From NCBI GenBank assembly GCA_012522085.1, contig JAAYLE010000064.1, positions 1 to 33,817 of the forward strand: a DNA stretch of 33,817 bases, in the 5' to 3' direction. The notes beneath the pieces were generated by a model that worked only from the letters and a program-made list of their open reading frames with translations, was not told the origin of the DNA and did not search any database. Positions 1 to 33,817 of this stretch are shown one piece after another (the stretch's first letter is position 1; every line of letters begins with the position of its first letter). The stretch comes from Bacillota bacterium (lineage in GTDB: Bacteria > Bacillota > Limnochordia > JAAZLZ01). A program made the translations under genes and the position numbers.

Positions 1-1520
1 ATGCCGCCGATGGGTATGCACGGGTTACCGGCAAGGTGGGGGTGTGCATCGCCACCTCTGGACCTGGCGCAACCAATCTGGTGACGGGTCTAGCCAACGC
101 TTATATGGACTCCATTCCAGTGGTTGCCTTGACTGGTCAGGTAAATACAACCCTAGTGGGGCGGGATTCTTTCCAGGAAGCAGACATCACCGGAATCACC
201 ATGCCCATCACCAAACATAACTACCTGGTCAAGCAGGCGAGCGATATCCCCCGGGTGATGAAAGAAGCTTTCCACATCGCCCGCACCGGGCGGCCTGGGC
301 CGGTCCTGGTTGACCTGCCGAAGGACATCACTACCCACGAGCTTGATTTCTCCTACCCGGAGACTGTTGACCTGCCGGGCTACAAGCCCACCTATGAGGG
401 CAACTACCGGCAAGTCAAACTGGCCGTGGAAGCTATCAGCGAGGCTCAGCGTCCGGTGTTCTACGCCGGGGGCGGCGTCATCAGCGCGGGGGCCTTTGAT
501 GAGCTGCTGACCCTGGCGGAAAAATGCCGGATCCCCGTGACGACCACTTTGATGGGCATGGGATGTTTCCCGGGGACCCATCCGTTGTACTTGGGGATGC
601 TGGGGATGCACGGCACGGCCTACGCCAACTACGCGGTTACCCACTGCGACCTATTGATCGCGCTGGGGGCCCGCTTCGATGACCGGGTCACTGGCGTCAT
701 TGAGAGATTCGCGCCGAAGGCCAAGATAGTCCACATTGACATCGATCCGGCTGAGATCGGCAAGAACGTCCGCGTCGACATACCTATCGTTGGTGACGTG
801 AAAAGGGTGCTAGAGGCCATCAACGAGCAGATTGAACCGAGGCAGGATGGCGGGTGGCTGGAGGAGATTGACCGGTGGAAGAAGGCCTATCCCCTCCAGT
901 ATGAAGCCTGCAACGGGACGGTCAAGCCCCAGTACGTGGTGGAACAGCTTTGTGAGCTCACCAATGGTGAGGCCATCATCACCACGGAAGTGGGGCAGAA
1001 CCAGATGTGGGCCGCCCAATTCTATACCTTCACCAAGCCCCGCAGCTTCGTCAGCTCCGGGGGGTTGGGGGCTATGGGATTTGGGTTTCCCGCGGCCGTC
1101 GGCGCCCAGATCGGTCGGCCGGATAAGCTGGTGATTGCCGTGTCTGGGGACGGCAGCTTCCAGATGAACATCCAGGAGCTGGGGACGGTGGCTGCCTACA
1201 ACTTGCCGGTGAAGGTAGTCATCCTGAACAACGGCTACCTGGGGATGGTGCGGCAGTGGCAAGAGCTGTTCTTCCGCCGACGCTACTGCCAGGTAGACAT
1301 GGCCGCCGGCCCTGATTTCGCCAAGGTGGCAGAGGCCTACGGGATTAAGGGGATAGCCATCCGGGACTTCCGGCATGTACGGGCCGGACTGGAAGAGGCC
1401 CTGGCCCATCCGGGCCCGGTGGTGGTCAACGTGATGGTTGACCGGGAGGAGAACGTCTTCCCCATGGTTCCCGCGGGCAAGGCCATCGACGATATGATCG
1501 GTTTGGAGGGAGGCTCATGA
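1..1520 (+). CDS. ilvB: Acetolactate synthase large subunit (5' truncated by window)
   Basis: Thiamine-diphosphate enzyme that condenses two pyruvates to 2-acetolactate (valine/leucine) or pyruvate with 2-oxobutyrate to acetohydroxybutyrate (isoleucine). The frame is open from base 3, so the gene starts outside the window; about 505 residues are present and roughly 60 N-terminal residues, including the catalytic Glu region, should be missing. The first visible residues, [14 protein letters not shown], and the following [13 protein letters not shown] match the conserved pyrimidine-binding domain. The ThDP/Mg motif is seen as GDGSFQMN followed by [12 protein letters not shown] near the C-terminus, and the central domain carries [10 protein letters not shown]. 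The stop overlaps the ilvN start in ATGA, so the two subunits are translationally coupled. A catabolic acetolactate synthase is unlikely because the regulatory subunit and the rest of the biosynthetic operon follow. Confidence 0.96.
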
Positions 1521-2011
1521 AAAAGCACATCATCGCCGTCCTGGTCCAGAACAAGTCGGGGGTGATGGCCCGGGTAGCTGCTTTGTTCAGTCGTCGGGGG
1601 TACAACATCGACAGCATTGCCGTCTGTGCCACCGAAGACCCGGAGGTCTCCCGGATGACCATTGTGGCCCGGGCCGATGACGATATCTTAGAGCAGATCA
1701 CCAAGCAGCTCAATAAGCTCATCGAGGTGATCAAAGTCAGCGACATCACCAACGATCCCCTGGTGGATAGGGAGCTGGCCCTGATCAAGGTCGGGGCCAC
1801 TCCCACCAACAGGGCGGACATCATCCAGATCGTGGATATCTTCCGGGCCCACATCGTCGATGTGAACCCCAAAACGGTGACGGTGGAAGTCACCGGCGAT
1901 GAGGGCAAGATGGAAGCCATCATTCAGATGCTGCGCCCCTACGGGATCAAGGAAATTGTGCGCACGGGCAAAGTCGCCATGGTGCGCGGCGGAGTCGAGA
2001 ACAACAATTAA
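1517..2011 (+). CDS. ilvN: Acetolactate synthase small (regulatory) subunit
   Basis: Regulatory subunit that binds valine and stimulates the IlvB catalytic subunit. The 164-residue product starts [20 protein letters not shown], the classic N-terminal ACT domain (about residues 4-77) with the [11 protein letters not shown] signature. The C-terminal half (about 85-158) is the small-subunit C-terminal domain, with [13 protein letters not shown] and [12 protein letters not shown]. Length is normal for the short bacterial type. The ATG start overlaps the ilvB stop by four bases, and the upstream GGAGGGAGGC inside ilvB serves as ribosome binding site. ilvC follows after only 14 bases. Confidence 0.97.
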
Positions 2012-2025
2012 AAGGAGTGGTGAGG

Positions 2026-3021
2026 ATGGCTAAGATGTATTATGACCAGGATGCAGATCTGTCTCTGCTCAAGGGTGAGAAGATCGCGATCATCGGGTAT
2101 GGAAGCCAGGGACACGCCCAAGCCATGAACTTAAGGGACAGTGGACTAGATGTGATTGTGGCCAACCGTCCTGGCAGCGAAAACTACAAACGGGCCGTAG
2201 CCGACGGCTTCACCCCGGTCAGCGCCCGGGAGGCTGCCGAGCAGGCGACCATCATCCAGATGCTAGTGCCCGATGAAGTCCAGGCCAGAGTCTATCGGGA
2301 AGAAATCGCTCCCAACATGACCGAAGGGAAGTCCTTGGTCTTCTCCCATGGATTCAACATCCACTTCAATCAAATTGTGCCGCCGCCGAACATCGATGTG
2401 TTCATGGTAGCCCCCAAGAGTCCAGGCCATCTAGTCCGGCGGATGTATGTTGAAGGGAAGGGCGTCCCGGCTCTACTGGCCGTCCATCAGGATGCCAGCG
2501 GTCGCGCCCATGCTAAGGGTCTAGCTTACGCGAAGGGGATCGGCTGCACCAGGGCAGGGGTCATCGAAACCACCTTCCAAGAAGAGACGGAAACGGATCT
2601 GTTCGGTGAGCAGACGGTCCTTTGCGGAGGGGTCAGCGAGCTCATCCGCGCCGGGTTCGACACCCTAGTGGAAGCTGGCTACCAGCCGGAAGTTGCCTAT
2701 TTTGAATGTCTCCACGAACTGAAGCTCATCGTAGACTTGATCTACGAGGGCGGCATCAGCTACATGCGCTACTCGGTGAGCGATACGGCTGAGTATGGGG
2801 ACATTACCGTTGGGAAGCGGATCATCAACGAAGAGACCCGCAAAGAGATGAAGCGAGTCCTCAAAGACATCCAAGATGGCAAGTTTGCCAAGGAATGGAT
2901 CTTTGAGAACCAGGCCAACCGGCCCATGTTCAATGCGATGCGGATGCGGGAGCGGGAGCACCCCATTGAAGTTGTGGGCAAGCGGCTGCGGGCCATGATG
3001 CCTTGGATTGAAAGCAAGTAA
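2026..3021 (+). CDS. ilvC: Ketol-acid reductoisomerase, class I
   Basis: Isomerises and reduces acetolactate (or acetohydroxybutyrate) to the dihydroxy acid with NAD(P)H and Mg2+. The 331-residue protein has the Rossmann motif GYGSQGHA at residues 25-32 and the class I knotted C-terminal domain with [13 protein letters not shown] and [17 protein letters not shown], which supply the metal-binding acidic residues. The start is the ATG at 2026 ([12 protein letters not shown]), eight bases after AAGGAG at 2012-2017; an in-frame GTG at 2017 lies inside that ribosome binding site and is not used. The cofactor loop reads [11 protein letters not shown], and whether it prefers NADPH or NADH cannot be settled by eye. 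The next operon step, dihydroxy-acid dehydratase (ilvD), is not in the window. Confidence 0.97.
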
Positions 3022-3043
3022 TTCCCGCGGAGGGGGAGTGGCT

Positions 3044-4195
3044 ATGTTCCAAGAGAAGAAAAACCTCTTCATTCCAGGTCCAACACCAGTGGCTCCGGGA
3101 CTCCTTCGAGTCACGAGTCGCCCGGTCATCAATCACCGGGGACCGGAGTTCCACGATCTGTTCGGGCGGGTCCGGGCTTCCCTGGCGGAAGTCTTCCAAA
3201 CCAAGGGGAAGGTCTTCATTTTGACCGGTTCAGGCACCAGCGCCATGGAGGCGGCCGTGGCCAATACTATCTCCCCGGGGGATAAGGTGCTTGTGCTGGT
3301 GGGGGGCGCCTTCGGCGAGCGCTGGGCGAAACTAGCCGAGACCTTTGGCGCCCAGGTGGAGCGACTTTCCTACCCTTGGGGGACGGCTGCCAATCCCGAG
3401 TGGGTCAGGGAGGCCTTGGCCAAGGACGAGGGCATCAAAGCCGTTTTTGCCACGCAGAATGAGTCCTCGACAGGCGTTGCCAACGACATCAAGGCCATTG
3501 CCGAGGCCCGCGGAGACCATCCGGCTTTGCTCATCGTCGATGCCGTCAGCTCCTTTGGCGCCATGGAGCTGGATATGGATGGGTGGGGCGTGGATGTGGT
3601 GGCAACTGCCTCCCAGAAGTGCCTGATGATGCCCCCAGGTCTGGCCTTCGTGGCCTTCGGCGAGCGGGCATGGGAGGCGGCAGCCCAGGCGAAGACTCCT
3701 CGCTTCTACTTGGATCTGCGACAATACGATGCCTTTGCCGCCATCGGCGAGACCCCCTTTACTCCCAATGTGCACCTTTGTTTTGCTCTGGAAGAAGCCA
3801 TCGGGATGCTGAAGCGGGAAGGCCTCCAGGCTGCGAGGGAGCGCCACCTGCTCATGCGGGACATGGTGCGGGCAGGTCTGTCTGCCTTGGGGATGGAGCT
3901 CCTCGTCAAAGACGAACGGGCCGCGTCCCCCACAGTGACCGCCGTCCTCGGCGGGGATTTGGATATTCCGCGCTTTCGCCGGATCGCCGAAGATGAGTTT
4001 GGCTTCGTCCTGTCTGGCGGTCAAGGGGAGCTCAAGGCCACTAGTTTCCGCATCGGCCACATGGGCTACATGCTGCCGGTGGACATGGTTGGGCTGCTCG
4101 GCGTGATCGAGCTGGCCTTGACCCGGGCAGGCAAGAAGACTGAGCTTGGGCAAGGGGTTAAAGCTGCCCAACAAGTGCTGCTGGAGAGAACCTAA
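3044..4195 (+). CDS. Class V PLP aminotransferase (alanine-glyoxylate / serine-pyruvate type)
   Basis: Fold-type I PLP aminotransferase of the alanine-glyoxylate/serine-pyruvate/phosphoserine group, 383 residues, cytoplasmic. Visible motifs are [14 protein letters not shown] with NHRGPEF at the N-terminus, [12 protein letters not shown] in the cofactor pocket, [15 protein letters not shown] with the PLP-binding Asp, and [13 protein letters not shown], where Lys192 should form the Schiff base. The ATG at 3044 follows GGAGGGGGAG at 3029-3038. It sits inside the operon between ilvC (22-base gap) and leuA. In many bacteria such genes pair with serA for serine synthesis, but no serA is here. No class IV branched-chain aminotransferase (ilvE) is present either, so a role in valine, leucine or isoleucine transamination is possible but only inferred from position. 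Confidence 0.88.
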
Positions 4196-4217
4196 GACAA
4201 AGGGGGGTTTCTTGGAG

Positions 4218-5753
4218 ATGGCCAGAGTACTGCAGGTTTTCGATACGACCTTAAGAGATGGCGAGCAGTCCCCGGGCGTTAGCCTTAATCCCCAGGAAAA
4301 AGTGGAGATTGCCAAGCAGCTAGCCCGTTTAGGGGTTGACGTCATCGAGGCTGGCTTTCCCGTGGCCTCCCCAGGGGACTTCGCCGCAGTGCAGGCTGTT
4401 GCCGAACAGGTCAAGGGCCCTTACATTTGTGGTTTGGCCCGAGCCGTGGCCAAAGACGTGGAGCGGGCTTGGGAGGCGCTGCGCTGTGCCGAAAAGCCCT
4501 GCATTCATACTTTTATCGCCACATCGGACATTCATATGAAATATAAGCTGAACAAAAAGCCCGATGAAGTCCTGCGCATGGCCGTCGATGCGGTCAGGTT
4601 GGCCCGCAGCTACGTCGACATGGTCGAGTTCTCTGCGGAGGATGCGACCAGGAGCGACTGGGGGTTTCTCTGTGAGATTTTTGCCGCCGTGTTGGAGAAT
4701 GGAGCAAAGATCATCAACATCCCCGACACGGTGGGCTACACTACTCCCCAGGAATTCTCTGATCTCATCACCTACATCCGAGAGCATGTCCCGGGAATCG
4801 ACCAGGCCATCATCAGCGTCCATTGCCACAACGACTTAGGGCTTGCCGTTGCCAATTCCTTGGCCGCGGTGAAAGCTGGGGCCCAGCAGATCGAGTGCGC
4901 CGTCAACGGACTTGGCGAGCGGGCGGGCAATGCGGCCTTGGAAGAGGTGGTGATGGCTTTGCACACCAGACAGGATCACTATGGGGCCATCACCAACGTG
5001 GTGACGGAGCAGCTCTACCGGACCAGCCGGCTGGTTTGCGCCTTGACGGGCGTTTCCGTTCAGCCCAACAAGGCCATCGTGGGCGACAACGCCTTCGCCC
5101 ATGAATCGGGGATCCACCAGGATGGGGTCTTGAAGGAGCGGACCACCTACGAGATCATGACCCCCGAGTCGATTGGCCTGCGGCAAAGCCGCTTGGTCCT
5201 AGGCAAGCATTCGGGCCGCCACGCGTTCAGGGAAAAGCTGCGGGAGCTCGGCTATAGCCTAACGGAGGAAGACATCAACCGGGCCTTTGAGCGGTTCATC
5301 GAGCTGGCGGATAAGAAGAAAACCATCACCGACCGGGACATCGAGGCCATCATTGAGACGGGGCGGTTCGCCGTACCTGGAACCTTCGTCTTGGAGTATG
5401 TCCATGTTGTCAGTGGCAACACGACGGTGCCCACGGCCACCGTGCGGATCCGGCATGGGGACCAGGTGGTGGAGGAGGCGGCTTGCGGCGACGGTCCCAT
5501 CGATGCAGTCTATCGGGCCATCAACCGAGCGACGAATGTTCCCGTCCATCTGCTGGATTACGCCCTGCAGGCCGTCACCGGGGGCGCGGATGCACTGGGC
5601 GATGCCACTGTCAGGGTGAAGGACAATGGGCACATTCACATCGGCCGGGGAACCAGCACCGATGTCATCGAGGCCAGCGCCCTCGCTTATATCCACGCGA
5701 TCAACAAAATCATTCACAGTCGGGAAAAGTATCAGTCGGCTGGGGAGGTGTAG
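4218..5753 (+). CDS. leuA: 2-isopropylmalate synthase
   Basis: Condenses acetyl-CoA with 2-oxoisovalerate, the first committed step of leucine synthesis. The product of about 511 residues has the HMGL-type catalytic barrel (about 1-270) with [13 protein letters not shown] at residues 7-19, the metal-binding [27 protein letters not shown], and the [12 protein letters not shown] segment. The C-terminal part (about 380-500) is the LeuA regulatory domain that gives leucine feedback inhibition. Length agrees with the full-length bacterial enzyme. The ATG at 4218 lies 10 bases after the G-rich run AAAGGGGGG (4199-4207); a TTG at 4212 is an alternative start two codons upstream. The leuC start follows its stop by two bases. 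Confidence 0.95.
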
Positions 5754-5755
5754 CC

Positions 5756-7021
5756 ATGGGAATGACTATCGCGGAGAAGATTCTGGCGGCCCATGCGGGC
5801 AAGGCTAGGGTGACCCCTGGCGAGCTGATCACCGCCAAGGTGGACCTGGTCCTGGGAAACGACATTACCGCGCCTGTGGCCATTAAAGAATTTGAACGGC
5901 TAGGGGTGGAGACGGTCTTCGACCGGGATAAGATCGCCTTGGTGCCGGACCATTTCGTGCCCAATAAAGACATCAAGGCCGCCGAGCAGGCCAAACTGGT
6001 GCGGGAGTTTGCCCGCCAACACCAGATCACCCACTACTTTGAAGTTGGCCAAATGGGCATCGAACACTGTCTGTTGCCCGAGCAGGGACTGGTGGCCCCG
6101 GGTGAGCTGATCATCGGCGCCGACTCCCACACTTGCACCTATGGTGCCCTGGGGGCCTTCGCCACCGGCGTTGGGTCGACGGACATGGCTGCGGCCATGG
6201 CCACCGGCGAGCTGTGGTTTAAGGTCCCCGAGTCGATGAAGTTCATCTTCCACGGCGAGGCGAAGCCGTGGGTCGGGGGAAAGGACCTCATCTTGCACAT
6301 CATCGGGGACATCGGCGTCGATGGCGCAACTTACATGGCCATGGAGTTCGCCGGCGAAGGGATCGAAGCCTTATCCATGGACGGCCGCTTCACCATGTGC
6401 AACATGGCCATCGAAGCCGGGGGCAAAGCCGGGATTATCGCTCCCGACGCCAAGACCCTGGACTATGTGAAGGATCGGGTGAACCGGGAGTACGAGATCT
6501 ATGAAAGCGATCAGGATGCCGAGTACGCTCTGGTCAAGGAATATGACCTAGCCGACATCGAACCGCTGGTGGCCTTTCCCCACAAACCGGAAAACACCCG
6601 GCCCATCAGCCAGGTTGGCGACGTGCCCATCGACCAGGCCGTCATCGGCTCTTGCACCAATGGGCGGATGGAGGATCTGCGCCTCGCCGCCAAGATCCTC
6701 GAAGGGCGCAAAGTCGATCCCCGGGTGCGTCTTATCGTCATCCCCGGGACCCAGGCAATTTACTTGCAGGCCATGGAAGAAGGGCTGATTAAGACCTTCA
6801 TCGAGGCGGGGGGGGTCGTTTCCACGCCTACCTGCGGTCCGTGCCTCGGGGGTTACATGGGCATCCTCGCAGCGGGAGAAAGGTGTGTGTCCACCACTAA
6901 CCGGAACTTCGTGGGCCGGATGGGACACCCCCAAAGCGAGGTCTACTTGGCTAACCCGGCGGTGGCCGCGGCTTCGGCAATAGCTGGGCGACTGGCTTCG
7001 CCCGCGGAAATCCTAGGATGA
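5756..7021 (+). CDS. leuC: 3-isopropylmalate dehydratase large subunit (short, archaeal/homoaconitase-like type)
   Basis: Large subunit of the [4Fe-4S] isopropylmalate isomerase, which also isomerises citramalate when CimA is present. At 421 residues it is the shorter LeuC/HacA form and not the roughly 470-residue enterobacterial form. Cluster cysteines are visible as SCTNGR (Cys300) and TCGPCLGG (Cys360, Cys363). Other aconitase-family motifs include [22 protein letters not shown] and VIPGTQAIY. The start at ATG 5756 is five bases after GGAGGTG (5744-5750), which overlaps the end of leuA; a second ATG at 5762 is less well spaced. leuD follows 12 bases downstream. Confidence 0.94.
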
Positions 7022-7033
7022 GGAGGTGGCGCC

Positions 7034-7528
7034 ATGCGGGGTAAAGCTTGGAAATTCCGTGATGATGTGAATACCGATGAAATCATTCCGGCACGGTATC
7101 TGAATACTTCCGACCCTAAGGAACTAGCGCGCCATTGCATGGAGGACATCGACCCCCAATTCATGGAGAAGATGTCCCCAGGCGACATTATCGTCGCCGG
7201 GAAGAACTTTGGCTGCGGCAGTTCCCGGGAGCATGCTCCGGTAGCTATTAAAGCCGCGGGGGTCAGCTGTGTGATCGCGGAGTCCTTTGCCCGGATCTTC
7301 TACCGCAACGCGGTGAATATTGGCCTTCCGATCATGGAGGCCAAAGAAGGAGCCCAAAGGATCCGGGAGGGGGATATGATCAGGGTTGAACCTGAAGAGG
7401 GCAAGATCATCAACGAGACCACCGGTGAGGAATACCAGGTGGCGCCCTTCCCGCCCTTCATGCAGGCGATCATCGCTCAAGGGGGACTCATCAATTATGT
7501 CCGGGCCCGGGTTCAAGAAAGCAGGTGA
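7034..7528 (+). CDS. leuD: 3-isopropylmalate dehydratase small subunit
   Basis: Small swivelling subunit that completes the LeuCD isomerase. The 164-residue protein opens with [20 protein letters not shown] and contains the substrate-loop motif [16 protein letters not shown], followed by [19 protein letters not shown], all diagnostic of the family. Length matches the short archaeal/Firmicute LeuD that partners the 420-residue LeuC. The start ATG is eight bases after AGGAGG (7021-7026). The next gene, leuB, starts four bases after this stop. Confidence 0.95.
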
Positions 7529-7532
7529 TGAA

Positions 7533-8594
7533 TTGTTTAAGATCGCGCTCTTGCCCGGAGATGGCATCGGCCCCGAAATTGTCGCCGAGGCTGTCAAGGT
7601 TCTGCAGGCGGTCGGCCAAAGATATGGTCACCAAATGGAGTTCGAAGAGGGATTGATTGGCGGTGCAGCCCTCGATCAGCGGGGCGAAGGGCTGCCCCAG
7701 GAGACTTTGGACCTTTGCCGCCAAAGTGATGCCATTCTCATGGGCGCAGTGGGGGGACCAAAGTGGGATGAATTACCAGGCAACAAGAGGCCCGAAGCGG
7801 CTCTCCTGGGCATCCGCAAGGGGCTCGGTCTGTTTGCCAACTTGCGGCCGGCGAAAGTCTTTCCCGCCCTGGCTGGCGCGTCCAGCCTGAAGCGGGAGGT
7901 GGTCGACGGCATCGATCTAGTGGTGGTGCGGGAGCTTACCGGGGGGATCTATTTCGGCCGGCCCAAAGGGCGAGAGGGAGACAGGGCCATCGATACCATG
8001 GCTTACACAACCCTCGAGGTCGAACGGATCGCCCGGGTGGCCTTCGAGCTGGCCAGGAAGCGGAAGGGCCGGGTTACTTCCGTCGACAAGGCCAACGTCT
8101 TAGAGACTTCCCGCCTTTGGCGGGAGGTGGTCATGCGGGTCAAAGACGAGTATCCCGAGGTGCACTTGGAGCATATGTACGTGGATAACTGCGCCATGCA
8201 GCTCCTGCGGGATCCTGGTCAGTTTGATGTGATCCTCACCGGCAACATGTTCGGCGACATCCTCAGCGATGAGGCGGCGATGCTCACCGGCTCCTTGGGA
8301 ATGCTGCCCTCAGCGAGCTTGGGTGAGGGGACCCTTGGGCTTTACGAACCGGTCCACGGTTCGGCCCCTGACATTGCCGGGAAGGGAGTTGCCAATCCCC
8401 TCGCGACCATCTTGTCCGCGGCCATGCTTCTCCGTTATTCCCTAGGTTTGGCGGAGGAAGCTGACAAGGTTGAATGGGCCGTGGCGACGGTCTTGGATGG
8501 AGGGTATCGCACCCCGGATATTGCCGAGGAGGGCTGTGTGCCCGTCGGTACTAGAGAAATGGGGGATCTGATTGTCCGGGCTATCCAAAGCTAG
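7533..8594 (+). CDS. leuB: 3-isopropylmalate dehydrogenase
   Basis: NAD-dependent oxidative decarboxylation of 3-isopropylmalate to 2-oxoisocaproate, and of 3-methylmalate in the citramalate route. The 353-residue protein has the N-terminal [41 protein letters not shown], the catalytic Lys in [15 protein letters not shown], the metal-binding [32 protein letters not shown] region, and the adenine-binding [17 protein letters not shown]. The start is a TTG at 7533, four bases after the leuD stop, with GCAGGTGA just upstream. No in-frame ATG or GTG lies near, because the ATG at 7528 is in another frame. Upstream codons in the same frame lie within leuD and are not homologous. Confidence 0.95.
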
Positions 8595-8600
8595 CGACGA

Positions 8601-8629
8601 ACCCCACATTCCCCCTAAGGGGGTGGGGT
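8601..8629 (+). other. Hairpin between leuB and cimA
   Basis: An inverted repeat begins six bases after the leuB stop. ACCCCA (8601-8606) pairs with TGGGGT (8624-8629) and CCCCC (8611-8615) with GGGGG (8619-8623), leaving a CATT bulge and a TAA loop. No T-run follows, so a simple intrinsic terminator is unlikely; it may mark mRNA processing or dampen expression of cimA. cimA begins 27 bases after the hairpin. Confidence 0.45.
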
Positions 8630-8656
8630 ATGGAAAATAAAATGAGGGAGTGAACT

Positions 8657-10240
8657 GTGGTCATGACCGAGGTGGTTTTGTATGATACCACCCTGCGGGA
8701 TGGCACCCAGGGTGAAGGCATATCTTTTTCCGTTGAAGACAAGTTGAAGATCGTCAGGCGCTTAGACCGCCTGGGCATCCCCTACATTGAAGGCGGCTGG
8801 CCGGGCTCCAACCCGAAAGATATGGAGTTCTTCCAGCGGGTTAAGGAGCTATCCTTGCGGCAGGCCAAAGTCTCTGCCTTCTGCTCAACGCGAAGGGCCA
8901 ACATCCCCCCGGAGGAAGACCGGAATCTCGGGGCGGTCATTCAATCGGGGGTCAAGACCTGCGCTTTGTTCGGTAAGTCTTGGGACTTCCACGTCACCAA
9001 TGCCCTTTGCACCACCCTGGAAGAGAACCTCAAAATGATCGAAGAGTCCGTCGCCTACTTGAAGGCCCAGGGGCTGGAGGTGTTCTACGATGCCGAGCAT
9101 TTTTTTGACGGCTACACCCATAATCCAGAATATGCCTTGGCGACCTTGCAGGCGGCAGCCAGGGGAGGCGCCGATGTGCTGGTCCTCTGTGACACCAACG
9201 GGGGTCGGCTGCCCCACGAAGTTGCCCAGATCGTCAGTGAAATAAGAGACAAGGTCGACAAGCCCCTGGGGATCCACGCCCATAATGACTCCGGGGTGGC
9301 GGTGGCCAACACCCTGGCGGCAGTCCGGGAGGGAGTCCGGCACGTTCAAGGGACCATCAACGGCTACGGGGAGCGGGCGGGCAATGCCGATCTTTGCAGC
9401 ATCATCCCCAATCTGCAGCTGAAGATGGGCTTTGCTTGCGTCTCGGACGAAGAACTCCGGCAGCTGACGGGCGTTGCCAGGTACGTCAGTGAGCTGGCCA
9501 ACTTGAGTCTGCCTTGGAACCAGCCCTTCGTCGGCAAGAGCGTCTTTGCCCACAAAGGCGGGATCCATGTCAGCGCGTTGATGCGCCATCCCGAGACCTA
9601 CGAGCACATCAGGCCAGAGCAGGTGGGCAACCGGCGCCGGGTCCTCATCTCGGAACTGTCCGGGGGGAGCAATGTCCTTTACAAATCCCAGGAGTATGAT
9701 CTGGACATCGATGAGCAAGGCATGCGCCGGATCGTGGAGACCATCAAGGACCTTGAGTATCAAGGCTACTCCTTCGAAGGCGCCGAAGGCTCCTTTGAGT
9801 TGATGTTGAAAAAATCCCTAGGGCTCCACGAGAGGTTTTTCGATTTTGAGGGCTTCAGGCTCATCATCGAGAAGAAGGAGGCAAACGGGGAGCCCGTCGC
9901 GGAGGCCTCCATTAAGCTGCGGGTGCAGGATCGGGTGCTCCACACCGTCGCTGAAGGGAACGGTCCAGTGAATGCCTTGGATAAGGCCCTGCGCAAGGCT
10001 TTGGAAGAAGTCTATCCCCACCTGCGGGATATTCACCTGTCGGACTACAAGGTCCGGGTCATCAACGAAAAGGCCGGCACCGAAGCTAAGGTCCGGGTCC
10101 TCATCGAATCCCAGGATGGCCGTTCTTCCTGGGGCAGCGTTGGGGTTTCTACCAACATCATCGAGGCCAGTTGGCAAGCCTTGGTGGACAGTATCGAGTA
10201 TGGGTTAGCGAAAGCGGGTCAAACCCGGGGTGAAGCCTAA
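8657..10240 (+). CDS. cimA: (R)-citramalate synthase
   Basis: Condenses pyruvate and acetyl-CoA to citramalate; LeuCD and LeuB then convert it to 2-oxobutyrate for isoleucine without threonine deaminase. The 527-residue protein belongs to the long CimA branch of the HMGL family. It has [18 protein letters not shown], the branch-typical [44 protein letters not shown] and [11 protein letters not shown], plus a C-terminal LeuA-type regulatory domain (about 400-520). LeuA itself has GEQSPG where this protein has GTQGEG, which separates the two. GTG at 8657 has the best spacing, six bases after GAGGGAG; an ATG two codons later is possible. It is the last gene of the operon and its stop codon lies inside the terminator loop. 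Confidence 0.93.
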
Positions 10241-10259
10241 GGCTCACCCCTCTTTTTTT
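10227..10259 (+). terminator. Rho-independent terminator of the ilv-leu-cimA operon
   Basis: A GC-rich stem, GGGGTGAAGCC (10227-10237) pairing with GGCTCACCCC (10241-10250) with one bulged A, is followed directly by TCTTTTTTT. The cimA stop codon TAA lies in the loop. This is a textbook intrinsic terminator and closes the branched-chain amino-acid operon. Confidence 0.93.
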
Positions 10260-10321
10260 GGCTAGGGAAAAGGTCTCCCGGGGAGAACTATATACACAGA
10301 CCTTTTGCTGGGGGGAAGCAG

Positions 10322-11074
10322 TTGCCTCTTACCTTCGTCGATATCATCGATATTCTCATCGTCTCCTTCGTCATCTACAAGTTGATCGCTTTGATTCGCG
10401 GCACAAGGGCCGTAGCTTTGATCAAGGGGCTGGCGGTGTTGTTCCTGGCCAGCGCCCTGAGCCGGGCCCTGAGGCTGCGAGCCTTCGCCTTCCTCCTCGA
10501 TCGGGGAACCACTGCCTTGTTAGTTGCGTTGCCCGTCGTCTTCGCCCCGGAAGTCCGCCGGACCTTGGAGCGGATCGGACGGGGGGAGCTCTTTGCCCGG
10601 TCCTCGGCGGCCAAAACGAAAGAGATGGTAAGCAAAGAAGTGGCCCTCGCCTCGGGATGGCTGGCGAGGCGCCGCATTGGTGGACTCATCGTCCTGGCCA
10701 GGGAGAGCGGGCTGCAAGAATATGTGGAGACGGGATTCCCCCTGGATGCGCTGGTTTCCCACCAGTTGCTGCGGACGATTTTTACCCCCGCCAGCCCCCT
10801 CCACGATGGGGCCGTCATCATCCGGGAGGGCCGGGTGGCCGCTGCGGGATGCGTTCTACCCCTGGCCGAGACGAGGGAAGTACAAGGAGAGCTCGGCACC
10901 AGACATCGTGCAGGCCTGGGCCTGTCGGAACAGACCGATGCGTTGGTGGTCATTATTTCGGAAGAGAGGGGCGCCATTTCCCTCGCGGTGGAGGGGGCCA
11001 TGGAGCGGGGACTGGATGAGGAGGAACTCGAGGGCAGGCTGCAAGAGCTCCTTGATTGGGGGAAAGCCCTGTGA
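10322..11074 (+). CDS. cdaA: Membrane diadenylate cyclase CdaA
   Basis: Makes cyclic di-AMP from two ATP at the membrane. The 250-residue protein has three hydrophobic N-terminal segments (about residues 6-24, 32-50 and 56-78), then the DAC (DisA_N) domain. The catalytic motifs are visible: DGA at Asp162 in LHDGAVIIREGRV, and RHR at residues 194-196 in GTRHRAGLGLSEQTDA. RGTRAVALIKGLAVLF after the first helix is typical of CdaA. The TTG start at 10322 follows GGGGGAAG and leaves only two residues before the hydrophobic stretch begins. It is the first gene after the operon terminator and overlaps cdaR by four bases (GTGA), the usual cyclase-regulator pairing in Firmicutes. Confidence 0.95.
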   Translation: MPLTFVDIIDILIVSFVIYKLIALIRGTRAVALIKGLAVLFLASALSRALRLRAFAFLLDRGTTALLVALPVVFAPEVRRTLERIGRGELFARSSAAKTKEMVSKEVALASGWLARRRIGGLIVLARESGLQEYVETGFPLDALVSHQLLRTIFTPASPLHDGAVIIREGRVAAAGCVLPLAETREVQGELGTRHRAGLGLSEQTDALVVIISEERGAISLAVEGAMERGLDEEELEGRLQELLDWGKAL

Positions 11075-11976
11075 ATACCGACCTTTACTGGCGTTTTTTC
11101 AGCCTGTTCCTGGCCGTTATCCTCTGGGTGATCGCGGTGGACGGCCGTCCCGATGTGATCCAACGGGAAGTCACAGTCGATTTGGAGGTTGTTCGGGCCG
11201 CAGAAGGGGCGCTCGTCTCCATTGAACCGGGACAGGTGAGGGTCCTTGCCAGAGGCGTAAAGGTTGAAGATGAACAGATCAGGGCTTTCGTTGATGTGCA
11301 AGGAAAAACGGGCAGCCACCTTCTCCCGGTGGAGACGACTTCTCCCAGGGGAGTTGAGATCATCAGGGTAGTTCCGGCCGCAGTTGCCGTCAATGTGGAC
11401 TTGCCCAAGTCGCGGGAAGTGCCGGTCATGGTGGGCACATGGGCGATTCCGGGTCAGCGGCAGGTGGTCGATGTACAAAGCCTAAAGCCCCGGGTGGTGA
11501 CCGTCTGGGGTGCGGAGGCCCAGATCGCCCAGGTGGAGCGGGCCGTGGTGCGACTAACCCTCCTTCCCGGGGATGAGGTGGAAGGCACTTTTGGCCTGCA
11601 GCTGGTCGATGCCCGGGGCAACGTGGTCCCGGGAGTCTGGTCCGAGCCCGATAAGGTGGAAGTCTCAGTTCGGGTTCCGCCGGCCGTGCGGGAGTTGGTC
11701 CTCCCGGTTGAGCCCCAGCTTGTAGGAGAGCCGGCTTTGGGCTTTGCCGTCGGTGAAGTGGAGGTTTCGCCTCGGCAGGTAACCCTTCTTGTACCGGAGA
11801 ATATAAAGTTCGATGGCGCACAAATCCTAACGGAGCCCATCTCCATCGCCGAAGCAGAAGCCGACATCGAACTTGATGCTAAGCTGCAGGCACCCGCGGG
11901 AGTAGGGGTTGAGCCTTCGTCGGTGAAGGTGGGGGTGCGGATTGTTCCCGTAACCACCGATGGGCCTGTGGAATAG
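11071..11976 (+). CDS. cdaR: YbbR-domain protein, CdaA regulator CdaR
   Basis: Membrane-anchored extracytoplasmic protein that binds and modulates CdaA. The 301-residue product has one N-terminal membrane helix (WRFFSLFLAVILWVIAVDG, about residues 6-24) followed by beta-rich YbbR repeats. Each repeat shows the pattern of a PxxVxVxG or xPxxVTVWG strand, for example LKPRVVTVWGAEAQI near residue 145. GTG at 11071 overlaps the cdaA stop, with TTGGGGGAAAG upstream. Length is shorter than the B. subtilis protein, so it probably holds three repeats and not four. glmM follows 40 bases downstream, the conserved order. Confidence 0.9.
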   Translation: MNTDLYWRFFSLFLAVILWVIAVDGRPDVIQREVTVDLEVVRAAEGALVSIEPGQVRVLARGVKVEDEQIRAFVDVQGKTGSHLLPVETTSPRGVEIIRVVPAAVAVNVDLPKSREVPVMVGTWAIPGQRQVVDVQSLKPRVVTVWGAEAQIAQVERAVVRLTLLPGDEVEGTFGLQLVDARGNVVPGVWSEPDKVEVSVRVPPAVRELVLPVEPQLVGEPALGFAVGEVEVSPRQVTLLVPENIKFDGAQILTEPISIAEAEADIELDAKLQAPAGVGVEPSSVKVGVRIVPVTTDGPVE

Positions 11977-12016
11977 ACTATAGGGTGCATATACTAAGAG
12001 GGATGGGTGATCTTTG

Positions 12017-13357
12017 TTGGCAAAGTTGTTTGGTACCGACGGCATCAGGGGTGTAGCCAATCTGGACCTCACCCCGGAGCTTGCCTTGAAGATCGGGCGA
12101 GCGGCGGCTTTAGTCTTGGCCAAAGAGCGGAACGACAAGCGCCCTCAAGTTCTCATCGGCCGGGATACCAGGGCTTCGGGCCAGATGCTTGAAGGGGCGT
12201 TGATTGCCGGTTTGAATTCAGCGGGGGTTGACGTGTTGCTGGCCGGGGTGATCCCCACGCCGGGGGTTGCTTTCCTGACCCGCAAGCTCCAGCTGCTGGC
12301 AGGGGTGGTCATCTCCGCCTCCCACAACCCGATTGAAGACAATGGAATCAAATTTTTCGACGGCCGTGGGCTCAAACCGCCCGATGACAAGGAAGAGGAG
12401 ATCGAAAAGCTCATCGAGCGGGACGACTTTCCCAGGCCGGTGGCCGGTGAGGTAGGTCGGGTTTATAGCCTGGATAACGCGGTGGAGTTGTATGTGGATT
12501 TTCTAGTGGACAGCGTTCACGAGGATCTCAGCGGACTGCGGGTCGTCTTAGACTGTGCCCACGGCGCCGCCTATCAGGTGGCGCCAATGGTCCTCGAGCG
12601 CCTGGGAGCCGAGGTGATTGTCCTCAACAATCGACCTAATGGGGTCAACATCAATGTGGATTGCGGCTCGACCCACCCGGATTTGGTGCGGCGGGTCGTT
12701 CTGCAGGAGGGGGCAGATGTGGGCCTGTCCCACGATGGGGACGCGGACCGGGTCATCGCGTGCGATGAGCTGGGGAACATTGTTGATGGGGACCACATCC
12801 TGGCCATGTGCGGCTTGGATCTCCTGCACAGAGGTCGATTGCCGGGGAAGGCTATCGCCGCCACCGTTTACAGCAATCTAGCCCTGCGGGACCTGTTCGC
12901 CAAAGCTGGTGGGTCAGTGGTCATCACCAAAGCCGGGGATCGGCACGTCCTTGAGGCCATGCAAGCCAACGGCCTGATCTTAGGCGGAGAGCAATCGGGG
13001 CACATCATCTTTCTGGAGCAAAACACCACCGGCGATGGCATCTTGACGGCCCTTAACGTTCTCGCCTTGATGAAGCGCCAACAGGCTCCCCTCTCGGAGC
13101 TGGCGAGGGTGATGCAGCCCTATCCCCAGATCCTGGTCAACGTTCGGGTCAAGAACAAGGAAGCCTTCCAGGGCAATGTTGCCATCGCCGAGCGGATAAG
13201 GGAAGCGGAGGAGAGGCTCGGCCCCAGCGGCAGGCTCCTCGTCCGTCCCTCAGGCACCGAGCCGGTGATTAGGGTGATGGGGGAGGGTCCCGAAGAAGAG
13301 CTGGTCAAAGACGTGGTTGAGGACCTGGCCAGCTATATCGGCGGCGCGCTGAACTGA
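12017..13357 (+). CDS. glmM: Phosphoglucosamine mutase
   Basis: Interconverts glucosamine-6-phosphate and glucosamine-1-phosphate for UDP-GlcNAc synthesis. The protein of about 446 residues begins AKLFGTDGIRGVANLDLTP. It has the active-site phosphoserine motif VISASHNPIEDNGIKFF (Ser102), the metal-binding loop HDGDADRV, the GGEQSGHIIF sugar-binding loop and the C-terminal phosphate-binding RPSGTEPVIRVM. Two adjacent TTG codons (12014 and 12017) could start it; the second gives better spacing from GGGTGA at 12005-12010 and the usual N-terminus. In other Firmicutes CdaR and GlmM both influence CdaA activity, which fits the clustering. Confidence 0.95.
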   Translation: MAKLFGTDGIRGVANLDLTPELALKIGRAAALVLAKERNDKRPQVLIGRDTRASGQMLEGALIAGLNSAGVDVLLAGVIPTPGVAFLTRKLQLLAGVVISASHNPIEDNGIKFFDGRGLKPPDDKEEEIEKLIERDDFPRPVAGEVGRVYSLDNAVELYVDFLVDSVHEDLSGLRVVLDCAHGAAYQVAPMVLERLGAEVIVLNNRPNGVNINVDCGSTHPDLVRRVVLQEGADVGLSHDGDADRVIACDELGNIVDGDHILAMCGLDLLHRGRLPGKAIAATVYSNLALRDLFAKAGGSVVITKAGDRHVLEAMQANGLILGGEQSGHIIFLEQNTTGDGILTALNVLALMKRQQAPLSELARVMQPYPQILVNVRVKNKEAFQGNVAIAERIREAEERLGPSGRLLVRPSGTEPVIRVMGEGPEEELVKDVVEDLASYIGGALN

Positions 13358-13416
13358 AGGGGGTGATGCCACAAAGCACTAACCTTGAGGGAGGTGACAG
13401 AACGGAGGATGACTTT

Positions 13417-13561
13417 AAGCGCCTGGACTCAAACCTTTAGGTTTGAGTTGACGAGGTGGGGGATCTCGGATCATCGGCGGGTGACCCCCGGCCGGCCGCG
13501 GTCGATAGGCTTTCGACAAAGACCGGGAGCGATCCCGGGGACAATAGAAAGCTGAGCGGCG
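13417..13561 (+). ncRNA. glmS ribozyme: glmS ribozyme (glucosamine-6-phosphate-activated self-cleaving riboswitch)
   Basis: The leader of glmS matches the glmS ribozyme class. The core begins AAGCGCCTGGACTC, with the expected cleavage between A13418 and G13419. P1 is a perfect 9-bp helix (13427-13435 with 13440-13448, loop TTTA). The invariant TTGACGAGG follows at 13448-13456, then P2.1 (GGGGG 13458-13462 with CCCCC 13485-13489) enclosing ATCGGCGGGTG. P4 is CCGGGA (13523-13528) with TCCCGG (13533-13538), closed by a GCGA tetraloop, and ACAATAGAAAGC ends the domain. Known members bind glucosamine-6-phosphate as cofactor, cleave the mRNA and lower GlmS levels by degradation of the cut message. 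It lies 25 bases before the glmS start. Confidence 0.95.
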
Positions 13562-13585
13562 CTACCGGAACAGGAGGTTGACTAG

Positions 13586-15388
13586 ATGTGCGGAATCGTT
13601 GGCTATGTGGGCCCGCGCCCTGTGGCAGACGTCCTCTTGGATGGTCTGGAGCGACTCGAATATCGGGGTTATGACTCCGCGGGACTAGCCTTGGGGAGGA
13701 GCGGCGCCCTGAAGGTTTTCAAAACGGAAGGGCGGTTGACTGATTTGCGCAAGACGGTGGCTGTACCTGGGGCCCTGGTGGGGGCAGGACACACCCGCTG
13801 GGCCACCCATGGTCGGCCGTCTGTAGTCAATGCCCATCCCCACCTTGATTGTCATGGTCAAATCGCGGTGGTCCACAACGGGATCATCGAGAATTATGTG
13901 CAGCTTCGGGAAGAGCTAACCGATCAGGGACATCGGTTCCTCTCTGAGACGGACACGGAAGTGATTCCCCACCTGGTGGAGAAGTACTACCGGGGGGACC
14001 TCCCCGAAGCGGTGGCCAGGGCCCTACAGGATGTGCAAGGGTCTTTGGCGATCGTCGTTCTCCATGAGGAGCATCCCGACATGTTAGTGGTGGCAAGGAG
14101 GGACAGCCCCTTGATCATTGGACTGGGGCAGGGGGAGAACTACGTGGCCTCCGACATACCCGCTTTGCTTCCCTACACAAGAAATGTGCACGTCATGGAA
14201 AATGGCGAGATGGCTGTGCTCACCCAAGACGGGGTGAAGCTGACCGATTGGTCGGGGAGGGAAATTAAAATGAATCCCTATCAAGTGAACTGGGATCCAG
14301 CCCAAGCCGAGAAAGAAGGCTACGAGCATTTCATGCTGAAGGAGATCCACGAACAGCCTAGGGCCATCGAGGATACCCTGAAAGGCAAGATCAAGGGCTC
14401 GCAAGTGATCTTCGACTCACTGGATCTTCCTGTCAATCGATTCAATAAAGTAGTTATCCTCGGGTGCGGCACTGCCTGGCATGCCGGCCTGATGGGTAGA
14501 AAGTTCATTGAGACTTTGGCCAAGATCCCCGTTGAGGTGGATATTGCCTCGGAGTTTCGCTACCGGGATCCGATGGTTGATGAAGCCACGTTGACAATAG
14601 TCATCAGCCAATCGGGGGAGACGGCCGATACCTTAGGGGCCCTGCGGGAGGCTCGCAGTCGAGGCTCCCGGGTCGTGGCCATCACCAATGTGGTGGGCAG
14701 CACCGTCTCCCGGGAGGCCGATGATGTCATCTATACCCGGGCCGGCCCGGAGATCGCCGTTGCCTCAACTAAGGCTTACATGACCCAGCTCGTCTGCCTG
14801 CTCCTCTTCGCCCTATACTTAGCGCAGCGACGGGGCACGGTGGATGAAGGGGCTGCGGCCGAGCTTTTCGATGCCCTCAGGAGTCTTCCCGATCAAGTCA
14901 AAGAGGCCATCAAGACGGAAGGGAAGGTCAAGGATCTCGCCGAGAGGCTCCAGAAGGAACAACACGTCTTTTTCATCGGCCGGGGTCTGGATTACCCCCT
15001 GGCTATGGAAGCGGCCTTGAAGCTCAAGGAGGTCTCTTACATCCATGCCCAGCCCTACCCGGCGGGGGAGATGAAGCACGGCACCTTGGCCTTGGTCGTC
15101 GAAGGTCTGCCCATCGTCGCCATCGCGACCCAATCAGCATTGCGGGAGAAGATGCTGAACAACATCAAAGAAGTGAAGGCCAGGGGAGCCGATGTTGTCG
15201 TCATCGCGCCCGAAGGGGACGATCTGGACGGGGTGGGAGAGGCAGTCCACATCCCCCGGACCATGGACCTCCTCATGCCCCTCCTGGGAGCGGTCCCTTG
15301 CCAGCTGCTTGCTTATCATACCGCTAGGCTCAAAGGCTGTGATGTTGACAAGCCGCGGAACCTGGCTAAGAGCGTGACGGTGGAATAA
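13586..15388 (+). CDS. glmS: Glutamine-fructose-6-phosphate aminotransferase (isomerising)
   Basis: Makes glucosamine-6-phosphate from fructose-6-phosphate and glutamine, the entry to cell-wall amino sugars. The 600-residue protein starts MCGIVGYVGPRPV, so Cys2 becomes the N-terminal nucleophile of the class II amidotransferase domain (about 1-220, with GHTRWATHG and HNGIIENY). Two SIS domains follow (about 285-420 and 455-590), with SQSGETADTLGALREA and the C-terminal DKPRNLAKSVTVE. Start ATG 13586 is eight bases after AGGAGG at 13572-13577. The upstream ribozyme gives product feedback on expression. A terminator lies just downstream. Confidence 0.97.
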   Translation: MCGIVGYVGPRPVADVLLDGLERLEYRGYDSAGLALGRSGALKVFKTEGRLTDLRKTVAVPGALVGAGHTRWATHGRPSVVNAHPHLDCHGQIAVVHNGIIENYVQLREELTDQGHRFLSETDTEVIPHLVEKYYRGDLPEAVARALQDVQGSLAIVVLHEEHPDMLVVARRDSPLIIGLGQGENYVASDIPALLPYTRNVHVMENGEMAVLTQDGVKLTDWSGREIKMNPYQVNWDPAQAEKEGYEHFMLKEIHEQPRAIEDTLKGKIKGSQVIFDSLDLPVNRFNKVVILGCGTAWHAGLMGRKFIETLAKIPVEVDIASEFRYRDPMVDEATLTIVISQSGETADTLGALREARSRGSRVVAITNVVGSTVSREADDVIYTRAGPEIAVASTKAYMTQLVCLLLFALYLAQRRGTVDEGAAAELFDALRSLPDQVKEAIKTEGKVKDLAERLQKEQHVFFIGRGLDYPLAMEAALKLKEVSYIHAQPYPAGEMKHGTLALVVEGLPIVAIATQSALREKMLNNIKEVKARGADVVVIAPEGDDLDGVGEAVHIPRTMDLLMPLLGAVPCQLLAYHTARLKGCDVDKPRNLAKSVTVE

Positions 15389-15400
15389 GGAATCGATAGC

Positions 15401-15443
15401 TAATGCTGCTGTTATGAGGGATCATGACAGCAGCATTCTTTTC
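15401..15443 (+). terminator. Intrinsic terminator after glmS
   Basis: AATGCTGCTGTTATG (15402-15416) pairs with CATGACAGCAGCATT (15423-15437), a stem of about 15 bp with one T-G wobble and a six-base loop, followed by CTTTTC. It starts 13 bases after the glmS stop and ends before the ribosome binding site of the next gene, so it should separate the two transcription units. The T-tract is short. Confidence 0.85.
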
Positions 15444-15461
15444 TTGGGAAGGAGGCCTCCC

Positions 15462-16556
15462 ATGGAACAGATCGTTGCTGAGTTTTGTGAGTTGGTCCAG
15501 ATCGATTCTGGATCGGGACGGGAAGGGGCCATCGCCGGAGTCGTGGAGGGAAAGCTGCGCGCGCTGGGGTTTACCGTGGAAAGGGACAAGGCGGGGGAGC
15601 GCTTTGGCGGCGAGACGGGCAACATCATCGCCAAGCTCCCTGGGGAGGGACGGCCCATCCTACTTAGCGCCCATCTCGACCGGGTCCAGCCTGGCCTGGG
15701 CATCAAACCGGTGGTCAAGGATGGCCGCATCTTCTCGGGCGGGGACACCATTCTAGCCGCGGATGACGTGGCGGGGATCGTGGCCATCCTCGTCGGGTTC
15801 AGGCAGGCTAAGCTTTCCCGGGAGAAGCTGCCCCCTTTGGAGGTTGTCTGCACCGTTTCCGAAGAAGGGGGGCTCCTCGGCTCTCGCTACCTCGATTACG
15901 AAAGGCTCGCGTCTAGTATCGGCTTCGTCTTGGATGCGGCCAAACCCGTCGGGACCATCATCAATCAGGCTCCCACCCAGTTCAAGTTCGATGTGGCCGT
16001 TATCGGCCGGGCCGCCCACGCGGCCGGCGCTCCCGAGGAGGGTATCAGTGCCATCCAAGTAGCTGCTAAGGCCGTCGCGGAGCTTCCCTTCGGCCGGGTC
16101 GATGGGGCGACAACGGCCAACATAGGGAAATTCAAGGGGGAGACGGCAACGAACATCGTCTGTGATCGGGTCGAGATCCAAGGGGAGATCCGAAGCCTGG
16201 ACAAGAACCGGGCGGAAGAACTCCTCCGGGAATTCTCCCAGACTTTCACCCAAGTTGCCGCCTCCTTCGGCGCGGAGGTGGAGCTTGATTCCTACCAGAC
16301 CTACCAAGGGTTCAAGCTGGATGAGGAGGGAGAAACGGTCCTGCGGGCCAAAAGAGCCCTGGCCCAAATAGGACGCACTCCTACCATCGAGTTTTCCATG
16401 GGGGGCAGCGACGCCAACAATTTCAATCGCCATGGCATCGCCGCGGTGAACTTGGGGGTGGGCTACCAAGGATCCCATTCCACCCGGGAAAGCATCGCCA
16501 TCGATGAGCTAGTGGCGGCGACCAGGCTAGTTTGCCAGTTGATCTTAAACGCCTAA
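15462..16556 (+). CDS. M20-family metallopeptidase, peptidase T-like
   Basis: Two-zinc cytoplasmic aminopeptidase-type hydrolase of the M20 family, PepT-like subgroup, 364 residues. Metal ligands can be placed: the HLD motif His71 and Asp73 in SAHLDRVQPG, the bridging Asp in LAADDVAG (residues 101-102), the catalytic Glu pair EE at 134-135 in VSEEGGLLGSRY, and a C-terminal GGSDANNFN with a downstream His in YQGSHSTRE. The middle (about 185-290) is the dimerisation lid. The start ATG 15462 is six bases after GGAAGGAGG. No signal peptide is seen. The natural peptide substrate is unknown, and a role in peptide turnover is inferred from family only. Confidence 0.88.
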   Translation: MEQIVAEFCELVQIDSGSGREGAIAGVVEGKLRALGFTVERDKAGERFGGETGNIIAKLPGEGRPILLSAHLDRVQPGLGIKPVVKDGRIFSGGDTILAADDVAGIVAILVGFRQAKLSREKLPPLEVVCTVSEEGGLLGSRYLDYERLASSIGFVLDAAKPVGTIINQAPTQFKFDVAVIGRAAHAAGAPEEGISAIQVAAKAVAELPFGRVDGATTANIGKFKGETATNIVCDRVEIQGEIRSLDKNRAEELLREFSQTFTQVAASFGAEVELDSYQTYQGFKLDEEGETVLRAKRALAQIGRTPTIEFSMGGSDANNFNRHGIAAVNLGVGYQGSHSTRESIAIDELVAATRLVCQLILNA

Positions 16557-16929
16557 GTCGCGGATGCCATTCAATACTAAGAGGAGACCGAGGACGCTCC
16601 GATGGCTTCAGCCAAGCAGTTGGTTCGGGCCACCGGCAGGAACTTGGCATGCCTTTGAATAATAGATTAGTCAGTACCGCCAAAGCTGGAGGTAGTTATC
16701 TGAAAAGGGTAGACAAGAGGGGTTTAGTGGATCATTATGAAATGCTGGCTGCCATCAATCGGTTCGGTAGTGTTGGTGATGTCCACGACTAGACGGGAGA
16801 CTTGGCTGTGAGCTGACAGGTCATTGGTGAAGGCGAAATGTTGTGGGAACCCCTCCGCCAGTCGTTCAGCCATGTACCTGCTCGCAATTAGACTCCGACG
16901 ATAAAGGTGCTCAGAAAGGAGGCTGAACA
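16557..16929 (+). other. 373-base stretch with no convincing gene
   Basis: Between the peptidase and the helicase I find no ORF with a good ribosome binding site and recognisable product, no tRNA and no intrinsic terminator. The base composition is visibly more AT-rich than the flanking operons and continues so into the helicase. Short open frames here look like chance or decayed sequence. The only clear signal is AAAGGAGG at 16915-16922, the helicase ribosome binding site. Confidence 0.6.
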
Positions 16930-19059
16930 GTGAGCAGCTTCACAGTCGCGATCTCGGCAGATTTTTTTACCGCTTTTGCTAGTTTACCTCGGCAACAGCA
17001 AGCACGGGTCAGGGATTTCATAACCAAATTCCGTGCTAATCCCCGCTCACCGGGGATCAACTACGAGAAGCTCCAGAATGCCTATGACTCCAATATGTAT
17101 TCGGTCAGGATCGATGATACTTATCGCGGCATCGTGGTTAGACAGGACGGAAGCGGCGTTTATCTGTTGCTATGGGTTGATCATCACGATCGGGCTTATG
17201 ACTGGGCTTGTCGCAAACGGTGTAGAGTACACCCGACCACCGGCACCGTTCAGGTTTTCGATGTACAGGAAACGGTTGTCGCAGCGACCGACCAGATAGA
17301 TGCCAACAAAGCCTTGTTTGGCCACGTAACGGACGAGCAATTGCTTCGCCTAGGCGTTCCCAGTGAGAAACTGCCAGAAACGAGAGCTCTCATGACGTTG
17401 GAAGACCTGTACCAACGGAAGGCCAGTTACCCGGAAGATGCCTATGAAGGACTGGAATGGGTGGCCAACGGCTTCGATGTTGAAGAGGTGCTGGATACTC
17501 TCTATGAAGATACGTCGGCCGATGGGGAGATTAGTACCGATGATTTTGCCAAAGCTCTTTCTAAGCCAGGCAGTCTCATGACCTTTGCTGTGGTCGAAGG
17601 AGAAGAGGAGTTGCAGGCAATCCTAGACGCTCCCCTGGAGCGGTGGCGAGTGTTCCTGCACCCGACACAAAGAAAGATCGTTACTCGGCATTACAATGGT
17701 CCAGCCCGGGTAACTGGTGGAGCCGGGACTGGGAAAACAGTGGTCGCCATGCACCGGACGAGATGGTTGGCCGGGCAGCTTGAGGGTGATCAGAAAATCC
17801 TGTTCACCACCTTCACCGCTAATCTAGCCGAGGATATTCAGGACAACCTGCGAAAGATCTGCAGCGTCGATGAAATGAGGCGGATTGAGGTCATTCATCT
17901 CGATCTATGGGTCGCTCGATTCTTGCAAGAGCAAGATTACAACTGCCGCGTCATCTACGGGGAAGAACTAGATAGCCTATGGTCTTCTGCCGTAGCCCTG
18001 GCGGGACAGTCCCTAGACCTACCGATGGAATTCTTCCAGGACGAATGGTCCAAAGTAGTACAAGCCCAGGAGGCTTTCACCCGGGAGGATTACCTGAGGG
18101 CTTCGCGGCGGGGTCGTGGTGTGAGGCTGGATCGACGGAAACGCATAGCTGTATGGAAGGTTTTTGAGGCATTTAAGAATCTTTGCCATGAACAGCGGAT
18201 TCGGGACGTGGAGATGGCGATGTATGAATGTAGGCAGATTATCCGCAGACGCTTCGAGGAACCATTATATGCATCAATCGTGGTCGATGAAGGACAAGAC
18301 CTGAGTATGAGCGCCTATCGATTGCTGCGGGCTATGGCCGGTGAGGAACGGCCGAATGACTTGTTTATCGTAGGGGATGCACACCAACGGATCTACCGAA
18401 ACCAGGCGGTTTTATCCCATTGCGGGGTGAACGTCCGGGGACGCAGTAGTCACTTGCGGATCAGCTATCGGACTACGGAAGAAATACGCAAATGGGCCTT
18501 TCGCCTACTCAAAGGGATATCCTTCGATGACCTAGATGGAGGGAGTGATGATGGCAGAGTCTGCCTATCTCTCACCCATGGCCCTGAACCTGTCGTTCGT
18601 GACTTTGAATCGCTAGATTCGGAGTTCGCTTACTTATTGGGGGAGATTCGCCGCCTCGAAGCCCAAGGAACCTCCTTGCGGGACATTTGCGTGGTTGCTC
18701 GTACCAACAGGCTCTTGGATGAATATGTGAGGAGATTCCTCCAAGCTGGAGTCAGAACCTATGAAATCAAGCGGAGCAAATTGGATGATCGCAGCTTCGA
18801 TGGAGTGCGGCTGGCAACGATGCACCGAGTCAAGGGTCTAGAGTTCGATCATGTTTTTGTCGTGGCTGCGAATAAGGATATTATACCCCATCCCCGGGCG
18901 ATAGCTTATCACGATGAAGTCTCACTCATGGAAAGCATGACTCGAGAAAGGTGTCTACTCTATGTAGCATTGACTAGAGCCAAGAAGTCCGCGCATATCA
19001 CCAGCTATGGAAGCATCTCAGAGTTTGTTGCCGAGATAATGGCGCCACAGGGGACTTGA
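16930..19059 (+). CDS. UvrD/Rep-type superfamily 1 helicase with RelE/ParE-like N-terminal domain
   Basis: Protein of 709 residues. Residues 1 to about 95 resemble a RelE/ParE toxin fold: FFTAFASLPRQQQARVRDFI, then NMYSVRIDDTYRGIVV and a closing VYLLLWVDHHDRAYDWA. A linker leads to a SF1A helicase: Walker A GGAGTGKTV (Lys269), motif Ia LFTTFTANLAEDI, Walker B VVDEGQDLS (Asp453, Glu454), motif III VGDAHQRIY, motif IV-like LRISYRTTEEIR, motif V HRVKGLEFDHVFV and motif VI ERCLLYVALTRAKK. The GTG start is seven bases after AAAGGAGG. No antitoxin gene is adjacent. It is a single-gene insertion of somewhat lower GC between housekeeping units. Roles in DNA repair or in phage or plasmid defence are both possible; neither is shown. 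Confidence 0.87.
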   Translation: MSSFTVAISADFFTAFASLPRQQQARVRDFITKFRANPRSPGINYEKLQNAYDSNMYSVRIDDTYRGIVVRQDGSGVYLLLWVDHHDRAYDWACRKRCRVHPTTGTVQVFDVQETVVAATDQIDANKALFGHVTDEQLLRLGVPSEKLPETRALMTLEDLYQRKASYPEDAYEGLEWVANGFDVEEVLDTLYEDTSADGEISTDDFAKALSKPGSLMTFAVVEGEEELQAILDAPLERWRVFLHPTQRKIVTRHYNGPARVTGGAGTGKTVVAMHRTRWLAGQLEGDQKILFTTFTANLAEDIQDNLRKICSVDEMRRIEVIHLDLWVARFLQEQDYNCRVIYGEELDSLWSSAVALAGQSLDLPMEFFQDEWSKVVQAQEAFTREDYLRASRRGRGVRLDRRKRIAVWKVFEAFKNLCHEQRIRDVEMAMYECRQIIRRRFEEPLYASIVVDEGQDLSMSAYRLLRAMAGEERPNDLFIVGDAHQRIYRNQAVLSHCGVNVRGRSSHLRISYRTTEEIRKWAFRLLKGISFDDLDGGSDDGRVCLSLTHGPEPVVRDFESLDSEFAYLLGEIRRLEAQGTSLRDICVVARTNRLLDEYVRRFLQAGVRTYEIKRSKLDDRSFDGVRLATMHRVKGLEFDHVFVVAANKDIIPHPRAIAYHDEVSLMESMTRERCLLYVALTRAKKSAHITSYGSISEFVAEIMAPQGT

Positions 19060-19141
19060 CAGTGGATCTGCATAGCATTGCAGGGAAATCGGCCCTTCAG
19101 GGCATATTTCTTACCAGATGATTCATGCAGGGGGTTTGGGT

Positions 19142-19537
19142 GTGACCTTTGGGATTGGTGTTGATGTGGTCGATCTGCCTCGGATCGCAAAGGTGCTGGA
19201 GCGGTTTCCCCAGCGCTTTCCAGAGAGGATCCTCTCCCCCCGGGAGATGGACTATTGCCAGAGGGGAAGGAACTTTCTGGGAGCCTTAGCCGGGCGCTTT
19301 GCAGCCAAAGAAGCCGTGATGAAAGCTTTGGGAGTTGGCCTTGGGCAAGGGATTTCCTGGCAGGATATCGAAATATTGAATGAAAATACGGGCCGTCCGG
19401 TAGTGTACCTGCACGGAGGGCTGAAGACAATGGCAGCTAAGCTGGGGGTGGGCACTATTCTGATCAGCATCTCCCACGGGGAGGTCTGTGCTGTTGCCCA
19501 GGCCCTGGCCCTGAGAAGTGGAGTTGGCGAAATTTGA
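19142..19537 (+). CDS. acpS: Holo-[acyl-carrier-protein] synthase
   Basis: Transfers 4'-phosphopantetheine from CoA to acyl carrier protein. The 131-residue protein has the N-terminal GIGVDVVDLPRI with the Mg-binding Asp8, and RFAAKEAVMKALG with Glu57. ISISHGEVCAVAQALA near the C-terminus is also typical. The GTG at 19142 is seven bases after GCAGGGGG and places the core motif at the expected position; the ATG at 19118 would add an unconserved eight-residue extension. The stop overlaps the next start (TTGA). The pairing acpS-nnr-alr is common in Firmicutes. Confidence 0.95.
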   Translation: MTFGIGVDVVDLPRIAKVLERFPQRFPERILSPREMDYCQRGRNFLGALAGRFAAKEAVMKALGVGLGQGISWQDIEILNENTGRPVVYLHGGLKTMAAKLGVGTILISISHGEVCAVAQALALRSGVGEI

Positions 19538-21036
19538 GGCTAGTTACAGGTCAGGAAATGCGGGAGGTCGACAACAGGGCTATCAGGGAGTACGGCATTC
19601 CCGGAGTAGTCCTGATGGAAAACGCGGGGCTCAGGGTAGTCGAAGAGCTAGAGCGTGAATTTGGCCCCTTGGCCGAACGGCGGGTATGTGTTTTTGCCGG
19701 TCCGGGGAATAACGGCGGCGACGGGTTCGTCATCGCGCGGCACCTTTTGTGCCGAGGGATTTGGACCAAGGTCTTCCTGGTGGGAAAGCGGGAGCGGGTT
19801 CGTGGTGATGCCCTCGTTAACCTCAACATCCTGGAAAAGATGGGAGCATCCATCACGGTCCTTTCCGAGCGGAACGACAACCGGGTGCAGGTGGCCCTCG
19901 CCCTTTGCGACATCATCGTCGATGCTTTGCTGGGCACCGGTTCCTCGGGTCCTCCCAGGGCGCCTTTTCCCGCGGTGATGGAGGCGATTAAGGGGAGCTC
20001 AAGGCCGGTGGTAGCGGTGGATATACCCTCCGGGCTGGATCCCGACACGGGCAAGGTCGCCGATTGCTGCTTGAAAGCTCAGCTGACAGTAACCTTTGGC
20101 CTTCCTAAACGGGGTCTTTGCCTGCTCCCCGGAGCAGAATATGTGGGGCGCCTGGTCGTGGCCGACATCGGGCTGCCGCCTGCTTTGCTCCAAGGAGGCA
20201 AGACCAGACTGGTCAGCAGGGGGTATGTGGCCTCCATCCTTCCCCAGAGGCCCTCGGCGAGTCATAAGGGCACCTTTGGCCATTTGCTGCTCCTTGCGGG
20301 CTCCCGGGGCTTTGCGGGGGCGGCAGTCTTGGCGGCAAGGGGAGCCTTGCGCAGCGGGGCGGGCTTGGTTAGTCTGGCCGTACCTGGGGAGATAGTCCCC
20401 CTAGTTGCTCCCCAGGTTCCGGAGGCGATGGTCCACGAGCGAACGTCCGTGGAGGAGTTGCTTGAGCGGGCAACGGCGGTTGTTGTCGGTCCGGGTTTAG
20501 GGATGAGCCCCGATGCCAGGCGGTTGCTCCGGGATCTATTGGGGAAAATAGAAAAACCGGTAGTCATCGATGCCGATGGACTCAATATCCTTGCCCAAGA
20601 GGGGCTCGAGCTGGTAGCCAAGAAAAATGTCGTCCTAACGCCCCATCCCGGTGAGATGGCGCGCCTTGCGGGTCTTCCGGTCGCCGACATCCAAGCCGAC
20701 CGGGTGGAAGTTGCCCGATCCTTTGCCAAGAAGTGGGGTTTAGTTTTGGTTTTGAAAGGGGCCCGGACGGTAGTGGCCGGACCCGATGGGACTGTGTTTG
20801 TCAATCCCACCGGTAATCCAGGGATGGCTACCGGAGGGACGGGGGATGTCCTTGCGGGGATGATCGGATCTTTGCTGGCCCAGGGACTAGGTCCAGTGGA
20901 GGCTGCGACGGCGGCGGTCTTCCTCCACGGGCTGGCCGGTGATCTTGGGGTGGTCCAATTAGGTGCGGCGGGTCTGGTGGCGGGCGATGTGGTGGACTAC
21001 CTGCCAGCGGCATGGCAGGAGGCGCTGAAAACCTAA
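19534..21036 (+). CDS. nnr: Bifunctional NAD(P)H-hydrate epimerase / ADP-dependent dehydratase
   Basis: Repairs damaged, hydrated NADH and NADPH: the N-terminal domain epimerises, the C-terminal domain dehydrates the S-form using ADP. The 500-residue fusion has the YjeF_N domain (about 1-215) with GPGNNGGDGFVIARHL, VDALLGTGSSGPPR and VDIPSGLDPDTG. The carbohydrate-kinase-like domain (about 225-495) has GTFGHLLLLAGSRGFAGAA, VVIDADGLNIL, LTPHPGEMARL and the catalytic-loop NPGMATGGTGDVLAG. Start is the TTG overlapping the acpS stop; it gives MRLVTGQEMREVD, the normal N-terminus. Both domains look intact. Confidence 0.95.
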   Translation: MRLVTGQEMREVDNRAIREYGIPGVVLMENAGLRVVEELEREFGPLAERRVCVFAGPGNNGGDGFVIARHLLCRGIWTKVFLVGKRERVRGDALVNLNILEKMGASITVLSERNDNRVQVALALCDIIVDALLGTGSSGPPRAPFPAVMEAIKGSSRPVVAVDIPSGLDPDTGKVADCCLKAQLTVTFGLPKRGLCLLPGAEYVGRLVVADIGLPPALLQGGKTRLVSRGYVASILPQRPSASHKGTFGHLLLLAGSRGFAGAAVLAARGALRSGAGLVSLAVPGEIVPLVAPQVPEAMVHERTSVEELLERATAVVVGPGLGMSPDARRLLRDLLGKIEKPVVIDADGLNILAQEGLELVAKKNVVLTPHPGEMARLAGLPVADIQADRVEVARSFAKKWGLVLVLKGARTVVAGPDGTVFVNPTGNPGMATGGTGDVLAGMIGSLLAQGLGPVEAATAAVFLHGLAGDLGVVQLGAAGLVAGDVVDYLPAAWQEALKT

Positions 21037-21055
21037 GCCGTAAGGGGGAGTGCGA

Positions 21056-21535
21056 ATGCGGGCCCGGGACATCATGACGGCAGATGTGACCACGGTCAGT
21101 GAAGAGGCCACTATTGGCGATGCAGCGCGGTTGATGGCCGAAAAGGGGATAGGAGGTCTGCCCGTCACCGATGCCAAGGGTCAGGTGGTGGGCATCATCA
21201 CTGAACGGGATCTTTTGTGGCGAGCCAAGGAACTTCATCCACCGACCTTTGTCCCCATCATGGGGGCTTTCATTTATCTGGAGAACCCGCAGCGTTTTCA
21301 GCGGGACCTGCGCAAAGCCACGTCGATGGTAGTTAAGGACGTGATGACTAGGGGAGTAATCACCGTCGACGAAGATGCTGCGGTGGAGGATGTGGCGAGG
21401 ATCATGGTGGAGAAGGACATCAACCGGGTGCCGGTGATGAAAGATGGACAGCTAGTGGGGATTGTGGCCAGGGCCGATGTGGTGAAGGCTATGCTAGGCG
21501 AGGAAGCTGCCGATAGGGGGGATGGGGATGTCTGA
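21056..21535 (+). CDS. Stand-alone CBS-pair protein
   Basis: A 159-residue protein made of two CBS domains in tandem, a Bateman module that usually binds adenosine nucleotides. The first (about 3-58) contains RDIMTADVTTVSEEATIGDA and GGLPVTDAKGQVVGIITERD. The second (about 95-150) contains KDVMTRGVITVDEDAAVEDV and NRVPVMKDGQLVGIVARADV. Between them is an insert with FVPIMGAFIYLENPQRF. No enzymatic domain is present. ATG at 21056 is five bases after AAGGGGGAG. The stop overlaps the alanine racemase start, so both are in one operon. Partner and ligand are unknown. Confidence 0.9.
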   Translation: MRARDIMTADVTTVSEEATIGDAARLMAEKGIGGLPVTDAKGQVVGIITERDLLWRAKELHPPTFVPIMGAFIYLENPQRFQRDLRKATSMVVKDVMTRGVITVDEDAAVEDVARIMVEKDINRVPVMKDGQLVGIVARADVVKAMLGEEAADRGDGDV

Positions 21536-22691
21536 AGAGGAGGAGCTTCGGGCATGGGTTGAGGTGGACCTGGGGGCGATCATCAACAACATCCGGGCCT
21601 TGCGACGGCTCATCGGCAAGGAGACCAAGCTGCTAGCCGTTGTGAAGGCCAACGCCTACGGACATGGGGCCCTCGGGGTGGCCAGGGCCGCCTTGTATGC
21701 GGGGGCCGATTATCTGGGCGTGTCGACAGTCGCCGAAGGGCAGAAGCTGCGTTTAGGGGGAGTGGAAGCCCCCATCTTGATCTTGGGGTATGTTGCTCCT
21801 GCGGAAGCGGAGCGGGCGGTGGCCAACAGCCTCACAACCGCTATCTTCAGTCCCCACTTGGCTGAAGCCTTAAACACCGCCGCAGGGGGGATGCAAACGA
21901 AAGCGAAGGTCCACATTAAAGTTGATACGGGCATGGGGCGCCTTGGTCTTTGGCCCGATGAGGTCTTGGACTTTTACCAGTACCTGCGGGGACTGGCCAA
22001 CCTGGAGGTCGAAGGGATCTTCACCCACCTGGCTACAGCCGATGACCCCGATCCAAAGGGGGCTCGGTGGCAGCTGGGCCAGTTTAGCGATCTGATGGCG
22101 GTCCTGTCGGCGGCGGGGGCGCAAGTGCCATTGGTCCATGCGGCCAACAGCGCTGCCGTACTGACTTACCCCGAGTCTTGGTATACCATGGTTCGGCCGG
22201 GCCTGGCTATCTATGGCCTGTTGCGAAACGAGCTGGCGGCCCTAGAGCCGGCCATGTCCCTCAAGTGCCGGGTGGCCCAGGTGAGACCAGTGCCGGCGGG
22301 GAGGGGCATCAGCTACGGATGGACCTATCGTACCGACAAGAATACCAACATCGCGGTGCTGCCCGTCGGTTATGCCGATGGGTTTTCGCGTCTTCTCAGC
22401 AACAAGGCCAAGGTCCTCATCAGGGGAAAGGCCTACCCTATCGTCGGCAAGATCACCATGGACTACTGCATGGCCGATGTGGGGGATGACCCGATCCAAG
22501 AGGGCGATGAGGCTGTCCTCATTGGCCGTCAGGGTGAACAGGCCATCACCGCCGGGGATTTAGCCGCGGCGCTGGGGACCATAAGCTATGAGGTGGTTTG
22601 TATGATTGGACCTCGGGTTCCACGCATATTCATCAATGCTCCCCCTGATTTTCCTTGTCTTGACAGCCCTAATGAATTGGGTTACCGTTAA
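21528..22691 (+). CDS. alr: Alanine racemase
   Basis: PLP enzyme that makes D-alanine for peptidoglycan. The 387-residue protein has the PLP lysine in VVKANAYGHG (Lys40), the barrel motif HIKVDTGMGRLG, and VHAANSAAVL. The C-terminal domain carries the catalytic Tyr in GRGISYGWTYRT, followed by VLPVGYADGFSR and VGKITMDYCMADVG. ATG 21528 is six bases after AGGGGGG (21515-21521); an ATG two codons earlier lies too close to it. It overlaps the CBS gene stop by eight bases. A TTGACA hexamer at 22660-22665 inside the 3' end could be part of a promoter for the next gene but lacks a good -10 partner. Confidence 0.96.
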   Translation: MSEEEELRAWVEVDLGAIINNIRALRRLIGKETKLLAVVKANAYGHGALGVARAALYAGADYLGVSTVAEGQKLRLGGVEAPILILGYVAPAEAERAVANSLTTAIFSPHLAEALNTAAGGMQTKAKVHIKVDTGMGRLGLWPDEVLDFYQYLRGLANLEVEGIFTHLATADDPDPKGARWQLGQFSDLMAVLSAAGAQVPLVHAANSAAVLTYPESWYTMVRPGLAIYGLLRNELAALEPAMSLKCRVAQVRPVPAGRGISYGWTYRTDKNTNIAVLPVGYADGFSRLLSNKAKVLIRGKAYPIVGKITMDYCMADVGDDPIQEGDEAVLIGRQGEQAITAGDLAAALGTISYEVVCMIGPRVPRIFINAPPDFPCLDSPNELGYR

Positions 22692-22724
22692 ATTTGTACT
22701 AACAATTGTCTAGGAGGGGTAGGA

Positions 22725-24104
22725 GTGAAGGCCGACCTTTGCATAATCGGCGGTGGCCCTGGAGGTTATGTGGCTGCTATCCGGGCGGCCCAAATGGGCA
22801 AGACCGTTTGTCTGGTGGAAAAAGATGAAGTGGGGGGAACTTGCCTTAACAGGGGCTGCATCCCGACGAAAGCTTTGACCTCCACAGCGGAGTTGTTGGC
22901 TCGGATCAAGAGGGCGGGGAGTTTTGGCATCAAGGTCGATAACGTCGAAGTTGACTTCCCGGGAATGATGAAGCGCAAGGATCAGACCGTTGCCCGCCTG
23001 GTTAAGGGCATTCACTTCCTGCTCCAAAAAAACAAAGTCCAATTGCTGTCCGGGGTGGGCAAGATCAAAGGCCCCGGGCATGTTGAGGTCGCCCTGGCAG
23101 ACGGCACCATCCAGGAAGTCCGGGCGGAGGATGTCATCATCGCAACGGGCGCGGAGCCGGTAGTGTTTCCTGCTTTCGGATACGATGGCGAGCTGGTCAT
23201 CACCAGTGACGAGGCCCTTCAGCTCGATGCGATCCCGGAGCACATCATCATCGTTGGCGGCGGCGTCATCGGATGTGAATTTGCATCGATCTTTGCCACT
23301 TTAGGCAGCCAGGTGACCATCGTGGAAATGCTTCCCCGCTTGCTGCCCATGGCCGATGAAGAGATCAGCAAACAGCTGACCCAGTCCTTAAGGCGCCTCC
23401 GGGTCCAGATGCACACTGGGGTGAAGGTAGCCCGGGTGGATAAATCCGGTGGGCTCAAGGTGATCCTGGACACGGGCGAGGAGCTTCAGGGAGACAAGAT
23501 GCTGGTCTCCGTGGGCCGGCGGGTGAACACCGAGGGACTTGGCTTAGAGTCGGTAGGGATCAATACTAATGCCAAGCGCGAGATCGTCGTCGATGCCAAA
23601 ATGGCCACGAACGCACCTGGCTTTTGGGCCATTGGCGATGTGACCGACTGCCCGCTGAAGCTCGCCCACGTAGCTTCCTTCCAAGGCTTGGTCGCCGTAT
23701 CGAACATCGTTGGAGAAACCTGTACCATGGATTACAGTGCGGTCCCCAATTGTGTCTTCACCCAGCCGGAGGTGGCCTGGGTGGGGCTTTCCGAGTCTGA
23801 AGCCGCCGCGCAGGGCTATGAGGTGCAGGTGGGCAAGTTCCCCTTCCTGGCCAGCGGCAAAGCCTTGGCCATGGGGGAGAACGAAGGCATGGTCAAGATC
23901 ATCGCCGACAAGGAGGGCGGCGATTTGCTCGGGGTACATATCATCGGCCCCCATGCAAGCGATCTCATTGCCGAACCTACCCTCGCCATGAGCATCGGGC
24001 TTAGCTTGGAAGAGTTCGTTACCGCGGTCAGGGCCCATCCCACCTTGCCGGAAGCGGTCATGGAGGCGGCCGAGGCGGCCTTGGGACGTCCCATTCATTC
24101 ATAG
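22725..24104 (+). CDS. lpdA: Dihydrolipoamide dehydrogenase (E3) family
   Basis: FAD-dependent disulfide oxidoreductase of 459 residues, the E3 that reoxidises lipoamide with NAD+. It has the FAD motif IIGGGPGGYVAAIRAAQMG, the redox pair GGTCLNRGCIPTKA (Cys40, Cys45), the NAD motif IIVGGGVIGCEFASIFATLG, the second FAD motif GFWAIGDVTD, and the catalytic His in HPTLPEAVMEAAEAA. The HPTLPE form favours lipoamide dehydrogenase over mercuric or glutathione reductase. The GTG start is five bases after GGAGGGG. No E1, E2 or glycine-cleavage gene is nearby, so the partner complex must be encoded elsewhere. Confidence 0.9.
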   Translation: MKADLCIIGGGPGGYVAAIRAAQMGKTVCLVEKDEVGGTCLNRGCIPTKALTSTAELLARIKRAGSFGIKVDNVEVDFPGMMKRKDQTVARLVKGIHFLLQKNKVQLLSGVGKIKGPGHVEVALADGTIQEVRAEDVIIATGAEPVVFPAFGYDGELVITSDEALQLDAIPEHIIIVGGGVIGCEFASIFATLGSQVTIVEMLPRLLPMADEEISKQLTQSLRRLRVQMHTGVKVARVDKSGGLKVILDTGEELQGDKMLVSVGRRVNTEGLGLESVGINTNAKREIVVDAKMATNAPGFWAIGDVTDCPLKLAHVASFQGLVAVSNIVGETCTMDYSAVPNCVFTQPEVAWVGLSESEAAAQGYEVQVGKFPFLASGKALAMGENEGMVKIIADKEGGDLLGVHIIGPHASDLIAEPTLAMSIGLSLEEFVTAVRAHPTLPEAVMEAAEAALGRPIHS

Positions 24105-24110
24105 AGCATT

Positions 24111-24137
24111 GTGGGCGGACTCCCTCGGGAGTCCGCC
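24111..24137. repeat. 26-base hairpin repeat, copy 1 (between convergent lpdA and pfpI)
   Basis: GTGGGCGGACTCCCT followed by CGGGAGTCCGC folds into a 10-bp stem with a CTCG loop. It sits between the convergent lpdA and pfpI stops and directly abuts the pfpI stop. An almost identical copy (25 of 26 bases) abuts the dctM stop at 24957-24982. No T-run lies on either strand, so it may act as a shared 3'-end stabiliser or a Rho-independent-like stop without U-tract. Confidence 0.8.
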
Positions 24138-24713
24138 TTAAGCTAGCAGATCGATGATCGCTCGGCAAAACTGCGGCAAATCATCGGGATTGCGGCTCGA
24201 GATGATGTTGCCGTCAACCACCACTGCTTCGTCGACAAAGGTAGCCCCCGCGTTTTCCAGGTCATCCTTGATGGCGACGATGCCCGTCACCCGCCGGCCG
24301 GAGACAATCCCCGCCGAGATCATCAGCCAGGGTCCATGGCAAATGCCGGCGATGGGTTTGCCCTGGGCGGCGGCCTCCCGGACCAAGTTCACCGTGTGCG
24401 GGTCTCGCCGCAGATAGTCGGGGGCAAATCCGCCGGGGATGACGATGGCATCAAACTCATCCGGGGAAAGCTCGCCCACCGGCCTGATGTCGTAGCGCTT
24501 CCCCTCCCTGTTGACGATAAAGGGAACGGTGGTACCAAAGCGCCCGGTGATCGGCTTGCCCTGGAAGGCCGGTCGCGGGTGGAAGCCCATCTCCAACACT
24601 CCCATCGTGATCCAGGCTCCTTCCTCGCTCAGCCGGAGGAAGGGGAAGGTGACCTCCACATCTTCAAATTCGTTGGCGACTAAGATGAGTACCTTCTTTC
24701 CCGATAGCTTCAC
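24138..24713 (-). CDS. DJ-1/PfpI-family protein
   Basis: A 191-residue class I glutamine-amidotransferase-like protein of the PfpI/YhbO branch. The nucleophile elbow is AGICHGPWLMISAG (Cys125, His126), and the N-terminus has KVLILVANEFEDVEV with the conserved Glu. VIPGGFAPDYLRRD and SSRNPDDLPQF are family-typical. Relatives have been described as intracellular proteases, glyoxalases or deglycases; the exact activity cannot be read here. The GTG start is supported by AAGGAGG eight bases upstream; the longer frame to 24794 is unconserved. It is the last gene on the minus strand after the TRAP operon, but 269 bases and a 48-base element separate it from dctM, so it may have its own promoter. Confidence 0.88.
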   Translation of the reverse strand: MKLSGKKVLILVANEFEDVEVTFPFLRLSEEGAWITMGVLEMGFHPRPAFQGKPITGRFGTTVPFIVNREGKRYDIRPVGELSPDEFDAIVIPGGFAPDYLRRDPHTVNLVREAAAQGKPIAGICHGPWLMISAGIVSGRRVTGIVAIKDDLENAGATFVDEAVVVDGNIISSRNPDDLPQFCRAIIDLLA

Positions 24714-24841
24714 CGTGAAAACCTCCTTGGAAGAAATGATGGTAACGCCCGGTACGGGTGATGAACAGTTCGCCGATCCTGCCGCGCCGCCCATTCTAGG
24801 TGCGGCTGAGTGCTTCTGCTCCAGGATCGCCGGGTAGTAAG

Positions 24842-24889
24842 TAATTTTCTAGTTGAGCGGCAAGTCTCCTTTATTTAGGGGAAAGTTTT
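24842..24889 (-). repeat. 48-base element, copy A (upstream of pfpI)
   Basis: Written on the plus strand it begins TAATTTTCTAGTTGAGCGG and ends AGGGGAAAGTTTT. It matches the element at 27810-27857 in 40 of 48 positions without gaps. It lies 128 bases upstream of the pfpI start, reading in the same direction as copy B relative to dctP. It is AT-rich in a GC-rich context. It could be a protein-binding site, an alternative-sigma promoter region or a dispersed repeat. Confidence 0.75.
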
Positions 24890-24919
24890 ACCTAGGTTCC
24901 CCCATCACAGGCGCGGGAA

Positions 24920-24943
24920 GGTGGCGGCTATTCGGCCGCCATC
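24920..24943. other. Hairpin downstream of dctM
   Basis: GGCGGC (24923-24928) pairs with GCCGCC (24935-24940), extended by three more pairs at 24920-24922 with 24941-24943 (one wobble), loop TATTCG. It follows the repeat hairpin at the dctM 3' end. Together the two stem-loops could end or protect the TRAP operon transcript. No T-tract is visible on the minus strand. Confidence 0.5.
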
Positions 24944-24956
24944 CACTCAGGAGACA

Positions 24957-24982
24957 GTGGGCGGACTCCCTTGGGAGTCCGC
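24957..24982. repeat. 26-base hairpin repeat, copy 2 (abutting dctM stop)
   Basis: GTGGGCGGACTCCCT followed by TGGGAGTCCGC, one base different from copy 1 at 24111-24136. It begins immediately after the dctM stop codon on the minus strand and forms a 10-bp stem. The identical placement of both copies, flush with a minus-strand stop, suggests a 3'-end element or a recent duplication. Confidence 0.8.
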
Positions 24983-26275
24983 TCAGCCCATGAGCAAATC
25001 GGGGATGATGGTGACGATGCCCGGCACATAAGTGATGAGCAGCAGGCTTAGCAGTAAGGGAATGAAAAAGGGGAGGATGTGCCGGACCAGCTCTTCGACG
25101 GACAGGCCAGCGATCTTGGCGGTGACGAAGAGCACCAGCCCCACCGGGGGTGTGAGGAGCCCCAAGACCAGGTTGTATACGACCACTAGTCCGAAATGGA
25201 CCGGATCGATCCCTAGTTGGCGGACCAAGGGCATCATCACGGGAACGGTGATGGTGATGGCGGCTACCGGCTCCATGAAGCAGCCGATGATCAGGAGAAA
25301 CAAGTTGATCAGGGCCATTACTGCCCAGCGGCTCGTCGTCAAGGAACTGACGGTGCGTAAGATCATCTGGGGCAATTGGGCGGAAACGACCATGTAAGCA
25401 AAGGCGCTCGCAGCTCCGACGATGATCAGAACCTCCGCGGTGGAGCGCATGGTTTCCCTCGACAGGGTGAGCAGCTCCCGGAGGGAGATCTCGCGGTAGA
25501 CCATGCTCAGGGCGATGGCGTAGACAAAGGCGACCGCAGCCGCCTCGGTGGGGGTGAAGATCCCCGATAAGATCCCGCCCACCAGAATGACCGGGGTCAT
25601 CAAGGGCCAAAAGGCCCGGCGGAAGCTCCGCCACAGGGGAAGCCAACCGGCAAACGTACCCCGTTCATAACCTAGCTTGCGGCCAAAGTAAAACTCATTC
25701 ATCAGCATCAGGAAGATGCCGATCAACATCCCCGGCAAGATTCCCCCCAGCAAAAGTCGGCCGATGGAGGCTTCGGCCATGATGCCGTAAATGACTAGGG
25801 GGATGCTCGGCGGAATGATGGGTCCGATGGCCGATGAAGCGGCGGTGATGGCCGCGCTGTAGCCGATGTCGTAATCAGCATCCAGCATGGCCTTGATTTC
25901 GATGGGTCCAAGGCCCGACGCATCGGCCACCGCGGCTCCCGACATGCCCGCGAAGATCATGCTGGCCACCACGTTCACCTGCCCTAGCCCAAGCCGCATA
26001 TGGCCGACTAGGTGGTTGGCAAAGTCAAAGATCCGGCTGCTGATCCCGCCGATATTCATCAGGTTGCCGGTGAACATAAACAGCGGCACGGCTAGCAAGG
26101 GGAAACTGTCAACGCCGCTGAAGAGCCGTTGGGCGATGATGGTAGGGTCGGCGATGCCCCCTGATTCGATGTTCAGCAAGATCAAAGAGGCAAGGCCAAT
26201 AGCGAACCCGACAGGAATGCCGATGATCAGCAGGCAAAGGAGAATGCCTATAAAGCTAAGCACAGTGAAGGTCAT
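24983..26275 (-). CDS. dctM: TRAP transporter large permease subunit
   Basis: The 12-helix, sodium-driven transport subunit of a tripartite ATP-independent periplasmic transporter, 430 residues, the usual length. Hydrophobic helices run through the protein; diagnostic stretches are GIPVGFAIGLASLILL, PLFMFTGNLMNIGGIS, AGMSGAAVADASGLG, IGPIIPPSIPLVIYG and LLTPPVGLVLFVTAKIAG. The ATG at 26275 overlaps the dctQ stop (ATGA), so the two membrane subunits are translated together. A hairpin repeat begins right after its stop. Confidence 0.96.
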   Translation of the reverse strand: MTFTVLSFIGILLCLLIIGIPVGFAIGLASLILLNIESGGIADPTIIAQRLFSGVDSFPLLAVPLFMFTGNLMNIGGISSRIFDFANHLVGHMRLGLGQVNVVASMIFAGMSGAAVADASGLGPIEIKAMLDADYDIGYSAAITAASSAIGPIIPPSIPLVIYGIMAEASIGRLLLGGILPGMLIGIFLMLMNEFYFGRKLGYERGTFAGWLPLWRSFRRAFWPLMTPVILVGGILSGIFTPTEAAAVAFVYAIALSMVYREISLRELLTLSRETMRSTAEVLIIVGAASAFAYMVVSAQLPQMILRTVSSLTTSRWAVMALINLFLLIIGCFMEPVAAITITVPVMMPLVRQLGIDPVHFGLVVVYNLVLGLLTPPVGLVLFVTAKIAGLSVEELVRHILPFFIPLLLSLLLITYVPGIVTIIPDLLMG

Positions 26276-26763
26276 AATTGCCCCTCCTCGGCCCTTGGGC
26301 TGTGGGGTGCGATCCCAACTAGAGTGCGAAGGATGTTAATCAAAGTGTAAAGACTGGCTAGGAAAAAGCTGGCCGCCATCCCCGCGTAAATGTAGGACAT
26401 CCGCAGCCAGAGAAGGGATGTGGCCGTTTCCGGGCCGGCGATCGTCATCATGTTTAGCCCGCCGCGAAACATGGCCCAGGTAAAATAAAGCACAGCCCCC
26501 CTGGTGATGATCCCCGCGGGGATCGCGGCCGCCGGCATCCTCTTCCAGGGGTCCACAGCCACCAGGTGGGTTTCTTCCCGCAAGGCGATGGCGCTGCCGA
26601 GGAAAGTGATTTGCACCAATAGGTAACGGGCGATTTCCTCCGTCCAGGGGGACGGGACTTTCAGTAGAAAGCGGCAGACTACCTGCAGGAAAACGACCAG
26701 GCAAAGGGCCCAGTACATGGTGGTTCCCAGGATGTCAAGGGCGCGGTTGAATTTGTTCCACAT
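26272..26763 (-). CDS. dctQ: TRAP transporter small permease subunit
   Basis: Four-helix membrane subunit that pairs with DctM, 163 residues. Hydrophobic segments lie at about 12-32, 46-62, 84-102 and 123-145, with the family motif VVCRFLLKVPSPWTEEIARYL and FLGSAIALREETHLVAVD. The ATG at 26763 follows TTGGAGGATTC. It lies 42 bases downstream of dctP, separated by a GC-only stem-loop, and overlaps dctM by four bases. Confidence 0.95.
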   Translation of the reverse strand: MWNKFNRALDILGTTMYWALCLVVFLQVVCRFLLKVPSPWTEEIARYLLVQITFLGSAIALREETHLVAVDPWKRMPAAAIPAGIITRGAVLYFTWAMFRGGLNMMTIAGPETATSLLWLRMSYIYAGMAASFFLASLYTLINILRTLVGIAPHSPRAEEGQL

Positions 26764-26782
26764 ATGAATCCTCCAATAGGTT

Positions 26783-26804
26783 CCGGGGGGGCGGCCCCCC
26801 CCGG
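26783..26804 (-). other. GC-only stem-loop between dctP and dctQ
   Basis: CCGGGGGGG (26783-26791) pairs with CCCCCCCGG (26796-26804), a perfect 9-bp all-GC stem with a four-base loop. On the minus strand it begins one base after the dctP stop. There is no T-tract. Similar stem-loops after binding-protein genes in transporter operons protect the upstream message and leave the binding protein in excess of the permease; that role here is inferred. Confidence 0.7.
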
Positions 26805-26805
26805 T

Positions 26806-27777
26806 CTAGTAGCTCAGTATTTCATCCCACGTGGTCACATCCCACTCAGAGGCAAACAGATCCGTAATGGCTGGTCTGGCCTTCTCCTGCAAAGCCGCCG
26901 CATCGGGGACAATGGGGGTCATGCCCCCCTCTTGAAGCTGGGCAATGAGCTTAGCTTCGGTCTCCAGAGCCCAGCGGTCACCGTACTCGGCGGCTTCTCG
27001 CGCCGCTTCGAGGATAATGGACCGGTCTTTCTCATTGAGTCCTTTGATGAAGGGTTCATTGAGCATGAAAACGCCCACCGCAACCATGTGGCCGGAGAGG
27101 ACCAAGTATTTTTGCACTTCGTTTAGCCTGTAGGATGTAAGCTGGGAGGCAGGTCCTTCGGAGGCATCGGCTACGCCCGTTTGCAGCGCGGTGAACAGTT
27201 CAGGCAACGCGACGACGGTCGGCAAGGTTCCGAGTTCCTGCCAGATCTTCACCCAGGACGGATCCTGAGGGACGCGCATTTTGATGCCCGCTAGGTCCTC
27301 TGGCTTGGTGATGGGCTTATTGGCCGTAATGTGACGAACGCCCCGGTAGTAGATGCCAGCGACCATGATCCGGTTGTCTAACAGGATCTGGCGCACTTCT
27401 TCACCGATTGCCCCCTGCCATACGCTTTTCCAGTGGTCATAGTCCCGCATCACGTAAGGGGCATCCATGAAGCCGTACTTGTGGGCAAACATGTGGACGG
27501 GCATCATGCCGCTGGTGACTCCTTGGACGGACCCCATCTTTAAAGCTTGGATGGTGTCCCGTTCACCTCCCATGGCCCCTCCGGAAAACACTTGGACTTC
27601 GATGGCGCCATCGCTTTTGCCCGCGACCAATTCGGCAAACTTCTCCGCTACTACGACCGCCTCATTGCCCGGCGGATAGGCGGTCGCCAGCTTGAAGATC
27701 ATTTTGGCCTCGGCCCCAAAGCCGCCGATCAGCAAGAGCCCGATCAATAATGGTAGCACCAGGATCTTCCACTTCAT
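26806..27777 (-). CDS. dctP: TRAP transporter substrate-binding protein (DctP family)
   Basis: Extracytoplasmic solute receptor of the TRAP system, 323 residues. The N-terminal 24 residues form a signal peptide: MKWK, a hydrophobic core LVLPLLIGLLLIGGFG, and an AEA cleavage site before KMIFKLATAYPPGNEA. GIKMRVPQDPSWVKIW carries the conserved Arg that pairs with the substrate carboxylate, and LPELFTALQTGVADASEGP is the family signature. No lipobox Cys is seen. ATG 27777 is preceded by GGGAGGGAAGG. The ligand is probably an organic or sugar acid, but it cannot be identified. A 48-base element lies 32 bases upstream. Confidence 0.95.
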   Translation of the reverse strand: MKWKILVLPLLIGLLLIGGFGAEAKMIFKLATAYPPGNEAVVVAEKFAELVAGKSDGAIEVQVFSGGAMGGERDTIQALKMGSVQGVTSGMMPVHMFAHKYGFMDAPYVMRDYDHWKSVWQGAIGEEVRQILLDNRIMVAGIYYRGVRHITANKPITKPEDLAGIKMRVPQDPSWVKIWQELGTLPTVVALPELFTALQTGVADASEGPASQLTSYRLNEVQKYLVLSGHMVAVGVFMLNEPFIKGLNEKDRSIILEAAREAAEYGDRWALETEAKLIAQLQEGGMTPIVPDAAALQEKARPAITDLFASEWDVTTWDEILSY

Positions 27778-27809
27778 GCTGCCTTCCCTCCCCGAGATCT
27801 AGGTATTAC

Positions 27810-27857
27810 TAATTTTCTAGTAGAGTGGTAATTTTCCTTTATTTCAGGCAAAGTTTT
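27810..27857 (-). repeat. 48-base element, copy B (upstream of dctP)
   Basis: Written on the plus strand it begins TAATTTTCTAGTAGAGTGG and ends CAGGCAAAGTTTT, matching copy A (24842-24889) in 40 of 48 positions with no gap. TAATTTTC occurs twice inside it, 19 bases apart; copy A keeps only the first clearly. On the minus strand it lies just upstream of the dctP ribosome binding site, in the 5' untranslated or promoter region. A TTACCA with 17-base spacing to TAATAC is a weak promoter candidate. Confidence 0.75.
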
Positions 27858-27981
27858 TCAGTCTTGGTGGTCGCCAGCTCCCTGATGATGGTCTGGGTGC
27901 CAGAAGGTTACACCTCCCCCAGGTAGGAAGGAGCCATGGTCCTAGCGAAGCTTGTCCGCAAACTTGAGGGGAGGACTTGAG

Positions 27982-28551
27982 TTGCGATCGCTTGGGGTTT
28001 TACTGGCCATCTTCCTTGCCGCGTGTCCGGCTTGGGCCCAGGGGATTGGCGATGCTGACGGAGCGGCAGCGACGGCTTGGGATGAAATAGGACAGCTTGA
28101 CTATGAGGTGGGCATTGTCTACTTCGTGGATGGGGAAGGACGGCTGCTGAAGACGGCCCGGGTGAGCCAGGGCATGGCCAGGGGCCTTTATTACGTTCCC
28201 TGGGAGCTGGTTTGGACGAAGCTGCTTCCCCCGGATGTCGAGCGGGTTTTTCTCGTCCACAATCATCCCGGAGGGAACTGGCGCCTCAGCCAGGAGGATA
28301 TCGAGCTGGGACGTTTCTGGGCCGAGTGGGCCCAACGGCGGGGAATCACTTTTGACTTGATTGCCGTTGCGCCCAGTGGGCGGTACACGAGCCTGCGGGA
28401 AGAGGGGCTTATACTGCCCGGGGAGGTCGAGTTAAGCCCCTTTGACCTTTATCTGTACCTTCTTGAACCTAGTCTGGCCATGATCGTCGAGGGGTTAAGC
28501 AGCGTCCTCGGTGCCAGACTTGACGTCCACAGCACCCTGTTCCCGATCTAG
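27982..28551 (+). CDS. Exported RadC-like (JAMM-motif) protein
   Basis: A 189-residue protein with an N-terminal export signal (MRSLGVLLAIFLAACPAWA, then QG) and a RadC/JAB-type domain. The zinc motif is visible as HNHPGG (His93, His95) followed by LSQEDI (Ser103, Asp106), with Glu42 in LDYEVGIVYFVD as the likely upstream acid. The domain ends with YTSLREEGLILPG, close to the C-terminus of RadC (YFSFREEGLL type). Normal RadC is cytoplasmic and has a helix-hairpin-helix N-terminus; both points differ here. LAAC could also be a lipobox (Cys15), giving a lipoprotein. The TTG at 27982 is seven bases after GAGGGGAGG. A secreted metalloprotease is a possibility only. Confidence 0.78.
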   Translation: MRSLGVLLAIFLAACPAWAQGIGDADGAAATAWDEIGQLDYEVGIVYFVDGEGRLLKTARVSQGMARGLYYVPWELVWTKLLPPDVERVFLVHNHPGGNWRLSQEDIELGRFWAEWAQRRGITFDLIAVAPSGRYTSLREEGLILPGEVELSPFDLYLYLLEPSLAMIVEGLSSVLGARLDVHSTLFPI

Positions 28552-29007
28552 AGAGTGGCAGTGGAGACAGTGACCATCATACTTCAGGACGAAGACGTTG
28601 TCGTTCCCCTCATAATGGGCCTGATGGAGAAGGTTTGCTAGGGCCAAGTCACTCCCTGGGGTATGGCAGCGGCTGCAGTCCTGGGGCAGCTCCTTGGTCC
28701 TGGTGTCCTCGGTCACATCGGGATGTCTGCCTTCTTTGGCCATGGCCTGCAAGGTGGTGCTCAGCCGGTGATCCTGACCGTCCGTCTTGGTGTGGCAGCT
28801 AACGCAGCCATCGGCAAACTGGTCGGGTCCGGTGATGCCGGGAATGCCGGGCATGGTGGCAGTTCTTGGCTCGTTAGGCGTTACCGTTCCCCGCTCTTCC
28901 GCCGCGGGGGCAGGTTCAGCCATCCGCCGGGGCTGGATGCCCCGCCAAGAGGCCAGGGCGGCGAAAAGCAACAGGGCAACGCCGGCGGCCCAGTACAAAT
29001 TGCGCAT
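28495..29007 (-). CDS. Membrane-anchored triheme cytochrome c
   Basis: A 170-residue protein with an N-terminal membrane helix (YWAAGVALLLFAALASW, about 5-21), a Pro/Ala-rich linker and three CxxCH heme sites: CVSCH at 68-72, CSRCH at 111-115 and CLHCH at 147-151. Extra His residues at 80, 95, 128, 131 and 146 could be distal ligands, so bis-His hemes are likely. The helix has no clear cleavage site and probably stays as an anchor on the outer face. The ATG start follows GGAGGTGA. It resembles small class III or c7-like electron carriers, but partner and redox pathway are unknown. Its last 57 bases overlap the end of the convergent RadC-like gene. Confidence 0.85.
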   Translation of the reverse strand: MRNLYWAAGVALLLFAALASWRGIQPRRMAEPAPAAEERGTVTPNEPRTATMPGIPGITGPDQFADGCVSCHTKTDGQDHRLSTTLQAMAKEGRHPDVTEDTRTKELPQDCSRCHTPGSDLALANLLHQAHYEGNDNVFVLKYDGHCLHCHSLDREQGAVDVKSGTEDAA

Positions 29008-29103
29008 GGTTCTCACCTCCACCAACAGTCTTTTCCGAGGAGCAGGGGATTATGCAGGGGAGGGCAGATGGAGGGCTGGGAAAAGGTTACTGGCCCGGTA
29101 AGG

Positions 29104-29132
29104 TTGAAGGGGTTGCATTCATGGGTTACAAT
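29104..29132 (+). promoter_or_regulatory. Sigma-A-type promoter candidate for the GH15 gene
   Basis: TTGAAG at 29104-29109 and TACAAT at 29127-29132 are separated by exactly 17 bases; they match the -35 consensus in four positions and the -10 in five. The glucoamylase start lies about 130 bases downstream. It sits in a 259-base gap between divergent genes. Confidence 0.55.
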
Positions 29133-29266
29133 GAGTTTGCCGGGGGAAACTAAGGAATTTGGCCATCTGATCGAGCATTACGGGGAAATTTCAAGGAAAT
29201 AGCCCTTTTATTGTCAGTGCCCCTGCATCAGAAGGCCGAGCTAATATCAAAAGAGGGGGAAGCGCG

Positions 29267-31330
29267 GTGAGTAAACTCCATCACGTCTCGACCCCCCTGT
29301 CTGGGGAAATCATCTGGCGTGATACAGGCAAATCGGCTCCAGGATGGCCTGGGGCAAGACCCACTTGGGCATCGGCGAAAAAAGTGGGGATTGGGACGTC
29401 GGCTGGCATGCAGTCCAAAGTCTGGTTTTCGCTGGCCCACGGAGCTGTGACGGAAGTTTATTACCCAGCTTTGGACAAAGCCAATACCAGGGAGATGAAG
29501 TTTTTCATCACCGATGGACGAACCTTTCTCGATGATGAAACCAAGGATACGATTCAGTCCGTGCAGTTGGTGCATCCTCTGGCCTTGGCTTATCGACTGA
29601 TCAACACGGACAAAGAAGGAAAGTATCGCCTAGTCAAGACCGTTATCACCGATCCTTTCCGCAACAGCCTGCTAATGAAGGTGAACTTCATGGCCCTTGA
29701 GGGACGGGTTGATGATTACAAGCTTTACCTCTACACCGATCCCCATGTGAACAACTCCGGGTGGTGCGACGTGGGCTACTGCGGAACCTATCGGGGGCAA
29801 GAGCTATTTTTGGCTGGGGAAGGGCCCATCTGGATGGCCGTTGGCAGCAGTGCACCTTGGGCCAAGTCCTCCGTCGGCTTTTGCGGCCGCAGCGACGGGC
29901 TCGAGGATCTGCATCGATCCTTTGGGCTGCAGCATACCTACGATCAGGCGATCGATGGCAACATTGCCCACATCGCCCAGATCGAGGGTAGAGATGAGTT
30001 CACCGTGGTCATGGGTTTCGGCCGGGATGCCCAGGAGGCGGCGCAGACCGCGTTGGACACTCTCCGTGATGATTGGCACCGCCTCGAGATGGAATACATC
30101 CGGGAGTGGAACGCTTATTGTACTGGTCTAGACCGCCTGGATGGCAAGGCGACCCAGCTTTATTATGTCAGCGGCATGGTTCTCAAAGCTTGCGAAGACA
30201 AGACTCATCGGGGGGCCATGATTGCATCCCTGTCCGTGCCTTGGGGAGAGGCATCAAGCGACGACAACACCGGTGGCTACCACTTGGTGTGGGCGCGGGA
30301 CTTGTACCATGTGGCCCAGGCATTCATGGCGATGGGAGATCGCCAAGCGGCCAATCGAGCCCTGGACTACCTGGCCCATGTCCAGCAGCGGGCAGATGGC
30401 AGTTTTCCGCAGAATTCCTGGCTGAACGGTGAGCCTTACTGGGGCGGCGTCCAGATGGATGAAGTCTCGGTGCCCATCATCCTGGCATGGGAGCTGGGCC
30501 GAAAGGACCTTTATCATGGGATGGTCAAAAAAGCGGCCGATTACATTGCGACCCACGGACCGGCAACTCCCCAGGAGCGTTGGGAGGAGAATGGAGGCTA
30601 CTCACCTTCCACCATCGCTGCGGAGATAGCGGCCTTAGTCTGTGCTGCGGACCTGGCCCGGCAATGGGGCGAACACGAGGATGCCGAGCGGTACTTGGCA
30701 TTGGCTGATGAATGGCAAAGCCGGGTGGAAGAATGGTGCTTTACCACCACCGGCTGGCATGGCACCGGCCGCCACTACATCCGCATTGCTCCCCATGGAC
30801 AGCCCAACTGCGCCCATGTGGTTGAGGTCAAGAACGGGGGAGGGCTGTTTGACCAGCGGGAGCTGGTTGACGCGGGCTTCTTGGAGCTGGTTCGTTTAGG
30901 CGTCAAGGCTCCCGACGATCCTTACATCCTCGAGTCCATCAAGGCCGTCGATGAGGTAATTAGACGGGAAACGCCGAAGGGCCCCGCTTGGTACCGGTAC
31001 AACCATGACGGCTATGGGGAGACGGCGGACGGCGGGCCCTACCAGGGCCAGGGGAAAGGGCGCCTATGGACCCACTTGGTGGGGGAGAGGGGCCACTACG
31101 AACTGGCGCGAGGTCAGGATCCTAATCCTTATCTTCGGACCATGGAGGCCTTGGCCAACCAGGGCTACATGCTGGCGGAACAGGTATGGGAGGAGACTGG
31201 CGAAGGAACAGGAGGGGCAACTCCCTTAGCTTGGGCCCACGCGGAATACATCCGGCTCCTGAAGTCGGCCCATCTGGGGAAAGTCTGGGATACACCGGCT
31301 ATCGTCAAGGAGAGGTACGTGGGTAAGTAG
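29267..31330 (+). CDS. Glycoside hydrolase family 15 glucoamylase-type protein
   Basis: Releases glucose from the non-reducing end of alpha-glucans; some bacterial members instead prefer trehalose or isomalto-sugars. The 687-residue protein has the bacterial beta-sandwich N-domain (about 20-270: GIGTSAGMQSKVWFSLAHG, EVYYPALDKANTREM) and the (alpha/alpha)6 catalytic barrel (about 290-675). The catalytic acid is in RWEENGGYSPST (Glu440/441), the catalytic base probably Glu607 in HLVGERGHYEL. GYHLVWARDLYHVAQAF and LNGEPYWGGVQMDE are family motifs. There is no signal peptide, so it should work in the cytoplasm, for example on glycogen or imported dextrins. GTG 29267 is six bases after AGAGGGGGA. 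Confidence 0.93.
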   Translation: MSKLHHVSTPLSGEIIWRDTGKSAPGWPGARPTWASAKKVGIGTSAGMQSKVWFSLAHGAVTEVYYPALDKANTREMKFFITDGRTFLDDETKDTIQSVQLVHPLALAYRLINTDKEGKYRLVKTVITDPFRNSLLMKVNFMALEGRVDDYKLYLYTDPHVNNSGWCDVGYCGTYRGQELFLAGEGPIWMAVGSSAPWAKSSVGFCGRSDGLEDLHRSFGLQHTYDQAIDGNIAHIAQIEGRDEFTVVMGFGRDAQEAAQTALDTLRDDWHRLEMEYIREWNAYCTGLDRLDGKATQLYYVSGMVLKACEDKTHRGAMIASLSVPWGEASSDDNTGGYHLVWARDLYHVAQAFMAMGDRQAANRALDYLAHVQQRADGSFPQNSWLNGEPYWGGVQMDEVSVPIILAWELGRKDLYHGMVKKAADYIATHGPATPQERWEENGGYSPSTIAAEIAALVCAADLARQWGEHEDAERYLALADEWQSRVEEWCFTTTGWHGTGRHYIRIAPHGQPNCAHVVEVKNGGGLFDQRELVDAGFLELVRLGVKAPDDPYILESIKAVDEVIRRETPKGPAWYRYNHDGYGETADGGPYQGQGKGRLWTHLVGERGHYELARGQDPNPYLRTMEALANQGYMLAEQVWEETGEGTGGATPLAWAHAEYIRLLKSAHLGKVWDTPAIVKERYVGK

Positions 31331-31351
31331 AATAGTGGGATAGTCCCAGCG

Positions 31352-31383
31352 AGAGCGTCACTGCGAGGTGGCGCTCTTTTTTT
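31352..31383 (+). terminator. Intrinsic terminator after the GH15 gene
   Basis: AGAGCGTCAC (31352-31361) pairs with GTGGCGCTCT (31368-31377), with one T-G wobble and a TGCGAG loop, running into TTTTTTT. It lies 21 bases after the glucoamylase stop and isolates that gene from the downstream cluster. Confidence 0.93.
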
Positions 31384-31413
31384 CGTTAATAGTCCTGGGA
31401 AAACTGGGTTATC

Positions 31414-31596
31414 CTACTTCTTGGGACCGTCGGGCTCTTTTTGGATGGGCAGATGGAGCAGCGGATGCAGGAATTGCCGCTCCAGCTCCCGGTGAAGCGC
31501 ATCGAGGGCTCTCCGATCCGCCTCCCTCAGGTATCGGTCGGCGAAGGGCAGCGTGACCGCGGTCTTGCGGTGAAAGACATCTGGTGGCAGTTTCAT
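31414..31596 (-). CDS. Small charged protein of unknown function (60 residues)
   Basis: I do not recognise this ORF. It encodes 60 residues starting MKLPPDVFHRKTAVTLPF and ending PIQKEPDGPKK, rich in Arg, His and acidic residues, with a predicted amphipathic helix around RYLREADRRALDALHRELER. Codon third positions are mostly G or C, as in the real genes around it, and AGGGG lies seven bases before the ATG. An in-frame TTG two codons upstream is possible. It fills an otherwise empty 300-base gap and is divergent from the CBS gene. It has no membrane segment, Cys cluster or known motif. It may be a genuine small gene or chance. Confidence 0.45.
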   Translation of the reverse strand: MKLPPDVFHRKTAVTLPFADRYLREADRRALDALHRELERQFLHPLLHLPIQKEPDGPKK

Positions 31597-31679
31597 GGCC
31601 AAACCCCTGCTCCAAGGTATTCGCCAGGGGGACTAGGTGCAATAGGAAGGCGGTCCCAATTGTCGTGGAGGTGGGGAAT

Positions 31680-32141
31680 TTGGTTGTCGGGGATTTGATG
31701 GTCGATGCCAACAGGACGGTGTCCGGACCAACGCCCGTCCGCCGGGTAATTGAGCTGTTGCTGGGGGATGATGTGGACAGCATCCCCGTCCTCAGCAGCC
31801 AGGGTAGACTTGAGGGCTTGGTGACCGCAGGAGATGTTCTGCGCCGCTGTCTTCCTGGACAAGTCCGGTTTCTGGACGTCTTTGTCTACTTAGATGGGGA
31901 CTGGCTGCGGGAAGAAGTCTTGAGGGAACTGGGAGACTTACCGACGAGCCAGATCATGTCCCGCAGGATTGTCGCCGTAGGTCCAGGGGCCTCGGTGGGG
32001 AAGGCGGTGGGGCTGATGTTGGAACATGGGCTGCGGCAGTTGCCCGTCGTTGAAGATGAAGCCCTCGTTGGTCTTGTGGGGCGGCGGGAGGTCCTTGAGG
32101 TTCTTTATACGAGGATGACAAAGGGGGCTATAGAGATTTGA
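31680..32141 (+). CDS. CBS-pair protein upstream of GT4 gene
   Basis: A 153-residue protein of two CBS domains and nothing else. Domain one (about 3-60) has VGDLMVDANRTVSGPTPVRR and SIPVLSSQGRLEGLVTAGD. Domain two (about 88-145) has SQIMSRRIVAVGPGASVGKA and RQLPVVEDEALVGLVGRREV. A linker with LDVFVYLDGDWLREEVLREL separates them, similar in kind to the insert in the other CBS protein at 21056. The TTG start at 31680 is eight bases after GGAGG in GGAGGTGGGG; longer versions have no ribosome binding site. The stop overlaps the glycosyltransferase start by TTGA, implying a functional link, perhaps nucleotide sensing in glucan synthesis. Confidence 0.85.
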   Translation: MVVGDLMVDANRTVSGPTPVRRVIELLLGDDVDSIPVLSSQGRLEGLVTAGDVLRRCLPGQVRFLDVFVYLDGDWLREEVLRELGDLPTSQIMSRRIVAVGPGASVGKAVGLMLEHGLRQLPVVEDEALVGLVGRREVLEVLYTRMTKGAIEI

Positions 32142-33457
32142 AGATCTTAATGCTTTCCTGGGAGTATCCGCCCCGGATCATCGGGGGCTTGGCCCGGCAT
32201 GTCCACGACTTGTCCGTGGCGTTGGTGCAGCAAGGACATGAAGTCGAAGTGATCACCGGCGATCATGCGGAAAGCTCGGAACTGGACACCAAGGACGGCG
32301 TCAGAGTTCATCGCCTGAAAATGTACTCCCCCCAACCGTTGGATTTCCTGGACTCGGTCTTTCAGTTCAATCTGAACATGATGGAGAAGGTGGTGGGTCT
32401 CCGGGAGAAGGGAGTCGACTTTGACCTCATCCATGCCCACGACTGGCTGGTGGCCTACGCGGCCAAAGGGATCAAACACGCCTACCGCCGCCCCCTCCTG
32501 GCGACCATCCATGCTACTGAATATGGTCGCAACCATGGCCTGCACAATCCCCTGCAGCGGTACATCAGCAGCGTGGAGTGGTGGCTGACTTATGAAGCGT
32601 GGCACGTCATCTGCTGCAGCGATTATATGTTCAACGAACTCCATCAGTTCCTCCAAGTGCCGGAAGATAAGCTAAGTGTGATACCCAATGGGGTGAAGGC
32701 GGACGACTTCCTGCCAAACGCTCCCGATGCGGCTGAGTTTCGCCGGCAGTACGCCGCTCCCGATGAGAAAATGGTTTTCTTCATCGGCAGGCTGGTCACC
32801 GAAAAGGGGGTGGGGGTCCTCATTGAGGCTGTGCCGATCATTCTTTCCCGTTACCCCAACTGTAAGTTCGTCGTCGCCGGCAAAGGACCCGCATTGGATT
32901 ACTTGATGCGTCGGGCCAGGGAGCTGGGCGTTTACGAACGGATTTACTTCACCGGCTTTGTCGACGATGCCGTGCGCAACAACCTGTATCACGTTGCCGA
33001 TGTGGCTGTTTTTCCCAGCCTCTATGAACCTTTTGGCATCGTTGCCCTGGAGGCCATGGCGGCTCAAGTGCCGGTAGTGGTGAGCAATGTAGGCGGATTT
33101 GCTGAGATCATCCAGCACGGCAAGAACGGCCTCCATGCCTTGCCGGGGAACCCTGAGTCCCTGGCGGACAACATTCTGGCCTTGCTATTGGCCCCGGGAC
33201 TTGCCGCCAAACTGAAAGAACGGGCCTACAAGGAGGTGATCGAAGAGTACAACTGGCCCCGGATCGCCCGCAAGACGGTAGAGGTCTATGCTAAGGTCCT
33301 GAATGAATATGAGAACACCCCTTGGGAAGGGCCATTGACCCCTCCCCAGATGGAAGAGCAGCTGCTCCTTTCACGGGTGGCCAGTTTCTTCAGTCGCTAT
33401 CGGGGCCGCTACCACTCCACCGGGGAGAACCTATTGGAACAACTCCTGCAGAAATAG
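32138..33457 (+). CDS. GT4-family glycosyltransferase, glycogen-synthase-like
   Basis: Retaining GT-B glycosyltransferase of 439 residues. The N-terminal domain starts MKILMLSWEYPPRIIGGLAR, the GGL nucleotide-sugar loop of glycogen/sucrose synthase-like enzymes, and has LIHAHDWLVAYAAKG and ATIHATEYGRNHG. The C-terminal domain has FFIGRLVTEKGVGVLIEA and the EX7E motif in YEPFGIVALEAMAAQVPVVV. No signal peptide or membrane helix is seen. The TTG start overlaps the CBS gene stop. The opening SWEYPP is common in short glycogen/starch-synthase-like enzymes of thermophiles and archaea. Together with the GH15 gene and the downstream nucleotidyltransferase this suggests storage glucan or trehalose-type metabolism; the acceptor is not known. 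Confidence 0.88.
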   Translation: MKILMLSWEYPPRIIGGLARHVHDLSVALVQQGHEVEVITGDHAESSELDTKDGVRVHRLKMYSPQPLDFLDSVFQFNLNMMEKVVGLREKGVDFDLIHAHDWLVAYAAKGIKHAYRRPLLATIHATEYGRNHGLHNPLQRYISSVEWWLTYEAWHVICCSDYMFNELHQFLQVPEDKLSVIPNGVKADDFLPNAPDAAEFRRQYAAPDEKMVFFIGRLVTEKGVGVLIEAVPIILSRYPNCKFVVAGKGPALDYLMRRARELGVYERIYFTGFVDDAVRNNLYHVADVAVFPSLYEPFGIVALEAMAAQVPVVVSNVGGFAEIIQHGKNGLHALPGNPESLADNILALLLAPGLAAKLKERAYKEVIEEYNWPRIARKTVEVYAKVLNEYENTPWEGPLTPPQMEEQLLLSRVASFFSRYRGRYHSTGENLLEQLLQK

Positions 33458-33469
33458 GGGGGAATATAG

Positions 33470-33817
33470 TTGAAAGCAGTGATCATGGCGGGGGGCAAAG
33501 GGACCAGGCTGCGCCCGCTCACCTGCGATCGGCCCAAGCCTATGGTGCCCATCGCCAACCGGCCGATGATGGAACACATCGTGTCTTTGCTTGCCCGATC
33601 CGGATTCCAGGACGTTGCCGTGACCATGTTCTATTTGCCCGAGGCCATTCAAGAGTATTTCGGGGACGGCTACGATTGGCAAGTCAACCTTTCCTACTTT
33701 ATTGAAGAGGTGCCCCTAGGCACGGCGGGGAGCGTAAAGAACGCAGCTGCTTTCCTGAATGAGACTTTCCTGGTGATCAGCGGCGATGCGCTGACGGATT
33801 TCGATCTGCAGGCCGCG
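33470..33817 (+). CDS. Sugar-phosphate nucleotidyltransferase (3' truncated by window)
   Basis: The first 116 residues of an NTP_transferase-fold protein. [18 protein letters not shown] with [16 protein letters not shown] is the nucleotide-binding signature, and [12 protein letters not shown] holds the metal-binding Asp. [14 protein letters not shown] is the product-side loop. The TTG start at 33470 follows GGGGGGAA, and the gene is 12 bases after the GT4 stop. It could be a glucose-1-phosphate or mannose-1-phosphate nucleotidyltransferase; long Firmicute and cyanobacterial versions are fused to a phosphomannomutase domain, which cannot be checked here because the window ends. Confidence 0.9.

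Follow-up and report, generated by a model that had tools for sequence, protein, structure and literature searches.

Two similar AT-rich elements in a GC-rich Bacillota genome lie upstream of two minus-strand genes, one for the solute-binding protein of a TRAP transporter (dctP) and the other for a DJ-1/PfpI family protein (pfpI), and the locus raises the question of what these elements are and whether they place both genes under common control. The window analyzed here is the whole 33,817-nucleotide stretch of contig JAAYLE010000064.1. A repeat finder confirmed the 48-base direct repeat of the original prediction, with copies at positions 24842-24889 (before pfpI) and 27810-27857 (before dctP) that share 40 of 48 bases (83%), gap-free and in the same orientation. 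The 47-base consensus of the pair matches exactly two sites in the window and none in 100 shuffles. The AT-rich character of the copies was borne out by counting, which gave GC contents of 35% and 27%, and the position of both copies 5' of minus-strand genes likewise held. The minus strand gives the proper reading of the element; on it both copies have the form AAAACTTTnCCnnAAATA-AGGA-N17-GAA-AATTA, with the letters AAAACTTTnCCnnAAATAAAGGA...CTAGAAAATTA. The similarity extends past the 48 bases to a TAnTACC motif, about 57 bases in total, so that the whole pfpI copy occupies positions 24833-24889 and ends in TACTACC, and the whole dctP copy occupies positions 27802-27857 and ends in TAATACC. 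Beyond these approximately 57 bases, no residual similarity between the flanks of the two copies was detected on either side.

The pfpI gene (24138-24716, minus strand) was identified by matches to PF01965 (158 bits) and to TIGR01382 (above the cut-off). Its start is the GTG at 24716, preceded by AAGGAGG and conserved in the sister species; the ATG at 24794, which would open a longer frame, is unlikely to be used, given that the stretch from 24794 to 24716 shows no conservation as a leader. Downstream of the 27810-27857 element, a domain search revealed the minus-strand genes in the order dctP (26806-27777, PF03480), the first gene of the TRAP operon with its ATG at 27777, then dctQ (26272-26763, PF04290) for the small membrane subunit and dctM (24983-26275, PF06808) for the large membrane subunit. 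The dctPQM genes and pfpI form separate transcription units with one element upstream of each. They are divided by a minus-strand GC-rich hairpin, GCGGACTCCC-NN-GGGAGTCCGC, located at the end of dctM (24957-24985), and a near-identical GC-rich hairpin lies directly after pfpI on the same strand (24111-24137). The hairpin is not a classical terminator, because it lacks a T run. Both units are thus alike at both ends, with a 5' promoter and a 3' hairpin; the hairpin is present at both units in both species and nowhere else in the approximately 220 kb examined. Such a pair of 3' hairpins is compatible with twin regulated units as well as with a duplicated frame. TRAP transporters and PfpI were not found together in the literature collection searched. 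Elsewhere in the window, a glmS ribozyme riboswitch (91 bits) occupies positions 13407-13563, upstream of glmS at 13586.

The core of the element, AGGA-N17-GAA, is the promoter signature of sigma-H (Spo0H), as in the B. subtilis consensus. In the pfpI copy the -35-like AGGA is located at 24867-24870 and the -10-like GAAA at 24846-24849; in the dctP copy the corresponding boxes are at 27835-27838 and 27814-27817, and the two boxes are 17 bases apart in each case, all on the minus strand. For comparison, 30 SigH promoters published for C. difficile served to build a SigH matrix, independent of the present finding (PMC7438776; those of fusA1, cwp27, spo0A and spoIIAA are among the promoters in its Table 3). 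With this matrix the dctP copy is the best site of the window and the pfpI copy the third best, one other place scoring above the latter, and in the sister locus (L053) the two copies rank first and second. AGGA and GAA are invariant in the four copies from the two species, the context of the -35 box is AAAGGA or AGAGGA in all four, and the spacing is 17 in four of four, compared with 17 or 18 in 28 of the 30 C. difficile promoters. Against the SigH reading, the -10 box is GAAA, its fourth base differing from the T of a strict GAAT, though several C. difficile SigH promoters have GAAA as well (PMC7438776). A sigma-A-type pair (TTGACA-16/18-TATAAT-like) was not found in positions 23900-28300. 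The original prediction had left the element without a class; the comparison with mapped SigH promoters supplies one.

A motif search of the genome and its relatives, on which the original prediction turned, found both copies kept upstream of the same genes in a sister species but no further copies in the genome itself. This genome (1.97 Mb in 223 contigs, 93% complete) contains only the two copies according to pattern and profile searches; genome-wide counts refer to pattern and model searches plus chosen stretches. In the sister species of the same genus (G002, Bacillota MAG JAAYLV01) the gene order is the same and the two copies occupy orthologous places, with DctP 93% and PfpI 95% identical between the species. 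Within the 48 bases neither orthologous pair shows an indel, in contrast to the turned-over flank of the pfpI copy. The third member of the genus (87% complete) lacks the element as well as close relatives of this dctP and of this pfpI. Among the 73 genomes of the class there was no other convincing match (next best E-value of 0.009 per genome), and a loose version of the element pattern gave matches at about the control level in 101 genomes. The element is tied to one gene module. A remoter Bacillota MAG (L061) carries a related TRAP operon (71% DctP identity) but not the element. Behind this operon lie what read as broken dapA-like and pfpI-like remnants (L061:3380-3880), hinting at an older association of TRAP and pfpI; no AGG-N18/19-GAA site was found upstream of dctP in this TRAP relative.

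SigH-type promoters are a genome-wide class in this lineage. Strict sites of the form AGGAWWT-N14/15-GAATW are enriched about ten-fold in the genome carrying the window (20 versus 2 for the reversed control), the corresponding counts are 23:0 and 25:2 for its two congeners, and an excess is seen in most of the 73 genomes of the class. The strict sites of the genome precede, among others, a Spo0A-like gene, the spoIIA region (SpoIIAB), hpf, greA and ispH. The two boxes of these sites persist in orthologues with differing spacers, though for many of the sites the two close species also agree well in spacer and flanks. Of 26 other dctP genes of the genome, selected regardless of motif, 13 are preceded within 250 bases by AGGA-N17/18-GAA, whereas 300 shuffles average 2.3 and never exceed 7. 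The spacing peaks sharply at 17. This result suggests that sigma-H controls solute uptake broadly in this lineage. Examples of such sites are G000:C197:6360 and C106:6703, as well as those on C195, C18 and C149, where G000 is the genome carrying the window. The TRAP repertoire is unusually large, with about 24-32 DctP-like proteins per genome of approximately 2 Mb in the three genomes G000, G001 and G002. Ten sigma-70-family genes are encoded in the genome; a canonical SigH gene (L073) scores 374 bits against the TIGR02859 cut-off of 295, and a second, divergent SigH-like paralogue (L075) is located at G000:C180:4735-4941.

The SigH core does not account for the likeness of the two copies outside it. 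With AGGA and GAA excluded from the aligned 48 bases, 33 of 41 positions are identical. Other pairs formed by 19 SigH-type promoters, 170 in all, agree at 12.7 positions on average and at 21 at most. The upstream blocks, AAAACTTTCCCCTAAATAA in the pfpI copy (24871-24889) and AAAACTTTGCCTGAAATAA in the dctP copy (27839-27857), both on the minus strand, lie outside the SigH consensus, and the former may be a regulator site or a trace of duplication. The non-core likeness reflects either an extra common regulator or the copying of one promoter from the other. On the former account, which is somewhat less likely than not, a dedicated transcription factor would bind the AAAACTTTnCCnnAAATA block just upstream of the -35 box and might contact the spacer as well. 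The SigH-type promoters of both units would gain substrate-specific control in this way, so that the account complements the promoter reading rather than replacing it. The excess of non-core agreement over other SigH-type pairings speaks for such an operator, as do the end of the similarity at promoter-sized borders and the 48 bases free of indels beside the turned-over flank of the pfpI copy. Non-core positions, however, differ between the species at 19 of 82, against 34% at four-fold sites, so that extra constraint is only weakly supported (p=0.03), and the dctP copy alone shows none. Moreover, no transcription factor gene is evident beside the dctPQM and pfpI units in the window, and the element has neither a known operator match nor a significant internal repeat: the operators of CodY, CcpA, Spo0A, SinR, Rex, Fur, PerR and LexA do not fit, that of CodY (AATTTTCWGAAAATT) having at least five mismatches and 12 equal or better sites in the window, and direct repeats within the element, at distances of 19 and 21 bases, are matched by 144 of 500 column shuffles. 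Common descent, whose chances come close to even, would explain the non-core likeness as inherited from a promoter, with its terminal hairpin, that was copied to a place in front of the other gene shortly before the species split. The weak non-core constraint and the near-identical 3' hairpins agree with this account, and so do the paralogous differences (9 of 49 in G000, 15 of 49 in G002), which are about as large as the orthologous ones (8 of 49 and 12 of 49). The absence of flank similarity is harder to accommodate, since it requires that the copied piece coincided with the promoter or that both species lost the flanks.

An element that serves only as the binding site of an activator or repressor, next to promoters of the sigma-A type such as TTnCC-N17/18-TACTAC, is improbable. 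All four copies do keep TAnTACC, and its position would be plausible, but no sigma-A-type site occurs in 23900-28300, and the AGGA-N17-GAA match, the genome-wide class and the matrix ranks would all be coincidence. Least probable by far is a dispersed repeat or a riboswitch-like RNA leader, both raised in the original prediction, although the length of the element and its paired occurrence upstream of genes would suit them. A genome-wide dispersed intergenic repeat was rejected, because only two copies exist per genome, at orthologous places in the sister species, and in the third species the element is absent together with the module. A conserved leader is not supported: no Rfam family matches at the elements, the consensus fold amounts to two pairs at -0.5 kcal/mol, with no conserved RNA structure, and the element is located upstream of the predicted transcription start; no convincing copies were found in other genomes of the class.

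Twin SigH-type promoters, one for dctPQM and one for pfpI, are most probably what the elements represent, and with such promoters the two units would be co-expressed. The suggestion that a regulatory site co-controls the TRAP operon and pfpI thus holds in substance, except that the core is a sigma-H-type promoter rather than an operator only. The evidence from sequence is strong: the two sequences and how they are conserved, the resemblance to published SigH promoters, the promoter class across the genome and the sigH genes are established. The use of SigH, the start points and the condition of expression are predicted as follows. At both elements, the minus-strand -35 box AGGA, the 17-base spacer and the -10 box GAA(A) would be recognized by RNA polymerase with SigH or its divergent paralogue, which would initiate both transcripts a few bases past GAAAATTA. 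One promoter would drive dctPQM and the other pfpI, with the hairpin separating the units. Uptake of a TRAP substrate and PfpI would then be switched on jointly, the expected condition being nutrient limitation or the transition to stationary phase. A further extension, rather doubtful at present, is an extended SigH-type promoter whose AAAACTTTnCCnnAAATA block and spacer would be recognized by a dedicated regulator, or by the second SigH paralogue with a preference of its own, linking one TRAP transporter to PfpI; more broadly, SigH-type control of TRAP uptake genes would be typical of this uncultured Bacillota lineage.

What appeared as an anonymous repeat becomes a testable statement, namely that a TRAP transporter and a DJ-1/PfpI protein constitute a module under the same sigma factor. 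The occurrence of SigH-type promoters at half of the tested dctP genes indicates that a sigma factor of sporulation initiation seems to manage nutrient uptake in this lineage, for which the sulfonate transporters of C. difficile offer a partial parallel (PMC7438776). The kind of promoter is known; the novelty lies in its twin arrangement and in how abundant SigH-type promoters are before TRAP genes in the lineage. The sites before the other dctP genes resemble the elements in their two boxes, the spacing and the similar distance from dctP, but they lack the AAAACTTTnCC block, and their spacers have no sequence in common with those of the elements. With the SigH promoters of Firmicutes the elements share AGGA, the 17-18 base spacing and GAA(T/A), and their letters are very close to those of C. 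difficile fusA1 (AGGACAATTACC...TAGAAATA) and cwp27 (AAAGGAAAATA...TAGAATTA). Unlike the C. difficile SigH promoters, they have an upstream block and a spacer in common with each other, they serve a TRAP operon and pfpI, and their use by SigH is predicted.
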